Shown here one piece after another: positions 1-64,000 of a stretch of DNA of 64,000 nt (the first letter of the stretch is position 1; every line of letters starts with the position of its first letter). Made by a program: the position numbers and the translations under genes. The stretch spans positions 1-64,000 of the forward strand of contig JAJPIF010000022.1 in assembly GCA_021324885.1 (NCBI GenBank), read 5' to 3'. Below the pieces are notes generated by a model, which did no database searches, was not told where the DNA came from, and worked only from the letters and a program-made list of their open reading frames with translations. Source of the stretch: Pseudomonadota bacterium. Lineage in GTDB: Bacteria > Desulfobacterota > Binatia > Binatales > Binataceae.

Positions 1-2
1 CG

Positions 3-116
3 CGCTGGCTGGCGGAGTGGAACGAAAATGCCCGCCCGTTTCGCTGGACCAAATCGGCCGGCCGGATCAAACGCAGCATTCGCAACGCTGCACTTATTTA
101 CGAGACGGGACACTAG
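3..116 (+). pseudogene. IS630-family transposase, C-terminal end (partial at window edge)
   Basis: The frame opening at base 3 encodes 37 residues that end at a TAG. They contain the run WNENARPF, then RWTKSAG, and finish in ETGH. IS630/Tc1-type DDE transposases typically end this way (W-N-E...PF-W-T-K...GH). Only the tail is in the window, so it cannot be told whether the gene is intact upstream. The overlapping GTG frame from base 17 looks non-protein-like and is a shadow. The fragment opens a stretch of mobile-element debris reaching to the tRNA-Val gene. Confidence 0.75.
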
Positions 117-133
117 GATGCGCCTTTGCTGAA

Positions 134-304
134 TCAGGCCCGTTTGAGCCGTACTGGCGCGCACACGTAATAGCTGCGCGCGCCATCTTTCTCTTTGAGC
201 CGATGGCTCGGCGGATCGCACGCGCAGACCTTCAAATCGTCGAGCGGGAAATTGATTTCGGTTCTGTACTTCTCGCACCAATAAGGTGAAATTCGTGCGG
301 CCAT
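134..304 (-). CDS. Small Cys-rich hypothetical protein (56 aa)
   Basis: A 56-residue frame starts at ATG and reads as plausible protein: mixed charged and aromatic residues and four cysteines (C10, then C27-A-C29, then C48), which could bind a metal. It ends in a TGA near the IS630 tail. The ribosome site is weak (GGA four bases before ATG). A stronger GGAGGG lies before an ATG 28 bases upstream in another frame, whose product looks less protein-like, so this may be a decayed or frameshifted gene. I do not recognise a family. It is probably cargo of the mobile region. Confidence 0.4.
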   Translation of the reverse strand: MAARISPYWCEKYRTEINFPLDDLKVCACDPPSHRLKEKDGARSYYVCAPVRLKRA

Positions 305-706
305 GATTTCCAGCGCCGTTTACTCGTGGCATACAAAACCCTCCAAATTGTAGGAGGCCCCCCTGACACCCCCGAAAATTATAAAAGGTTGCTGCGCATC
401 GAAAATTTTGACGGGGTTGCCACCGGCCCTAGCGGGCCTCAGCGCTAGCGCGCTGTGGCGACCGCGCTAGCGCGCTATTTCGAAATCGGCTGCAAATTCA
501 GAAAAGGTGGTGAGTACACATCTAAAAGCTCTCCCCCCTAAGCGCACGTCGCTTACCTGCCGATCCCACGAATGTTCTGGTCGCCTACGGCAGTCCCGGC
601 CTAAAAAGGCTGGGTCTTGTTGGTCTTTTTTCCGGTACACCTTCGAAGGGTAACAAGTAACCCAAGGATAGATCTATACGATAAATGATCCAGATCCATA
701 AGACGT
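305..706. other. Non-coding stretch in mobile region
   Basis: No credible gene was seen. The stretch holds a pair of 13-bp palindromic repeats near 442-476 and otherwise unstructured sequence. Overlapping minus-strand frames at 585-836 and 601-813 have arbitrary composition and no ribosome site. Confidence 0.5.
442..476. repeat. Two perfect 13-bp repeats with internal palindrome
   Basis: The 13-mer GCGCTAGCGCGCT occurs at 442-454 and again at 464-476. Because GCGCTAGCGC is itself palindromic, the two copies can also pair with each other as a hairpin. The period is 22 bp, about two helical turns, which would suit a dimeric DNA-binding protein. The function is unknown. Confidence 0.55.
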
Positions 707-919
707 TCAGTTGGCAGGACTTTGTATGAGGGCTTCCATATGTTTGATTTTGCGTTGGAGTTCTTCGAGTTGGCGGTCGCGGTCGCAGCTCTCGTCCCAA
801 AGTATCCAGACAAATCCGCCGAGACTTAACATACACTCGACCGTGGGGCTTCCTCCGAAGAAGCGGGCAGCTAATAACGTGGCGAGCATGACGCCGGGGA
901 AGATAAGCCTTTTTACCAT
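707..919 (-). CDS. Small membrane protein with charged tail (70 aa)
   Basis: The first half is hydrophobic (roughly residues 3-40, with one or two membrane-spanning stretches). The second half is a charged helix rich in Arg, Glu and Gln that could form a coiled coil. The ATG is preceded by AAGGGG at a good distance, and the gene starts 6 bases after the hicA stop, so it may be the third gene of the hicBA transcript. Family unknown. A small phage membrane protein is possible but cannot be shown. Confidence 0.45.
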   Translation of the reverse strand: MVKRLIFPGVMLATLLAARFFGGSPTVECMLSLGGFVWILWDESCDRDRQLEELQRKIKHMEALIQSPAN

Positions 920-925
920 GGTGTT

Positions 926-1219
926 CTACCCCTTCGGGCGAGGTCGTCGCCTGAGCTCTAAGAGCGAGCGCCCAATGTTTCCCGGGGTTATATAGCGAAG
1001 GTTGGCTATGAACTCGTCCACGCTCAGGCCCGAATCGCGAATCAATTTTCGAAGGAGCCCGGGTCCAAGGTTTGAATGAATCGGGACAGTTAAAACAACC
1101 CGAGAACCGGGTTTGGTCATCGTGACGCGGCTACCCTTTTGTCCGTCTGACGTCCATCCGGCCTTCGCAAACGCTCGAACGGCGGCATTACCGGAAACAG
1201 AGCGAGGCAGGGCGGTCAT
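926..1219 (-). CDS. hicA: HicA-type toxin (mRNA interferase)
   Basis: HicA toxins are small double-stranded-RNA-binding-fold proteins that cleave mRNA in the cytoplasm and are neutralised by HicB. This 97-aa product shows the family pattern: VSG near the N-terminus, AFAKAGW, the QKGSR turn, then VPIHSN with the family's catalytic-type His, and the ending GLSVDEF. A tail of about 20 extra residues follows. Its ATG overlaps the hicB stop (ATGA), implying translational coupling. The order antitoxin-toxin is the reverse of the common hicAB order but known in the family. Confidence 0.82.
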   Translation of the reverse strand: MTALPRSVSGNAAVRAFAKAGWTSDGQKGSRVTMTKPGSRVVLTVPIHSNLGPGLLRKLIRDSGLSVDEFIANLRYITPGNIGRSLLELRRRPRPKG

Positions 1220-1434
1220 CTAGGCGCGTTCGGAACCTCGACCTCAACGACGTCGAGAGCCGCCGCCCTGATGCCATGAAGGCGTCTGGATTCGAGGCTG
1301 GCTTCTATCGCTTCGCGAATATTGCTGATGGCCTCTGCCTTATTGTGGCCTTGAGAGACGCAGCCGGGCAGAGACGGGCACTCAGCAATCCACCAGCCCT
1401 CTTCGTCCTTTTCTAAAGAAACAAGAAATTTCAT
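1216..1434 (-). CDS. hicB: HicB-type antitoxin (short form)
   Basis: The 72-aa product begins with a strand-rich segment containing EGWWIAECPSLPGC and SQG, the hallmark of the HicB partial RNase-H fold, followed by a helix (EAISNIREAIE). It lacks the C-terminal ribbon-helix-helix or HTH domain seen in longer HicB proteins, so autoregulation through its own DNA-binding domain is doubtful. The start has GGGAGG upstream. It is first gene of the pair and is preceded by an AT-rich promoter region. It should bind and block the adjacent HicA. Confidence 0.82.
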   Translation of the reverse strand: MKFLVSLEKDEEGWWIAECPSLPGCVSQGHNKAEAISNIREAIEASLESRRLHGIRAAALDVVEVEVPNAPR

Positions 1435-1527
1435 GGGAGAAACCTCCCTCTACTCAGCATCCCGCACCAGAAGAGGACCGGTCAACAATGTACATAGAAA
1501 ACCTTAAATTAAGAAAAACTGCCATCT

Positions 1528-1555
1528 TTTAGAATTTCATGGCATCGAATGTCAA
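1528..1555 (-). promoter_or_regulatory. Putative sigma-70 promoter of hicBA
   Basis: Reading the minus strand, a perfect TTGACA (1555-1550) is followed after 16 bases by TCTAAA (1533-1528), a 4/6 match to the -10 box. It sits about 95 bases upstream of the hicB start in locally AT-rich sequence, just after the terminase remnant ends. Confidence 0.45.
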
Positions 1556-1575
1556 GTTAAATGCCTTGCAAAGTT

Positions 1576-2199
1576 TCACCACAATCCCGAACCCTTCCAG
1601 CGCTGGCTTTGGCTGAGCCGCCCGACCTCAGTCCGCTTCCTGGCGGCCTCGCGCATGTCGTGTTGGTAATCCTCGGGCGAGTACCCGACGTCACCAGGCC
1701 GCATCGGCTTGCCGGCCGTTCGCTGCTGTGCCTGGCTGTCGACCGCGTAGAAGGCGTATTCGGGCGTTGGCTTCCCGAGGGCGAGCATCAACGCTTCGGC
1801 GCGGTCCGGTGAGGGCTCGCCGCGGGCCCGCAGCTCTTTTTTCGATTCGATCTTGGTCCGGCCCTTTCCGTCGATCTCGCCGCGGATGCCGATTAGCTGC
1901 GCGGTCGTGGTTTCGTCCGTCAGTCCGGAGATCTCGCCGCGCTCGAAGTCGTCCGCCAGGCTCTGGTAATAAAGCGCCTTCAGGTTCGTGAACCGCTCCG
2001 CCGGATTGTTCTCACGCAGCTCGGGCCTGCTTTCGCAGGGTAACCCGACGTTGACCAGCTCCACGGGAAACCCCTTCTTACGCAAATAGAGGCCGAAATT
2101 ATGGCCGATGCCGATGGAATCCACTCTGACACTGGCCAGACGATTTGAACGCAGCCACGGGTCCAGAAATCGGGCGACGTCGTCGAGGGTGTCCTCTAA
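1576..2199 (-). pseudogene. Phage terminase large subunit, 5'-truncated remnant
   Basis: The frame resembles the C-terminal nuclease domain of phage terminase large subunits: a V-R-V-DSIGIGHNFGL strand, FPVELVNVG, the ERFTNLKALYY segment, then GLTDE, IESKKELRARG and SPDRAEALMLA. The last is a conserved terminase signature. The frame is open only from a TAA at 2202-2200. The first usable start is a GTG at 2124, inside the domain, so the whole ATPase half (about 300-400 residues) is missing. It is a decayed prophage gene. Confidence 0.7.
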
Positions 2200-2213
2200 T
2201 TAGTAATTATCGT

Positions 2214-2459
2214 TCAGCCCTTACTCTCCATTTCATCCATGTCTTTGAACAACTGATCTAGCTCGTTAATAAGCTGCTCGGCCGTCGCCGAATCCGCGCC
2301 GCCCGGTTGCGCAAGGTTCTCGAGTTCCGAGCTTTTCCGATTAGCTTTTTCGAGCAATTCATTCCATGTTCTGAATATCCGTTTGACCTCTTTGTCGGCC
2401 CGCTTGAAATCCGCACCCACTCGCACCAGTTCATAGCAAAGTTCAACTACCGTTTTCAC
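2214..2459 (-). CDS. Small coiled-coil hypothetical protein (81 aa)
   Basis: An 81-residue, highly charged, mostly helical product with leucines in heptad-like spacing (NELLEKANRKSSELENL; LINELDQLF). It starts at GTG with GGAGAG five bases upstream, a convincing ribosome site. It lies directly upstream of the terminase remnant on the same strand and may be a phage-module leftover. No family recognised. Confidence 0.5.
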   Translation of the reverse strand: MKTVVELCYELVRVGADFKRADKEVKRIFRTWNELLEKANRKSSELENLAQPGGADSATAEQLINELDQLFKDMDEMESKG

Positions 2460-2909
2460 AACTTCTCTCCAACTAAATCACGCTGACAGGCGGTGATTAC
2501 AAAGAAGTACGGCTCAGCTGGACTGCTATCAGGAATCTATGTCGTACGCAGGCGGCAGCAGGAGCATCCCGTCTTATGTCGACATTTTCATGGCTCCGGT
2601 TACGTTTTCCAGGTAGAGACGCAGACGGCGCACTTCACGATTCAGATATCGGCCATGCGTTGGGGATGGCGGTGCACGCATCGCCGTCAGGGGCCCGGCT
2701 GTCGAGCCAAGCGCCGGCACGACGACGACGCGCGAGCGATCAGCGCCTTGCAGCCTGGTCCCCAACGGGCCAAATAAATAATTCTGAAAATGACAGGGCG
2801 AATCGCGGAGGAACCAGGTTTGCAGGTCAGTTCTGACACAGAACTGGCACAAAAGATCACCCAGCAGGTCATGTATTTGGGAGAAAAGCCTTGAATTTGG
2901 CGGGCTTCT
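2460..2909. other. Gene-free flank between mobile region and tRNA-Val
   Basis: Three overlapping frames on both strands (2493-2777, 2574-2921, 2576-2836) have arbitrary composition; one runs into the tRNA. None looks like protein. If an element integrated at the tRNA 3' end, this is where its attachment end and integrase would be expected, but no integrase and no duplicated tRNA tail are visible. Confidence 0.5.
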
Positions 2910-2987
2910 TGGTGGACGCACCTGGACTTGAACCAGGGACCTCTTGCATGTGAGGCAAGCGCTCTAACCGAGCTGAGCTATGCGTCC
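2910..2987 (-). tRNA. tRNA-Val (anticodon CAC)
   Basis: On the minus strand a full cloverleaf can be drawn: acceptor GGACGCA/TGCGTCC (seven pairs), D arm with GCTC/GAGC, anticodon stem CTTGC/GCAAG enclosing the loop CTCACAT (anticodon CAC, reading GUG), and T arm CCTGG/CCAGG with TTCAAGT. The discriminator is A at 2913 and the CCA tail (2912-2910) is encoded. The 3' end faces the mobile-element debris to the left. Confidence 0.95.
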
Positions 2988-3207
2988 ACCGCCGGAGTTG
3001 AAATTATGGACCGCTGCCGGGCTATGCCGCAAGAGCCCTGCTCGGTGCGGAGGCGGCCGTTACCGCGCAGATTGGTTGCTCGGAGAGGATGTCGTGGGAA
3101 TCAACTACCTGCCAGACCGCGAAGCGGTGGTGAGACCGTGTTAGCGCGGCGCCAGTGGCCGGTGGGAGCGGAATTCTGTACGATCGCCGCCATCGCAGGA
3201 GGAAGAT

Positions 3208-4209
3208 GTGCGCGGCGGCATCGGATGGTTGGCGTCAGCTTCAATAGCGTTGATACTTCTCAGTTTGGTGCTTCTGTCGCCGGCGGGCGGCGATCAACCC
3301 AAGTGGCCGCCGCTGGAACCGGGTGACTATTCATTTTCGCTCCATTACAGGGGAATCGATCGCACCTGGTTGGTGCACATGCCGCCCCAGGCCGCGAACC
3401 ACCAGCCGCTGCCGATGGTCCTGAACTTTCACGGCGCCGGCAGCAACGGCAAACAGGAGGAGCACTACTCCAGGATGGACGCGGCGGCCGACCGCGACGG
3501 GTTTATCGCCGTCTACCCCAACGGCACCGGCCGCTTGGCCAACCATTACACCTGGAACGCCGGAACCTGCTGCGGTTACGCGATGTTCCACCAGGTCGAT
3601 GATGTGGGATTCGTCAAGGCGCTGATCGATTGGATGGCCGCACGCACGCCCATCGATCGCCGTCGCGTCTATGCCACCGGAATTTCCAACGGCGGGATGA
3701 TGTCATACCGGCTGGCGGCCCAGGCTTCCGATTACATTGCGGCGATCGCGCCGGTGGCCGCCTCGATGACGACGGGTAAAATCAGCGCGGGTCATCCGAT
3801 GCCCATCATGGCATTTAACAGCGTCGATGATCCGATCCTGCGCTACAGCGGCGGATACGGAAGGCAGGTATCGTCGTTGTTCGATCGCAACCTGGGCAAT
3901 CCGGGTGTTGAGCAGGGGCTCGCGCGATGGCGCGAGGCCGACGGATGCCCGGATCAAGCGCAGATCGCGCCGGAAATCAGCGGAAAAGATGGGTCCCGCA
4001 ACAAGGGCATCACCGCAACCCGCTATACCTGGGGACCCTGTCGTGCGGACACGGAGATCGTGCTGTGGAAATTCACCGGATCGGGTCACGTCTGGCCGGG
4101 AGGAATTCAGAACAGGCTGGTAGCGTTCTTGGGCCGCGGCACCGATCTAATCGACGCCAATGAGGAGATGTGGAAGTTTTTCAGCAGGTTTGCTTTGCCG
4201 CAAAATTAG
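3208..4209 (+). CDS. Exported PHB-depolymerase / LpqC-type esterase
   Basis: This alpha/beta hydrolase of 333 aa belongs to the extracellular esterase family that includes PHB depolymerases and feruloyl esterases (CE1-like). An N-terminal hydrophobic segment (residues 7-26) looks like a signal peptide. FHGAGSN (74-80) forms the oxyanion region, GISNGG gives nucleophile Ser160, SVDDP gives the Asp (about 206), and GHVWPGG gives His293. The start is GTG, with AGGAGGA four bases upstream. The substrate cannot be decided from sequence: short-chain polyesters or hydroxycinnamate esters are the family options. It stands alone, convergent with recN. Confidence 0.82.
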   Translation: MRGGIGWLASASIALILLSLVLLSPAGGDQPKWPPLEPGDYSFSLHYRGIDRTWLVHMPPQAANHQPLPMVLNFHGAGSNGKQEEHYSRMDAAADRDGFIAVYPNGTGRLANHYTWNAGTCCGYAMFHQVDDVGFVKALIDWMAARTPIDRRRVYATGISNGGMMSYRLAAQASDYIAAIAPVAASMTTGKISAGHPMPIMAFNSVDDPILRYSGGYGRQVSSLFDRNLGNPGVEQGLARWREADGCPDQAQIAPEISGKDGSRNKGITATRYTWGPCRADTEIVLWKFTGSGHVWPGGIQNRLVAFLGRGTDLIDANEEMWKFFSRFALPQN

Positions 4210-4231
4210 CTGGCTGTGCATAGTGTTTTGT

Positions 4232-4259
4232 GGTAGGGCGGGCGCCCCTGCCCGCCACC
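4232..4259. terminator. Hairpin between convergent genes
   Basis: GGCGGGC at 4237-4243 pairs with GCCCGCC at 4250-4256 around a six-base loop, with extra GGT/ACC pairing outside. It lies between the convergent esterase and recN genes. There is no T-run, so it may be a dispersed palindrome that acts as a bidirectional terminator. Confidence 0.4.
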
Positions 4260-4286
4260 CTCGCCCTCTGCCATAAAGGAAAAAGC

Positions 4287-5975
4287 TCAGGTTGCGCGCT
4301 CCAGCAGTTCGCGGGCGGCGCGACGGAAGCGATCGCTTACCTCGGCGCCGCCCAGCATCCGGGCCAGTTCCTCGACGCGTTGCGGATGGTCGAGTTTGGT
4401 AACCCTGCTGGTGGTGGCGCCGCGGCGTTCCTGCTTTTCGACCTTGAAGTGATGATCGGCGAAGGAGGCAATCTGAGGCAGATGGGTGATGCATAAAATC
4501 TGGTGGAATCGCGACAACTCCTTGAGCTTGCGCCCGACCACGTCGGCGACGGCGCCGCCGATGCCCGCGTCAACTTCGTCGAAGATCATGGTCGAGACGC
4601 CGCGCCGTTGCGCTTCCAGCCCCTTGAGCGCCAGCATCACGCGCGACAACTCGCCGCCCGACGCGATCTTCGCCAGCGCCATCGCAGGCTGTCCCAGGTT
4701 GGGCGCGATATGGAATTCGCAGTCGTCGATTCCGTCGGGCCCAAGCTGCGTACCTTCGTAACTCAGCCCCGATTGTACCGCGGCCGGGTTGATCCGCACT
4801 TGGAATATGGCGTTGCGCATTCCGAGCGTGCGCAGTTCGGCCTGCATCTTTTGCTCGAGGACCGCCGCCGCGCGCGTGCGGGCCTGGTTTAATTTGTGCG
4901 CTATGGCGGCAGCCTGTTCGAGCGCGCGGCCCGCTTCGATTTTAAGCTCGGCGGCGCTCTCATCCGCCTGCTCCAGTTCGGCAACTTCAGCGCGCAGTTT
5001 CTGCAGCGTGGCCAGTGCGCTTTCAACTGAACCGCCGTACTTGCGCTTGAGCCGCGCAATCTCCCGCAGGCGGGTATCGACTTGTTCCAGGCGCGCCGGG
5101 TCGGCGTCGATGCGCTCGCGGTAAAGGCGCAGCGAATGGAAGGCCTCCTCGATTGCAACGCGCGCCGACCCGATCAGTTCCAGCGGCTGCGCCAGGCCGT
5201 TATCCAGCGCGGCGGCCTCGCTCAGGGCGGACTGCGCCCGTCCGATCAGTTCCGCCGCGGCGCCGTCCTGATCGACCAGCAACTGCTCCGCCGCTGCGAC
5301 CGCCTCCATCAATTTGGTGGCGTTGGCCAGGATCGCGCGCTGGGCTGACAATTCCCGTTCTTCGCCCGCGCTGAGTTGGGCGCGCTGCAGTTCGCCAATT
5401 TCGAAACGGGCCGCGTCAAGGCGCCGTTCGCGATCGCCGGCGCGGCGCTGGAGATTTTCAAGCCGAACCGCCAGCTCGCGGGCGCGCGTATAAGCGCCGT
5501 GATAGGCGGCAAGCTCGCTTTGAAGTCCGGCAAAGCGGTCGAGAATCGTCAAATGATTTTCCGCGCGCAGCAGCGATTGCTGCTCGTGCTGCCCGTAGAC
5601 TTCGACCAGCGCCGAACCGATGCGCGCCAGGGCCTGCACCGTGGCCATTTCGTCGTTAATCAACACGCGGGATCGGCCGCTTTCCGCCACGCTGCGCTTC
5701 ACGATCAGCTCCGGCGGGGTCTCGCCGAAGCCGGCCAACCAATCGGAGGGCAATCCTTCGCCTTCGAGTTGAAACAGGCCTTCGACGACAGCTTCCTTTT
5801 GATCGGCGCGCACCATCTCGGGCGACGCGCGCATCCCGAGCAGCAATCCGAGCGCGTTCATGATGATCGTTTTGCCGGCGCCAGTCTCGCCCGACAGCAC
5901 GTTGAGGCCCGGTCCGAAGTCCATCGCGACCTGATCGATAATCGCGAAATTGCGAATCCTCAGCTCAGCCAGCAT
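4287..5975 (-). CDS. recN: DNA repair protein RecN
   Basis: RecN is an SMC-like ATPase that helps repair double-strand breaks and holds DNA ends together on the nucleoid. The 562-aa product has Walker A GETGAGKT (29-36), a long central coiled coil (about 150-370) rich in Ala, Glu, Leu and Arg, the ABC signature ASGGELSR, and Walker B MIFDEVDAGIGG, all in family order and at normal length. The ATG start begins with LRIRNFAIID, typical of RecN. No LexA-type operator was recognised upstream. nadK lies 48 bases upstream on the same strand, so the two probably share a transcript. Confidence 0.95.
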   Translation of the reverse strand: MLAELRIRNFAIIDQVAMDFGPGLNVLSGETGAGKTIIMNALGLLLGMRASPEMVRADQKEAVVEGLFQLEGEGLPSDWLAGFGETPPELIVKRSVAESGRSRVLINDEMATVQALARIGSALVEVYGQHEQQSLLRAENHLTILDRFAGLQSELAAYHGAYTRARELAVRLENLQRRAGDRERRLDAARFEIGELQRAQLSAGEERELSAQRAILANATKLMEAVAAAEQLLVDQDGAAAELIGRAQSALSEAAALDNGLAQPLELIGSARVAIEEAFHSLRLYRERIDADPARLEQVDTRLREIARLKRKYGGSVESALATLQKLRAEVAELEQADESAAELKIEAGRALEQAAAIAHKLNQARTRAAAVLEQKMQAELRTLGMRNAIFQVRINPAAVQSGLSYEGTQLGPDGIDDCEFHIAPNLGQPAMALAKIASGGELSRVMLALKGLEAQRRGVSTMIFDEVDAGIGGAVADVVGRKLKELSRFHQILCITHLPQIASFADHHFKVEKQERRGATTSRVTKLDHPQRVEELARMLGGAEVSDRFRRAARELLERAT

Positions 5976-6023
5976 GGCCTCACCCCAACCCTCAACCGGC
6001 GTCCGGCCGCCGGCGCAAAGCCT

Positions 6024-6890
6024 TCAGCCCCATCGCAGCTTGTTGCGCCAGATTTCGAAATAGCTGTGCGACGAGCGCACCAGCGCCACTGAAGTTTTGC
6101 CTTTGCGGACAACGACGCGGTCCTTCCTGCCCAAGGGCACCACCTCCTGCCCGTCCGCCGTCAACATCGCGTCATGGTCGCTGGTCTCGACGCAAATTTC
6201 CAGCGCACAGGAATCGGGCAGCACCACCGGCCGATTGCTCAGCGTATGCGGACAGATCGGCGCCAGTACCACGACTTCAAGGGTGGGAAAGATGATCGGG
6301 CCGCCGGCGCTGAGCGCGTACGCGGTCGATCCGGTGGGCGTGGCGACGATGAGGCCGTCGGCGCGGTAGGAGCAGAAGTTCTGACCGTCGGCGACCACAG
6401 ACATCTCGAGTAAGCGCCCGAGCTGGCGCTTATGGATAACCACATCGTTCAATGCCCTGAGGGTGGCGGTACGCACGGGATCGCCGTCGGAGGAAATCAC
6501 CTCCGCTTCGAGCGTGATCCTCTGATCGACCAGGCAATGGCCGTCGAGGACGCATTCGATTGAGGCGCATGCCTCATCGGCGGCGGCCTGAGTCAGAAAT
6601 CCGAGCGAGCCGAGATTGATGCCGAGTATAGGGGTTTGGCGTTCGCAGACGAAGCGCGCAATGCTGAGCAGGGTGCCGTCGCCGCCCAGCACCACGATCA
6701 GGTCGGCGCGATGGGCCATCTCGGGTTTGGACAGCGGCTCGGCCTCAACGGGCAGAGCAACCTCGGGTTCGACGAGCAATTGGATTGCGCGCGAACGCAG
6801 CCAGCGGGCGATGGCGGTGGCCAGCGCTATCGCCTCCGGGTCGCCGCGCTTAATCACCAGCCCGACGGATTTAATCGGCCGCTTTGCCAT
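6024..6890 (-). CDS. nadK: NAD kinase
   Basis: Phosphorylates NAD to NADP using ATP or polyphosphate in the cytoplasm. The 288-aa product carries GGDGT (69-73), the catalytic signature, then NDVVIHK and the glycine-rich TPTGSTAYALSAGGPI motif that closes the active site. The ATG is preceded by GGAGG at a proper distance. recN follows on the same strand, an order also seen in other bacteria. Confidence 0.95.
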   Translation of the reverse strand: MAKRPIKSVGLVIKRGDPEAIALATAIARWLRSRAIQLLVEPEVALPVEAEPLSKPEMAHRADLIVVLGGDGTLLSIARFVCERQTPILGINLGSLGFLTQAAADEACASIECVLDGHCLVDQRITLEAEVISSDGDPVRTATLRALNDVVIHKRQLGRLLEMSVVADGQNFCSYRADGLIVATPTGSTAYALSAGGPIIFPTLEVVVLAPICPHTLSNRPVVLPDSCALEICVETSDHDAMLTADGQEVVPLGRKDRVVVRKGKTSVALVRSSHSYFEIWRNKLRWG

Positions 6891-7003
6891 CGCGCCTCCG
6901 AATTAACATGCGGATACCGCGGCGGCAACGGATTATCGCGTTCTCCGCCGCATCTACAGTGATGCTATATTAGACGGAGCGTGGCTCGTGAAATAGCATC
7001 CTT

Positions 7004-7252
7004 ATGCGTTATCGCCAAAATCTATCGCAAACGCGTTGCGCGCCGCGTCCGCCCTTGACGGCGCGGATGGCCGAGCAGATCCGGGCATGGAGCGGGGTCC
7101 CGCTGCTGGGGTTGGGATGCGCGATCGGCTATCGCGCGGCGGCTGCCGGCGCGGGAGTCGCGGGAGTGATGTTTGGCGCTTCGATGGCAGGTTTGGGGGC
7201 GCTGCGCATCTACTACCTGTTACGCTACCTGCGCTCGGGTGGTTCCCGATGA
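7004..7252 (+). CDS. Small membrane protein upstream of USP gene (82 aa)
   Basis: A basic N-terminus is followed by a Gly/Ala-rich hydrophobic region (about residues 30-75) with probably two membrane segments and a basic ending. The TGA stop overlaps the ATG of the next gene (ATGA), which argues for translation and coupling. No family recognised. Together with the next gene it may be a membrane-bound stress module, as USP domains also occur fused to permeases. Confidence 0.5.
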   Translation: MRYRQNLSQTRCAPRPPLTARMAEQIRAWSGVPLLGLGCAIGYRAAAAGAGVAGVMFGASMAGLGALRIYYLLRYLRSGGSR

Positions 7253-7848
7253 ATCCGGTGCTGCAGCTTTCGCCCCTTGGAATTGTGCTCGCCGCCGCGT
7301 TTGCCGCCGCGATGTCGGCGCTGTTTTGGTGGATGCTGCACGTGCCGCCAGGGCTGGGCCGTCAGGCGGCCAGAGCGCGCCAGTCGGTCAGCGCATGGCG
7401 GCGAATCCTGGTGCCGACCGTGGGCGAGGTTTATTCCGACCGGGCGGTGGAGATGGCGTGCCGGTTAGGCCGCGAGCAGGAGGTCGTGATCTTCCTTGTC
7501 CATATCGTCGAGATTCCGCGGACGCTCTCTCTGGCGACACGCCTGGAGGAAGTGGAAAAACGAGCCGCCCAAATCCTGGCGCAGGCCAGCGAAATTGTCC
7601 GCAGCAACGGCCTGGAGGTCGAGACCGTCACGCGCAGGGGACGGCTTGCGGGCGAGGAGATCTGCGCGTTGGCGCGCCGGCTCGACGTGGACCTGATCGT
7701 GATGGGAATCCGCGAGCGGGTCAGCACGACCGAGCGGATATTCGGTCGCACCAGCAACGTTGTGATACGCAACGCGCCCTGCGAAGTGATAATCGACCGC
7801 CTGCCACCCTCGACCATCGCGCAGGGCCAATCTGCCGGCGCCCGCTAA
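7249..7848 (+). CDS. Membrane-anchored universal stress protein
   Basis: A 199-aa product: one N-terminal transmembrane helix (about residues 8-27), a short linker, then a single USP alpha/beta domain starting RRILVPTVG. The domain includes the DLIVMGIRER segment, SNVVIRNAPCEVIID, and a diverged G-x(n)-G-S/T nucleotide loop (GRTSN). Most USPs are soluble, so the anchor would place the domain on the inner face of the membrane. The ATG overlaps the previous stop. The longer frame that starts at 7036 runs through the upstream gene and was rejected. Confidence 0.75.
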   Translation: MNPVLQLSPLGIVLAAAFAAAMSALFWWMLHVPPGLGRQAARARQSVSAWRRILVPTVGEVYSDRAVEMACRLGREQEVVIFLVHIVEIPRTLSLATRLEEVEKRAAQILAQASEIVRSNGLEVETVTRRGRLAGEEICALARRLDVDLIVMGIRERVSTTERIFGRTSNVVIRNAPCEVIIDRLPPSTIAQGQSAGAR

Positions 7849-7874
7849 ATCAACTGGTTTGAGCCAGAAATGAA

Positions 7875-7913
7875 ACCAGCGCCCGGCTGGTGATCCCCCG
7901 GCAGGGCGCTGGT
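7875..7913. terminator. Long-stem hairpin between convergent genes
   Basis: ACCAGCGCCC (7875-7884) pairs perfectly with GGGCGCTGGT (7904-7913). The 19-base loop can pair further. It lies between the USP gene and the convergent hydroxylase gene, and is a candidate bidirectional terminator without a clear T-run. Confidence 0.45.
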
Positions 7914-7939
7914 CTCAGACTCAGACGGCTTCCGAGGAG

Positions 7940-10207
7940 TTAGTTGGCGTTGCTCATCAGCGCCTTGAGCACGCGCGGCGGCGACATCGGTGTGAAACGC
8001 ATCCGCACGCCGGTGGCGCGGTAGAGTGCGTTGGCAACGGCGGCCGGCGGCGGCACGATCGACACCTCGCCTACGCCACGGATGCCCAGCGGATGGGCCG
8101 GGTTAGGCACTTCGACCACCAGCGGTTCGATGAGGGGCAGGTCGAGGCACGTCGGCATCCGGTAATCCAGAAAGCCGGCGTTACGCAGGTTGCCTTGCGC
8201 ATCGTACACGTACTCTTCGTTGAGCGCCCAGCCCAACCCCTGCGATGTTCCACCCTGCATCTGCCCTTCGACGTAGCTTGGATGGATCGCTTTGCCTGCA
8301 TCCTGAGCCACCGTGGCGCGCAGAATCTGAATTTTGCCGGTGTCGGGATCGACTTCGAGATCGACCAGCAGTCCGGCGAACGCGGGACCGACGGCGGCGA
8401 CATGCACGGAAGCGCGCCCGCTGACCGGTCCCCCAGTGCGCACGAATTTCGACGCGATCTCCTTCAGAGTCAGCGGTGGATGACCGTTGCCCTTGAGGAA
8501 CGCCTTGCCGTCGGCGAATTCGATGTCGTTGATGTCTTCAGAGGTGAGCTTCCACATCTTGGCCGCCCGTTCCTTGAGCTGGCGCACGACATCTTCGGCC
8601 GCCCGGTAAACCGCCAGTCCCGTCGCCATGGTGACGCGGCTGCCGCCGGTGAGGTCGCACTGTCCAATCGAATCTGTGTCGGCGACGGAGGGCCGCACCT
8701 CTTCGGCGCTCAGCCCCAGCACCTCGGCTGCAATCATCGCCATCGAGGCGCGCGAGCCGCCGATATCGGGATTGCCGGTGACGACGCTAGCGGTGCCGTC
8801 AGCATGGATGTTGACCACTGCCGAGGACTGCATACCGGCATTGAACCAGAAGCCGAAGGCAACGCCGCGTCCGCGGTTCTTGCCGGTCAGTTTGGATTTG
8901 TAATGTTCGCTGTTTTTGAGCGCCTCGCAAGTTTCGACGAAACCGATGCGCGGATACGGCGCACCGAACATCGAGGGCGTGCCTTCTTTGGATGCGTTCA
9001 TGATGCGCAGATCGATCGGGTCGATGCCGCATTTCTCGGCCAGTTCATCCAGAGCGCATTCCCATCCGAAGGCTGCGTTGGTGGCGCCCGGCGCGCGATA
9101 CGCCGCGGTTTTGGGCCGATTCACCACCACGTCATAGCCGTCGATCAGGAAGTTGGGCAGATTGTAAGGCGCCAGCACCGTCATTGCACCGGCGGCGACG
9201 GGGGAGCCGGGGTAAGCGCCGGCTTCGTAGGCCAGCCATACATGAGCGGCCATGATTTTACCGTCCTTCCTGGCTCCCAGCTTGACGCGGATTGTGGAGC
9301 CGGAGGTCGGACCGCTGGCGCGCAGCACTTCGGCCCGGCTCATCACCATCTTGACCGGGCATCCCGTCCGCATCGAGAGGGCCAGTGCGAGCGGCTCAAG
9401 GTAGATGGTGGTTTTGCCGCCGAAGCCGCCGCCGATTTCCGCCGGTATCACTTTGACGTTGCCCACCGGGAGTCCCGCGACTTGCGCGCTCATGCTGCGC
9501 ACCTCGAACGGCGCTTGGGTCGAGCAGATGATCGTGCCGTGGCCGTCGGAGTTGTAGATACCGACGGCGTTGTGCGGCTCGATGTACCCCTGATGCACCA
9601 TTTCGGTGCGGTATTCGTGCTCGATAATTATGTCGGATTCCTTGAAGCCGTCCTCGACCTTGCCGCGCTGGAACTGTATGTGCGAGGCGACGTTGGTTTG
9701 CTTGTCGCCGGAGTCCGCATTGCGCAAGTCGGGATGGAGAATTGGCGCGCCCGGCGCCATCGCGGCGTCAACGTTGAGCACCGGGGGCAGCGGTTCGTAC
9801 TCGACCTCGATCAGATCGAGCGCCTCCTCGGCGATGTGCGGCGAGGTCGCGGCGACGGCGGCGACGGCGTGGCCGTTGTACAGCACTTTGTCGCGCGCCA
9901 TCACGTTGTGCGCGCAATGCATCGGGTTAAACGGGATCTCGCCCAGCGCTTCCATCCGGTTGGGCAGCTCAGGCAGGTCCTTGCCGGTGATGATGGCTTT
10001 GACGCCGGGCAGCTTCAGCGCCTTTTCGACATTGATCGATTTGATCTTCGCGTGAGCATGCGGGCTGCGCAGCACCTTGCCATGCAGCATGTTGGGAAAG
10101 CTGTAGTCCGCCCCGTACCTGGCGCGTCCGGTGACCTTATCCACGCCGTCGTGACGGATCGGGCGCGTGCCGATAACCTTGAAATCCTGCGTAGTGCCTG
10201 CTGCCAT
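7940..10207 (-). CDS. Molybdopterin-binding hydroxylase large subunit (xanthine dehydrogenase family)
   Basis: The 755-aa product is the catalytic, Mo-cofactor subunit of the xanthine dehydrogenase / aldehyde oxidase / 4-hydroxybenzoyl-CoA reductase family. Visible are GGGFGG (259-264), AYRAPGA (369-375, the loop near the Mo site), QDAGKAIHP, QGGTSQGLGWAL, and near the C-terminus GVGE, which supplies the catalytic Glu. The AYRAPGA loop differs from CO dehydrogenase (AYRCSFR), arguing for an N-heterocycle, aldehyde or aryl-CoA substrate. The FeS and FAD subunits normally beside it are absent on both sides. The start ATG has AGGAGA upstream. Confidence 0.85.
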   Translation of the reverse strand: MAAGTTQDFKVIGTRPIRHDGVDKVTGRARYGADYSFPNMLHGKVLRSPHAHAKIKSINVEKALKLPGVKAIITGKDLPELPNRMEALGEIPFNPMHCAHNVMARDKVLYNGHAVAAVAATSPHIAEEALDLIEVEYEPLPPVLNVDAAMAPGAPILHPDLRNADSGDKQTNVASHIQFQRGKVEDGFKESDIIIEHEYRTEMVHQGYIEPHNAVGIYNSDGHGTIICSTQAPFEVRSMSAQVAGLPVGNVKVIPAEIGGGFGGKTTIYLEPLALALSMRTGCPVKMVMSRAEVLRASGPTSGSTIRVKLGARKDGKIMAAHVWLAYEAGAYPGSPVAAGAMTVLAPYNLPNFLIDGYDVVVNRPKTAAYRAPGATNAAFGWECALDELAEKCGIDPIDLRIMNASKEGTPSMFGAPYPRIGFVETCEALKNSEHYKSKLTGKNRGRGVAFGFWFNAGMQSSAVVNIHADGTASVVTGNPDIGGSRASMAMIAAEVLGLSAEEVRPSVADTDSIGQCDLTGGSRVTMATGLAVYRAAEDVVRQLKERAAKMWKLTSEDINDIEFADGKAFLKGNGHPPLTLKEIASKFVRTGGPVSGRASVHVAAVGPAFAGLLVDLEVDPDTGKIQILRATVAQDAGKAIHPSYVEGQMQGGTSQGLGWALNEEYVYDAQGNLRNAGFLDYRMPTCLDLPLIEPLVVEVPNPAHPLGIRGVGEVSIVPPPAAVANALYRATGVRMRFTPMSPPRVLKALMSNAN

Positions 10208-10433
10208 GAGTCCGCTTCTCCTGCGTTAATCCTGGCGGCGCCGCCGCTCAGGGAAATCGGTCTGATCCAGTTTCAGCCCAGTGCCCCAGACCGGGCCCGG
10301 GAGCCTTCAGCCCATCCTAGAAAACCCCGGCTCCCATCACAAGGGCAGCGCACAGTCGGCGGCGCGCCTTCTCTCTTTTCGGACATTGCGATAACTGTGG
10401 ATTGCGGGGAAATTCCAGCTTAAGGAACTCAAC

Positions 10434-11636
10434 ATGGATTTCAGTTTGTCGCCCAAGGCCCAGGAGTATTGCCGGCGCGTTGCCGCCTTCATGGACGAGT
10501 ATGTTTATCCCAACGAGGAGTTGGCGGAGCGCCAGGTGGCGGCGTCGGGCAACGAGCATCATGAGCCCGAGATCGTGACCGAACTGCGCAAGAAGAGCAG
10601 GGCCGAGGGTTTGTGGAATCTCTTCATGCCCGATCCGAGATACGGCGCGGGGCTGAAGAACGAAGAATACGCGCCGGTGTGTGAGATCATGGGACGCAGC
10701 CGGATTGGTCCCTATATCTTCAACTGCGCCGCGCCGGACACCGGGAACATGGAAATCCTGGCCGAGTTCGGCACCCCCGAGCAAAAGCGCCAATGGCTGG
10801 AGCCCTGCCTGGAAGGCAGGATGCGCAGTTGCTTTTCGATGACCGAGCCGGAAACCGCCGGCTCCGATCCGACTCAGCTGCGCACCCGCGCTGTGCGTCA
10901 GGGCGACTATTACGTGATCAACGGCCACAAGTGGTTTACCTCGGGCGCGCTCCATTCACAGTTCGCGATCGCGATGGTGGTGACCGATCCCGACGCGGAG
11001 CCCCATCGGCGCGCCAGCCAGATCATCGTTCCCGTCGACACGCCCGGGTTCAATATCGTCAGGCCGGTCCCGGTGATGGGACATACGGGCAACGGCGGCC
11101 ATTGCGAGATCCTGTACAAAGATTGCCGGGTGCCGGCGACCAACATGCTGGGCAGGGAAGGCGATGGTTTCGCGATCGCGCAGGCTCGCCTGGGTCCGGG
11201 ACGCATCCACCACTGCATGCGCGCAATCGGCGTGGCGGAGCGCGCCTTCGAGCTGATGTGTCAGCGCGCCAACACGCGCTGGAGCCATGGCAGTTATCTG
11301 GCCGACAAAGCCAACGTGCAGCAGTGGATCGCTGATTCGCGAATCGAGATCGATGCCACCCGGCTTCTGGTGATGCGGGCCGCGTGGAAGATCGACACCG
11401 CGGGCAAGCGCGGCGCGCGCGATGAGATCGCGCAGATCAAGGTGATGGCCACCAACATGGTGATGAATGTGCTCGACCGCGCGATCCAGATTCACGGGGC
11501 GATGGGTGTTTCCGACGACACGCCGATCGCGCGGTTTTGGCGCGACAGCCGCGCGCTGAGGATCGTCGATGGTCCCGACGAGGTTCATCGGATGACCCTG
11601 GCGAGACGGGAACTCCGCAAATGGAAACAGGCATAA
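10434..11636 (+). CDS. Acyl-CoA dehydrogenase, ACAD10/11 type
   Basis: An FAD-dependent acyl-CoA dehydrogenase fold of 400 aa: N-terminal helices, MTEPETAGSDP at the flavin/substrate cleft, KWFTSGA, GRIHHCMRAIG, IQIHGAMGVSDDTPI, and DGPDEVH in place of the usual Tyr-Glu-Gly catalytic segment. The last motif is typical of ACAD10/ACAD11-like enzymes. The next gene is an APH-type kinase. In ACAD11 these two domains are fused, and in the levulinate pathway of Pseudomonas they are separate, jointly converting 4-hydroxyacyl-CoA through a 4-phospho intermediate. Function in hydroxyacyl-CoA breakdown is therefore inferred. The ATG has AAGGA upstream. Confidence 0.88.
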   Translation: MDFSLSPKAQEYCRRVAAFMDEYVYPNEELAERQVAASGNEHHEPEIVTELRKKSRAEGLWNLFMPDPRYGAGLKNEEYAPVCEIMGRSRIGPYIFNCAAPDTGNMEILAEFGTPEQKRQWLEPCLEGRMRSCFSMTEPETAGSDPTQLRTRAVRQGDYYVINGHKWFTSGALHSQFAIAMVVTDPDAEPHRRASQIIVPVDTPGFNIVRPVPVMGHTGNGGHCEILYKDCRVPATNMLGREGDGFAIAQARLGPGRIHHCMRAIGVAERAFELMCQRANTRWSHGSYLADKANVQQWIADSRIEIDATRLLVMRAAWKIDTAGKRGARDEIAQIKVMATNMVMNVLDRAIQIHGAMGVSDDTPIARFWRDSRALRIVDGPDEVHRMTLARRELRKWKQA

Positions 11637-11658
11637 ACCATTGGCGCAACACCCAGCC

Positions 11659-12759
11659 ATGACGCAATCAACTGCTCCATTGCCCGAATACACTGAGATC
11701 AGGGATGAAGACCGCTTCGACATGGCGCCCCTGCGCGAATACCTGCGGGGTCGGCTCCCCGGAGCAGATGGACCGATGGAGCTCAAGCAGTTTCGCACTG
11801 GCAGCTCCAACCTGACATTTCTGCTGCGCCTGGGTGGGCAGGAATGGGTGCTGCGCCGGCCTCCGCGCGGTCCGGTTGCGCCGACCGCCAACGACATGAG
11901 CCGCGAATTCCGCATCCTGTCCAGGCTGTGGCAGGCGTTCTATCCCGCTCCGCGTGCGCTGTTATTTTGCGACGACGCCTCGATTATCGGCGCGCCGTTT
12001 TACGTGATGGAGCGGCGCAAAGGCGTGGTTGTCACCTTGCGCCAGCCGTTCCCCCCCGCGCTCCAGGGCCATTCGCCGTCCACCTACCGTCAGATGGCGG
12101 AGGCGTTCATCGATACGCTGGCCGACCTGCATGCGGTCGATTACCAGGCGATCGGACTGGAAGGATTCGGGCGCCCCGAGGGGTTTCTGCAGCGCCAGAT
12201 CACCGGATGGATGGGGCGCTGGGAGAAGGCCAAGACCCAGGAAGTCCCGCTGATGAAGACCCTGGCCGCCTGGTTTCTGGAGCATCAGCCGGCGCCGCAG
12301 CCGCCGGTGATCCTGCACAACGATTTCTACCTGCACAACGTCATGTTCGACGCGGAATTTCCCGGGCGCATCGTCGCCGTGCTGGATTGGGAGATGGCAT
12401 CGCTGGGCGATCCGATGATCGACCTGGGTACCGCGCTCAATTACTGGCGCAACGATGATGACACGGCGGAACTGCTGGACTTGAGCGAGGGCTATCCGCA
12501 CACCGCGATCACGCCCGGGATGCTGCGGCGCGAGCAGATGGCGCAGCGTTACGCGATGCGCACCGGCCGCGACATCAGCGCCTTTCCCTATTACCTGGCG
12601 CTGGCTTACTGGAAATACGCGACCGTCGTGGAGCAGCTCTACCTGCGCTACTATCGCGGTCAGACCACGGAGCCGCGCTTCGTCAATTACAAAAAGTACG
12701 CCCCGGTCCTCGCGCGGGAAGCCGCCCGGGTTGCGGCTTTATTGGGATTCAAGGGTTGA
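11659..12759 (+). CDS. APH-family kinase, partner of ACAD10/11-type dehydrogenase
   Basis: A 366-aa aminoglycoside-phosphotransferase-fold protein. It has LKQFRTGSSNLTF near the N-terminus, the Brenner-like catalytic loop HNDFYLHN, and the metal-binding DWEMASLGDP. In ACAD10/11 and LvaA-like systems this kinase phosphorylates the 4-hydroxy group of a hydroxyacyl-CoA. A role in antibiotic resistance is unlikely given the location 22 bases after the acyl-CoA dehydrogenase. I chose the ATG at 11659; a TTG at 11641 in the same frame would add six residues. Confidence 0.82.
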   Translation: MTQSTAPLPEYTEIRDEDRFDMAPLREYLRGRLPGADGPMELKQFRTGSSNLTFLLRLGGQEWVLRRPPRGPVAPTANDMSREFRILSRLWQAFYPAPRALLFCDDASIIGAPFYVMERRKGVVVTLRQPFPPALQGHSPSTYRQMAEAFIDTLADLHAVDYQAIGLEGFGRPEGFLQRQITGWMGRWEKAKTQEVPLMKTLAAWFLEHQPAPQPPVILHNDFYLHNVMFDAEFPGRIVAVLDWEMASLGDPMIDLGTALNYWRNDDDTAELLDLSEGYPHTAITPGMLRREQMAQRYAMRTGRDISAFPYYLALAYWKYATVVEQLYLRYYRGQTTEPRFVNYKKYAPVLAREAARVAALLGFKG

Positions 12760-12899
12760 AAAAGCGCAGTTCATGGTGGAGCGTGAGCCTTGCGGCGGGC
12801 TTGGACCACCCGCTTGCGGAGCCAAGCTCGCATGACATCCTGCGCGGTTTGAGCTAGGACTCTGGCTGGACGTTCAGCCCGGATTGCGAGGTTCCTGCG

Positions 12900-13955
12900 A
12901 TGAGCAAAAAAGTTGTGGTCCTGCCCGGCGACGATGCCGCGCCGGAAGCGATGGAACCGGCGCTTGGCGTGCTGCGCGCGCTCGAAGTCGACATCGATTT
13001 CGTCGAATTCCCGCGCGGCGAACAATGGATCGCCGGCCAGACCGGGCGCGAGGTGCGCCAGGCGATCGACAATTCCGACAGCACCCTGTTCGGTGCGACT
13101 TCCGGCAAAACCCAGGGAATCGGGTACCTGCGATGGGGCAAGGACACCTTCGCCAACGTGCGTCCGGTCTGCTGGCACCAGGGCTACCGCAGCCCGCTTA
13201 AAAATCCCGAGGGCATCGACTTTGTCATCGTGCGCGAAAACCTCGAGGACCTTTACCTCGGCGTGGAAGTGCCGCTGCCCGCCCTCGCACCCGCCCATCT
13301 GGTGAGCCGCTCAACCGGCAAGCCGCTGGACACTTCCAACGAGGGCGCGCGGGCCGCGGTCAAGGTGATTACGGAGAAGAACACGAGGCGGGCCGCTGAA
13401 TTCGCCTGCCGGCTCGCGCTTAGCCGCAAGCAGGCCGGGGGCAAGGGCAAGGTCACCTGCTCGTGCAAGTATAACATGCTGCGTGAGACCGACGGCTTGT
13501 TCCGCCGCGTGGTCGAGGAGACCGTCGCCCAATATCCTGAATTGAAGTACGAGCAGTTCATCGTCGATGATTTCGCGCGGCGCATCGTGCAAAGCCCGCA
13601 CGACCTCGACGTGGTGGTGCTGCCCAACCTTTACGGCGATATTCTATCGGATGCTGCCGCTGGGCTTATCGGCGGGTTGGGTCTGGCGCCCAGCGGATGT
13701 TACGGCGACGATTACGCCTATTTCGAGGCGGTCCACGGCTCCGCCCCCGACATCAAGGGGCTGGGCATCATCAATCCGACAGCGACCCTGCTGTCGGCCG
13801 AGATGATGCTGAATTATCTCGGCTTTGCGTCAGCGGCAAAGCGCCTGGGCGGAGCCATTGCAAAAGTCTATGAGCAAGGCCGGACGCTGACGCCGGATCA
13901 GGGCGGCCACGCGAGTGCCCGGGAATTTTGCGGCGCGGTGATCGACAACCTGTAG
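12900..13955 (+). CDS. Isocitrate/isopropylmalate dehydrogenase family protein
   Basis: A 351-aa NAD(P)-dependent beta-decarboxylating dehydrogenase. Conserved elements include VRENLEDLYLGVE (substrate phosphate/Arg region), a Lys in CKYNMLRETDG, NLYGDILSDAAAGLIGGLGLA with its metal-binding Asp residues, and the nucleotide motif EAVHGSAPDI. The N-terminal GDGIGPE motif is altered to PGDDAAPE (9-16). The substrate is unclear: isocitrate, isopropylmalate, homoisocitrate or tartrate are family options, and the catabolic setting favours a non-biosynthetic role. The ATG lies 140 bases after the kinase gene and 23 before the enoyl-CoA hydratase. Confidence 0.8.
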   Translation: MSKKVVVLPGDDAAPEAMEPALGVLRALEVDIDFVEFPRGEQWIAGQTGREVRQAIDNSDSTLFGATSGKTQGIGYLRWGKDTFANVRPVCWHQGYRSPLKNPEGIDFVIVRENLEDLYLGVEVPLPALAPAHLVSRSTGKPLDTSNEGARAAVKVITEKNTRRAAEFACRLALSRKQAGGKGKVTCSCKYNMLRETDGLFRRVVEETVAQYPELKYEQFIVDDFARRIVQSPHDLDVVVLPNLYGDILSDAAAGLIGGLGLAPSGCYGDDYAYFEAVHGSAPDIKGLGIINPTATLLSAEMMLNYLGFASAAKRLGGAIAKVYEQGRTLTPDQGGHASAREFCGAVIDNL

Positions 13956-13978
13956 CCGCGACGAATTGAAAGGACGAC

Positions 13979-14770
13979 ATGGAATACAAAGAGACCATCT
14001 ATGCGAAAGACGGGCACATCGCCACGATCACCCTCAACCGTCCCGAGCGGCGCAACGCGTGGACCTTCCGCATGCGCGAGGAAGTTTACCATGCGATGAA
14101 GGACGCGGAGGCCGACGATCAGATCCGGGCGATAATCGTGACTGGCGCCGGCAGCACATTCTGCTCGGGCGCCGACATGTCGATCCTGTCAGGCCAGTCA
14201 AAAGAAGGCGAAGAAGTCTCGCCCGTTTTCAAGGATTGGGTCACCCATTTCACCTATCCGCAGAAGATTTTAAAGCCGATTATCGTCGCGATTAACGGTC
14301 CGGCGATCGGATGGGGGTTTACGCTGCTCATGTTCTGGGACATCCGCATCGCTGCTGAGAGCGCCACGATGTCGCTGATGTATCCGCGCCGCGGCCTGGC
14401 GATGGAAGGCGGATCGAGCTGGGTGCTGCCGCGGCTCATCGGATGGGGTCGGACGCTGGAGCTGGCCTTCACCGCGCGCACGCTCAAAGCCAAAGACGCG
14501 CTGGAACTGGGTTTGGTCAATCACGTCGTGCCCGACGGCGAACTGATGGCCAAGGCGCGCGAGATCGCCAACGAGATCGCGGAGAACTGCTCACCGGTGG
14601 CGGTAGCGGAGATCAAGCGCGAAGTTTACCAGCATCTGCAAACCGACCTGCCCACCGCAATCAGGGATTCGATGGCAACCTTCGACGCACTCTACAAAAC
14701 CGAAGACTTCAAAGAAGGCATCCGCGCCATGATGCAGAAGCGTCAGCCCAAATTTCCCGGCCGACGATAG
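13979..14770 (+). CDS. Enoyl-CoA hydratase/isomerase family protein
   Basis: A 263-aa crotonase-fold enzyme. It shows GAGSTFCSGADM, which forms the first oxyanion-hole strand, and NGPAIGWGFTLL with the second, followed by DIRIAAESA and the GLAMEGGSS loop where the first catalytic Glu normally sits. AKDALELGLVNHVVP is the usual C-terminal signature. It should hydrate or isomerise a 2-enoyl-CoA. AAAGGAC precedes the ATG. As last gene of the dehydrogenase-kinase block, it would take the enoyl-CoA made by the dehydrogenase/kinase pair. Confidence 0.9.
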   Translation: MEYKETIYAKDGHIATITLNRPERRNAWTFRMREEVYHAMKDAEADDQIRAIIVTGAGSTFCSGADMSILSGQSKEGEEVSPVFKDWVTHFTYPQKILKPIIVAINGPAIGWGFTLLMFWDIRIAAESATMSLMYPRRGLAMEGGSSWVLPRLIGWGRTLELAFTARTLKAKDALELGLVNHVVPDGELMAKAREIANEIAENCSPVAVAEIKREVYQHLQTDLPTAIRDSMATFDALYKTEDFKEGIRAMMQKRQPKFPGRR

Positions 14771-14808
14771 GGAAGCTGCCTGGTGAAGAGCGGGTTTCTC
14801 GATCCTGA

Positions 14809-15819
14809 TTAATACCCCCGCGCGCGATCCACCAGGTTCAACAGCGGACGCCCCGCCACAAATCGGCGCAGGTTTTCGACGAATACCTCACAGGCTTCGT
14901 CGTTGTAGCCCTGCTTCGCGCCCGAAATATGTGGGGTGAGCAGCACATTTTCGATGTCCCAAAGAGGACTCCGGCCGTCCAGCGGCTCGGGGGTGGTCAC
15001 ATCCAGGCCGGCGCCGCCTAATTTTCCGCTCCTCAGCGCCTCGATCATCGCATCCTGATCGATTACTTCGCCCCGTCCGACGTTGACGACGTAAGCGCGC
15101 GGGCGGGCCTCCGCGAATTCAGCGGCTCCCAGAAAATGGCGGGTGTCGGGCGTGAGCGGCAGCGTGACGATGATAAAGTCGCTGCCGCGGATCAAATCAA
15201 GACGCTGCTCCGGCCCAAACCATCGCTTCGGAATCAATCCCTGCGGATCGCCCACGCCGGGCGCGCACCAACCCCGATCGGCGTGATCGTGCGGATTGCG
15301 CTTGAGCGCCAGTACCTCCATCCCAAAGGCCTGAGCCAAACGCGCGGTCTCGCGTCCGATCGATCCATAGCCAACGATTCCGGCCGTCTTGCCGCGCAGG
15401 TCGAACACCGTCTTCATGAAATAACGATTCGGCAGCCATTCATGGCGCACTTGAGCGCGCAGCGGCAGATGTATCTGATGAGCATAGGCGAGCATCGAGC
15501 CGATGATATACTCGCCGATGGTCGTTCCATGGATGCCGCTGCTGTTGGTGAGCAGCAGATTGGGGTTGTCAAACACGCCCGCCGCCAGAGCATGCTCGAC
15601 GCCGGCGCTCATCAGATGAATCCATTTCAGCTTTGGCGCCTTGTGCGCCAGGTCCGCAGGAGTGCGGAAGGTCACCATGATGTCACAGTCAGCCAGCGCC
15701 GGCTCCATTTTGTCGGGTTCGAAAGGATTGAAGCCGTCCAGGATTTCGGCGCCTCCCGACGCTTCCTGGATCAGCGCGCGCTGGCGTTCGGTCAGCCTCA
15801 TCGTCACCAGGATTTTCAT
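14809..15819 (-). CDS. D-2-hydroxyacid dehydrogenase family protein
   Basis: A 336-aa NAD-dependent D-isomer-specific dehydrogenase. The Rossmann motif GYGSIGRETARLAQAFG is followed by an Arg/Lys-rich segment (KRNP) suggesting NADP tolerance. TLPLTPDT, VNVGRGEVID (catalytic Arg region normally follows), VTTPEPLDGRSPLWD and TPHISGA with the catalytic His are present. The substrate is a 2-oxo/2-hydroxy acid, not further defined. It converges on the enoyl-CoA hydratase gene. Confidence 0.85.
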   Translation of the reverse strand: MKILVTMRLTERQRALIQEASGGAEILDGFNPFEPDKMEPALADCDIMVTFRTPADLAHKAPKLKWIHLMSAGVEHALAAGVFDNPNLLLTNSSGIHGTTIGEYIIGSMLAYAHQIHLPLRAQVRHEWLPNRYFMKTVFDLRGKTAGIVGYGSIGRETARLAQAFGMEVLALKRNPHDHADRGWCAPGVGDPQGLIPKRWFGPEQRLDLIRGSDFIIVTLPLTPDTRHFLGAAEFAEARPRAYVVNVGRGEVIDQDAMIEALRSGKLGGAGLDVTTPEPLDGRSPLWDIENVLLTPHISGAKQGYNDEACEVFVENLRRFVAGRPLLNLVDRARGY

Positions 15820-15939
15820 GGCGACAGCCGTATCAGAAAGCGCGCCGCGCGCTCAAGTGGGCGCGGCGCAGTATTGAGAGACGCCGGGTGCGGGCTTATA
15901 GTTTTGAGCGTAAGCTGGCTTTTGCTTCGCGCAAACAGC

Positions 15940-16677
15940 ATGAGAACCGCCGCTTTTCTGGCTGTAATCACCTGTCTTTGGACCGCCGCCGTTTGCAACG
16001 CGCAAAACGGCGGATCCCAGTGGCTGACGAATCCCTCGATCGCGCCTCCCGCTGACAAAGGTGGAGTGTTGGAAATTGCCCCGCAAACACCGCCGTCCGC
16101 TTTACCGCAAGCAGTTACGCCAGAACCACGTAACGGATCGGTCGCGGACAACCCGGATAGCCGGAAGGGCGCCGACAGTCCGATCCAGTCGTATCGCGCC
16201 TACACGGACTCCGACTACGCCGGTAAGTCTGCTCCCAGGCCCTATCTGGGCATTTCGGTGCATTCGATAACCGTGATGCAACCCAATGGCGCTCAACAGC
16301 AGGCGCTCGAAGTGCTGAGCGTGGACAAAGGAAGTCCGGCTGCGAGAGCGGGGATCATGGGCAGCGGCGCACCCACTGAACTGGGCGCCACCAGCCTGAC
16401 CGCGAGCGCCCTGTTTGGTCCGGCACAGGAACTGGTTGCTCCGCTGCTGCAGAAAACCGGGCAGTTAGGACGACAGGGCGACCTCATTGTTGCGGTAGAT
16501 AACGATCGCGTCAGCACCGAACAGGATTTGGCCGGCGAACTGGCCCGGCTCAAACCCGGCGACACTGTATGGCTGACCGTTTTGCGCGAAAGCGCGAAGG
16601 GCAAACCGCACGCGGTCAACGTGCCGATCAAGCTGGCGTCGCCGCAGGGCGCCTTGCCTGCTTCCGCTGGAAAGTAA
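15940..16677 (+). CDS. Secreted PDZ-domain protein
   Basis: The 245-aa product has a signal peptide (MRTAAFLAVI... ending near CNAQ), a Pro/Ser-rich linker, then a PDZ domain: YLGISVHS, KGSPAARAGI, and GDLIVAVDNDRVSTEQDLAGEL, ending with WLTVLRES. An insertion of about 40 residues (Ala/Leu-rich) separates the two conserved halves of the domain. No protease domain is present, so it is a stand-alone peptide-binding or adaptor protein in the periplasm. The start was placed at the signal-peptide ATG; the frame upstream is shadow. Confidence 0.7.
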   Translation: MRTAAFLAVITCLWTAAVCNAQNGGSQWLTNPSIAPPADKGGVLEIAPQTPPSALPQAVTPEPRNGSVADNPDSRKGADSPIQSYRAYTDSDYAGKSAPRPYLGISVHSITVMQPNGAQQQALEVLSVDKGSPAARAGIMGSGAPTELGATSLTASALFGPAQELVAPLLQKTGQLGRQGDLIVAVDNDRVSTEQDLAGELARLKPGDTVWLTVLRESAKGKPHAVNVPIKLASPQGALPASAGK

Positions 16678-16737
16678 AGCAATTTCTTCCGAGCCGGGAC
16701 GCCTCGACGTTTTTTTTCTGCTAGCATTTTCAAAGCC

Positions 16738-16760
16738 GGGCGGGAGCGCAACTCCCGCCC
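16738..16760. terminator. Perfect 9-bp hairpin before mfd
   Basis: GGGCGGGAG (16738-16746) pairs with CTCCCGCCC (16752-16760) around the loop CGCAA. It follows the PDZ gene by 60 bases and precedes mfd. No T-run follows, though TTTTTTTT occurs at about 16710. It resembles the hairpin at 4237-4256 in sequence, so both may be copies of a dispersed palindrome. Confidence 0.4.
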
Positions 16761-16856
16761 TGCCATTTGTGCCTTGTCACGCGGTGTGCGGAATCGTTTC
16801 GGCGGACCTGCGCCGGGGCCTGGCCGCGCGGCGGGGCGTTGGTGCGATCTGAGGTC

Positions 16857-19800
16857 ATGGAGCGAAGTCTGAAGGAGGCGATTGGCGAGCTGGCCGCCCG
16901 TCTGGCGGAGGGCAGTGAACGACATTTCCCGGTTATGGGGTTGAAGGGCGCTGCCGGTCCCCTGCTTTTGTGCGAAGCCGCCGCCATCCTCAAACGGCCG
17001 ATCCTTGCGATTACCCCGCTTTGCGGCGAAGCCGAGGCTTTGGCCGCGGAGCTCCGCTTTTTCCTGGGTGAATCGGTGCAGGGCGGAGCTTTGGAGCGCT
17101 GCGTCTGCCTGCACACGGGATGGGAGGTCACACCGCTGGCCCGCATCTCACCGCCGTTGGAGAATCAGAGCGCTGAATTTGTTGCTCTGTACACTTTACG
17201 GCGCAAGCCCGCTCCGCTCGTGATTACCTCGGTGGAAGCGCTGATGACGCGCACGATGCCGCGCGCCGTCTTTCAAAATTCCATTCTCAGCCTGACCTTG
17301 GGTGACCATGTGGATTTGGAGGGCGTCGTCTCGGAGTTGGTCGCAACCGGCTACCAGCGCCTTCCGCAGACCGAAGAACCCGGCGACTTCAGCGTTCGCG
17401 GCGGCATCATCGATCTGTTTTCGCCGCTCTATAATCTGCCGTTGCGGCTTGAGCTGGAGGACGACATCCTGTCCTCGATTCGCTTCTTCGATCCCGCTGA
17501 CCAGCGTTCGTTGGGCGAAGTGCTGGAAGCAATCGTGATTCCGGCCCGCCTGATCGCGCCCCATGCTTTACGCGATCGCAAGCTGCGCGACCGCGTGGAA
17601 GTGCGCGCGGCGGAGATCGGGCTGGTGCGCAAGGAAGTCGCGGAACTCAGTGAGGCGCTGGAAAACGGACTGCTGTTCCCCGGAGTCGAAAACCTGATTC
17701 CCTACCTTTATGACCAGCCGCTTGATACGTTGTTCGACTTCCTGCCCGATAACGCAATTTTATGGCTGGTCGAGCCGGGCCGGATACTCGCGCAGGCGTC
17801 GCGTTTTGCCGAACGCATAGCCGAGGAAGCGGCGCAAAACCTCTCGCGACATGCCTACTTTCCCGCGCCCGAAGCGCTGTTCCTGGAGGCCTCGGAACTC
17901 CAGTCGCGGCTCCAGCAGATGCTCACCGTCGAGGTTGGGTCCATCGTGACGGTGCGCACACCGCAATCTGGCTACGCGGTTCCGATCGAAGTCAAGTCGC
18001 AGCCCAGTCTCAAACTCACGGCCGGGACCGCCGACGGCGCCAGAACACCCTCCTTCGAACCGTTGGTCAACGAACTTACTCAAATCCGCCGCCAGCAGGG
18101 GAGGGCATTGTTCGTGGTTGACGGCCCCAGCCAGGCCAATCGCCTGCGCCGCCACCTCGAAGCCTATGGTTTCGAAGTCAACACGAAGCTGGAAAATTTT
18201 CCGAAGCTCATGCAGACGGCGCCGGGCTTCCCCGCGATCCTTGAGGGCGAAATAGGCGCCGGTACCGTCCTGCCGATGGACGGCCTGTACATCTACAGCG
18301 AGGAGGACGTGTTCGGCGAGCCGCGGGTGCGCCGGCGCGGGCGCCCCGCCGCCAAAGGAATCCTGGTCAATTTGGAAGAACTCAAGCCTGGCGACCTGGT
18401 GGTCCATCTGGATCATGGCATCGGCCGCTACCGCGGCTTGAAACATCTGAAGGTCGCGCAAACCGAAGGCGATTTCCTCAACCTCGAATATCTCGGCGAC
18501 GACACCCTGTACGTTCCCGTGGAGCGCATCAACCTGGTGCAGCGCTACGTTGGCGGCGACGGCTCCGCACCCAAGCTGGACAAGCTGGGCAGCGGTTCAT
18601 GGGACAAGGTGAAAAAGCGCACGCGCGATGCGGTCCTGGCGATGGCTGCGGAACTGCTCGAAATATATGCCGCGCGCGAAGCGCAGGAGGGCCATGCCTT
18701 TCCTCATCCGGGCGCGCTGTACGAGGAATTCGCCGATCGCTTCGAATTCCAGGAAACCGAAGACCAGTTGGCCGCGATCGACCAGGTGCTGCTCGACATG
18801 TCGAAGCCGCGCCCGATGGACCGGCTGATCTGCGGTGATGCGGGCTTTGGCAAGACCGAAGTGGCGCTGCGAGCCGCGATGGTCGCGGTGACCGATGGCT
18901 ACCAGGTCGCGATGCTGGTGCCGACCACGGTGCTCGCCGAGCAGCATTACGAAACCTTCAGCCGGCGCTTCAGGGATTTCCCCGTGCGCATCGAGATGGT
19001 CTCGCGCTTTCACACGCCCAAAGAAAACCGCGCAGTGTTGCAGATGGTGCGTGAGGGCAAGATCGATATCGTGATCGGCACCCATCGTCTGTTGCAGACG
19101 GACGTCGATTTCAAGCGCCTGGGGCTGCTGATAATCGACGAAGAACATCGCTTCGGCGTCGCCGACAAGGAGAAGATCAAGAAATTCCGCAAGTTGGTTG
19201 ACGTGCTGACGATGACCGGCACGCCGATTCCGCGCACCCTGCACATGGCGATGCTGGGGATTCGCGACCTGTCCGTCATCCAGACCCCGCCGGTGGACCG
19301 CCAGGCGATTCATACCTACGTCGCCAATTTCGACGATGGCCTCATCCGCGAGGTCGTCCTGCGCGAACTCAACCGCGGCGGTCAGGTGTTCTTCGTCCAT
19401 AACCGGGTCGAGAACATCGAATACATGGCGCGTCATCTGCGCGCGCTGGTGCCCGAGGCTAAGGTCGCGATCGCTCACGGGCAGATGGAGGAACGGGAGT
19501 TGGAAGTCGTGATGCACGACTTTATCAACAACCGCGTCAACGTCCTGGTCTGCTCGGCGATAGTGGAATCGGGGCTGGATATTCCCAACGCCAACACTAT
19601 CATAATCAATCGCGCCGACCACTTCGGGCTGGCCCAGCTCTACCAGTTGCGCGGGCGGGTGGGCCGCTCCAAGCAAAGAGCTTACGCCTACCTGCTGGTG
19701 CCGGGCGAGCATCTGATCACGCGCGACGCCAAACGACGCATCGAAGTGCTGCGCGAACTGGTTGAGGCGGGCGGCGGATTCAAGCTGGCGATGCACGACC

Positions 19801-20423
19801 TGGAATTGCGTGGAGCCGGCAACCTGCTCGGGCGCGAGCAGTCGGGCGACATTGCCGCGGTCGGATTCGAGCTGTACACCGAGATGATGGAACAGGCGAT
19901 TCGGGAATTGCGCGGAGAGCCGCAGCGTCCGGACTTCGAGCCCGAACTCCAACTCGGTATCCCCGCCTATATCCCCGACAGCTACGTGCCGGACGAAACC
20001 GAACGCCTGATCCTGTACCGCCGCATGGCGCGGGCGGAATCGCTGCAGGATTTCGATGATCTGCGCGACGAGTTGCGCGATCGCTTCGGCCCCGTGCCGA
20101 CCCTCGTCGAGAATCTGCTCGCCGCGATGAACGTGCGCCGTCAGATGCGCGAACTGATGATCATGAGCGCGGTGTTCAAAGCCAATCAGCTCCAGCTGCG
20201 GATCCATCCACAGGCGCCGATCGATGCCGAGTTGCTGACCAAACTGGTCAACTCAAACCGTTCACGGATGCGCCTGGCGCCCAATGGGCAAATCACGGTC
20301 CGGATCGAGAACCGCACCTACGAAGAGCTGTTCGAGGAGCTTGAGCCCATCTTGCAGGCGCTGGCTGCGTGTGAAAAGGTTGACCTTCGGGTGGGGCGGG
20401 CGGATGGACAGCTCGCCAATTAA
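16857..20423 (+). CDS. mfd: Transcription-repair coupling factor Mfd
   Basis: Mfd removes RNA polymerase stalled at DNA lesions and recruits UvrA. In the 1188-aa product the order is: UvrB-like N-terminal region; the RNAP-interaction (CarD-like) domain with DLVVHLDHGIGRY; the RecG-like helicase with GDAGFGKTEVA (Walker A), IIDEEHRFG (DEAD-type box), TGTPIPRTL, and RGRVGRSKQRAY; then the C-terminal TRCF domain. The start was set at the ATG giving MERSLKEA; GTG 16842 and an upstream frame to 16767 are also open. uvrA lies further along in this window. Confidence 0.95.
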   Translation: MERSLKEAIGELAARLAEGSERHFPVMGLKGAAGPLLLCEAAAILKRPILAITPLCGEAEALAAELRFFLGESVQGGALERCVCLHTGWEVTPLARISPPLENQSAEFVALYTLRRKPAPLVITSVEALMTRTMPRAVFQNSILSLTLGDHVDLEGVVSELVATGYQRLPQTEEPGDFSVRGGIIDLFSPLYNLPLRLELEDDILSSIRFFDPADQRSLGEVLEAIVIPARLIAPHALRDRKLRDRVEVRAAEIGLVRKEVAELSEALENGLLFPGVENLIPYLYDQPLDTLFDFLPDNAILWLVEPGRILAQASRFAERIAEEAAQNLSRHAYFPAPEALFLEASELQSRLQQMLTVEVGSIVTVRTPQSGYAVPIEVKSQPSLKLTAGTADGARTPSFEPLVNELTQIRRQQGRALFVVDGPSQANRLRRHLEAYGFEVNTKLENFPKLMQTAPGFPAILEGEIGAGTVLPMDGLYIYSEEDVFGEPRVRRRGRPAAKGILVNLEELKPGDLVVHLDHGIGRYRGLKHLKVAQTEGDFLNLEYLGDDTLYVPVERINLVQRYVGGDGSAPKLDKLGSGSWDKVKKRTRDAVLAMAAELLEIYAAREAQEGHAFPHPGALYEEFADRFEFQETEDQLAAIDQVLLDMSKPRPMDRLICGDAGFGKTEVALRAAMVAVTDGYQVAMLVPTTVLAEQHYETFSRRFRDFPVRIEMVSRFHTPKENRAVLQMVREGKIDIVIGTHRLLQTDVDFKRLGLLIIDEEHRFGVADKEKIKKFRKLVDVLTMTGTPIPRTLHMAMLGIRDLSVIQTPPVDRQAIHTYVANFDDGLIREVVLRELNRGGQVFFVHNRVENIEYMARHLRALVPEAKVAIAHGQMEERELEVVMHDFINNRVNVLVCSAIVESGLDIPNANTIIINRADHFGLAQLYQLRGRVGRSKQRAYAYLLVPGEHLITRDAKRRIEVLRELVEAGGGFKLAMHDLELRGAGNLLGREQSGDIAAVGFELYTEMMEQAIRELRGEPQRPDFEPELQLGIPAYIPDSYVPDETERLILYRRMARAESLQDFDDLRDELRDRFGPVPTLVENLLAAMNVRRQMRELMIMSAVFKANQLQLRIHPQAPIDAELLTKLVNSNRSRMRLAPNGQITVRIENRTYEELFEELEPILQALAACEKVDLRVGRADGQLAN

Positions 20424-20427
20424 TGCG

Positions 20428-21399
20428 ATGAAGAATTACGCGCGTATTGCTATTGGCGCAGCGCTGGTGATGCTGGTGCCACCATCTTTACCGCCGTCGG
20501 CGCTCGCCGATCAGATTGTCGATCGCGTGGTCGCCACTGTCGATGGCGATCCGATAACGATGCAGGATCTGCGCAAATATGCGACCGCCGCCGGAACCAC
20601 GCTGCCCGCCGACAGCAGCCCGCAAAGCGAGGAAATCGAGCGCAGGGTGCTCAATGATCTGATCCGGGAAACCGTAATGGATCATGAGATGAGCGCGATT
20701 TCGGTCGATGATGATCAGATCGATCGGTACATCGCTCAATTCGAAGCCGGTAATCACATCACCGATGCGGAGCTGCGTGATCAACTGGCGCAGCACGGTA
20801 TTCCCTACGAGGCCTACCGCAAGCGGGTGCGCCAGGAAATCCAGAAGATGACCTTCCTCGAGGAACACGCGCGGGACAAGGTGAATGTGACCGAAAGGGA
20901 GATCGAGGACTACTACCATGCCCATATCGGTGATTTCACCACGTCGCAGGAACGCTTCAAGCTGGCCCAGATCCTCGTGGCCGCCGATCCCACGACCACT
21001 CCCCCGGTTTTGATGCAAGCGGACCGGGCCAAAGCCGAGGCTCTACGCAGACGCGCGCTCAAGGGAGAGGACTTCTCGCAACTTGCGGCCCAGTATTCGG
21101 ATGATGACTCCAAGTCCCAGGGCGGCGAACTGGGTTATTTCAAGCCGGAGGAAATCAATGAAAAAATCCTCGCCGCAATTTCCAATCTCAAGGCAGGACA
21201 GATTTCGCAGGTGGTCAAGACCAGCCACGGCTTCCATATTATTAAAGTCGAAGAACACGACCAGCCAGGCTTGGTTCCGCTCAGCAACGTCAGGGATCGC
21301 ATCCGGCAAATCCTGGCGGAACAACAGATGAAGACTCAATTCAAAAACTGGGTCGATTCGGACCTGCTGAAGAACCATTCGGTGCAAACCTACTTGTGA
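20428..21399 (+). CDS. surA: Periplasmic chaperone / peptidyl-prolyl isomerase SurA
   Basis: SurA escorts outer-membrane proteins through the periplasm. The 323-aa product has a signal peptide ending near ALADQ, the SurA N-terminal helical domain opening IVDRVVATVDGDPIT, one parvulin (PpiC) domain with FKLAQILV, FSQLAAQYSDD, GGELGYFKPEE and KTSHGFHIIKVEE, and a C-terminal helix. E. coli SurA has two parvulin domains and about 430 residues, so this is a single-domain form. Start at ATG 20428 places the signal peptide correctly; an ATG at 20404 would add eight residues. pdxA overlaps by four bases, as in the common surA-pdxA order. Confidence 0.88.
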   Translation: MKNYARIAIGAALVMLVPPSLPPSALADQIVDRVVATVDGDPITMQDLRKYATAAGTTLPADSSPQSEEIERRVLNDLIRETVMDHEMSAISVDDDQIDRYIAQFEAGNHITDAELRDQLAQHGIPYEAYRKRVRQEIQKMTFLEEHARDKVNVTEREIEDYYHAHIGDFTTSQERFKLAQILVAADPTTTPPVLMQADRAKAEALRRRALKGEDFSQLAAQYSDDDSKSQGGELGYFKPEEINEKILAAISNLKAGQISQVVKTSHGFHIIKVEEHDQPGLVPLSNVRDRIRQILAEQQMKTQFKNWVDSDLLKNHSVQTYL

Positions 21400-22478
21400 G
21401 CGCCGCCGCGCGCATCGATCAGCCAATAGCGATCAGTATGGGCGATCCCGCGGGGATCGGTCCCGAGGTAATTCTCAAGGCAGCCGCGTCATGGGCCGGC
21501 CGGCGCTCGGCGCCGCGTCTGCTGGTGATCGGAGACTTGGGCGCGATGCTCGCCGCCGCCCAGACGCTGAACTATCAGGTCCCGCGTCCGGCCCGATGGA
21601 CCAGCGGACAGCAAGTTGGCCCTGTTGGGGACACAATCAGCGTTTTTCAGGTGGGCAGACTGGCCTCCCGCGCACTGACCCCGGGGCGCCCGAGCGTGGA
21701 GGGTGCGAGGGCGGCGTACCGCTATATCGACATCGGAGCTCGGATGGCGCTGTCAGGTGAGGCGTCAGCTCTGGTAACGGCGCCAATCAGCAAGCGCTGG
21801 CTGAATCGCGCGGGTTTTGAGTTCCCCGGACACTCCGAGCTGCTGGCTGAAATTGCCAGGGCGCCGCGCTGGCGCATGATGTTCGCGGGACGAAAGCTGC
21901 GGTTGGCGCTGGTCACCGTGCATGTCGGATTGGCCGAGGTCTCTCGCACACTGAGCATCGAAAACGTATTCGATACGATCGAACTGCTGGCTTCGTACAT
22001 GCGCACCCGCGGCGCAATCGCGAATCCGAAGCTGGCCGTGCTCGGCTTCAATCCACACGCGGGCGAAAACGGGCTGTTCGGACGCGAGGAGATCGAGGTC
22101 ATCGCGCCGGCGATCAAAAAGGCCGGCAAAGCCGGAATCGACGCTTACGGGCCGGTGCCGCCGGACACCGCTTTCATCAGGTCCGGCGGCAAATTCGCTT
22201 TCGACGCCGCGGTCGCGATGTACCACGATCAGGGCCTTATCGCGGTAAAGACGCTGGACTTCGACAACGCCGTCAATGTGACTTTGGGCCTTCCTTTTAT
22301 CCGCACCTCTCCCGATCATGGGACCGCCTACGATATAGCGGGAAAAGGCATCGCGCGTCCCCAGAGCATGCGCGCCGCAATTGCCTTCGCCTCCGACGCG
22401 GTCCGCCGCGCCAAACGCATGGAAAAAAATAGAAGCGGTCCCGACGCGGCGACTTCTCACTTATCGCGACAAAGTTAA
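21396..22478 (+). CDS. pdxA: 4-hydroxythreonine-4-phosphate dehydrogenase PdxA
   Basis: Oxidises 4-phosphohydroxy-L-threonine in pyridoxal phosphate synthesis. Conserved features in the 360-aa product: SMGDPAGIGPE at the N-terminus, FPGHSELLAE (metal His), GFNPHAGENGLFG, AMYHDQGLI (second His), and TSPDHGTAYDIAGKG (third His). The GTG start lies in GTGA, overlapping the surA stop, so translation is coupled. Confidence 0.95.
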   Translation: MSAAARIDQPIAISMGDPAGIGPEVILKAAASWAGRRSAPRLLVIGDLGAMLAAAQTLNYQVPRPARWTSGQQVGPVGDTISVFQVGRLASRALTPGRPSVEGARAAYRYIDIGARMALSGEASALVTAPISKRWLNRAGFEFPGHSELLAEIARAPRWRMMFAGRKLRLALVTVHVGLAEVSRTLSIENVFDTIELLASYMRTRGAIANPKLAVLGFNPHAGENGLFGREEIEVIAPAIKKAGKAGIDAYGPVPPDTAFIRSGGKFAFDAAVAMYHDQGLIAVKTLDFDNAVNVTLGLPFIRTSPDHGTAYDIAGKGIARPQSMRAAIAFASDAVRRAKRMEKNRSGPDAATSHLSRQS

Positions 22479-22491
22479 CCTCGCTTCAGGC

Positions 22492-23427
22492 TCAGAACAG
22501 CGCCAGTGGGTTGAGCGGCGAGGCGGTGCCGCGGCGTAAAAGCAGCGGCGCCATCACGAACTGGAACGCGTAGCGTCCGGTCCGCGCGCATTGCGCCGAC
22601 AGCGCTTCAAGATCGGCATTATCGATAAGATGTATTCCCATCACGACCAGCGTGCCGATATGTATCGGCAGACCGATATCATCGTATCCGGTCGGGATAA
22701 CGTCGCTGGTGCCGTCACAGCCCAGCACCGCAATCCTGCGCTCGTGAATCCACGGTAGGCAGGTCACGTCGAGCCCCGCCATATCGATCAGCCCGCGAGT
22801 CGGCGGCTCCCATCCCCGTTTGGCGGCGCGCCGTTTCGGCCGCCCGGTCCGAATCAGCAAAACGTCGCCTTCTTCGACCCGGACGCCGTGATCCTTTTCC
22901 GCCGCCTCCAAATCCTCAGGCAGAATATGATGGCCGGGCTCAAACCAGTCGACGCCCTTGGCCTTGGCGATGTCGAGCAACACCCCGCGGCTGACTACGC
23001 CAGGCGTCGTTACTTCGATCGAGCATTTTTTCGCGCCGTGAGATCCGACCTCGGCCGCGTCGAAACCGTTGTACATCTTGCCTTGCCAGAACACATGGCA
23101 CAGCGCGTCAAGATGAGTAGTGGCAAATCCGTGGGGCGAGATCGAGAAATAGTCGGCGACCCCGGCCATCGCCTGGCGCGGCGTATCGGTACCGGCCTGG
23201 ATCATCAGATGGGTGACCGGCTGGGGATTGTCGTTGGCCGTAATCGTTGCCAGCGGCAGCGACATCGAGATCACTTCGCCGGTCTTGACCAGCGCGGCCG
23301 CCGACGCGCGCTTGGCGTCGGTAATAAAGTTCAGCGCGCCCCGCTGATCCTCCTTGCCCCATCGTCCCCAGTTGCTGAGCTTTTCGAACATGCCTTTTAC
23401 ATCATCTGAGCTTAAACGCTGTGCCAC
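22492..23427 (-). CDS. Cyclase-family (kynurenine-formamidase-like) hydrolase
   Basis: A 311-aa member of the metal-dependent cyclase superfamily (PF04199). The hallmark segment near residues 95-115 reads HGFATTHLDALCHVFW, a variant of the metal-binding HxGTHxDxPxH signature. VEEGDVLLIRTG follows later. Family members hydrolyse N-formylkynurenine, isatin or related amides, so the substrate is undefined. The start is GTG with GGAAG upstream. It converges with pdxA and precedes (downstream of) an amidohydrolase on the same strand with a 57-base gap. Confidence 0.8.
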   Translation of the reverse strand: MAQRLSSDDVKGMFEKLSNWGRWGKEDQRGALNFITDAKRASAAALVKTGEVISMSLPLATITANDNPQPVTHLMIQAGTDTPRQAMAGVADYFSISPHGFATTHLDALCHVFWQGKMYNGFDAAEVGSHGAKKCSIEVTTPGVVSRGVLLDIAKAKGVDWFEPGHHILPEDLEAAEKDHGVRVEEGDVLLIRTGRPKRRAAKRGWEPPTRGLIDMAGLDVTCLPWIHERRIAVLGCDGTSDVIPTGYDDIGLPIHIGTLVVMGIHLIDNADLEALSAQCARTGRYAFQFVMAPLLLRRGTASPLNPLALF

Positions 23428-23484
23428 CTGGACTTCCCTTCCTGGCTGAAGTTAAATGCCACTTACTCAAATCGATTGCCAAGA

Positions 23485-25158
23485 TCAATTCATGCGCCGG
23501 GATCTGAGCACCGTACCCGGCAATTCGCCGGTATGCCGGCCGTGATCGTAAAGCACTTTCCCGTTGACGATCGTATATTCGATTCCGTTGGCGTGAACTA
23601 CGAACCGCTCACCGCTACCCGGGAGGTCGCGTACCAGCTTCTGGCGCCCCGCCGGCCCGATTGTATCGAAGTCGAAGATGGCAATGTCTGCCGCCATCCC
23701 TGGCGCCAGGCGGCCGCGGCCGACGATGCCGAACAGGTCGGCGGGCTCAGACGTGATGCGCTTGACGGCGTGCTCCAGGGTCAGCGCGCGTTTGTCCCGC
23801 ACCCAATGTCCAATGAGGTAGGTGGGATAACCCGCCTCGCAATGCGAGTTGACGTGCGCGCCGCCGTCGGACAGGCCGATAATCGTGCGCGGGTCGCCGA
23901 TCAGTTCGTGGATGCGATCCTCGTCGGGCGGGATCATGGCGAAGCGAACGCCGAGGTCATCTTCCAGCCCGACGTCCAGGAAAGTGTCAACCGGGTCCTT
24001 GCCACGGTCCCGCGCGATCTGGTCGACGGTCATCCCTTCCAGCGGCTTTAGTTCCGGCCGCCGGACTTCATCGACGGCGATTCGCGTCATGTCGAGCTTG
24101 AACCGTTTGAACGTCCTGAGGTCCTCGCGGAAGGCGTTGCGAAAATCGGTGCTGGCATAAATCTTTCTTTGCTGGTCGTGACTCTGGTTGAAGACCGGCT
24201 GCCACGATGCCATCGCGGCAAAAATTCCGGGCGCGCGCAGGTCGATACTGACGATGATCGGCACGGCGCTGACCTGCGGGATGCCGCCCCGTTTGATCAA
24301 CGGTTCGGCTTTCCTGAGCGTTTCGAAATGGCCGTCCCTGCCGCGGATGGAAACCAGCAGCCAGGTCACTGGTCGGTGCGCCGCGGTCAGCAAATCGTCG
24401 AGCAGTTGGTATTCCTCCTCCACCAGGATTCCGATCGTTTTGGTCAAGGCGATTTCTATCGCGCCACGGCCGAGTTCTTTCAACACTCCGGCATAGGCCA
24501 TCAACTCGTCGTGGCTGGCCAGACGGCATGCCAAGGGCCGGGCATGATAGCCGATGTGGTTGGAGAAGGTGGTAGTGGAAAAGCCGAAAGCGCCGGCCGT
24601 AATTGCTTCGCGGAGCAGACTTGCAATCCGGGTCAATTCGTCAGGCCGCGCCGCCCGTTCCATCGACTCCTCGCCCATCACAAAGTGGCGAAAGGGAGTC
24701 AGCGGCGCCAGAAAGCCCAGGTTGATCGCGCATCGGCGGCGCTGCGCCGCGTTCATGAACTCATCGAAGCCGATCCAATCCCAACTGATTCCCTTGGACA
24801 GCGCCTCGAATGGAATTCCTTCGACGTTGACCAAATCCCACGCGGCGATCTCGCGCACTTCCGGTTTGCATGGCGCGATCCCCACGCCGCAATTGCCCAT
24901 GATGACCGAGGTTACGCCATGCCATGAAGTGGAAGTGACCATCGGGTCCCAGCAGATTTGCGCGTCGTAATGAGTGTGCGGATCGATAAAGCCGGGTACC
25001 ACGATCAGATTGCGCGCATCGATCGCCCGATGGGCGTTGCCATGGAGCTTGCCGATTTCCGCAATTTTATCTCCGACAATTGCGATGTCGGCCTCAAAGG
25101 CCGGCGCTCCCGTTCCATCGACAACGGTGCCATTGTTAATCAGCAGGTCGTAAGTCAT
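23485..25158 (-). CDS. D-aminoacylase-type amidohydrolase (paralogue 1)
   Basis: A 557-aa amidohydrolase of the N-acyl-D-amino-acid deacylase family. The N-terminal beta-sandwich strand (LLINNGTVVDGTG) leads into PGFIDPHTHYDAQICWDP with the HxH metal ligands, then GNCGVGIAPCKP, and later SDGGAHVNSHCEAGYP with the catalytic Asp and His. It ends with RLAPGMAADIAIFD. It is related to the tandem pair at 48.5-52.2 kb but clearly more distant. Deacylase activity is family-based inference; several such enzymes act on hydantoin-like or unknown amides. Confidence 0.82.
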   Translation of the reverse strand: MTYDLLINNGTVVDGTGAPAFEADIAIVGDKIAEIGKLHGNAHRAIDARNLIVVPGFIDPHTHYDAQICWDPMVTSTSWHGVTSVIMGNCGVGIAPCKPEVREIAAWDLVNVEGIPFEALSKGISWDWIGFDEFMNAAQRRRCAINLGFLAPLTPFRHFVMGEESMERAARPDELTRIASLLREAITAGAFGFSTTTFSNHIGYHARPLACRLASHDELMAYAGVLKELGRGAIEIALTKTIGILVEEEYQLLDDLLTAAHRPVTWLLVSIRGRDGHFETLRKAEPLIKRGGIPQVSAVPIIVSIDLRAPGIFAAMASWQPVFNQSHDQQRKIYASTDFRNAFREDLRTFKRFKLDMTRIAVDEVRRPELKPLEGMTVDQIARDRGKDPVDTFLDVGLEDDLGVRFAMIPPDEDRIHELIGDPRTIIGLSDGGAHVNSHCEAGYPTYLIGHWVRDKRALTLEHAVKRITSEPADLFGIVGRGRLAPGMAADIAIFDFDTIGPAGRQKLVRDLPGSGERFVVHANGIEYTIVNGKVLYDHGRHTGELPGTVLRSRRMN

Positions 25159-25260
25159 GGCTCACCTCCCGGCCGCGATCGGATCACCCGGAGTCGTTGC
25201 GATTTTATCTAGTACAAAACGCGCGATTGTCAAAATTCACGGCCGTCGCGTGGCTGCGGA

Positions 25261-25719
25261 TCACTCCGCGGGAGCGGCGGCGGCCTTGTGACCGGCTTGC
25301 TTCCAGCCGACAATTCCGTCCGCCATCACCATCACATTTTTGTAACCGGCCTGTACCGCCCGACGGGCGGCCGCGTGCGAGGCCATTCAAAGCGAATCGT
25401 GGCAGTAAAACACCAGGGGTGTGTTTTTGTCCGGGGGCAGTTCCGTAGCAACATCGTAACCATGGGAGGACGGCAGCAGATGGGCGCCCGGGATGATGCC
25501 TTCGGTTTGGCGCACGTCGGGCGGATTGGCGTCGAAAACCATCACTTTGGATTCCGGCTTGCCTATCATGGCAGCCAAATCCGCGGAGTGAATGATCTTA
25601 AAGCCCTGATCGCCCTCCATTTTCGACAGCAGATCGCCGATGCTAAGGCTATTGGCGGACGCACCTAACCCCAGCAACGTGGCCAAAATCGCCGCTATGA
25701 TGGTCGCGGTCTTACGCAT
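25261..25719 (-). CDS. Exported rhodanese with in-frame TGA at active-site Cys (candidate selenoprotein)
   Basis: A signal peptide (residues 1-22, ending GASAN) is followed by a rhodanese domain: VMVFDANPPDVR, GIIPGAHLLP, then PLVFYCHDSL. There a TGA (25389-25387) interrupts codon 111. Without any frame change the sequence continues MASHAAARRAVQAGYKNV, then MADGIVGWKQAGH, and stops at TGA 25263-25261, giving 152 residues. Homologues have YC-x4-C-x-ASH in this place, so the TGA falls on the second Cys of the active-site loop. Reading it as selenocysteine restores a complete domain; the alternative is a recent nonsense mutation. A hairpin suited to a bSECIS element follows. Annotation pipelines will call a truncated 110-aa protein. 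Confidence 0.62.
25348..25386 (-). promoter_or_regulatory. bSECIS-like hairpin downstream of in-frame TGA
   Basis: In the mRNA, CCGCCC (25370-25365) pairs perfectly with GGGCGG (25361-25356) around the three-base loop GUC, and a G-U pair extends the stem. GGCC next to the TGA (25384-25381) can pair with GGCC at 25351-25348 as a lower stem. The loop starts 23 bases after the TGA and begins with G-U, as described for bacterial SECIS elements, which lie inside the coding region just after the UGA. The pairing is seen; the function is inferred. Confidence 0.45.
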
Positions 25720-25801
25720 GCTGTTCAGGCGCCATGCTAAGCCCTGTCTCGCTTGAAGCCAATAAGCGCCTGCCGTTACGGACGTGTGCCGAACCAGAAC
25801 G

Positions 25802-26815
25802 TTAGACGCTAATGCAGACCTTGCCGAAGTGCTTTCCGCTGGCGAGATATTCCAGCGCCTCAGGAGCCTCGTCGAACTGAAACACGCGGTCGATCACCGG
25901 GCGCATCTGATTCACGCTGATTGCCCGATTCATACACTCGAACATTTCGCGTGAGCCGACCCGGATTCCGACCACGTGCGCGGCGCGAAAGAGTATCCCC
26001 AGCGGGTTGATCTCCCCGTTCATCCCGCTCAGAAGGCCGATGACCGTGATAAAGCCGCCGGCTCTCACCGCCTGGAGGGCGCGCGCCAGGGTGCCGGCGC
26101 CGCCGACATCGAGAATATGGTCGGCGCCCTCGCCGCCCGTAAGTTCCATCACGCGCCGGTCCCATTCGGGGGTCGTTTTGTAATTGATCACGTCGGATGC
26201 GCCCAACTGGCGCAAGCGCTCGATTTTGGCTTCGCTGCCGGTGGTGGCAATCACGCGTGCACCGCACATCCGCGCAAACTGAAGCCCGAAAATCGACACC
26301 CCGCCCGTACCCTCAATCACGACTGTGTCGCCCGACATCACGTGACCGACGGCCACCAGGGCGTTCCAGGCGGTCACGGCGGCGCAAGGCAGGCAGGCCG
26401 CCTCTTCAAACGAAAGGTGAGACGGAATCGGGACGACGGCGCTTTCATGCGCAACTGCGTACTCCCGCAGCATCCCATCGACGGTTCCGCCACCCAGCGA
26501 CGATTCAGCGGTTCGGGCTGCGGGTCTGCCGGAAATCCATCCCGGGGTAAAGATGGGGCAGACGCGGTCGCCGGTGCGTACGCGTGTCACGCCGGAACCG
26601 ATTTCGGCCACTTCGCCGGCGCCGTCGGACAGCGGGATCAAGCCGCGCTTGTTAGCTCCTCCGATCCCTCCTTTGACAGTCAACAAATCTCGGTAGTTCA
26701 GTGAAGTTGCCCTGATTCTGATCAAAATCTCACCGGGCCCAGGTTTGGGTTGAGGGCGGTCAACAAGGGCCAGACGGCCTTTAGCGCCAGCGTTGGTGAT
26801 TTCGTATGCTTTCAT
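25802..26815 (-). CDS. Zinc-type alcohol dehydrogenase / quinone oxidoreductase
   Basis: A 337-aa medium-chain dehydrogenase. The N-terminal GroES-like domain has the GPGEILIRIRATSLNYRDLL signature of quinone-reductase-type members, and the Rossmann domain has GTGGVSIFGLQFA, followed by GARVIATT and the GASDVINYK segment. Cys ligands for structural zinc are not evident. The start was set at ATG 26815, which begins MKAYEITN as in homologues; the open frame to 27100 is longer only by chance. NADPH-dependent reduction of quinones or enones is the family role. Confidence 0.85.
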   Translation of the reverse strand: MKAYEITNAGAKGRLALVDRPQPKPGPGEILIRIRATSLNYRDLLTVKGGIGGANKRGLIPLSDGAGEVAEIGSGVTRVRTGDRVCPIFTPGWISGRPAARTAESSLGGGTVDGMLREYAVAHESAVVPIPSHLSFEEAACLPCAAVTAWNALVAVGHVMSGDTVVIEGTGGVSIFGLQFARMCGARVIATTGSEAKIERLRQLGASDVINYKTTPEWDRRVMELTGGEGADHILDVGGAGTLARALQAVRAGGFITVIGLLSGMNGEINPLGILFRAAHVVGIRVGSREMFECMNRAISVNQMRPVIDRVFQFDEAPEALEYLASGKHFGKVCISV

Positions 26816-27123
26816 TTTTGACCTCGCCAAAACCGGTTTGGGATGCATCCGCGTTGCTGCGATGATAGAGCAATGCGCGGCCGGCCGGGAGCGGGTACAT
26901 CGGTTGCTTGGGGAGGTGCGGACCGCGTTAATGGCATTTGCGTGCGCTGCAGCGCCGGATGTAACAAGATGTTGATCCAGAATGCGTCCTGCCGCGCAAG
27001 GGGTTGCATCACCGGCTGGCTTAAGATTGATTGTGATAAGGGAATAACTGATTGTCGGAGGTTTGCGAATAAGCAACCTGCGGCCGGTTGTCAGCCGCAT
27101 TCAGAACGCGAAGCAGCAAGGGT
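26816..27123. other. Divergent intergenic region before dodecin gene
   Basis: No credible gene. It must hold the promoters for the oxidoreductase (leftward) and the dodecin gene (rightward). No well-formed -35/-10 pair stands out; the stretch 27010-27065 is relatively AT-rich. Confidence 0.4.
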
Positions 27124-27336
27124 ATGGTTGAAAAAACGATTGTTTTAACGGGTATCTCGGCCAACTCGATCGAGGATGCGGTGCAATTGGCGGTTGCGCG
27201 TGCCAGCGTAACCATCACCGGGATTCGTAGCGCCAAGGTGACCGACATTGAGGCGGAAATCGAAGACCGGCGAGTCGCCAGGTGGAAGGTCACCGTCAAT
27301 TGTACATTCAGAGTGACGGAATCGCTGCACGAGTGA
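27124..27336 (+). CDS. Dodecin-family protein lacking the flavin-stacking Trp
   Basis: A 70-aa protein with the dodecin pattern: TGISANSIEDAVQLAVARA (helix), then KVTDIEAEIEDRRVARWKVTV forming the beta strands. Dodecins assemble as dodecameric shells that store riboflavin or FMN between tryptophans in a motif like N-L-R-W-F-E-V. Here the equivalent place reads GIRSAKV, with no Trp, so flavin binding may be lost or different. The start is ATG 27124, with AAGGG upstream. Confidence 0.75.
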   Translation: MVEKTIVLTGISANSIEDAVQLAVARASVTITGIRSAKVTDIEAEIEDRRVARWKVTVNCTFRVTESLHE

Positions 27337-27561
27337 CGGGACTGACCCGCGGCGCTGGAACTGTTTTGGATGATCGGCGCTGAAAACAGCCTGTTCCCCG
27401 CTTTTTGCTTCGAGAACGGCACCGGAGTGATCCGTGTCTGGAATGCGGCGGGCGTAAACCCACTGCAGCGCGGAACTTCTCTTCAGGGGAGGACGGCGCG
27501 GGTGACGTAACGAGTGCGGGTCAGGCGCAAGCCGGCCCAGCGCTCTGGCGAGGCCCCAAAT

Positions 27562-28545
27562 ATGAGTAAAATTGTAGAAGTACATCCCGGAATTTACGAG
27601 ATTTTCCTGCCCTTACCGGCGCGCCCTACAATCATCAATGTGTACCTGATCGATTGTCACGGCGCCTGGGCATTGATCGATACCGGGATGAATCTGCCAG
27701 ACAGCGTCAAGACGCTGGAGCAAGCGCTTGCAACTGTGGGCATCAGAATCGAAGACCTCGACGTCGTGTTCGGAACCCATCATCATCCGGACCACTTCGG
27801 CGCGTCGGCGGAAATCCAGCGGCGCAGCAGGGCCAAAGTCTATCTCCATCGCCTGGAGCAGGACAAAGTGGCGCGCGTTCTGAGCATGGCCACGATGACC
27901 CAGCGCCCGCCTGAAGCGATTCAGTTCTTTCAGCGCAACGGCGTACCCCCTGCGAATTACGAAGCGATGAGGCCGGCGTTTTACAGCAACGGCGCTTATG
28001 TGCCCACCCAGATACCGGACCACTACCTCAATGACGGCGACGTGATTACAGTCGGTGACCGCCGCTTTGAAGTGGTCTGGACGCCCGGCCATTCGCCAGG
28101 TCATGCAGTGATCTATCTGCCCGACATCAAGGTTATGATCGTGGGCGATCACCTGCTGCCGCGAATAACGCCGCACGTCGGAATCTATCCCGACAGTACT
28201 CCCGACCCGCTGGGCGATTTCATCAACTCGCAAATGAAAGTGCAGAATTTCGACGTCGAACTGGTGTTGCCCGCCCATGGCGGCGTTTTTCATGACCATC
28301 GCCATCGCGCCAACCAGATCATCGAGCACCATCGCTACCGCGAGGCCGAAATGCTCGATCTGCTGAAAAACCAGTCCATGACTGCGTGGGATGTGGCGCG
28401 CGAGGTTTTTGGCAACGAGGAGAGGCCCTTTGCGCAATGGATGGCGGCGACGTTCGAAACGCTGGCGCACCTGGAGCACGCTTATCTGGAGGGCCGTGCC
28501 CGCAAGTTCGAGCGGGGCGACAAGATCGTCTTTCAGGCCGCGTAG
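27562..28545 (+). CDS. MBL-fold metallo-hydrolase
   Basis: A 327-aa metallo-beta-lactamase-fold hydrolase with the di-metal motif THHHPDHFG (H-x-H-x-D-H), a later His in WTPGHSPGH, the bridging Asp in IVGDHLLPRI, and a final His in LPAHGG. A C-terminal winged-helix-like extension (REAEMLDLLKN... VAREVFG) matches the LACTB2/PF17778 type. The natural substrate is unknown; family members hydrolyse thioesters, lactones or RNA. The start was placed at ATG 27562 instead of the longer frame. Confidence 0.85.
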   Translation: MSKIVEVHPGIYEIFLPLPARPTIINVYLIDCHGAWALIDTGMNLPDSVKTLEQALATVGIRIEDLDVVFGTHHHPDHFGASAEIQRRSRAKVYLHRLEQDKVARVLSMATMTQRPPEAIQFFQRNGVPPANYEAMRPAFYSNGAYVPTQIPDHYLNDGDVITVGDRRFEVVWTPGHSPGHAVIYLPDIKVMIVGDHLLPRITPHVGIYPDSTPDPLGDFINSQMKVQNFDVELVLPAHGGVFHDHRHRANQIIEHHRYREAEMLDLLKNQSMTAWDVAREVFGNEERPFAQWMAATFETLAHLEHAYLEGRARKFERGDKIVFQAA

Positions 28546-28626
28546 ACAGTGCTCATTGCAAGGCCTCATCAGTCCAGGCGAGGCTTGGACTGAGCAGATC
28601 AGCAGGCGGTTCTCGGCCCCAGAGAG

Positions 28627-28658
28627 TCAAAGGAGCGGCCCTGAGGCCGCCCCTTTGA
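28627..28658. terminator. Strong hairpin between convergent genes
   Basis: TCAAAGG-A-GCGGCC pairs with GGCCGC-C-CCTTTGA across a CTGA loop: thirteen pairs with one mismatch. It lies between the MBL hydrolase and the convergent 145-aa gene. Its A-run and T-run flanks let it work as a terminator in both directions. Confidence 0.6.
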
Positions 28659-28694
28659 AGAGCCGAATTCGAAAGTTTAAGCTGAGGAAAATAC

Positions 28695-29132
28695 TCAGGC
28701 CTGACGAGCCATGCGGTTGCGCCGCCGGACCGTGGGGGCGCTGATTCGGCGCGGCCGGACTACCGGGGAACGCCGCGCCAAAGGACGGCGGATAATTCCG
28801 CTTTGTTGTTCAGCACGCCACCTCAGTAACTCATTGCGTAAAAACTCAGGTTCGATGCCGAGCGCTTCGCAGACCATGTTGAACGAGAACGGACCTTCGC
28901 CGCCACTCCCGCACAACCATTCCTCGGCTTCCTGGAACAGCCGCTTGCGCCTGCCGGTGGTAGCTCCGGCGTTATTCTGAAAACACCGCAGAGCATCCTC
29001 AAGAATCGCCATCATCAGGCGCTTGATCGGCGTAAATTCATCGTTTTCCTGGCGCCGTCCATCATAGAACTGGGCCGGGGTCATGATTTCGGGAACAAAA
29101 AGAGAACCTAAAACTCCGTTTTCCTGGGTCAT
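28695..29132 (-). CDS. Conserved-looking hypothetical protein (145 aa)
   Basis: The core is a helical domain (about residues 30-105): KRLMMAILEDALRCFQ, then RRKRLFQEAEEWL, then FSFNMVCEALGIEPEFLRNEL. The last resembles a helix-turn-helix-like pair. The C-terminal 35 residues are very Arg-rich and could bind nucleic acid. I believe related short proteins occur in deltaproteobacterial genomes but cannot name a family. Both a DNA-binding regulator and an RNA-binding protein are possible. The ATG follows GGAG very closely, so the true start may differ. Confidence 0.6.
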   Translation of the reverse strand: MTQENGVLGSLFVPEIMTPAQFYDGRRQENDEFTPIKRLMMAILEDALRCFQNNAGATTGRRKRLFQEAEEWLCGSGGEGPFSFNMVCEALGIEPEFLRNELLRWRAEQQSGIIRRPLARRSPVVRPRRISAPTVRRRNRMARQA

Positions 29133-29711
29133 CTCCGGACCGTCGCTTTCAGCGAATTGGGTGGTGGTTAAGCAAGATCTGTTCCGCTAAAATATAGCAG
29201 AATCTTAAATGTCGGTTAATAGCACTCCTGAAAAGTCCCCTTCGCCATTTGCGAACCTCCCAGCGGCATTCCGTTTGGTTTTCGGCGCGAGTATCGCTGA
29301 TGTGCCGGAATCAACTGACCGAAGTCCAAGGAACGTTTTCGATACCTTGACCTGCGCCGAGCTACCGAATTGTGAAAAAGGTGCATGGCGAAGCATTTTG
29401 CAAAATGCAAATCAAAATCCGCCCGCACTATTTTGCGAACGGCTGAAAGCAAGCTCAGGTTTGCCGAACGTGATGAAAACGCGACGCAGAATAGACAAAG
29501 CCTAGAAGGGAGGCCGTCGGGGCCGAGGGTTGCGAAGGGGGGGGGACGCATCCTCAGTCTGGCCGTCAGCCTCCCATCTAAGCCTTGAGAGGAGCCCTCA
29601 AATTGGTCAGGAACTAATCCGAACCAACCGATTATTAACGCTCACCCAGCTCACTGTCAACCACTTGGTCTCATTTAAGCTAAATTCGTTGCTGAAACGT
29701 GCAAATCTTCA
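29133..29711. other. 579-bp gene-free, lower-GC region
   Basis: Short frames on both strands have arbitrary composition. A run of nine G lies near 29537-29545 and a compact Gly/Arg-coding-like but non-protein segment around it. No tRNA, repeat array or recognised RNA fold was found. It may be the site of a lost gene or an unannotated small RNA. Confidence 0.4.
29184..29199 (-). promoter_or_regulatory. Possible extended -10 promoter of the 145-aa gene
   Basis: On the minus strand TGC-TATATT (29199-29191) makes an extended -10 box in AT-rich DNA, about 60 bases upstream of the 29132 start. No good -35 was found, as expected for extended -10 promoters. Confidence 0.35.
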
Positions 29712-30359
29712 TCATTGGCGGGGACCCGATTCGGAGCCTCCCTGCCCAGCCGGCCCACTATTGCGCTCTGCCAATTTAAACGTAAGCACGTCCAACAGAC
29801 ATGCGGCTCGCTGATCGAGCGCTTCGAGCAAAGTCTGTTTTTCCAGCGGACTCAGGTCAAGATGAAAGCACAGAAAATTGATCAATTGGGCTCCGCGCAG
29901 GCCGCGCTCCTCGACCACAGTCCGCCATGCTTCACGAGCGGGCGCCCCGATGTAGGCTACCAGCAGCTCGCGCAGACGATCCATCATTTGATCGCTCATG
30001 CGCAAACTTTCCGGCGCCACCGCGCACCATTGGACCTCGGCCCGGCGGTAGGAACGATCACGAATCTCCCGTTCGATCCTGAACTCGCTCATACCTTGCA
30101 GGACCAGCTTGTAGCGTCCGTCCGGCATCCTGACCACCCGATCGATTTTTCCCGCGCATCCGACCGTGTAGATGTCGGGGTAGCCGTAGTAGTCGCGCTC
30201 CCAGTCCCCCTTGAGCAGCATCATACCGATGATCCGATCGCCTTCGACGATATCGGCAATCATCTGCCGATAGCGTGGTTCAAAGATGTGCAACGGAACA
30301 TCGGTGTGGGGGAACAGGACCAGGTTGGGCAGCGGGAAGAGCGGTATTGTTCGATTCAT
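29712..30359 (-). CDS. Stand-alone LON substrate-binding-domain protein
   Basis: A 215-aa protein made of the Lon N-terminal domain only: IPLFPLPNLVLFPHTDVPLH, IFEPRYRQMI, then GCAGKIDRV and a helical C-terminal half. No ATPase or Ser-Lys protease part follows. Such single-domain proteins are common in bacteria and of unknown function; binding of unfolded peptides is the usual suggestion. The ATG start is clear. Confidence 0.85.
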   Translation of the reverse strand: MNRTIPLFPLPNLVLFPHTDVPLHIFEPRYRQMIADIVEGDRIIGMMLLKGDWERDYYGYPDIYTVGCAGKIDRVVRMPDGRYKLVLQGMSEFRIEREIRDRSYRRAEVQWCAVAPESLRMSDQMMDRLRELLVAYIGAPAREAWRTVVEERGLRGAQLINFLCFHLDLSPLEKQTLLEALDQRAACLLDVLTFKLAERNSGPAGQGGSESGPRQ

Positions 30360-30551
30360 GGCTCTTTAAACCCGTTCCATGGAAACTCTCTCTGGTGCGA
30401 CCAGGGGAAATCGCTGCCAGCCGCTTCCACTTTCAGGTACGATCGGCCGGCCAACCACATCTACGGCTCGCATAGTATCAGCTTTGGGCGCTGCCGCAAG
30501 CGCCGCGGACATCCCCGGCTGTGGGTTCAGGCGCTTGGCTTGCGGACGCGG

Positions 30552-31361
30552 TCAGAAAAGCCGCCGATGCGTCAGGGCGGGCAGTTCGCGGCGCACGCGT
30601 TGAAGCTCATCAAAATCCAGAACCGCGACTATCACCTGTTCGCCTTCCGCGGGCGCGCGCGCCAGCACTCGTCCCCATGGATCGACGATCATCGAATTGC
30701 CGTAATCGCTGAAGCCGTGGACATTACGCCCAAACTGACCCGGGGCAATGACGAAGGCCTGGTTTTCGATCGCGCGCGCTCGCACCAGCACTTCCCAGTG
30801 CGCCTCACCAGTGGGATATGTAAAGGCGCTGGGAATCGCGATCACGGTGGCTCCGTTGTGCGCCAGTTGGCGGTACAATTCGGGGAACCGCAAATCGTAA
30901 CAAACGCTGAGACCGAAAGTCGCGACCGCGGTCGGTATGCAGACCGTTTCGCCGCCGGCGACTTTCACCTCCGACTCACGCGTGCTGACCCTGCCCGTCA
31001 GCTCGACATCGAACAGATGGATCTTGCGGTAGGCGCCGAGCACGTCGCCGCCGGGCCCGATCAGCACCGAGGTGTTGTAGGCTTTGCTCTGGCCGGCAAT
31101 CCGCTCCGTGATTGAACCGGCGACCAGAAACAGGCGGAGTTCTCGCGCCAACCGCGCCATCGCGGTGAGCGTAGGTCCGTCGAGATCTTCGGCGGCGGCT
31201 GCCTGATCCGACCTGGGACCGCGCCAGTTGAAGACCTCGGGCAGAACCACCACACTTGCTTCGCGCTGCGCGGCGGCGCGGATCAGCCGCTCGGCGGTCA
31301 CGAGATTGCGCTCCTTGTCCGGACCGGAACTCATCTGGACGGCTGCCGCAATCAGTTTCAT
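30552..31361 (-). CDS. Carbon-nitrogen hydrolase (nitrilase superfamily, Nit1/omega-amidase type)
   Basis: The catalytic Glu-Lys-Cys triad is visible in the 269-aa product: Glu in VVLPEVFNW, Lys in YRKIHLFDVE, and Cys in LSVCYDLRFPE. The flanking GSITER and SAFTYPTGEAHW segments fit the Nit1-like branch, whose members hydrolyse deaminated glutathione or omega-amides. Metabolite-repair activity is family inference. A rhodanese gene lies 11 bases upstream on the same strand, so the two are likely co-transcribed. Confidence 0.88.
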   Translation of the reverse strand: MKLIAAAVQMSSGPDKERNLVTAERLIRAAAQREASVVVLPEVFNWRGPRSDQAAAAEDLDGPTLTAMARLARELRLFLVAGSITERIAGQSKAYNTSVLIGPGGDVLGAYRKIHLFDVELTGRVSTRESEVKVAGGETVCIPTAVATFGLSVCYDLRFPELYRQLAHNGATVIAIPSAFTYPTGEAHWEVLVRARAIENQAFVIAPGQFGRNVHGFSDYGNSMIVDPWGRVLARAPAEGEQVIVAVLDFDELQRVRRELPALTHRRLF

Positions 31362-31372
31362 CGGGCCGCATC

Positions 31373-31696
31373 CTAATAGCGCGGCACTGCGCTATCCACG
31401 CTGGACCAGGCGTCTATTCCACCGCTTAAATTGAGGACCCGCTCGAACCCAACGCTGGACAGATAAGCCGCCACTTGGGCGCTGCGCACGCCATGATGGC
31501 AAACCACCACGGTCTCGCGCTGTGGTTCCAATTCGGCCAGTCTCGACGCTACTTCACCCATCGCAATGTGCAAGGCGCCGGGAAACGGCGCAAGATTTAC
31601 CTCTTCGATTTCGCGGACGTCCAGAATCAACGGACGCTCACCCCGCTCGAGGCGATCCTTTAAGTCGCGCGGTGAAATTTCACCCAGTTCTGCCAT
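31373..31696 (-). CDS. GlpE-like single-domain rhodanese
   Basis: A 107-aa cytoplasmic rhodanese: LILDVREIEEV at the N-terminus, FPGALHIAMGE, the active-site loop VCHHGVRS with catalytic Cys, and LNLSGGIDAWS at the end. It would move sulfane sulfur from thiosulfate or a protein persulfide. Unlike the 25.3-25.7 kb rhodanese it has a normal Cys codon and no signal peptide. The start was placed at ATG 31696; a longer frame to 31750 lacks homology-like sequence. Confidence 0.85.
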   Translation of the reverse strand: MAELGEISPRDLKDRLERGERPLILDVREIEEVNLAPFPGALHIAMGEVASRLAELEPQRETVVVCHHGVRSAQVAAYLSSVGFERVLNLSGGIDAWSSVDSAVPRY

Positions 31697-31756
31697 AACC
31701 TCAATCCCCGCCGATTGCCCGATTGCAAGCCGCCGGCGTCCTGACCACAATTAGCG

Positions 31757-32260
31757 ATGCGCTCTGAAGCTCATCTGCGCAAGGAAATATTGCCCGTGCC
31801 GATGTATCAGCCGCAAGACCTGGCCCTGATGGAAGCGGCGCTGGCCGAAGCGCGCGTTGGCGAAGCCGAAAGCGAAGTACCCGTTGGTGCCGTGCTGGCG
31901 ATCGACGGCCACATCGTCGCCCGTGGCCATAACCAGCCGATCGGACTTTGCGATCCCACGGCTCATGCCGAAATCATGGTGCTTCGCGCCGCCGCTCGCG
32001 CCTTGAAGACCTATCGCCTGGCGGAGGCGAGTATTTACGTGACGCTGGAGCCCTGCACGATGTGTATGGGAGCGTTAGTCAACGCGCGCATCGCGCGCTT
32101 GTTCTTCGGCGCGCGCGATGCCAAAGCGGGCGCGGCCGGTTCGGTTTACGACATCGGTCGCGACGGGCGTCTCAATCATCGGATCGAGATCTATCCCGGG
32201 CTGGAGGAGGAGCGCAGTGCGGAACTGCTGCAACGGTTCTTTGCCCGCCGACGGGTCTGA
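31757..32260 (+). CDS. tadA: tRNA-specific adenosine deaminase TadA
   Basis: Deaminates A34 to inosine in tRNA-Arg(ACG). The 167-aa product has the zinc ligand and proton shuttle in HAEIMVLR and the second zinc motif PCTMCMGAL, with VPVGAVL upstream and a normal C-terminal helix (LLQRFF). The ATG at 31757 gives 15 residues more than an internal ATG at 31802; both are plausible. It is divergent from the rhodanese/nitrilase pair. Confidence 0.93.
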   Translation: MRSEAHLRKEILPVPMYQPQDLALMEAALAEARVGEAESEVPVGAVLAIDGHIVARGHNQPIGLCDPTAHAEIMVLRAAARALKTYRLAEASIYVTLEPCTMCMGALVNARIARLFFGARDAKAGAAGSVYDIGRDGRLNHRIEIYPGLEEERSAELLQRFFARRRV

Positions 32261-32327
32261 GCTTACGCCGGGCGGCTTATTTAGCATTGCGCCGGCCTGC
32301 GCTGCGCGCTAGACGATCCTCTCAGAG

Positions 32328-32531
32328 ATGCCGAGCGAGAAAGCCAAGGAAAACAAGTCGCTGGTTGCAACCTGCGTTGCCTGCTCCAGAAGCTGTTCGA
32401 CCGAAGTCATGGTCAGTCTAAGCGGCCGCGACAATGGCCGGCCGCGACTGTACCCGGTCTGTATCGAATGCGCGGACAAAGGATGGCGTCCGCCGGGCTT
32501 CACCGGAATCTACCGCTCGCGTCCGACGTAG
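32328..32531 (+). CDS. Small Cys4 zinc-ribbon-like protein (67 aa)
   Basis: Two pairs of cysteines, TCVAC and PVCIEC, spaced by about 25 residues, look like a zinc ribbon; a third pair-like SCS lies between. The ending KGWRPPGFTGIYRSR is unusual and may be a conserved tail. It sits 67 bases after tadA on the same strand. No family recognised; a small nucleic-acid- or protein-binding zinc protein is the simplest guess. Confidence 0.5.
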   Translation: MPSEKAKENKSLVATCVACSRSCSTEVMVSLSGRDNGRPRLYPVCIECADKGWRPPGFTGIYRSRPT

Positions 32532-32539
32532 GCCGCAAA

Positions 32540-33535
32540 TCATGGCTGCGTGGCTGATGTTTGGGCCATAGCCGCCTGGTGGAGCATCGGCACGGACTGC
32601 TGGAATATACCGCCGATTTTTCTGATTACAATCGCATCGGCGCGCGGACCCGCCGCCTGGATGAGCCGGCGCAGCGGCTCGTCCATCGGTTCTTTGGAAA
32701 GGCGGAAGGTGCCCCAATGGATCGGAATGAGGTAGCGCGCGCCGGTTTCCCGGAACATTTCCCAGACTTGCTCAGGATCGGCATGACTGCGAATCCACGG
32801 ATCGTAGGCGCCAATGGAAAACGCCGCGATTAGCGGCGGGTTGGCGCGCAATTGCGAGAACAGCGCAGTGAATGCGGAATCGCACGCGATCAACATCCGC
32901 ACACCGTCTTTTTCAAGCAGATAGCTGTTGTAGCCGCGGTCCGCCTCCCACGGCCATCGCCGCCCCCAATGGCGCGCTCCCATCGCAGTGATCCTGAGTC
33001 CATGCACGACCGTACTCTCGCCCCACCGCAGCGGCCGTACGTCCGAATATCCCAGCGGCCGGATCAAGTCGCGGCATCCGGAACAGCTAACCACGGCGGC
33101 GGCTTTGGGCAGCGCACCAAGCGAGCGAAGATCGAGATGGTCCATGTGGGCGTGAGTGATGAGGATCAGGTCCAGCGGCGGGAGCGCCGCGGGCGTAAGC
33201 GGTACCGGGGCGCGGCGCGCCGGGCCGACCGTGAACAGGCCGGCCACATTCATTCCCACGCGATGGAAAAAAGTTGGATCCGTAAGCACGCGCACGCCGA
33301 GAAAATCGATCAGCAGCGTGGCATGCCCAAGCCAGGCGACGGTGATTGCGTTGGACGGCCATGATGCCGGCCGCAGTTGTCCGCCAGTCTGCGGCGTTTC
33401 AGTGCTTAGTGCGCCGCGACGGATGTTCGCCAATGCGAGCAGGGAGCCGGCGGCAAGTACGCCGAACAACCAAAATTTGCGCCAGCTGGGCAGAAAGGCG
33501 CATCCGGGACTTCTTATTGCGCGGCCGGGAAGCAT
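32540..33535 (-). CDS. Membrane-anchored MBL-fold hydrolase (UlaG/NAPE-PLD-like)
   Basis: A 331-aa product with an N-terminal transmembrane segment (about residues 15-33, FWLFGVLAAGSLLALA). The beta-lactamase fold follows: WLGHATLLIDFLGVRVLTDP, then THAHMDHLD (H-x-H-x-D-H), GARHWGRR, and IPIHWGTF with the last His. This matches the UlaG / NAPE-phospholipase D branch, whose substrates include sugar lactones and phospholipids. The ATG at 33535 was chosen; GTG 33553 is also open. It overlaps the end of the upstream gene by 22 bases. Confidence 0.82.
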   Translation of the reverse strand: MLPGRAIRSPGCAFLPSWRKFWLFGVLAAGSLLALANIRRGALSTETPQTGGQLRPASWPSNAITVAWLGHATLLIDFLGVRVLTDPTFFHRVGMNVAGLFTVGPARRAPVPLTPAALPPLDLILITHAHMDHLDLRSLGALPKAAAVVSCSGCRDLIRPLGYSDVRPLRWGESTVVHGLRITAMGARHWGRRWPWEADRGYNSYLLEKDGVRMLIACDSAFTALFSQLRANPPLIAAFSIGAYDPWIRSHADPEQVWEMFRETGARYLIPIHWGTFRLSKEPMDEPLRRLIQAAGPRADAIVIRKIGGIFQQSVPMLHQAAMAQTSATQP

Positions 33536-34092
33536 GGCAGTTTGCGCACCCACGCGTAACGGTAGTTGCGGCCCTCGATACTCAACACCCCCGGAGCGGA
33601 TTCGAAGGAGGCAAGGAAGGCGATGAGCTGGTTGTTCTCCCGCTCATTTTGCGGCTGCGCGGCGGCATAGGCCAGGAAGTTGCGATTTTTGATATCGTCG
33701 CCGGCAGCAGACAGCGGCGGCGTAAATTGCAATACCGCCAGGCTCGTGATTGTGGTGGAAAGAAACCATTTCGTCCTGCCCCCCTGTTCTCCAAGAATCA
33801 GGCCGCGAACGGCCTCGCCGCTGCCTGTATGCACAATTTCGCCCATGTACGGCGGCGTCGCCAAAAGCGTGTCGCATCGCTCCGCGGTGTCTTCTTCATC
33901 ATCGGTTGGATCGCGCCCGGTAACGGCGCTGCCCACGCTGACCCCGGTGAAGGTTGCCGCCTGAAAGACCAGCGGCACAATGTCGGTGGCCGTCGCCGCC
34001 GCACCACATCCGCCGCAGTAAAACGCTATCGGCAGCAGGCAAATCACCAACACCGCAAACATCGGATATTGGCGCATTGAATCGATGCTCAA
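33514..34092 (-). CDS. Hypothetical exported protein (about 192 aa)
   Basis: A hydrophobic N-terminal stretch (PMFAVLVICLLPIAFYCGGCGAA) suggests a signal peptide, with a Cys that could be lipid-modified although the lipobox is not canonical. The remainder has no recognised motif. A GGAGGG sits eight bases before a TTG at 34092, giving that start; ATG 34077 is the alternative. The gene overlaps the MBL hydrolase start, so the two are likely co-transcribed. Confidence 0.6.
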   Translation of the reverse strand: MSIDSMRQYPMFAVLVICLLPIAFYCGGCGAAATATDIVPLVFQAATFTGVSVGSAVTGRDPTDDEEDTAERCDTLLATPPYMGEIVHTGSGEAVRGLILGEQGGRTKWFLSTTITSLAVLQFTPPLSAAGDDIKNRNFLAYAAAQPQNERENNQLIAFLASFESAPGVLSIEGRNYRYAWVRKLPCFPAAQ

Positions 34093-34108
34093 GTTCAAAT
34101 CCCTCCGG

Positions 34109-35104
34109 TCAGATCTTGCGGGCCGTCACCACCGAGGAGTTGAAGGGTGGCGACGGCAGCGCACGACACCGGATATCGGTAAAGCCGCTCTCACGCAGCC
34201 ATCGCGCAATCTCATCGAAGCTGTAATCACGTCCCGGCGTGGTCAGCAACAGGTATAGCGAAAAGATCGCGCCGGCCGCGGGCTCGGTCAGTTCGGCATT
34301 CATCACGTGGTCTTTGACGATTACGATACCCCCCGCTTCAAGCCCGCGATAGCACCGCGCGAACAGCGCGCGATTGGCTGCCTCGTCTTCGCTGTGGATG
34401 ATGTTGGAGAGGAGGATTGCGTCGAAACCGGAGGGCAGTTCATGCGTGGAATAATCGTATTCGATCAACTCGATGCGGCGGGGGACGTCATCGCGCTCGC
34501 TGAAAATCTTGCGGGTGACCGCCAGGGTAGCGGGCAAATCCAGGATCGCGCCTCTGAGTCGCGGAAGTCGGCGCATGAACTCGACCAGGTAGGTACCGGG
34601 GCCGCCGCCCACGTCGGCAATCGCGCGGACGCCTGAGAGATCGACGTTCTCGGCCATCCAGACGGCGTCGCCGCGAGCCCGCACCAGGCTATCCATCGCG
34701 CGGATGAATAGCCGGGTCTCCTCGGGATTGCGCTGGTACATGTCGGGCGTGCGCGCCGGCTTACCGCAACGTATCGAATCTTCCAGGCGCGCCCACAACG
34801 GGAAGATCGCCTCTTCGAACAGGATCATTCCGCCCAGGTATTCGGGCGAAGAGGCGAGTAAAAAGCGCCGCGCGCCGGGCGTCAGACCGATACCGTCAGC
34901 GTTCTTTTCCAAAAGCCCCAGCGCCACCATCGCGTTGATCAGCAAGCCGAGCGCGCGCGGGTCGCAACCGATAGCGCCGGCAATCTGATCGGATCCAAGC
35001 GGGCCGCCGGAGAGCCGTTCGAACAGCTCCAGTTTGAGGGCGACCTGAATCGCGCGCGCGGCGGCATGAGCGCCCGCCAGATCGGCCAGTTCAGAAAATT
35101 CCAT
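34109..35104 (-). CDS. SAM-dependent O-methyltransferase (acetylserotonin O-methyltransferase type)
   Basis: A 331-aa protein with an N-terminal winged-helix dimerisation domain (residues 1-110) and a Rossmann methyltransferase domain with DVGGGPGTYL (SAM-binding), ILDLPATL, and FDAILLSNIIHSEDE with the catalytic-His region. The family methylates hydroxyl groups of aromatic or polyketide compounds. No biosynthetic cluster is visible around it, so the substrate is unknown. The ATG follows AAGGATGG. Confidence 0.85.
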   Translation of the reverse strand: MEFSELADLAGAHAAARAIQVALKLELFERLSGGPLGSDQIAGAIGCDPRALGLLINAMVALGLLEKNADGIGLTPGARRFLLASSPEYLGGMILFEEAIFPLWARLEDSIRCGKPARTPDMYQRNPEETRLFIRAMDSLVRARGDAVWMAENVDLSGVRAIADVGGGPGTYLVEFMRRLPRLRGAILDLPATLAVTRKIFSERDDVPRRIELIEYDYSTHELPSGFDAILLSNIIHSEDEAANRALFARCYRGLEAGGIVIVKDHVMNAELTEPAAGAIFSLYLLLTTPGRDYSFDEIARWLRESGFTDIRCRALPSPPFNSSVVTARKI

Positions 35105-35131
35105 CCTTACTTTCCTGCGGAAATCTTTCCC

Positions 35132-35737
35132 TCATTGCCTGACGAAATCTTCCGTGACGTAAGTGGCGCCGTCCGCGGTGCGGACTGCGCCGACGCCGGT
35201 TTCATCAAAGCGCGGTGAAAGCATGTTCTGGCGATGGCCGGGATTCTGCATCCATGCCTGTACCGTTCGCCGGGCGAGCAGCCGGTGATCGGTGAAATCG
35301 TCTTCGTAGATGTTTTCTCCCGTCTCCGCGGATTGGACGCCGCAGTTGCGGATGCGCCGTTCGGGACCAATTCCGTCTGCGCTGAGATGCGAGAAATAGC
35401 CGCGCAGAGCCATGTCGTAACTGTGGCCGCGCGCGGCGGTCGTCAAACGCCTGGATATTTTGAGCGGCGCCAACCCGGCTTTCGCCCGTTGGGCATTTAC
35501 CAGATCAAGGATTTTTCGCTCGTCGGGTTCGACTGCGGCGGGCGGCGGCGAAGACGGCGGCGGTTGCGAAACGAGATAGACGCGTGCGCCAATTACGGCG
35601 AGCACCACAATGCCGACCCCAACCATCACGATGCGGCCGGTCCGCCTGCGCCGCACCGCCTTGGGAGCTGGAAAAGGAATCACCTTGCCGCGCTTGCGCG
35701 GCTTGTAGGCGCGTCCAGAGGCTGGAAATTCACGCAT
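35132..35737 (-). CDS. CAP-domain (SCP/PR-1-like) exported protein
   Basis: A basic cytoplasmic tail (Lys/Arg-rich residues 10-35), a single transmembrane segment (about 38-57), and a Pro-rich linker precede a CAP domain: LDLVNAQRAKAGL, AARGHSYDMALRGYFSH, GENIYED, and WMQNPGHRQNML, with conserved His and Glu residues of the CAP cavity. The domain faces the periplasm or outside. Function unknown for bacterial members. ATG 35737 was chosen over a TTG two codons upstream. Confidence 0.85.
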   Translation of the reverse strand: MREFPASGRAYKPRKRGKVIPFPAPKAVRRRRTGRIVMVGVGIVVLAVIGARVYLVSQPPPSSPPPAAVEPDERKILDLVNAQRAKAGLAPLKISRRLTTAARGHSYDMALRGYFSHLSADGIGPERRIRNCGVQSAETGENIYEDDFTDHRLLARRTVQAWMQNPGHRQNMLSPRFDETGVGAVRTADGATYVTEDFVRQ

Positions 35738-35925
35738 CGGCAAATCACCGGATTAAACCTGGCATAAGGCGCGGATGTGCTCCGCATCCCATCCCCGATT
35801 ATACGGTATTTCGAGCATATTTCACGCCGCGGTCAGCATGAAAGGCGTTGCGCGTCAAGAGCATAAAATTTCACCGTGGAATTTGGTCTTCCTGTGCCCG
35901 CTCTCTGCTAAGATTTCTGCGTCTC

Positions 35926-38136
35926 ATGCCAAAAGTGTTGACGACGATTGTTTTGGGCGCCCTGCTCATGGCCGGGATGGGCCACTTTGCCGCCGCCGCA
36001 ATGCCAGCGCGCGGCGCGGCGGCGGCACCGCAATTGCCGGCCAGCGACCTGGCGGACGCTCCCAGCATCTACCTGCGCCAGGCCGCCTCTGAGCATGTTC
36101 GATGGCAGCCATATGACGACGCCAGTTTTTCCTTGGCCAGGCGGCTGAACCGGCCGGTGCTGATCGATATCGGCGCGATGTGGTGCCATTGGTGCCACGT
36201 GATGGATCAAAAGACTTACGGCGACCCGCAGGTTGCCGCTCTTATCAATCAATATTTCGTGCCGATCAGAGTGGATCGCGACGAGCGGCCCGACATTGAC
36301 CAGTACTACCAGGCGGCGGCAGCGGAACTCTCCGGTCAAGGCGGATGGCCGTTGACCTGCTTCGCGCTCCCTAACGGCGAATTGTTCGCGGCCTTCGGTT
36401 TCCTGCCGCCGCGGCAGAGCGGACCCGGTCATGAATCGGCAATGGCGGCCGTGCTCAAGGACGTCGCCAGGGCCTATCATTCGCGCCACCGAGAGCTGGA
36501 AGCGCGCGCCGCGTCGTTGATCGAGAAATTGAAAAAGCCTCCGGCATTGAAGGAGCTGACCGCCGATAAGCCGGCCCTAATCGAAATTCTGGCCGGCCTG
36601 AGCAATACGTACGATCGCGCCAATGGCGGATTCAGCTTTGGCGAGGGTCCGAAGTTCTATGAGTTCCCCGGTTTGGAACTTGCGCTCACCGCCGGCTTTT
36701 ATGGCCATCCGGAGTTTACCGCGATGACGCTGGACACGCTGCGCAGGATGGCGCGCGGCGGCGTCTATGACCAACTGGGCGGCGGGTTCCATAGATATGC
36801 CACCGACGCGGCATGGCAGGTGCCGCATTTCGAAAAGATGAGTTACGATCAGGCGCTGGCGTTATCAGCCTACGCGCACGCTTTTGAAATCAGCGCCGAA
36901 CCCGAATTCAGGCAGGTTGCACAAAATCTCGCCCGATACGTCGAGAACACCCTGTTCAATCGCGCCAACCAGACCTTCTATTCGAGCCAGGACGCCGATG
37001 CGTTCGCGGGCGACGACGGCAGTTACTACACCTGGAAGCTCAACGAAATCCGGCGCCTGCTCAAACCCGCCGAGTTCAAAGCCGCCGTGCTTTATTTCGG
37101 CCTCGATAATCGTCACGCAACGGCCCCGGACGGGCGCCTGGTTTTGCGGCGCGCCAGGGATCCAGCACAGGTTGGTGCCCAACTCCGGATTGCAGGAGAA
37201 CAAGCGAAAAAACTTATCGAGCGCGCAGCCGCCAGACTGCGCGCCGCGCGCGACCTCCGCCGTGCGCCGGCCGTCGACACTGCCGTGCTGGTGGATCGCA
37301 ACGCCCTGATGGATAGCGGCTTTATCGCCGCGGGCGAGGCGTTTTCTGACCCGCATCTGGAACGCATCGCTCTGGATAACCTGGACTACCTTTACGCGCA
37401 CGGCCGCATGGCTGACGGAAGCTATTGCCATGTTCTGACCGCACGTGCTGCATGCGCTGTGGGATTGCCCGCCGACCAGGTCTACATGTTCAATGCCCTG
37501 CTGGCTGCCTACCAGGTTTCGGGGCAGAGCCGCGAGCTCAGACGCGCCGAGGAGGTAGCCCGGATAATCCTAAAAAAATTCTACGATCCGGAAACCAACG
37601 TGATCAGAAATGCCAGACCGATCGAGGGCACCGCCGGATGGCTTGACGGTATCGAGGCGTATTACGACGGCGAGATGCCTTCGGTCCAGGGTGTGGCCGC
37701 GCGCGATTTTGCGATGCTCGATGTACTCGCACCCGATCACGGTTACAGACAGCAATCGGCGCTCCTGCTGTCTCATGCTCCGGTGAGTGTCGGCGCCGCG
37801 CTGATGCTGGCGACGGTCGGACGGGCCGTGGCGGAGCGCATTCACGGCGATATGCTGGTAGTGGTGGATGGCTCGCCGACCGACGGGATGACCGTGCCGT
37901 TGTTGAACGCGGCGCAAGCTACCTATCGTCCGGGCAAAGTCCTGGCCTGGATAGATCCATCGCAATCATATCCCGGCATCGGTCCGCTGGCCGCTGCCCA
38001 GCTTTTGGTTGGCGGCGCTCAACAGCGGGCCTTCGCCTTCGTATGTGCGGGCAACGGGTGCACGCAACGCATCGCCACCCCCGAAGACCTGAGCGCACTA
38101 ATCAGGAGCTTCGGCTTATCCGGTCCCGCCGGATGA
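35926..38136 (+). CDS. Exported YyaL/DUF255 thioredoxin-fold protein
   Basis: A 736-aa protein of the DUF255 (YyaL, SPATA20) family. An N-terminal signal peptide (LTTIVLGALLMAGMGHFAAAA) is followed by a thioredoxin-like domain with MWCHWCHVM (C-x-x-C) and GGWPLTCF, then an (alpha/alpha)6 barrel typical of N-acylglucosamine-epimerase-like enzymes: GGVYDQLGGGFHRYATD, HFEKMSYDQA, and later SSQDADAF. Most relatives are cytoplasmic, so the export signal is notable. Enzymatic role not established. The start was placed at the ATG before the signal peptide. Confidence 0.85.
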   Translation: MPKVLTTIVLGALLMAGMGHFAAAAMPARGAAAAPQLPASDLADAPSIYLRQAASEHVRWQPYDDASFSLARRLNRPVLIDIGAMWCHWCHVMDQKTYGDPQVAALINQYFVPIRVDRDERPDIDQYYQAAAAELSGQGGWPLTCFALPNGELFAAFGFLPPRQSGPGHESAMAAVLKDVARAYHSRHRELEARAASLIEKLKKPPALKELTADKPALIEILAGLSNTYDRANGGFSFGEGPKFYEFPGLELALTAGFYGHPEFTAMTLDTLRRMARGGVYDQLGGGFHRYATDAAWQVPHFEKMSYDQALALSAYAHAFEISAEPEFRQVAQNLARYVENTLFNRANQTFYSSQDADAFAGDDGSYYTWKLNEIRRLLKPAEFKAAVLYFGLDNRHATAPDGRLVLRRARDPAQVGAQLRIAGEQAKKLIERAAARLRAARDLRRAPAVDTAVLVDRNALMDSGFIAAGEAFSDPHLERIALDNLDYLYAHGRMADGSYCHVLTARAACAVGLPADQVYMFNALLAAYQVSGQSRELRRAEEVARIILKKFYDPETNVIRNARPIEGTAGWLDGIEAYYDGEMPSVQGVAARDFAMLDVLAPDHGYRQQSALLLSHAPVSVGAALMLATVGRAVAERIHGDMLVVVDGSPTDGMTVPLLNAAQATYRPGKVLAWIDPSQSYPGIGPLAAAQLLVGGAQQRAFAFVCAGNGCTQRIATPEDLSALIRSFGLSGPAG

Positions 38137-38234
38137 TTACCCCAGGAGATAGCCGTCATTCATGCTGGTGATTTTCGGTTGGCCGCCGAGAAGGCGACTG
38201 GACCGAAAGTTGCCGATAGGATTGCATTGTTGAC

Positions 38235-38852
38235 ATGCTTCAGTTGGTGATTTTCGACGCTGACGGGGTCCTGTTTGAATCGGGCGATTCCAACACCTCT
38301 TACTACAACGCAATATTCAAAATGCTGGGTGAACCGCCGCTCAGCCCCGAAGAGGAACGGCTGGGGGTCTTTCTGTCGGCCAGACAGGTATTCGAGCAGC
38401 GGGCCGGCGGCGACCAGGAACGGATCCGCCGGATGCAGGAGACGGGCGCGCAACTCGATTTCACGCCATTTTTCCGTTTGCTCAAGCCGCCGTTCGAACT
38501 GCGTCCGTTCCTGCTCCAACTCAAAGCGCGCTACAAGCTGGGTCTGGCGACCAACCGCTCCGTGACCGTGCCGCGGCTCATCGAACATCTGGAGCTGCAA
38601 GGCGTGTTCGACGCGATTGCCTGCGTGCAGGACAAGGTCAGGCCGAAACCCGCACCCGACATTGTCAACCTATGTATCGAACGCGCCGGGGTGAGCAGGA
38701 ACAGCGCGGTTTACATCGGCGACAGCGAGATTGACTATATCGCGGCCGAGACCGCGGGCGTCAAATTCATCGGCCTGGGCGATCGGGTCAAATCGCCGAT
38801 CGTGATCGATCGCCTGCACGACCTGCCCAGCGCGCTGGAAAGGATTGGATGA
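38235..38852 (+). CDS. HAD-family phosphatase (phosphoglycolate-phosphatase-like)
   Basis: A 205-aa HAD hydrolase: motif I DADGVLFES with the two catalytic Asp residues, a helical cap (about residues 20-85), motif II LATNRS, motif III Lys in KVRPKPAP, and motif IV IGDSEID. Subfamily IA like Gph and beta-phosphoglucomutase. Substrate not determinable. Confidence 0.88.
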   Translation: MLQLVIFDADGVLFESGDSNTSYYNAIFKMLGEPPLSPEEERLGVFLSARQVFEQRAGGDQERIRRMQETGAQLDFTPFFRLLKPPFELRPFLLQLKARYKLGLATNRSVTVPRLIEHLELQGVFDAIACVQDKVRPKPAPDIVNLCIERAGVSRNSAVYIGDSEIDYIAAETAGVKFIGLGDRVKSPIVIDRLHDLPSALERIG

Positions 38853-38863
38853 TCCGGCCGCCT

Positions 38864-40060
38864 TCACGGCCACAGGATTTTCTTTTCGATCAGTTCCGCT
38901 CGTTCGGCAGGGCTCAGACCAAGCAGTTCGCCGAATACATAATCGTTGCTCTCCCCGGCGATGGGCGAGCATCGACGGACCCCCACCGGCGTGTGCGACA
39001 TCTTGAAAGGAATGCCGCAAACCTGAGTTTGGCCGCCTTCGGGCAGGCTTATTGTGGGCCAGAAGCCGCGCGCCGCCAGTTGGGGGTCGCGCGCGCAGCA
39101 GTCCTGCGCGTTGGCCGCCAGGCCGGCCGGGACGCCCGCCTGCTGCAACTTCGCCATCGCGTCCTCGGCGTCCTGGTTCGCCGCCCACCGGCTGATGTGC
39201 GCATCGAGTTCCTCGTGGTTGCGCATCCGCAAATACAGCGTCGCAAAGAGCGGCTGCGCCGCCCAATCCGGCGATCCCATCACCCGCACCAGATTCCTCC
39301 ATTGATCGGGCGTGCTGGCCGCAATCACCAGCCATCGATCGTCGTCATCGCCGCGCGCGCGGCAGCGATAGGCGCCGTGCGGAGCAGCCGGAGCTTCCTG
39401 GGAGCGCCAGCCCTGCGGTTTTTGCGAACGTCCATTGATTGTCAGGTCGAGGAGCGACGGACCCACCAGGCTCACCAGTCCTTCGAATTGGGCGAAGTCG
39501 ATGAACTGCCCCTGCCCGGTCTGCCGCTGCCGCCACAGGCCGAACAGTGCCGCCATCGCACCGGTGAATCCGGCCGCCGAATCTGAATAGGAATAACTGA
39601 ATCCGGCCGGACGTCCGTGCTCATCCGCCATGTTCAGCGTGAAGCCGGTGAACGCCTGCAGCGTAGGCCCGAAACTGACGTAGGCGGCGCGCGGGCCCGT
39701 ATGTCCAAAGCCGGACATCGAGAGGCACACGACGTCCGGCTTGATTTTGACCAGGCTCTCGTAATCCATCTGCCATTGCCGCATCACGCGGGCCGAGAAG
39801 TTATCGATCACCAGATCGCTGATGCGGACCAGCCGATGGGCGATTTCGATCGCGCCCGGCGCCGACATGTTAAGGGCAATCGAGAGCTTGTCGCGATTGA
39901 GGTCGCCGTGGATTCCGGTCCGCGGCGCGATATAACCGGACTTGCGCTCGACCTTGATTACTTCGGCGCCCATCGCGGCCAGGATGCGGGTGGCGACGGG
40001 ACCGGCGAGCACCCAGGTGAAGTCCAGCACGCGAATTCCGGTCAGTGGCAAGTTCGCCAT
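38864..40060 (-). CDS. CaiB/BaiF family CoA-transferase (second of a tandem pair)
   Basis: A 398-aa class III CoA-transferase that moves CoA between acyl chains. IRVLDFTWVLAGPVATRILAAMGAEVIKVE is the nucleotide/CoA-binding start, and GQGQFIDFAQFE contains the catalytic Asp position of the family (I-D-x-S/A). The start ATG lies 1 base after the upstream CoA-transferase stop, so the two are translationally linked. Class III enzymes often act as two-subunit or paired proteins in catabolism of carnitine, oxalate or bile acids. Confidence 0.9.
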   Translation of the reverse strand: MANLPLTGIRVLDFTWVLAGPVATRILAAMGAEVIKVERKSGYIAPRTGIHGDLNRDKLSIALNMSAPGAIEIAHRLVRISDLVIDNFSARVMRQWQMDYESLVKIKPDVVCLSMSGFGHTGPRAAYVSFGPTLQAFTGFTLNMADEHGRPAGFSYSYSDSAAGFTGAMAALFGLWRQRQTGQGQFIDFAQFEGLVSLVGPSLLDLTINGRSQKPQGWRSQEAPAAPHGAYRCRARGDDDDRWLVIAASTPDQWRNLVRVMGSPDWAAQPLFATLYLRMRNHEELDAHISRWAANQDAEDAMAKLQQAGVPAGLAANAQDCCARDPQLAARGFWPTISLPEGGQTQVCGIPFKMSHTPVGVRRCSPIAGESNDYVFGELLGLSPAERAELIEKKILWP

Positions 40061-40061
40061 C

Positions 40062-41267
40062 TCAGATCACCCCCTGCGCATTCAGGACCGCCAGTTCCTC
40101 GGCCCCAATTCCCAGTTCGCCGCCTAAAATCTCGGCTGTATGCTCGCCGACCAGAGGTGGCCGCCGATAAACGCGCCATGGCGTGGCGTCCAGACGAAAG
40201 GGCGCGCCCGGATAACGGAAAGTGCGGCCGAGTTCAGGATGTTCGACGTCGACGAAATAGCCGCGCGCCTCGAGTTGCTCGTCGCAGGCCAGTTCGTCGA
40301 TCGGGCGGACGGCGGCATAAGGCAGCCGCAAGGTTTGGGCGCGCTCGGCCAACTGATCGCGGTCCTTGTCTTTCACCCATTCGTCCAGAATCTGGTAAAG
40401 CCGTTCGCAATTTGCCCTGCGGTAGCTGTCGTCGCTCCACTGCGGTTCGGTCAGTTCCTGCGCTTTGCCGTCGCCGCGGGCCCATTCCAAAAGCGTGTTC
40501 CAGTCGCCGGAGATCGAGTGCATTACATACCCGTTGCGGCATCGCGCGACCCTGAAGCCACGAAACCAATGCATCGTGCCATAACGGCGCGGTATATCGT
40601 TCTCGCCGAAGTAACGCCCCGCCAGATGCTCGACCGCCGACGCTGTCGCCTCCTGGAAACTGACGTCGATCCATTGGCCCGCCCCACTGCGGTCGCGGGC
40701 GAACAGGGCACCCATAATCGCGATCACCGCGTAATGGCAGCCGGAATGGTACGCCTGCAAACCCAGGGGCCGGACCGGCCTCTCCTTCGGATATCCGCAT
40801 ACGTAAAGCATCCCGCCCAAAGCCGCCAGGATCGAATCGTTGGCCTCATAATCGCGCCACGGCCCGGTCTGACCGAAGGGCGCGATCGAGCAGAGAATCA
40901 ACGCCGGGTTGATCTGACGCAATCGATCCCATCCCAGGCCTAACGCGGCCAGGCGTCCGGGCGCGAAGCTCTCGATCACGAGGTCGGCCGCGGCGGCCAT
41001 CCGCGCGAAAATCCCAGTGCCCTGCGGGCAACTTAAATCGAGCGTTACCGAACGTTTGTTGAGATTGTAGAACCAAAAGAACAGGCTGCGGTCGCGATGG
41101 GGCACGTCGTCAAGGAACGGTCCGATACGGCGGGCCGCATCGCCCCCGGGCGGCTCAATCTTGATAACGTCCGCGCCCATGTCTGCCAGGATCCGTCCGC
41201 ACAAAGCTCCCTTGTGATCGGTCAAATCCAGGACCCGCAGTCCCGTCAACACGCTTTGTTCGGGCAC
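40062..41267 (-). CDS. CaiB/BaiF family CoA-transferase (first of a tandem pair)
   Basis: A 401-aa class III CoA-transferase. LRVLDLTDHKGALCGRILADMGADVIKIEPP opens the protein; GAGQWIDVSFQEA holds the catalytic Asp. The two tandem copies are clearly divergent from each other (only scattered identity by eye), which suggests a heteromeric enzyme or two acyl specificities, not a recent duplication. The start is GTG with an AAC-rich spacer; no strong ribosome site is visible. Confidence 0.9.
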   Translation of the reverse strand: MPEQSVLTGLRVLDLTDHKGALCGRILADMGADVIKIEPPGGDAARRIGPFLDDVPHRDRSLFFWFYNLNKRSVTLDLSCPQGTGIFARMAAAADLVIESFAPGRLAALGLGWDRLRQINPALILCSIAPFGQTGPWRDYEANDSILAALGGMLYVCGYPKERPVRPLGLQAYHSGCHYAVIAIMGALFARDRSGAGQWIDVSFQEATASAVEHLAGRYFGENDIPRRYGTMHWFRGFRVARCRNGYVMHSISGDWNTLLEWARGDGKAQELTEPQWSDDSYRRANCERLYQILDEWVKDKDRDQLAERAQTLRLPYAAVRPIDELACDEQLEARGYFVDVEHPELGRTFRYPGAPFRLDATPWRVYRRPPLVGEHTAEILGGELGIGAEELAVLNAQGVI

Positions 41268-41529
41268 GCTTGTTACACCTCCGCCCGCGCCAAACGCGAG
41301 CTATTCCTCTTTATCAAAGCCGGCGCAGCATTCCAGCCGGAGTTGCGGGAAAACCAGCCGCAAATCGTTTTGGGGAATTTGCGGCTTTCATCAATTCCTG
41401 TGTCAGTCTCGGGTTGAACTCAGGAAAATATTTCAGACGCATACTTTAATTTCCACGATTGCATTGAACTGCATAATTTTGATACAAAAAGAGTAATTTT
41501 TTGTCCGGGCTTCAAACCTTGGCTGAAGG

Positions 41530-43728
41530 ATGCGGAACAGATCAGTTATGGCCATACGCGTATTGCCGCTCGCCTTGCTCATTATTGCCGTAAGCACCAC
41601 GCAGATCCTCGCGCAGAGCAGCCCCACCGTGTCCTATCCGGAGAATTACGCGGTGTCGGCGCGGCTTTCGGATATCCACGGCCGATCGAGGGCGGATACC
41701 ACGCTGAAGATATATGTGCGCCGGCCGGTGCCGCTGCACTCGGCGGCGGCGGAGCATACGCATGCGTCCGACCGGGCGTTGCAAAGGGCGGCGGGCGGCC
41801 ATCTGCGGGTCAGAGAGAGTCCGAATTTTCCCGGTATAGGCGAAAATGGCTATATCCCGGGAGATCCGAATATAGCAGTCGGTCCGAATCAGATTGTACA
41901 GGTAGTCAATAGCGACATTGCGGTATTTGACAAGAACGGAAACATTTATTCCGGATACCCGAAAAGTCTGGGATCAATCTGGGCCAATCTCGGCGGGCCA
42001 TGTGCGACCAACAACGCGGGCGACCCGGTGGCTCAATACGACAAGCTCGCGGACCGTTTCATAATCAGCGAATTGGGCAGCCTGTCCTCGCCGTATTCAG
42101 AGTGTATTGCGGTTTCGACCACCAACGATCCCACGGGATCCTATTACCTTTACTCCTATAGTTTTGGCAGCAACCTCAACGATTACGAAAAGATTGGTGT
42201 ATGGCCGACGGCGAGCAATTCCGCTTATCTGGCAACATATAACCTGTTTGCCAATGGTTCCACGTTCGTTGGAGCCGAACTTTGCGCGTACGATCGAACG
42301 GCGATGCTGAGCGGAGCTTCCAGTCCCGCCAACGTCTGCTTCACCGTATCCAACGGGAGCTATCTGCCCGCCGATCTCGACGGTTCCAACGCGCCCAGCG
42401 ACGGTTCTCCCGCCTTGTTCCTAAGCTTTGATACTCTGAGCAGCCTGAGCATGTATCAGCTGTCGCCGAATTTCAGCAGCCCGAGCAGCTCGACCCTTAC
42501 GCAAATGCCTGACATTCCGGTGGCCTCGTTCAGCGAAGCCTGCGGCGGCGGCACCTGCGTCCCTCAACCTGGAACAAGCGAACAACTTGACTCCCTGGGT
42601 GATCGCCTGATGTACCGCCTGGCTTACCGGAAGTTTGCCGACCATGAAGCACTCGTCGTCAACCATTCGGTCGCGGTCGGATCGACCGTCGGTGTGCGAT
42701 GGTACGAGCTGCGCAGAACCAGCGGCAGCGCCTTCAGTTTGTATCAGCAGGGCACCTTTTCGCCGGATTCAACCTACCGCTGGATGGGCAGCATCGCGAT
42801 GGATCAGGTCGGCGACATCGCGCTGGGATACAGCACTTCCAGTTCGACTGTGTATCCGTCAATCACGTATACGGGCCGCGTGCCGAGCGATCCCCTTGGC
42901 ACGATGGAAACCGAATCGACACTGCAACCCGGAGGCGGTTCGCAGACCGGATACACACGATGGGGTGATTATTCCGCGATGCGCATAGATCCCAGCGACG
43001 ATTGCACGTTCTGGTACACCAACGAATACTATCCGGTCACCTCGTCCTATGCCTGGCACACGGCGATCGGTTCGATGAAGTTTACCAACTGCACGGGAAG
43101 CGCTGATTTCACGATCTCGGCAACCGCTTCACCGCTGACGCTCGCGGCGGGCCAGGCAGGCACTTCCACGGGCACGGTGAGTGTAACTTCGCTGAACAAT
43201 TTCAGTTCGACGGTCAATCTGGCGCCGGCGGGCGCGTGCGGAGGCAATGGCATCACCTGCGCGTTGGGAACCGCCTCTCTCACCCCGGCGCCTGGAAGCT
43301 CTGCATCAACCAGTCTTACGGTCGCTATTTCCGCGACCACCCCGGCGGGCACCTATCCGATCACCATCGATGGCACCAGCGCAACGCTTTCCCATTCGTC
43401 GAGTTTCAACCTGGTAGTCAGCGCGCCAACTCCGGATTTTTCGCTCTCGCTGCAATCGAGTTCGCTGACGATCAGTCGCGGAAGCAGCGGCAACGACACC
43501 GTGTCGTTGGGCGCGATAAACGGGTCCAGTCCAGTAACGTTGAGCATCGGCGGGATGCCCAAATTCACCTCCGCCAGCTTTAAACCCAATCCGGTGACAA
43601 CTTCCGGCAGTTCCACCCTGAGCATATCGGCCAACAAAAAGGCGAGAACGGGAACATATTCCTTGACCGTTACCGGTACGAACGGGACTTACGCTCATTC
43701 CGCTCCGCTGAGCCTGATTATAAAATAA
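41530..43728 (+). CDS. Large secreted protein with C-terminal Ig-like repeats
   Basis: A 732-aa protein with a signal peptide (about residues 1-29), a central beta-propeller-like region (residues 100-520; many aromatic-rich strands such as PGDPNIAVGPNQIVQVVNS and WGDYSAMRIDPSDDCTFW), and two Ser/Thr-rich bacterial Ig-like domains (about 525-630 and 635-732; each opens D-F-T/S-x-S). Composition is Ser/Thr/Gly-rich with paired Cys, typical of extracellular proteins. No enzyme motif recognised. Start ATG 41530, or 41548 with a slightly better ribosome site. Family unknown to me; similar proteins occur in Acidobacteria-like genomes. Confidence 0.8.
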   Translation: MRNRSVMAIRVLPLALLIIAVSTTQILAQSSPTVSYPENYAVSARLSDIHGRSRADTTLKIYVRRPVPLHSAAAEHTHASDRALQRAAGGHLRVRESPNFPGIGENGYIPGDPNIAVGPNQIVQVVNSDIAVFDKNGNIYSGYPKSLGSIWANLGGPCATNNAGDPVAQYDKLADRFIISELGSLSSPYSECIAVSTTNDPTGSYYLYSYSFGSNLNDYEKIGVWPTASNSAYLATYNLFANGSTFVGAELCAYDRTAMLSGASSPANVCFTVSNGSYLPADLDGSNAPSDGSPALFLSFDTLSSLSMYQLSPNFSSPSSSTLTQMPDIPVASFSEACGGGTCVPQPGTSEQLDSLGDRLMYRLAYRKFADHEALVVNHSVAVGSTVGVRWYELRRTSGSAFSLYQQGTFSPDSTYRWMGSIAMDQVGDIALGYSTSSSTVYPSITYTGRVPSDPLGTMETESTLQPGGGSQTGYTRWGDYSAMRIDPSDDCTFWYTNEYYPVTSSYAWHTAIGSMKFTNCTGSADFTISATASPLTLAAGQAGTSTGTVSVTSLNNFSSTVNLAPAGACGGNGITCALGTASLTPAPGSSASTSLTVAISATTPAGTYPITIDGTSATLSHSSSFNLVVSAPTPDFSLSLQSSSLTISRGSSGNDTVSLGAINGSSPVTLSIGGMPKFTSASFKPNPVTTSGSSTLSISANKKARTGTYSLTVTGTNGTYAHSAPLSLIIK

Positions 43729-43843
43729 TGAAGATGGAAGGATGCGAAGCCGCATGACCTGGGATTAAGTCCTCTAAATCAGCGGCTTCGCCGTTCGTCC
43801 TGCATCAGCAAAAGAGCTTGCGCAAAAGTCGTTGGAAGCAAGA

Positions 43844-44524
43844 TTATTGGAAGAACCAGGAAAAGCCCGCCACCATTGCCCACGGTGTATTGATGCTGAC
43901 GTTGGTGCTGGAGCCGTGATCTTTGCCGTTGAGCGCCGAATTGGAGACGTGCTGCCCGACGATGCCCACGTAGATCGCTTTGTGACCGTCGATGAAGTAC
44001 TCCAGGCCGCCCTCACCCATGATTAGCGCCATGAAAGGGCCTTCCAGTTTGGTATCATCCAGCACGTGACCAATGTTCAGATCGGAGTAGCCGGGGCCAA
44101 TGGCCGCGCCAACCCACGGGACAAAGTGGCCCCAACTCAGTCCAAGCAGGTGGTATTTCGCCTCGGCCAAAACCCCGGCGAAATTCTGATGCACGCTGTT
44201 AAAGCGCTGGAACGTGGGTTCGAGTCCCAGTTCAAGAGCGCCATTCATTGCGCCGTGCAGAAACCTGTTATGACTTACACCGAAGGGAATCAGCGAGATT
44301 CTGGCGCCTACATTCCATGCATTGATATACGCGCCGGCCAACCGTCCCGATTGGTAGCGAATAAGAAATCCCTCCCCCGATACGACCGGCGTCATTGGCT
44401 GGAAGGCGTTGTCTGCCTCAAAAGCGACGGCTTTGAAGGGAACGGCCAGAAGCATGAAAGCGGCAATCGCCAGTTGGATTACGCAGGCGCACGGGATCCT
44501 TGCGGATTTATGTCGGGGTGGCAT
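43844..44524 (-). CDS. Lipid A 3-O-deacylase (PagL-type)
   Basis: An outer-membrane beta-barrel of 226 aa with a signal peptide ending near VAF. The catalytic His-x-Ser pair is visible in GQHVSNSALN, and the protein ends in an aromatic C-terminal strand (GFSWFFQ) as expected for barrel insertion. It removes the 3-O acyl chain of lipid A in PagL relatives. This places the organism among bacteria with LPS-type outer membranes. No pho-type regulatory genes are near. Confidence 0.78.
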   Translation of the reverse strand: MPPRHKSARIPCACVIQLAIAAFMLLAVPFKAVAFEADNAFQPMTPVVSGEGFLIRYQSGRLAGAYINAWNVGARISLIPFGVSHNRFLHGAMNGALELGLEPTFQRFNSVHQNFAGVLAEAKYHLLGLSWGHFVPWVGAAIGPGYSDLNIGHVLDDTKLEGPFMALIMGEGGLEYFIDGHKAIYVGIVGQHVSNSALNGKDHGSSTNVSINTPWAMVAGFSWFFQ

Positions 44525-44672
44525 ACGCCATGCTGCAATGAACCAGGTGATTATTCAACGCAAACAGCAAACCTCCACTGCAGTGCTGCGGTGATTTTGT
44601 CTCGTCGAGCCGTCAGCCGACGCCGTGAACGGTTGAAGTTCCTGTCTGTTCGTTCCGCTATGATGTAAAGCC

Positions 44673-45248
44673 ATGGCGGATGGAATCAGGGCCTTCGTCG
44701 CAATTCGGCTGGCGCCTGAAATCGAAGACGCGATTGCCCGTTTTCAGAACAAACTGCGAAAACTTGATGGTGGTATTTCCTGGACCAGGCCCGCAGCTTT
44801 TCACCTGACGCTGCGTTTTCTGGGCAACCGCGTGCCACCGGAAATCATCGAGGAAATGTGCCGGGGTTTGCGCTCGATTGCGGACGCCACCGCTCCGTTT
44901 ACGGTACACGCGCGCGGCGCCGGGGCGTTTCCATCTCTGAACCGGCCGCGGGTGATCTGGATTGGCCTGAGCAACGGCGCGTTGGCACACCTCGCTGCCG
45001 AGGTCGAGGCGCTAAGCGTCAGGTCTGGTTTCACGCCCGAACGCCGTCGCTTCACGCCCCATCTGACCATCGGCCGGGTCCGCAATCCCAGGCGCGACCC
45101 GGATTTGCGCCAAGCGCTGGAAAAAGCCGCGGATTTGGATTTCGGCAATTGTTCGATCCGTTTCATGACGCTGTATCGGAGCCATCTGTCGCCCCACGGC
45201 GCGACTTACGAGGCCCTGGCAACGCTGCGGTTTCGAGCGGCCCGATAG
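44673..45248 (+). CDS. thpR: RNA 2',3'-cyclic phosphodiesterase
   Basis: A 191-aa 2H phosphoesterase. The two HxTx motifs are HLTLRFLG and HLTIGRV, both with the catalytic His-x-Thr. The family (ThpR/LigT) hydrolyses 2',3'-cyclic ends of RNA. It precedes recA by a short gap, a common order in bacteria. Confidence 0.9.
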
Positions 45249-45393
45249 CGCGCCTGACGCTTGCGCAAGTATGTGGACAGATGCCGATTATGCCGGGGCG
45301 GCGGGCATGGAGCGGTTTGATGTTTTTGTGCCAAGATACCAGTCGCTGATCTCTTGCAGGCAAGTAAAAAGGAGGTCGGCGGGGTGTCTTAAC

Positions 45394-46413
45394 GTGGCGC
45401 AGGATACAAAAGGCAAAGCGCTGGAAATCGCGCTCAGCCAGATCGAGAAGCAGTACGGCAAAGGCTCGATCATGAAGCTCGGCGAGGAAGCGATCGAGAC
45501 CGACATTGCGGTCGTCTCCACCGGTTCGCTTGGTCTGGATCTGGCTTTGGGGGTCGGCGGTCTGCCGCGCGGGCGGGTGGTCGAAATTTATGGCCCCGAA
45601 TCATCCGGCAAAACGACTCTGGCCCTGGAGTGTATCGCCGAAGCGCAGAAAATCGGCGGGATCGGTGCCTTTATCGACGCGGAACATGCGCTGGACGCCG
45701 GCTATGCCCGCAAGCTCGGCGTCAAGGTTGAGGACCTGCTGATTTCGCAGCCGGATAATGGCGAGCAGGCGCTGGAAATCGCGGAGACTCTGGTTCAGTC
45801 CGGTGCCATCGATGTCCTGGTGATAGACTCGGTCGCGGCGCTGGTGCCGCGCGCCGAAATCGAAGGCGAGATGGGCGAGCCGCAGATGGGTCTGCAGGCG
45901 CGGCTGATGTCGCAGGCGCTGCGCAAGCTTACTTCCATTATCGCGCGTTCCCGCACAATCGTTATTTTCATCAACCAGATTCGCATGAAAATCGGCGTGA
46001 TGTTTGGCAATCCCGAAACCACGACCGGCGGCAATGCGCTCAAGTTCTACTCCTCGGTGCGGATGGATATCCGGCGCGTGGGCGCGATCAAATCGGGCAA
46101 CGACGTGATCGGCTCGCGCACCAAGGTCAAAGTGGTGAAAAACAAGGTCGCGCCGCCATTCAAAGAGGCGGAATTCGACATCCTGTACGGCTCAGGCATC
46201 TCCAAGGAAGGCGAACTGGTCGATATCGCCGCCGAAAACAACATCATCGAAAAGCTTGGCGCATGGTATTCGTACAAGGGGGAACGAATCGGGCAGGGAC
46301 GCGAGAACGCCCGCGAAACACTCAAGAATAATCCGGCGATGGCGGAGGAAATCGAAGCGGCGGTGCGCGCAAAGCTCGCTCCCCACAAGCCGCACGCCGA
46401 AGCCGCCGAATGA
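45394..46413 (+). CDS. recA: Recombinase RecA
   Basis: A 339-aa RecA. Walker [14 protein letters not shown], Walker [11 protein letters not shown], the L1/L2 loop regions ([22 protein letters not shown]), and the FNEF-like oligomerisation region are in place. The product starts at GTG 45394 ([11 protein letters not shown]), which matches typical RecA N-termini. The only strong Shine-Dalgarno, AAGGAGG, is 18 bases upstream, so the start remains open to slight revision. No SOS box was recognised upstream. Confidence 0.96.
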
Positions 46414-46438
46414 GCACAGGGGGTGAGGGCGAGGCTGT

Positions 46439-47332
46439 TCAATAGCTATTTTTGAGATCGGCGATTCGTTCGAAAAAGGGCTCCGCTTCCTCGATATTTT
46501 TGCAGAACATCGAAGGATTGAAATCGATGATGTTTACGCCCACCGCGATCAAATCGGGCAACTGCGCCAGCGTCGCTTCCAGATCGGGGGAGCGATCGCG
46601 GAAAACCGGGCGTAAGCCGGTGCGCACGACCAGGCTTTTCGGATCGCGTCCGCGCGCCGTAAAAGCCGCCCGCAACCGCGCGATCGGCTCCTTGAGCTTT
46701 TCCGGATCGCGATCCATCGGCAGCCATCCATCGCCCAGTTCAGCGATCCGTTCGACATTGCGAGGTGTCGGTGCGACCCCGAACCACAGCGGAATATGCT
46801 TTTGCACCGGGAAGGGCAGCGAATAAAGCTGCTTGAAGGACACGGTTTCGCCCTGAAAGCTGGCCGGCGCTTCGCTCCACAATTTTCGGCAGACGCGCAC
46901 TTGCTCCCACATGCGCGCGAAACGATGCTCCCAGGGAACGCCGCATGAATCGTACTCCTGGCGCTGCCATCCGGTCCCAAGTCCGATTTCGATTCGTCCG
47001 CGCGAGATGATGTCGAGGGTCGCGAGCTGTTTGGCCAGCAGCGGCGCGGGGCGCAGCGGCGAAATTATGATCCCGGTCGATAAGCGGATATTTTGCGTGG
47101 CGCCGGCCACCGCCGCCAGCACCGTGACAGGCTCGTACCACGGCGTAGTGGGGGAGGCGGGAAATCGCCCATAGGGATATTTGCCGGTGTCCTCGCTCAT
47201 GATTACGTGATCGACGACGTTCACCTGGTCGATACCCTTGCGGTCGGCCAGGCGCACGACGTCCAGCACGGAAGCGAAATCACCGCCAAACCAATTCTGA
47301 AGGCCAAATAAGCTTAGTGCGATTTTGATCAT
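46439..47332 (-). CDS. LLM-class flavin-dependent oxidoreductase
   Basis: A 297-aa luciferase-like monooxygenase-family protein, of the F420/FMN-binding branch. IKIALSLFGLQNWFGGDFASVL is the first strand and cofactor region; RGRIEIGLGTGWQRQEYDSCG and GVAPTPRNVERIAELGDGWLP are family hallmarks. Activity could be F420-dependent or FMN-dependent. It converges on recA. Confidence 0.85.
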   Translation of the reverse strand: MIKIALSLFGLQNWFGGDFASVLDVVRLADRKGIDQVNVVDHVIMSEDTGKYPYGRFPASPTTPWYEPVTVLAAVAGATQNIRLSTGIIISPLRPAPLLAKQLATLDIISRGRIEIGLGTGWQRQEYDSCGVPWEHRFARMWEQVRVCRKLWSEAPASFQGETVSFKQLYSLPFPVQKHIPLWFGVAPTPRNVERIAELGDGWLPMDRDPEKLKEPIARLRAAFTARGRDPKSLVVRTGLRPVFRDRSPDLEATLAQLPDLIAVGVNIIDFNPSMFCKNIEEAEPFFERIADLKNSY

Positions 47333-47419
47333 GGCGGCCTAACGTTAACCCAGTTCGGAGCGGAAAAGAAACTGGTTCATAAGAACTGCATTAAGCCCGC
47401 CCCAGAGGCCTGCGAAATG

Positions 47420-48244
47420 CTACCTGGTCGCCTGAGGGTTCCCCGTTTCGGCAGTGGGGGCCAGCGCAGTCCACGAGCGCTCGACTTTGACGAAGGCGTC
47501 GGGTGCGATGCTGACCTGACCGCGAAAAGGCCAGTCCAGAGCGATAATCAGCACGACTACGAAGCCCATCGACGCGGCAACGGCCGCCGTCATAACCATA
47601 TGCATCCGCAGGTCGTGAAAGCCGAACAGATAAGTGAACGCGGTCACGAGCGCGCCGCCCAGGAAAATAATCCACCAGATTACGTCAGGGATATGCCCTT
47701 CGGCCGCCGAAAGCCGACTCTCGCGCGCGCGGTAGAGATCGTTGAGCGTTTTAAGCATTTCGCCCTGTATCACGCCCTCGCCAATGGTTTTCGGCTGCAT
47801 TCTCACGATCGCCAGGTGCAGCCGGCCCAGTGGCTCCCATCCCCGATGGGGCATGACACCCTCGTGCTGTACCGGCCATTCCTGGTGGATTACCGTCTGT
47901 ACGTACAGTTCCAAATCATTGCGGACGTCCTGACCCATCTGGCCGGGTAAACCCAGCGTATCGCGATAAAGGGCGCCGACGTAATCCGCTTCGCTCTGCA
48001 CGACGTCCTCGGCGGTGGTGTATGATTCCCAGGTCGCGATCGCGATGAAGGCCAGCAATACCGCGTAAACGACGCTGATTACCGCGACCGTGAAACCCGC
48101 CAGCTCATTGTGCGCCCGCCGGATGTCGACATGCACCAGCCGGTCGAAGACAACCAGCCCGGCGCAGGCGCTGCCGCACAAGAAAACCATAAAGATGCTC
48201 CCCCACAGCCAGGTGGGAGTGCTGTAAACGAAGTCTGTGAACAT
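47420..48244 (-). CDS. DUF4239 (bestrophin-like) membrane protein
   Basis: A 274-aa protein with two N-terminal transmembrane helices, a helical cytoplasmic region with DVVQSEADYVGALYRD, and two C-terminal helices (IIFLGGALVTAFTYLFG; MGFVVVLIIALDWPF). The pattern and the Ala/Leu-rich helices match DUF4239 proteins, predicted bestrophin-like anion-channel relatives. Function not established. Confidence 0.8.
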   Translation of the reverse strand: MFTDFVYSTPTWLWGSIFMVFLCGSACAGLVVFDRLVHVDIRRAHNELAGFTVAVISVVYAVLLAFIAIATWESYTTAEDVVQSEADYVGALYRDTLGLPGQMGQDVRNDLELYVQTVIHQEWPVQHEGVMPHRGWEPLGRLHLAIVRMQPKTIGEGVIQGEMLKTLNDLYRARESRLSAAEGHIPDVIWWIIFLGGALVTAFTYLFGFHDLRMHMVMTAAVAASMGFVVVLIIALDWPFRGQVSIAPDAFVKVERSWTALAPTAETGNPQATR

Positions 48245-48524
48245 CGCCCCCTCAGTTGCTCCGACCCTTCTTTAAATCATTCGAAAGCGGAACTGCAAAG
48301 ACCCTGAAGGCGGCGATGGTCTTTGGCAACTCAGCTCCAAATCCAAGCCCATAGTAGCAGCTCGGCATCTCTCATAGGGCCATCAGTGGCCCAATTTCGC
48401 ACCAGGGGAGCATCGCGCGTTGAGATATCAGAGCGCGCAGAGTCGCTACCGCAACGAGGAGCGGCAAGCGGCAGGAAAGCGTGGACCTGGTCCCGCCCGA
48501 TTCTTGCTTATGTCTAATTTTTGC

Positions 48525-50225
48525 TTACATCCCGTGGCGCAACAGCCGGCCCGGGGTTGCGCCCGTGCAGCGATTGTCTTCGAAGATCACCTCGCCGTTG
48601 ACGATGGTCCACCTGTAACCTTCGGAGCGCTGGACCCGGCGCCATTCATTGCCCGGCAGGTCGTGCATGATCTCCACCGGCAGCACACGCAGGGCGTCGA
48701 GGTCGTAGACCACCATATCGGCGGGAGCGCCTTCGCGCAAAAAGCCGCGATCGCGCAGGCCGACGCAGAAGGCTGGCAATGCGGACAGGCGCCAGTGAAT
48801 ATCTTCGAGGCTCAGCCACTGCTTCTCGCGGCAGAACTTGATGATCGCTTCGGTGGGAAACCGCCCGGCCGTCAGGAACTTGGTGTGTGCGCCGCCGTCA
48901 CTGACGCCGAATACGACGTAGGGATAGTCGATGACGTCCTTCATCAGGTCGAGGTTGCGGTTGGTGGCGGGAGCGAAGAACTCGGTCTTGAGATCTTCCG
49001 AGACTGCCAGATCAAGCATCACATCAACCATATGCTTGCCGGTGCGCTCCGCCGCCTGCGCCATCGTGAGCCCCTCCAGGTACTTGTTTTCGGGCCGCAC
49101 GCATTGCGTGATGATGATCTCGTCGAAGCTGGTGATGAGCGCGTCCATCGGCATCTGGCGTTTGAGCGCGTCGCGCCGGCGTGGGTCGGCCAGTTTTTGT
49201 TTGCGCTCGGCCGCCGTACCCAGCGTCGCCTCACGCCAGGCGTCGGAGTCGTCGAACAGGTTCCAGTCCTCCAGCGTGAAGGTCTGGCCGGCATCGGTGG
49301 TGATGCCCTGCCCGTAAACCTGCAATCCGCGCTGGCGGCACTTGTCCAGCCATTTCAACTGCCCCAGATGGCGGCGCGGGTAGCGATCGATGCTGGAAAC
49401 AGTCTCGAACATGATCGGGCGCCCGCTGATCTCGGCGATCATCTCGTATTGGGCGGCGTCTTTTTTGAGATCGCCGCTGACCAGCGTCAACTCCTGGAAG
49501 CCTTCCCCGCGCGCGCCAAGCACCCGCGCCATCTCCAGGCACGTCTCGTCGTGCATCACGTCCGTGTTCATCGGCGTGCCGTCATAATCGCGCTGCACCG
49601 AGGCAAAGCCTTCGGGTTTGAGCCGCTGCGCCGACCATCCGCAGGCGCCGGCTTCCATCGCCTCGTCCAAGATCCGCCGCATCCGCGCGTGTTCGGCTTC
49701 GGTTGGCATGCGCCCGCTCTTGGCGTCCTCGATTCCCATCACGTAGTTGAGAACCGGATTCATCGGTACGCACGGCAGCAGATTGAGTCCTTTGGGCAGG
49801 CGATCGAGCGTATCCATGAACTGGGGAAAGGTCTCCCAATCCCAGGTCATCGCCGCCTGCATCGAGCGCAGCGGGATCGCCTCGGTGCGCACCATCGTGA
49901 GCATTGCGCGGTCGCGGTCCCGCGGCTTGACCGGAGCGAAACCGAAGCCGCAGTTGCCGATCACGACCGAGGTGATCCCGTGCCATCCCGACATCGTGAG
50001 ATAGGGATCCCAGAAAATCTGTGCGTCGTAATGGGTATGCAGGTCGACGAAGCCGGGAGCGACGATCAGGCCGGAGGCGTCGAGCACTTTGGCCGCCTGA
50101 TTGGACCTGATACGGCCGATGCGCGCGACACGGCCGTTCCTGATCCCGATATCGCCGCGAAAGCGCGGAGCGCGCGTACCGTCTACGATCATCCCATTGC
50201 GGACCGCCAGATCGAACTCAGGCAT
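48525..50225 (-). CDS. D-aminoacylase-type amidohydrolase (tandem paralogue 2)
   Basis: A 566-aa amidohydrolase. HTHYDAQIFWDP provides the HxH metal ligands, GNCGFGFAP and MHDETC follow, and SDGGAHTKF holds the catalytic Asp/His region. It ends NRCTGATPGRLLRHG. It is nearly the same length as, and very similar to, its neighbour at 50463-52163. Family activity is deacylation of N-acyl-D-amino acids or related amides, not proven here. ATG start; 237 bases separate it from the upstream paralogue. Confidence 0.88.
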   Translation of the reverse strand: MPEFDLAVRNGMIVDGTRAPRFRGDIGIRNGRVARIGRIRSNQAAKVLDASGLIVAPGFVDLHTHYDAQIFWDPYLTMSGWHGITSVVIGNCGFGFAPVKPRDRDRAMLTMVRTEAIPLRSMQAAMTWDWETFPQFMDTLDRLPKGLNLLPCVPMNPVLNYVMGIEDAKSGRMPTEAEHARMRRILDEAMEAGACGWSAQRLKPEGFASVQRDYDGTPMNTDVMHDETCLEMARVLGARGEGFQELTLVSGDLKKDAAQYEMIAEISGRPIMFETVSSIDRYPRRHLGQLKWLDKCRQRGLQVYGQGITTDAGQTFTLEDWNLFDDSDAWREATLGTAAERKQKLADPRRRDALKRQMPMDALITSFDEIIITQCVRPENKYLEGLTMAQAAERTGKHMVDVMLDLAVSEDLKTEFFAPATNRNLDLMKDVIDYPYVVFGVSDGGAHTKFLTAGRFPTEAIIKFCREKQWLSLEDIHWRLSALPAFCVGLRDRGFLREGAPADMVVYDLDALRVLPVEIMHDLPGNEWRRVQRSEGYRWTIVNGEVIFEDNRCTGATPGRLLRHGM

Positions 50226-50462
50226 CGTCCTGTCTCCCGTGGCTGAGGGTTAGTAGGGCCAAGCCACCCTTTCTTTATTTTAAGAATCCGGGCGAGAGGT
50301 TACTAATGGTTCGCGTGTACGACAAAGCCAATCCCGTTACCTGATTGGCGCACAGGATCGGCATTCCCTCCCGCCCGACGAAAGAAAATTTCAGGCGACA
50401 AAGGTTGCCAGCGGTGAAACGGAGCGAGCTTTGCACTCCAAGGGGGCACAAAGTTCGAAAAT

Positions 50463-52163
50463 TTACGCGCCGTGGCGCAACAATCTGCCCGGGGTTGCGC
50501 CGCTGCAGCGGTTGTCCTCGAAGGTCACCTGGCCGTTTACGATCATCCATTTGTAGCCGTCGGAGCGCTGGACGCGGCGCCATTCGTCGCCCGGCAGGTC
50601 GTGTAGGATCTCGATCGGCTTTACCGCCAGCTTTTCCAAATCATAGATCACGACGTCGGCGGGAGCTCCCTCGCGCAGCGTGCCGCGATCTCTGAATCCC
50701 GCACAAAAGGCGGGCAATGCGGACAGCCGCCAATGAATGTCTTCGAGCGAGAGCCATCCAAAGTCACGGCAGTACTTCGCTATCGCCTCGGTCGGATAGC
50801 GTCCCGCGGTGAGGAACTTGGTATGGGCTCCTCCGTCGCTGACTCCGAAGGTCAGGTATGGATAATCGATCACCTCTTTCATCAGCGACATGTCGCGGTT
50901 GATCGCGGGCGCGAAGAACTCGGTCTTGAGGTCTTCCGCAACCGCGAGATCGAGCATCACATCGACCATGTGTTTGCCCATCCGCTTCGACGCCTCGCCC
51001 ATCGTCAATCCTTCCAGATGCTTGTTCTCCGTCCGCACGCATTGCGTGATGATGATCTGATCGAAATAGCTGATGAGGCTTTCACGCGGCATCTGCTCCT
51101 TCAAGGCCTGGCGCCGGCGCGGATCGCCGAGCTTTTCCCTGCGTTCGGTGACGCTGCCCAAGGTCGCCTCGCGCCACGCGTCGGAGTCGTCGAACAGGTT
51201 CCAGTCCTCGAAGGTGAAGCTCAGCCCGGCATCCGTGGTAATCGCCTGGCCGAATACCGGCAAGCCGCGCTGACGGCAGCTCTCCAGCCATCGAATCTGG
51301 TTGCGATGGCGATGCGGGAAGCGATCCTGGCTGGAGACGGCTTCGAACATGATCGGGCGGCCGCTTACTTCCGCAATCTTCTCGTAATGCAGCGCGTCGA
51401 TTTTCGGATCCTTGCCAACCAGGGTCAGTTCCTGGAAACCGTCGCCGCGCGCGCCGAGCACCCGCGCCATTTCGAGGCAAGTCTCGTCATGCATGACATC
51501 GGTGTTCATGGGCGAGCCGTCATAATCGCGCTGGACGGAGGAAGGACCGTCGGGCAGCAGGCGCTGCGCCGACCATCCATGCGCGCCGGCGTCCATCGCT
51601 TCATTGAGGATGCGCCGCATCTGCGCATGCTCCGCTTCGGTGGGCATCCGGCCGCTTTTCGCCGCGTCGATCCCCATCACGTAGTTGAGCAGCGGGTTCA
51701 TCGGCACGTAAGGCAGGATATTGACACCCTTGGGCAGGCGCTCGAGCGTTTCCAGGAACTGGGGATAAGTCTCCCAATCCCAGGTCATCGCCGCCTGCAT
51801 CGAGCGCAGCGGAATCGCCTCGGTGCGCACCATCGTGAGCATCGCGCGTTCGCGGTCGCGCGGCCGGACCGGAGCGAAGCCGAAGCCGCAATTGCCGATT
51901 ACGACGGACGTGATGCCGTGCCAGCTCGATATTGTGAGATACGGATCCCAGAAAATCTGGGCATCGTAATGGGTATGCAGATCGATGAAGCCGGGCGCGA
52001 CGATCAGCCCGTCAGCGTTGATTACCTTCGTTGCCTGATTGGCGCTAAGACGTCCGACCCGCGCAATGCGCCCGTTTTTGATGCCGAGGTCGCCGCGGAA
52101 ACGCGGTGCGCGAGTGCCGTCAACGATCATTCCGTTTTTGACCACCAAATCGAATTCCGCCAT
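50463..52163 (-). CDS. D-aminoacylase-type amidohydrolase (tandem paralogue 3)
   Basis: A 566-aa amidohydrolase with identical motifs to its neighbour (HTHYDAQIFWDP, GNCGFGFAP, SDGGAHTKF, GATPGRLLRHG). The two copies agree at most positions by eye, including long identical runs through the metal site. The start was set at ATG 52163 (MAEFDLVV); the open frame to 52223 adds an unlikely tail. A SnoaL-like protein lies upstream on the same strand. Confidence 0.88.
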   Translation of the reverse strand: MAEFDLVVKNGMIVDGTRAPRFRGDLGIKNGRIARVGRLSANQATKVINADGLIVAPGFIDLHTHYDAQIFWDPYLTISSWHGITSVVIGNCGFGFAPVRPRDRERAMLTMVRTEAIPLRSMQAAMTWDWETYPQFLETLERLPKGVNILPYVPMNPLLNYVMGIDAAKSGRMPTEAEHAQMRRILNEAMDAGAHGWSAQRLLPDGPSSVQRDYDGSPMNTDVMHDETCLEMARVLGARGDGFQELTLVGKDPKIDALHYEKIAEVSGRPIMFEAVSSQDRFPHRHRNQIRWLESCRQRGLPVFGQAITTDAGLSFTFEDWNLFDDSDAWREATLGSVTERREKLGDPRRRQALKEQMPRESLISYFDQIIITQCVRTENKHLEGLTMGEASKRMGKHMVDVMLDLAVAEDLKTEFFAPAINRDMSLMKEVIDYPYLTFGVSDGGAHTKFLTAGRYPTEAIAKYCRDFGWLSLEDIHWRLSALPAFCAGFRDRGTLREGAPADVVIYDLEKLAVKPIEILHDLPGDEWRRVQRSDGYKWMIVNGQVTFEDNRCSGATPGRLLRHGA

Positions 52164-52248
52164 AAGCGTATGACCTTCTTGTGGTGACGTCGCCTGATGA
52201 TCTTGTCGCAGCTTCAAGACCAAATGTCAAAACAATTCGCGCCCCGGC

Positions 52249-52650
52249 TCACTCGAACATTGGCGCGGCTTTGGCAGTATCGACATAGACGCGGACGTGC
52301 GAGATTAGACCGTCCTCGATCTCGTTCACCACGCAGTATTCGTTGGTATAGCCAAGACCTTTGCGATTGTTGCCCCAGATCGTCATCTCCGCGATCACCG
52401 CGTCCCCGGTATCGTGCAGCTTGTTGAATTTGATCTGGAACCCGTCGGGAAATACTTCCCGTATTTCCCAGAACTGCTCCGCAATCAATTGCTTGCCGCG
52501 CCGGCTGCCCGAGGTGGGCAGGGCGCCCGGGATGGTCCAGGTCGCATCTTCACGCAGGCAAGCCAGAGCCTCCTCCAGTCCGTCAGCGCCCTTTTTCATG
52601 TACGAAGACCACATCCTTCGCACCAACTCCTTTCGTTCATCAGGCGTCAT
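52249..52650 (-). CDS. SnoaL-like / NTF2-fold protein
   Basis: A 133-aa NTF2-fold protein: ATWTIPGALPTSGSRRGKQLI and the ENEYCVV-type strand with conserved Asp/Trp/Arg cavity residues. The family covers polyketide cyclases, epoxide hydrolases and dehydratases. The ATG at 52650 has GGAGG five bases upstream and was preferred to the ATG four codons earlier. It is upstream of the amidohydrolases, with an 85-base gap, and could act on the same substrate. Confidence 0.75.
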   Translation of the reverse strand: MTPDERKELVRRMWSSYMKKGADGLEEALACLREDATWTIPGALPTSGSRRGKQLIAEQFWEIREVFPDGFQIKFNKLHDTGDAVIAEMTIWGNNRKGLGYTNEYCVVNEIEDGLISHVRVYVDTAKAAPMFE

Positions 52651-52821
52651 CGATGCCTCCATTTCACGCGTGCATCACGTCTGGACATGTTACATCTGGG
52701 CTTCTAACGTCCCCGCCAAAGGAGCGTCAAGCCGGTTGTGCGCGGTTGAAATCGCGCCCTCGCAGCAGTTCAATGGGGCGCGCTCATCCGCCTGGAAAAC
52801 GACGGGTAGCAGAGGGTCCCA

Positions 52822-54162
52822 TTGGAAAAAATAAAACCACGGCCTCACGAGGGCTTCGACTGGCGGGCGAAGCTGGGACGCGCTCTGGTCAGCGCGGACG
52901 AAGCGTTTAGCCAAATCCGCTCGGGCGATCGTATCGGGATTGCCCTTGCGCAATCGACGCCTCATACCTTATGCGGGGCGCTGGCCGCACGGCTGGGGGA
53001 TTTGGAAAACGTGACGATCTGCCATCCCGCGGCCTATTTCGACTGGAATCTTCCCGGACTGGGCGAACGATTTAACCTTCGAACCTGCTATCTATCGCCG
53101 CTGGATCGTCCCATTTACAACGGTGGCGGAATCGATTTCGTTCCGATCGGGATCTACCGCGCGGGCGTACTTCCGCCCGGACTGGACGACTTCAACGTCT
53201 ATCTCATGAAAGTGTCGCCGCCCGACCGCGACGGCTATGTCAGCCTGGGTGAAAGCCAGATCATGTCGAAGCTGACTGCGCGACAGGCGGATTTGGTGAT
53301 CGCCGAAATCGATGAACGGGCAATCTGGACCGGCGGCGACAACACGATTCACACCAGTGAGATCAACTACTTCGTCGAGCCCGTTCAAATGGTGCCCAGG
53401 GTCATGCCGCCGGCGCCGTCCGCAGAAGAAGAGCGCGTCGTCAGCACCATTTGCCAAACCGTCGCGCGCGAACTGATTCCCGACCGCGCCACCATCCAGG
53501 TGGGAGTCGGAACCACTTCCGGGATGCTGATGGGTGCGCTGGGGCGCCATCATGATTTGGGAATGGCGACGGAGATCATTCCAAGGGGCACGGCGACCCT
53601 GGTCGAGGCGGGCGTGGTCAACGGCAAGTACAAGAAGCTGATGGCGGGAATCGTAACCGGGTCAGGCTTTTCTCCCGCCACCACGCAAGAGGAGTTGGAA
53701 CTCGCGCACGGTGATATGCGCTTTCATCTGTATGATTTCAACTTTACCGACGACATACGGCTGATTGCGCGTGAGGAAGGTCTGATCGCCGTCAACAACG
53801 CCCTGACGGTGGATCTTGGCGGGCAGGCCGCCAGCGAATCGATTGGCTCCCGGATGTATACGGGGACCGGCGGCCAGAGCGCTTTTGCGATCGGTGCCAC
53901 GCTGGCCGGCGGCAAATCTGTAATCGTTGTGCCCTCGACTTCGATCGTGGCAGGGCAGCGCGTTTCGCGTATCGTACCCGAACTTGCTCCAGGCACGGTC
54001 GTCACCGCGCCCCGTTCATGTGTGCATTACGTGGTGACAGAGTATGGAATCGCGGACCTGCGCGGGAAATCGCTGGCCCGGCGCGCCAGTGAGCTAATCG
54101 CGATTGCCCATCCGGACTTCCGCTCCGAATTGACCGACCAGGCGCGCCGCCTCTATGCCTGA
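52822..54162 (+). CDS. Acetyl-CoA hydrolase/transferase family CoA-transferase
   Basis: A 446-aa class I CoA-transferase of the 4-hydroxybutyrate CoA-transferase / acetyl-CoA hydrolase branch. Visible: HTLCGALAARLGDL, KVSPPDRDGYVSLG, and the glycine-rich GQAASESIG carrying the catalytic Glu that forms the CoA thioester. It ends with EYGIADLRGKSLARRASELIAIAHPDFR, a family hallmark. The start is TTG 52822. It would interconvert acyl-CoAs with acetate or another acid. Confidence 0.88.
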   Translation: MEKIKPRPHEGFDWRAKLGRALVSADEAFSQIRSGDRIGIALAQSTPHTLCGALAARLGDLENVTICHPAAYFDWNLPGLGERFNLRTCYLSPLDRPIYNGGGIDFVPIGIYRAGVLPPGLDDFNVYLMKVSPPDRDGYVSLGESQIMSKLTARQADLVIAEIDERAIWTGGDNTIHTSEINYFVEPVQMVPRVMPPAPSAEEERVVSTICQTVARELIPDRATIQVGVGTTSGMLMGALGRHHDLGMATEIIPRGTATLVEAGVVNGKYKKLMAGIVTGSGFSPATTQEELELAHGDMRFHLYDFNFTDDIRLIAREEGLIAVNNALTVDLGGQAASESIGSRMYTGTGGQSAFAIGATLAGGKSVIVVPSTSIVAGQRVSRIVPELAPGTVVTAPRSCVHYVVTEYGIADLRGKSLARRASELIAIAHPDFRSELTDQARRLYA

Positions 54163-54247
54163 TCTGGAAAAATACCGGCTGCGCCAACTGGAACTGCGCA
54201 CTCGCGCAAGCGCCGCCGTGAGGGATGGCGTGAAGGATTGCGCCGTT

Positions 54248-56026
54248 TTATCTGTTGGCGTTGGATACGGAGTCGCTGCGAGTCGCCGGCGACGCGCGCG
54301 GCGCCCTGATCAGTTCAAATTGCGCGCTTGCCCATAAAACATTGCGGCCGCCCTGCCGATACACGTCATCCGCCTCAGAGCGCGGGAGCAGTATCAAAGT
54401 TGGTGTCCGCACGCTGAAAAAAGTGCCGTGCGCGGTCACGGCCGTATCAGGCATAAAGTCGCTGGCCCACAGCCGATCCCACAATTTCAGATGATCCAGC
54501 GATATGATTTGTCCGCGGGTGACGGCAGGAGGGATCTTGCCCAGTGCGGCCAACCCTGGTCTGACCGCCGCCGGGAGATGCCTCATGGCGCTGATGGTCG
54601 GCCTGCACATGATGAAGCTTACAATCGCCAGCACGGCGGAGGCGGCGCCGACATGCTTATAAAGTTGACGCGGGAGGCCCGCTGAGAACGCCGCGATGAA
54701 TACAAAGGCCGCCATCACGCCTGCCTTGTAATAGGCGTATGAGTAGGCGCGAACCGCACCGAAGTAGAAGAGCACGGCCACGTCGAATCCAATCAGCGCC
54801 GCGATCAGCGACCGCTCGCGCATTCGGGTAAGGCCACAACCGATCGCGATGACAATCGGAATACTCAGTGCGCCGGTCATCAGAATCGAATGTGGTCTTC
54901 CCACCGCGCTCATCAGGCCAATTATATGAACCGGAAGCGCCCAATTGGGTATTTGCCATCCGAACTGAAGCGCGGATATGTGATGAAGCCATACCGCTCC
55001 TTCCCACAGCGGTATTATCCCCGCTATTGCCAGCACCGCGAACGATGGTCCATAGCGCCGGGCCAGCTCACTTGGCTGGCACGCGCCTGAACCGGTCCGA
55101 AGCGCAACGAACAAAGCGTAGGGGATGATGAAAAAGGCGGCGCCTTCCGGCACCATCATGATCATCGCGATCATGGCGAAGCCGACAGCTATCGAATGGG
55201 AGAGCGGGAACGATTTCTCGCGCTCATCGACGAGCACCATTATAAAAGTTGCAACGATGCAGCCCAGAACAAGGATTTGCGCCGCGAAACCATGGTAGTA
55301 ACAGTATATAAAGTTGACGTTCGCGAAAGTCAGAGCCACGGCGATTCTGCCACAGGCGCGATTTCCCCCGGCCAGGTGCGCAAAGATGGCCACCAATGGA
55401 GTGGTCAATGCCAGCATTACCGCCAGTACTATTGAAAAGACCTGGTAAGTCGGTGCGCGAAAGAGAACATCGAAAAGAGACAGCGCCAAAAAGGCGCCGG
55501 GGCGATGCCCCGGACTCAGCAGATAATTAACGAGAATCGTGTCGGGATACAGTGCGTCTCTGGACGGAATTCGAGCGACGCTATGCGATTTCAAATAATC
55601 CGAAGCGATGGCATATAGGGCGGGATCGTTGTTTCCAAGCGAAATCGTCGAAGGCGCATGCGAGAGATACAACATCGGATAAACGGCTATCGCGAAAGTG
55701 GCTACAGCGCCCGCCGTTATCCACCAGTCAAACTCGTCCAATCCCGTCAAAATGGGCATGCGCTTAGCGCGGCAGATCAGCAGCTCCAGTGCTCCGATCG
55801 CCGTTATCACGTAAAAAGCCCGGTTCGTGCCAATTCCAAGGTGGCTCAGGCAGAACAGCACGAGTACGGCCAGCATCAAACCAAACCAGGGGGCCAGCCA
55901 CACCTGGCAGGAAATGATCCGCCGCCCGAGCAGCAGACGTGTTAATCCGAATCCGAGCAGTTGCAGATACAGGTAGATCGCGCAGGCGTAGGTTATCAGC
56001 CGGACAGCGTTAAAAAGGGCAATCAC
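54248..56026 (-). CDS. Polytopic membrane protein (glycosyltransferase-like)
   Basis: A 592-aa protein with about 12 hydrophobic segments spread along residues 5-470, then a C-terminal soluble part. Between the third and fourth segments is LSHAPSTISLGNNDPALYAI, an acidic-polar loop typical of PMT/GT-C type lipid-linked glycosyltransferases. No definite motif confirms the family, so a hydrophobic polyprenyl-sugar or export role is only likely. The start is GTG. Transmembrane helices are uneven in length, as usual for GT-C proteins. Confidence 0.7.
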   Translation of the reverse strand: MIALFNAVRLITYACAIYLYLQLLGFGLTRLLLGRRIISCQVWLAPWFGLMLAVLVLFCLSHLGIGTNRAFYVITAIGALELLICRAKRMPILTGLDEFDWWITAGAVATFAIAVYPMLYLSHAPSTISLGNNDPALYAIASDYLKSHSVARIPSRDALYPDTILVNYLLSPGHRPGAFLALSLFDVLFRAPTYQVFSIVLAVMLALTTPLVAIFAHLAGGNRACGRIAVALTFANVNFIYCYYHGFAAQILVLGCIVATFIMVLVDEREKSFPLSHSIAVGFAMIAMIMMVPEGAAFFIIPYALFVALRTGSGACQPSELARRYGPSFAVLAIAGIIPLWEGAVWLHHISALQFGWQIPNWALPVHIIGLMSAVGRPHSILMTGALSIPIVIAIGCGLTRMRERSLIAALIGFDVAVLFYFGAVRAYSYAYYKAGVMAAFVFIAAFSAGLPRQLYKHVGAASAVLAIVSFIMCRPTISAMRHLPAAVRPGLAALGKIPPAVTRGQIISLDHLKLWDRLWASDFMPDTAVTAHGTFFSVRTPTLILLPRSEADDVYRQGGRNVLWASAQFELIRAPRASPATRSDSVSNANR

Positions 56027-56536
56027 CGGGCAAGCCTATGTCCGCGAGCCGCTCAGGTCCACCACGAAGCCCAGACGCGGCCTGGGGGAATTATCAAGGC
56101 ACACAATGGAAGGGAAGCTCGCAGCAATCCGCGGCGGGCTTCCCGCGAGTCAGATTATCGTTGCGTCAGCTCAATGGGATTGCTGCGCATCTGGTTGGCA
56201 ATCGGCCACTTCCCAACCCTCATCTTCATCTCTTTTGTTCGCCCCAGGCGTTTTTCGTGGAATGTGAACGCCGCTTCGCCTTGACCGTTGAAACATAAGG
56301 ATTGAGTTCCATTGTTCAACTCCGTGTTAAAAAAAAGATGGTTATTGACACGTTCGGTCGGATGCAACTCATCGTCGCAGACCGGGCGGACGCGCTCAAG
56401 ACCGGACGTCGGGAACATCCGCCCCGCCACTATGTCCGCACCTTCCGGCCAATCTGAAGCTCGCGGCACGGTATGGAATTCGCTCCCCATTGATGAAAAA
56501 TTAGATGGTGAGGGAATCATTACGGCGAGCAGGCGG
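56027..56536. other. 510-bp region without supported gene
   Basis: Minus-strand frame 56155-56568 and plus-strand frames around 55961-56298 are arbitrary. A run of eight A at 56327-56335 precedes a TTGACA-like stretch (56344), which might be part of the promoter of the methyltransferase gene. The methyltransferase frame is open from 56312 but its first 75 residues are not convincing. Confidence 0.4.
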
Positions 56537-57199
56537 ATGAGTGAATTCACAATCGAGCAGGCGCGCACGTTTTACGACTGGTTCGGCCGCCGGCAGGATT
56601 GGCAGTCGTTTTACGAAAATCCCGCGCTCCAAATGCTGGTCGAACATGGCGCGTTTGGCGATACCCATCGGGTGATCGAGTTCGGCTGCGGCACCGGCCG
56701 CCTGGCCGAGCGCCTGCTGCGCGATTGTCTGCCCGCTGAGGCTACATACCTGGGCGTCGATATCAGCCGGACCATGGTAGGGCTGGCCAAAGCGCGCCTC
56801 CAGCCCTGGAGCGCCCGCGCCGAGGTCAGGCTTACGGACGGTTCGGCCGCGCTGGGAGAGCACGGGGGCAGTGCCGATCGATTTGTGTCCACTTATGTTT
56901 TCGATCTGCTAAGCGCCACGCGGATCGAACAGGTCCTCAACGAGGCACATCGTGTGCTGGCGCGCGAGGGCTTGCTCTGTCTGGTCAGCGCGACCCATGG
57001 CCATGGCGTCGTCGGCCGCATGGTCTGCGGGGTTTGGGATGGCGTTCACGCCCTTTCACCCTGGCTCGTCGGCGGTTGCCGGCCTATCGAGCTGCCGGAT
57101 TACCTCCACTCAGACTGGCGCATACTGTATCTCGATTCGGTTTCGCGCTGCGGCATCACCTCGCAGGTGCTGATCGCATCGCCGCAGGGCAGTGATTGA
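56537..57199 (+). CDS. Class I SAM-dependent methyltransferase
   Basis: A 220-aa Rossmann methyltransferase: VIEFGCGTGRLAERLL is motif I (SAM), TYLGVDIS has the acidic residue binding ribose, and FVSTYVFDLLS is motif IV-like. The later AHRVLAREGLLCLVS is family typical. The start was placed at the ATG giving MSEFTIEQ; an earlier ATG at 56432 would add 35 residues. Substrate unknown. Confidence 0.75.
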   Translation: MSEFTIEQARTFYDWFGRRQDWQSFYENPALQMLVEHGAFGDTHRVIEFGCGTGRLAERLLRDCLPAEATYLGVDISRTMVGLAKARLQPWSARAEVRLTDGSAALGEHGGSADRFVSTYVFDLLSATRIEQVLNEAHRVLAREGLLCLVSATHGHGVVGRMVCGVWDGVHALSPWLVGGCRPIELPDYLHSDWRILYLDSVSRCGITSQVLIASPQGSD

Positions 57200-57223
57200 G
57201 CCCAAATCCGGGATCCGCGCTGC

Positions 57224-57985
57224 TCAATGCGCGGTCAGGCCGCCGTCAACCGCCATCGCGTGGCCAGTTACGAACGATGCCGCGTCGGAGCACAGCCAGA
57301 CTGCCGCTTCGGCAATTTCCTCGGGACGGCAGTTGCGTCCGATCGGCATCACATTGGTCGCCTGCGCCATCCGCGGATGTTGCGCCATGATGCCCTGCGT
57401 CATCGGAGTGTCCACCACTCCAGGGCAGACCGCGTTAATTCGTATTCCGGCCTTGGCATATTCCAGTGCCGCCGTGCGGGTGAGACCGACGACGCCATGC
57501 TTGGCCGCCGTGTAGGTGGGCATCCCGTGCGAGCCCACCAGTCCCGCCGCCGACGCGGTGTTGACGATAGCGCCGCCTTTGCCCTGCCGCAGCATCTGCA
57601 AAATTTCGTACTTCATGCACAGCCACGGGCCTTTCAGATCGATCAGGACGACGCGATCGAAGTTTTCCTCGGTTTCCTCCGCGGTGCGAGCAATCCGGCC
57701 GATAATGCCGGCGTTGTTGAACGCGCAATCAATTCTGCCGTAAGTCCTGACCGCCGCCGCCACCATCGCCTCGACATCGGCGGCCCTGGAAATGTCGCAG
57801 CGCACGAACGACGCCTTGCCGCCGCTGTCGCGAATCGACTTGACCACCGCCTCGCCCTCAGCCGCAGTGACATCGGCTGCCACGATTGAAGCGCCCTCGC
57901 GCGCGAACACCGAAGCCGCCGCCTTGCCGATTCCCGAAGCCACCCCGGTAATGATTGCGACCTTATCCTGAAGCGATCCCGCCAT
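57224..57985 (-). CDS. Short-chain dehydrogenase/reductase
   Basis: A 253-aa classical SDR: TGVASGIG (13-20, cofactor), NNAGIIG, the catalytic Ser region (TASAAG), and YTAAKHGVVG with the catalytic Tyr and Lys. The Asp in AADV after strand 2 favours NAD. Substrate not determinable; it is downstream of uvrA on the same strand. Confidence 0.9.
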   Translation of the reverse strand: MAGSLQDKVAIITGVASGIGKAAASVFAREGASIVAADVTAAEGEAVVKSIRDSGGKASFVRCDISRAADVEAMVAAAVRTYGRIDCAFNNAGIIGRIARTAEETEENFDRVVLIDLKGPWLCMKYEILQMLRQGKGGAIVNTASAAGLVGSHGMPTYTAAKHGVVGLTRTAALEYAKAGIRINAVCPGVVDTPMTQGIMAQHPRMAQATNVMPIGRNCRPEEIAEAAVWLCSDAASFVTGHAMAVDGGLTAH

Positions 57986-58026
57986 TGAAAACCTCTCGAT
58001 TGATGCGATGCTGAAGCTAATCAGTA

Positions 58027-60852
58027 TCAGGCGGCGGCGCGTTGAGTCAGCACCTGGCGCAGAAATTGGCCGGTGTACGATTTGGGCGACGCCGCGATTT
58101 CCTCGGGACTGCCGGTCGCGACGATCTCGCCGCCGCGGTCGCCGCCCTCCGGCCCCAGGTCGATGATGTAGTCGGCGGTCTTCACCACGTCGAGATTGTG
58201 CTCGATGATAATCACGCTGTTGCCGTTGTCCGCCAGGCGTCCGAGCACTTCCAGCAGTCGTTTGATGTCCTCGAAGTGCAGGCCCGTCGTGGGTTCGTCG
58301 AGGATATACATCGTACGGCCGGTGGCGCGCCGCGCCAGTTCCTTGGTCAGTTTGATCCTCTGGGCTTCGCCGCCGGAAAGCGTGGTCGCGGACTGGCCCA
58401 GATGGATGTAGTCCAGACCGACGTCGCGCAGGGTTTCCAGCTTCTGGCGGATCGGCGGGATACTGGACAAAAAGGCCATCGCGTCGGCCACCGTCATGTC
58501 CAGCACTTCTGCGATGTTCTTGCCCTTGTACTGGATCTCCAGCGTGTCGCGATTGTAACGCTTGCCGCCGCAGACCTCGCAGGTCACGAACACATCGGGC
58601 AGGAAATGCATCTCGATGGTGATGATGCCGTCGCCTTGGCAGGCCTCGCAGCGCCCGCCCTTGACGTTGAATGAGAATCGCCCCGGCCCGTAGCCGCGCA
58701 TTTTCGCCTCGGGCAGTTGCGCGAACAGGTCGCGGATATGGGTGAACAGGCCGGTGTAGGTGGCCGGATTGGATCGCGGCGTGCGTCCGATCGGACTCTG
58801 ATCGACGTGGATCACCCGGTCCAGGTAGGCGATCCCGTCGATACTCCTGTATGCGCCCGAGCGTTCATGGCTGTGATTGAGCCGCTGCGCCAACGCGCGA
58901 TAAAGCGTATCGAGCACCAGCGTCGATTTGCCCGATCCCGAAACTCCCGTGACGCAGGTGATGACGCCCAGCGGAAACGCCACGTTGATGTTGCGCAGGT
59001 TGTTTTCCGACGCCCCTTTAATTGTCAGCCATCGCCCGTTGAGCGGACGCCGGCGCGTTGGCACCGCGATTTCACGCTCGCCCGCCAAATACTTGCCGGT
59101 CAGCGAATTGGGATTGCGCATCACCTCGCGCGGCGTGCCCTGCGCCACCACATACCCGCCGTGAATTCCCGCTCCCGGCCCCATGTCGATCAGATGGTCG
59201 GCCGCCATCATGGTGTCGCGGTCGTGCTCGACTACCAGCACCGTGTTGCCAAGGTCACGCAGCCGTTTGAGCGTGGAGAGCAGCCGCTGGTTGTCGCGCT
59301 GATGCAATCCGATCGAGGGCTCGTCCAGGATATAGAGCACGCCCACCAGGCTGGAGCCGATCTGTGTGGCCAGCCGGATGCGCTGGCCCTCGCCCCCTGA
59401 AAGCGTCGCCGAGGCGCGGTCCAGCGTCAGGTAATCCAGCCCGACATTGGCCATGAAGCTCAGCCGCTCGCGGATTTCCTTCAGGATCAACCGGGCGATC
59501 TCCGTCTCCTGCTTGCTTAGTTTTGGCGCGGCGAAAAACTCCAGCGCTTCCTTAACCGACATCGCGGTAACTTCGGCGATCGACTTGCCGCTGAAGCGGA
59601 CATAGAGGCTTTCCTTCTTCAGCCGCGTGCCGTGGCAGGTGGGGCAGGGGCGCATGTTCATGTACCCCTCGAGCATCTCTTTAATGCTCTGTGATTCGGT
59701 CTCGCGATAGCGCTGATCGAGCCACTCCAGCACACCCTCGAACGGCCGCGCGTAGCCGTGGCGGCGATCGCCCTTGTAGGAGAACTCGATTTCTTCGGTG
59801 CCGGAACCGTAAAGGATCGCCTTTTTGACTTTGGCCGGCAGATTTTTCCACGGCGTGTCGAGGCTGATCTTGTAATGCGCGGCGAGCGATTCGAGCACCG
59901 GTTGCATATAGCTTTGCGCCGACCACGGAGCGATCGCCCCATCCGCCAAAGACAGGTCCTCGTTCTGCACCACCAGCTCCGGATCGAAGTACATGGTCGA
60001 GCCGACGCCGGAACAGGTGGGACAGGCACCGTGCGGGCTGTTGAAGGAGAACATCCGCGGCGCGATTTCGGGATAGGAAATCCCGCATTCCACGCAGGCG
60101 AAGCGCTGGCTGAAGTAAATACCCGCCCCCTCTGCGTCCACGCGTTCAATCTTGAGCAGGTCCTGCCCGTATTTGAACGCCACTTCCAGGGAGTCGGCCA
60201 GCCGCTTTTCGATCCCGCGATGGATCGCCAGCCGGTCCACCACTACCTCGATGGTATGGCGATGGGTCTTGTTGAGTTCGATCTCCTCGGCCAGCTCGCG
60301 CATCCTGCCGTCGATCTTGACCCGCACGAAACCGGCGCGCCGCAGCTCGCGCAGCTCTTTGCGGTACTCGCCCTTGCGGTCGCGCACGATCGGCGCCAGC
60401 ACGTGGATGCGCGTGCCTTCGGGCCAGTCCATGATCTGATCCACGATCTGCTGGACGCTCTGGGTGGCGATTTCGCGCCCGCAATTGTAGCAAAACGGAT
60501 GGCCCACGCGGGCGAACAGGAGCCGCAGGTAATCATAAATCTCGGTAATCGTGCCAACGGTCGATCGCGGATTGCGCGAGGTGGTCTTCTGCTCGATGGA
60601 AATCGCGGGAGAAAGCCCCTCGATCGAGTCGATCTCCGGCTTTTCCATCTGCTCCAGGAACTGGCGCGCATAGGCCGACAGCGACTCGACATAGCGCCGC
60701 TGGCCTTCGGCGTAGATGGTATCGAAGGCGAGCGAGGACTTGCCGGAGCCGGAAAGCCCGGTGATTACAACGAGGCGGTCGCGAGGGATTTCAAGGTCGA
60801 GATTCTTAAGGTTGTGCTCGCGCGCGCCCTTGATAATGATACGGTCGGCCAT
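58027..60852 (-). CDS. uvrA: Excinuclease ABC subunit A
   Basis: A 941-aa UvrA. Two ABC ATPase modules each with Walker A ([20 protein letters not shown]) and signature ([23 protein letters not shown]). Zinc-finger cysteines occur in CYNCGRE, CVECG / CPTCSG, and CEACQGDG / [10 protein letters not shown]. It recognises DNA damage in nucleotide excision repair and pairs with Mfd encoded earlier in this window. The ATG follows GACC. Confidence 0.97.
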
Positions 60853-60960
60853 CGCGGTCTTGTCTGACGCAATTTTTCATTGTACGCAAGGTTTTCCTGT
60901 GCAAAAAGACCCGCTGCCATACAGTCCGGCCGACTGTCCGGCATCTGCGAATTACACAAT

Positions 60961-61851
60961 TTACTGCTGCGACTGGCCAGTAACGCCGGGGGCCGGGTTG
61001 GCCGTGGAGACCTTCAAATCCACGGTCATCGTGTTATGCCCGGCGGCGCTGCGGTACACGCCGCGAATCGGCGTGGCGTCGGCGTAGTCGCGCCCGACTG
61101 CGATGCGGATGTAGCGGATGTCGGTACGGCATCGATGGGTCGGGTCGAAGCCCGTCCATCCCAGCCCCGGCAGCAGCGCTTCCAGCCATGCGTGACTGGC
61201 CTGCGTTCCAGGCGCGGGCTCGACTCCCGGCTCCGGCGCCAGGTAACCGGAAACGTAGCGCGCCGGAATTCCGGCCAGCCGCAGAACCCCAAGTGTCAGA
61301 TGCGCGAAGTCCTGGCAGACGCCGCCGCCCGCGCTCAGAATCTCGTCCAGACTGGAATGAACGTTGGTGGTTGCGGTGTCGTAGCCGAACTGATCGCGGA
61401 TAAACTCAACGATCCGCGTGACATATTCGCCGACATCTTCGTTGCGCCGCGGACGCGCCATCCAGAAGAACTTACGCAAACGCTGGCTGAATGGAACGTA
61501 GCGGCTGTCGGCCAGAAACTCGCAGTTCTGCCGGGTCCGCGCTTCGTCGTCGGTCAGGTAACGATCGAAGCTGATTGACAGCGGACGCCCGCCAAACTCC
61601 GGAAGGCGCTCAACCACAGAATTCGCCACCACCATCAAAACGTCGTGCGGCGGATAGATCGAAACGGAGTGGACGCGATTGCCGAAATAGTCGCGGTACT
61701 CATACACGGACCCCTCCGGCGATACCTCCAGTTTGAATGACAAAACGAGCTGCGCGCAATCGTCGATCGGACGCAACCGGAGTTCGTTATGTGATTCGTA
61801 GGCGGGCGATTGATATTGAAATTGCGTGGTGTGGCGGACGCGAAAGATCAT
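60961..61851 (-). CDS. Transglutaminase-like protein (operon with alpha-E and ATP-grasp)
   Basis: A 296-aa protein: an N-terminal beta region (FRVRHTTQFQYQSP), then the transglutaminase core with GGGVCQDFAHL (catalytic Cys), SHAWLEALLPGLGW (His) and DPTH (Asp). The family pattern with the next two genes predicts a peptide- or amide-bond enzyme working with an ATP-grasp ligase. The ATG at 61851 lies one base after the upstream stop; a TTG at 61860 is also possible. Confidence 0.88.
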   Translation of the reverse strand: MIFRVRHTTQFQYQSPAYESHNELRLRPIDDCAQLVLSFKLEVSPEGSVYEYRDYFGNRVHSVSIYPPHDVLMVVANSVVERLPEFGGRPLSISFDRYLTDDEARTRQNCEFLADSRYVPFSQRLRKFFWMARPRRNEDVGEYVTRIVEFIRDQFGYDTATTNVHSSLDEILSAGGGVCQDFAHLTLGVLRLAGIPARYVSGYLAPEPGVEPAPGTQASHAWLEALLPGLGWTGFDPTHRCRTDIRYIRIAVGRDYADATPIRGVYRSAAGHNTMTVDLKVSTANPAPGVTGQSQQ

Positions 61852-61852
61852 C

Positions 61853-62806
61853 TCATTCAAAGCGCAGGTATTTGTCGAAAATCACGCTTCCGATATCGGC
61901 GCAAAGATCCTGCACCTCCATCAGGAATTCATGCAACCCGGCCGCGATAACCGCCTCGGCATTGCCCTCGCGCAGCAAAAACGCCAGCTTGCCTCCCGGG
62001 GAATCGGCGGCAAACACCGCGGGTTCCCCCGAGTGCGCCGTATGCTCGATCCGTTCTACGGCAGCCTGAAGCCGATCCACGGCGAAACGCGCCGAGCGCG
62101 GAAAAGCCTCGTCGAAGAGCAGGAACTCGACGACACGAGCGACGGCGATCTGATTGCCGTAAACCCGCCGGTACGCTTCCAGCGCCGAGGCGCTGCGCAG
62201 CACCGCCGCCCATTGCATCCGATCAATCGGCCCGCCCACATCCTCCAGGCGCGGCAACAAATAGTGATATTTGGAATCGAGCATCCTGGAAACATTTTCC
62301 GCCCGCTCCAGCATCGTGCCGAGGGTCATGAAGTCGAACTCGACGTCGCGCGGCATCGTGGCGTGGCTGATTCCCGACAGGCGATGGAAGCGGTTGCGCA
62401 GCTCGTTGAAAAAAGCATAAACGCCCTGCTGATCGAAGACCGCCGGCATCCATTGCTGCGCGTCGAGGTAGAGCGTGTTGATTTCCAGCCACAGTTCCGA
62501 CGATAGTCGATGGCGCAGGCTGCGCGCGTTTTCTCGCGCCGCATTGACGCAGCTCACGATTGAGGATGGATTGCGCGTCTGCAGAGTGAAGAAGTCCAGC
62601 ACGTCGGTTTCGCTGGGCGCGTCATAGTATTTGGCGAACAGCTCGCCGTCGCCGGTGATCGCCAGCAGCGGAGCCCACGGATGCGGGTCTTTGGTCGGTG
62701 TTTCGACCAGCAAATGATAGTTGACGTCGGCCAGACGCGCCCGCCATTCCGCACGCTCCAGATAACGCGCCATCCAGAACAGATGATCGGCAATCCGACG
62801 CAGCAT
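61853..62806 (-). CDS. Alpha-E superfamily protein
   Basis: A 317-aa helical protein opening LRRIADHLFWMARYLERAEWRARLAD, the alpha-E signature, with the conserved FDEAFPRS and HTAHS segments later. It is a known partner of circularly permuted ATP-grasp and transglutaminase genes. Its ATG overlaps the ATP-grasp stop (ATGA), so translation is coupled. Confidence 0.88.
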   Translation of the reverse strand: MLRRIADHLFWMARYLERAEWRARLADVNYHLLVETPTKDPHPWAPLLAITGDGELFAKYYDAPSETDVLDFFTLQTRNPSSIVSCVNAARENARSLRHRLSSELWLEINTLYLDAQQWMPAVFDQQGVYAFFNELRNRFHRLSGISHATMPRDVEFDFMTLGTMLERAENVSRMLDSKYHYLLPRLEDVGGPIDRMQWAAVLRSASALEAYRRVYGNQIAVARVVEFLLFDEAFPRSARFAVDRLQAAVERIEHTAHSGEPAVFAADSPGGKLAFLLREGNAEAVIAAGLHEFLMEVQDLCADIGSVIFDKYLRFE

Positions 62807-64000
62807 CAGGCAGCCATCACCCAGGTATCCTTGCTGCCGCCACCCTGCGAGGAGTTGACGATCAGCGAACCCTCGCGCAATGCGACCCGGGTCAGACCGC
62901 CGGGTAAGACCCGCGGACGCTCGCCCAACAGTACGAAGGGCCGGAAATCGATATGTCTCGGCGCGACCTCGACGGCACCGTCAGCGCGATGGCCGCAGAT
63001 CGTCGGGTGGGTCGAGATCTGCACGACCGGCTGGGCGACGAATCCCGCCGGGTCGCGCTGGATGCGCTCGCGGGTTTCGGCCAGTTCACGATCGCTGGCC
63101 TTGGGTCCGATTACGACTCCATAACCGCCCGATTCGCCCGTCGGTTTCAGCACAAACTGATCGATATCGCGCAGCACCATCGCGCGCATGTCCGGATCGC
63201 GCATCAGATAGGTTTGAACGATTGGAAGTATCGCATCCTCGCCCAGGTAATAACGGATCATCGCCGGCGTGTACGCATAAACAGCCTTATCGTCGGCGAC
63301 GCCGGTGCCGATACCATTGGCGATCGCGGCGTTGCCGGCCCGCAGCACCGAGGTCAGACCCGGCACCCCGAGCAGCGAATCGGGCCGGAAGACGACCGGA
63401 TCCAGGAAGTCATCGTCGATGCGGCGGTACAGCACATCGACCTGGCGCAGCCCGCCGACGGTCTTCATATAGAGCTTGTGATCCATGCACACGAGATCGC
63501 GCCCCTCGACCAGCTCAATACCCATCTGCTGGGACAGGAAGACGTGCTCGAAGAAAGCGGAGTTGTAAACGCCCGGTGTCAGCAGTGCTACAACCGGGCG
63601 CGAAACGCCTGAGGGGGCCAGTTCGCACAGAGAGGCCAGCAGATCAGCCGGGTAATGCTCGACGCTGCGCACGCCCACCTCGCGCATCAATTCCGGCACC
63701 AGCCTCGTCATCACCAGCCGGTTCTTGATGACGTAGGAAACGCCCGACGGCGTGCGCACGTTGTCTTCGAGCACACGAAACTCGCCATCGGCGCCGCGCA
63801 CCAGGTCGATGCCGGCCACCGTAATGTGAGCGCCGTGAGGCGGCTTGATTCCGGCCGCGGCGCGGCGGAACTGCGGCGAAGTTTTGATCAGGTCGGCGGG
63901 AACGACTTCGTCCTTCAGGATGCATCCTTCACCGTAAACGTCGGCGACGAAGGCGTTGAGTGCGCGCACCCGTTGGATCAATCCGGCTTCGAGATTGGCC
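62806..64000 (-). CDS. Circularly permuted type-2 ATP-grasp protein (5' end beyond window)
   Basis: About 398 residues are in the window; the start lies beyond 64000. PSGVSYVIKNRL, MGIELVEGRDLVC, DVLYRRIDDDFLDP, PTGESGGYGVVIG and ERIQRDPAGFVAQP match the ATP-grasp fold in circularly permuted order. In related operons it sits with alpha-E and transglutaminase genes, together predicted to make or modify a peptide. The C-terminal half is complete. Confidence 0.88.
   Translation of the reverse strand, partial: ANLEAGLIQRVRALNAFVADVYGEGCILKDEVVPADLIKTSPQFRRAAAGIKPPHGAHITVAGIDLVRGADGEFRVLEDNVRTPSGVSYVIKNRLVMTRLVPELMREVGVRSVEHYPADLLASLCELAPSGVSRPVVALLTPGVYNSAFFEHVFLSQQMGIELVEGRDLVCMDHKLYMKTVGGLRQVDVLYRRIDDDFLDPVVFRPDSLLGVPGLTSVLRAGNAAIANGIGTGVADDKAVYAYTPAMIRYYLGEDAILPIVQTYLMRDPDMRAMVLRDIDQFVLKPTGESGGYGVVIGPKASDRELAETRERIQRDPAGFVAQPVVQISTHPTICGHRADGAVEVAPRHIDFRPFVLLGERPRVLPGGLTRVALREGSLIVNSSQGGGSKDTWVMAA

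Follow-up and report, generated by a model that had tools for sequence, protein, structure and literature searches.

An in-frame TGA in a rhodanese gene

A gene on the minus strand of a 64,000-nucleotide stretch of DNA from a member of the Binataceae (the whole stretch is called the window here) has a TGA codon in the middle of its rhodanese domain. This raises the question of whether the codon is a stop, a damaged cysteine codon or a selenocysteine (Sec) codon, and what chemistry a Sec residue would perform at this place. The frame opens with an ATG at 25719, runs for 110 codons to the TGA at 25389-25387 and then stays open to a second TGA at 25263-25261. The frame, the coordinates, the TGA position, the count of 152 residues and the residue numbers given in a preliminary description of the locus were all correct on re-reading the minus strand. 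That description had also expected automatic calling to truncate the gene to 110 residues, and a mechanical ORF list does end it there. The features of the locus are as follows.

25264..25719, minus strand: putative Sec-rhodanese coding region, 152 residues with Sec111, from the frame and homologues
25642..25719, minus strand: signal-peptide-like N-terminus (basic start, then a hydrophobic stretch), end approximate, from a crude hydropathy scan
25402..25404, minus strand: codon of C106, the rhodanese loop Cys, counted in frame and invariant in both alignments
25387..25389, minus strand: in-frame TGA (candidate UGA-Sec), codon 111, from the frame and from Cys or TGA at the aligned column
25355..25371, minus strand: putative bacterial SECIS hairpin, GCCGCCC-GUC-GGGCGGU, overlapping the codons for AARRAV
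25261..25263, minus strand: terminal TGA stop of the same ORF, from the frame

When the TGA is read as a residue, the Pfam Rhodanese profile (PF00581) matches residues 46-142 with positions 3-102 of its 102 (E 5e-13), and the 152-residue chain scores 49.8 bits against a cut-off of 22.2, as a full-length domain does. The C-terminal half is intact and ends in a proper stop, as described before, with the rhodanese profile complete and the frame open to its terminal TGA. The end sequence does complete the fold but reads DGIVGWKQAGH, not GGIVGWKQAGH as first given. In a structure predicted from a 56-sequence alignment, the 10-residue mean pLDDT is 94-99 over residues 41-150, and the part after the TGA forms two helices and one strand of the domain. 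Among solved structures, rhodanese domains come closest, including 6mxv, 2hhg, persulfide dioxygenase-rhodanese fusions and GlpE. Crude scans of 25 homologous sequences found a hydrophobic N-terminal stretch in all 25, mostly after basic residues, and a lipobox-like pattern in five; this export-like N-terminus suggests that the Sec-rhodanese is exported.

TGA or Cys at position 111 in homologues

We searched the window's own genome and 56 relatives (57 genomes in all) and counted as close matches those with E ≤ 1.8e-22; weaker matches (4.7e-9 and worse) were left uncounted. There are 27 close matches, of which 22 (the window included) contain exactly one TGA and five contain none. Other TGA-containing rhodaneses, which the preliminary description had proposed to seek in this lineage, were therefore found, and by our count the 22 are spread over 12 genera and 3 families. 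It had also proposed that homologues be checked for Cys or Sec at position 111, and all 25 close matches that were aligned bear Cys or TGA there (TGA in 22 rows, Cys in three). The remaining two of the 27 have Cys and are additional copies that lie next to a TGA copy, on the contigs of L063 and L064.

A scan of a named collection gave at least 72 homologous loci. Among the matches listed, 16 loci have TGA in the matched frame at +5 from the loop Cys, and the 56 non-TGA loci have Cys at +5 in 51 cases and Cys at +4 in four, with one locus lacking the motif. Tandem copies contribute one further TGA and three further Cys sequences, and with the window the total is 18 TGA and 54 Cys sequences among the matches listed. 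This set consists of the window and 67 of the 72 listed loci; L127-L131 were left out, being the four loci with Cys at +4 and the one without the motif. In a 56-row alignment (the window and 55 of the 72 listed loci), column 111 is Cys or TGA throughout, partly by choice, as the rows were selected. C106 is kept in every row of both the 25-row and the 56-row alignment. Some genes are present in both the 57-genome match set and the named-collection set.

These alignments bear on the reading in which the TGA is a genuine stop, with a 110-residue half domain as the product, or one of the standard amino acids is inserted at it by readthrough. The 110-residue ORF has its own start and stop, but a chain that ends at residue 110 is short of two helices and one strand of the domain. 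The loci without TGA mostly have Cys at +5, which is what Sec, rather than near-cognate readthrough, would lead one to expect. We regard a genuine stop or ordinary readthrough as very unlikely.

A 57-row tree requires at best seven changes between Sec and Cys, of which well-supported branches force only three; it is poorly resolved, and we do not infer the direction of change from it. The 48-nt segment used in the hairpin comparison below is identical in L065 and in a genome of the window's own family. In L063, L064 and L072, a Sec rhodanese is followed ~580 nt on by a Cys rhodanese, and these side-by-side copies in three relatives offer a natural comparison of the benefit of selenium in rhodanese chemistry.

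Selection downstream of the TGA

In the 32 codons that follow the TGA, pairwise comparison of 17 Sec sequences (136 pairs, without L090, which is cut at a contig end) gave 806, 709 and 1967 differences at the first, second and third codon positions; the 15 codons that precede it gave 666, 513 and 829. After the TGA, the window differs from L061 by dN 0.090 and dS 1.02 and from L062 by dN 0.121 and dS 1.44, which corresponds to dN/dS of 0.08-0.09. Judged by this pattern of substitution, the segment after the TGA is under selection as protein.

This pattern also bears on a pseudogene or sequencing error, in which the TGA would be a fresh change of TGC or TGT and the product would be dead. TGA is one base from both of these codons, and the mechanical ORF stops there. 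However, TGA occupies the same codon in 22 genomes, downstream change is mostly synonymous, and the hairpin and the full Sec machinery described below are conserved and present in the genome, respectively, all of which makes this explanation extremely improbable.

A SECIS-type hairpin after the UGA

The Sec genes share a hairpin, not noted in the preliminary description, with the stem GGCCGCCC / GGGCGGUC and a loop that is mostly GGC or GUC, and the apical G (the first loop nucleotide) is the 23rd nucleotide after the UGA. The sequences compared were drawn from the window, L023-L047 and L061-L126; only those with the pattern [LV][LV]FYCxxxx[CU] were taken in, and identical 48-nt segments were merged, leaving 24 distinct TGA and 55 distinct Cys genes. 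In all 24 TGA genes the five innermost pairs hold, the loop starts with G[G/U] at the same distance from the UGA, and the loop is GGC, GUC or GGA. As set out in a 2026 selenoprotein catalogue, the bSECIS model has an apical loop of 3-9 nt with G in one of its first two places, a stem of 4-16 bp, a distance of 16-37 nt from the UGA and an MFE of -7.5 or lower (PMC13188914). The hairpin of the window fits this model (PMC13188914), with a GUC loop, 7 bp, 22 nt from UGA to loop and -13.4 kcal/mol.

Codon usage follows the hairpin. The sixth to tenth codons after the UGA (+6 to +10; GCC GCC CG[G/T] CGG GCG) are nearly frozen at synonymous sites, and the neighbouring codons are variable. Codon +9 ends in GG in 24/24 Sec genes (23 CGG and one AGG); Cys genes with Arg at +9 use CGC in 23 of 29 cases, CGC accounts for 53% of Arg codons across nine of the window's ORFs, and the Cys genes are without the hairpin-linked pattern of the Sec genes. 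Two of the 24 Sec genes have a double change from C-G to U-A at synonymous sites, which may share one origin, and one Sec gene retains a U-G pair at a site of amino acid change.

Standard pairing is seen in 95.8% of the cells of the stem alignment, compared with 28-60% when the partner strand is slid by 1-3 columns. None of 500 shuffles reached this pairing and three reached the covariation score (relatedness ignored in both), while 36 reached the number of pairs changed on both sides and 257 the number of pair types, so two of the five measures are not unusual. Against synonymous draws, the hairpin z is -1.61 for the 18 Sec and -0.37 for the 54 Cys sequences among the matches listed (Mann-Whitney p 7e-6, relatedness ignored). 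Taken gene by gene among the same matches, the hairpin reaches p < 0.05 in only 7 of 18 Sec and likewise in 7 of 54 Cys sequences, and the window's own hairpin is not significant alone (p 0.19). Total folding energy is alike in the two groups among the matches listed (mean z -0.94 for Sec and -0.90 for Cys, p 0.76), and the window's 48-nt stretch has a folding z of -0.57 against shuffles. The separation of Sec from Cys genes is seen only when the hairpin is held to SECIS geometry, not in the folding energy of the whole stretch. Rfam gave no match in 24500-26500. With its fixed place in 24/24 genes, the hairpin would make a clear-cut model for bacterial SECIS elements in a little-studied lineage.

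Selenocysteine machinery of the genome

The sel genes are missing from the window, which is no objection because they are present elsewhere in the genome (4.53 Mb in 30 contigs, 96% complete). Following the check proposed in the preliminary description, we looked for selA, selB, selD and tRNA-Sec, and all four are present: SelA with E 7.3e-156, SelB with 374.5 bits (cut-off 242), SelD with 376 bits (cut-off 125; one TGA inside) and a tRNA called SeC by ARAGORN (anticodon tca), with 70 bits to the Rfam tRNA-Sec. Among the 57 genomes, SelB is above its cut-off in 22/22 genomes with a TGA match, and a TGA match occurs in 0/7 genomes without SelB. We count this co-occurrence as supporting evidence only, because SelB is common in the sample (50/57 genomes), one of the seven genomes without it is only 53% complete, and the genomes with a Cys copy alone (G008, G033 and G040) also have SelB.

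The selD gene has its own in-frame TGA near the start (L010:1531-1533), and its sequence suggests that SelD of this genome is probably itself a selenoprotein.

A genome-wide reassignment of TGA, for instance to Trp or Gly, could accommodate the in-frame TGA in selD too, but the rhodanese ORF itself ends in TGA, as do 11 of the 22 homologous Sec ORFs examined, and the aligned residue is Cys, which leaves this reading with a negligible probability. We rejected a pseudogene, a sequencing error, recoding across the genome and ordinary readthrough on the grounds of the conservation of TGA or Cys, the synonymous change, the hairpin and the terminal TGAs. We consider it highly probable, from sequence evidence, that UGA111 is decoded as Sec by the organism's own SelA, SelB, SelD and tRNA-Sec under the direction of the hairpin, and that translation goes on through residues 112-152, which complete the fold.

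Proposed chemistry of the CxxxxU loop

The classical rhodanese loop is of the CxxGxR type, with a single Cys. We take C106 to stand at the loop place that bears the persulfide in rhodaneses, and position 111 is presumably the place of the classical Arg. The Gly and Arg of this loop are missing from the aligned Sec and Cys rhodaneses. The preliminary description had put the TGA on a catalytic-type second Cys; it does lie on the second Cys (+5), but the persulfide-carrying loop Cys would be C106, which is still a Cys. Selenium is likely to occupy the second chalcogen position of a CxxxxU motif, within reach of C106, and not that of the primary sulfur acceptor.

Because two invariant chalcogens lie in one rhodanese loop, we suggest that C106 takes the sulfur and Sec111 resolves it. 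The enzyme would be located outside the cytoplasmic membrane, where C106 would accept sulfane sulfur as Cys-S-SH from thiosulfate, polysulfide, a small persulfide or a similar donor. The selenolate of Sec111 would then attack the C106 persulfide, by which sulfide would be released or the sulfur passed on and a Cys-Sec bond left behind, and a periplasmic reductant of the thioredoxin/DsbD type would reset this bond. The enzyme would thereby act as a sulfane-sulfur reductase and not as a thiosulfate:cyanide transferase of the classical kind. The points that we count for this mechanism are the rhodanese fold, the invariant C106 and position 111, and TsoB as the best NCBIfam resemblance (see below). 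As a whole, the mechanism is tentative, and we give it somewhat less than an even chance.

Nearly as likely is that the same Sec insertion serves a plain thiol/selenol redox enzyme, which would act on disulfides or peroxides through CxxxxU and perform no sulfane sulfur chemistry. The two invariant chalcogen residues five apart, the missing Gly and Arg of the CxxGxR motif and the lower-scoring resemblance to the PQQ-associated CXXCW family would all suit such an enzyme. Redox roles are also expected for most uncharacterised selenoproteins in the 2026 review (PMC13188914). Against it, every row of both alignments keeps the rhodanese fold and the first Cys of the loop.

Relation to known selenoprotein rhodaneses

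The preliminary description had called a selenium-containing sulfurtransferase unusual. Selenocysteine rhodaneses as such are already known: they have been on record since 2005 (PMC1088965, PMC2398784), and one is reported from a marine deltaproteobacterium in another study (PMC8318568). In its accessible part, the 2026 catalogue of 119 families and subfamilies gives five rhodanese forms, UxxS, UxxG, CxU, UxxG and UxxxxU, and CxxxxU is not among these five (PMC13188914). Older metagenomic lists, in their accessible part, give no motif for some sulfurtransferases, which possibly hides a CxxxxU member (PMC2398784). Our literature search found no paper mentioning both selenoprotein and Binatota.

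No NCBIfam model reaches its cut-off on the 152-residue chain. The best resemblance is to TsoB (NF045694, "rhodanese form 5", UxxxxU), with 47 bits over residues 37-150, and the motif listed for TsoB has Sec at the +5 place, as does the window's protein. However, the TsoB model has 572 positions and a cut-off of 805 bits, and the window's protein covers only profile positions 40-160, which places it outside TsoB. TsoB is also listed with two Sec residues and a DsbD-like part, whereas the window's protein has one domain, one Sec and Cys as the first residue of the motif; by analogy, TsoB would carry a reductant of the DsbD type within one chain. NF041203 (rhodanese_LYCAU, "form 3", CxU) is likewise a rhodanese with Cys first and Sec second, but its Sec is at +2 rather than +5, and the score of 31.4 bits against a cut-off of 115 puts the window's protein outside form 3. 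Forms 1, 2 and 4 (UxxS, UxxG and UxxG) share the rhodanese domain with Sec, but their motifs, as listed, start with Sec. The second-best NCBIfam match, the PQQ-dependent catabolism-associated CXXCW motif protein (TIGR03865; 37.8 bits, cut-off 128), has a different Cys spacing, judging by its name. With classical single-domain rhodaneses (GlpE, PspE and the YgaP domain), the protein has the fold and the first loop Cys in common, but at the place of the Arg in their CxxGxR-type loop, Sec or Cys is found here.

We regard CxxxxU as a new form of the known Sec-rhodanese kind, set apart from TsoB by listing and profile only. With it, the known selenoproteins grow by a well-supported subfamily that spans 12 genera in 3 families among the sampled genomes and is truncated to 110 residues by routine gene prediction.

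Gene neighbourhood and a rhodanese-K+ channel fusion

In the window, the gene lies between a Zn-dehydrogenase gene upstream and an amidohydrolase gene downstream, which give no functional clue. Clustering of neighbouring ORFs showed an OPT-family gene downstream on the same strand in the loci of 10 of the 18 Sec sequences among the matches listed (L063, L064, L065, L066, L068, L072, L077, L078, L079 and L119). The OPT match starts ~100-200 nt past the rhodanese stop where no second copy intervenes. No OPT gene adjoins the Sec-rhodanese in the window (30 kb of the window searched); a single OPT gene lies at another place in the genome and shares 62% identity with the L119 gene, and the family name rests on PF03169 in this copy. 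The OPT neighbour hints at thiol-peptide transport.

A second TGA-containing family was also observed, in which a rhodanese bearing the CxxxxU loop forms the N-terminal part and is fused to a K+ channel domain in a protein of ~415 amino acids (PF00581 and PF07885; filter T-S-V-G-Y-G-D). Copies are found in L133-L144 and L146; the family was first seen in L053-L058. All 12 full-length copies in the 57 genomes have one TGA. A scan of the phylum, with the best four candidates per genome at most, matched at least 2 of 395 genomes, one of them already counted, and the other gave one more TGA fusion in another lineage, so that 13/13 full-length copies have TGA. No full-length Cys version turned up among the copies found. 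Of the 12 fusion genes folded, most have a hairpin after the UGA. The fusion was not found in the window's genome and is present in both other genomes of its genus.

A literature search by titles and abstract openings found no description of a rhodanese-K+ channel selenoprotein, and the selenoprotein table of the 2026 catalogue, in its accessible part, has no channel entry (PMC13188914). Judged by its sequence, the fusion is possibly an undescribed selenoprotein ion channel. A broader and speculative reading, which we hold to be rather unlikely, is that CxxxxU is a distinct selenium-based rhodanese module used by these bacteria in at least two settings. One would be the exported enzyme, often adjoining an OPT gene. 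The other would be a presumed cytoplasmic head of a K+ channel, gated by reversible Cys-Sec bonding or persulfidation according to sulfane sulfur or redox state.

Other rhodanese-domain matches with an in-frame TGA were seen in the relatives (G002:C8:28241-28588, G028:C146:8693-9058, G027:C13:27719-28057, G004:C10:168121-168534, G003:C35:87012-87398 and G047:C315:5461-5808). They are apparently different proteins, and some of these TGAs may be ordinary stops.
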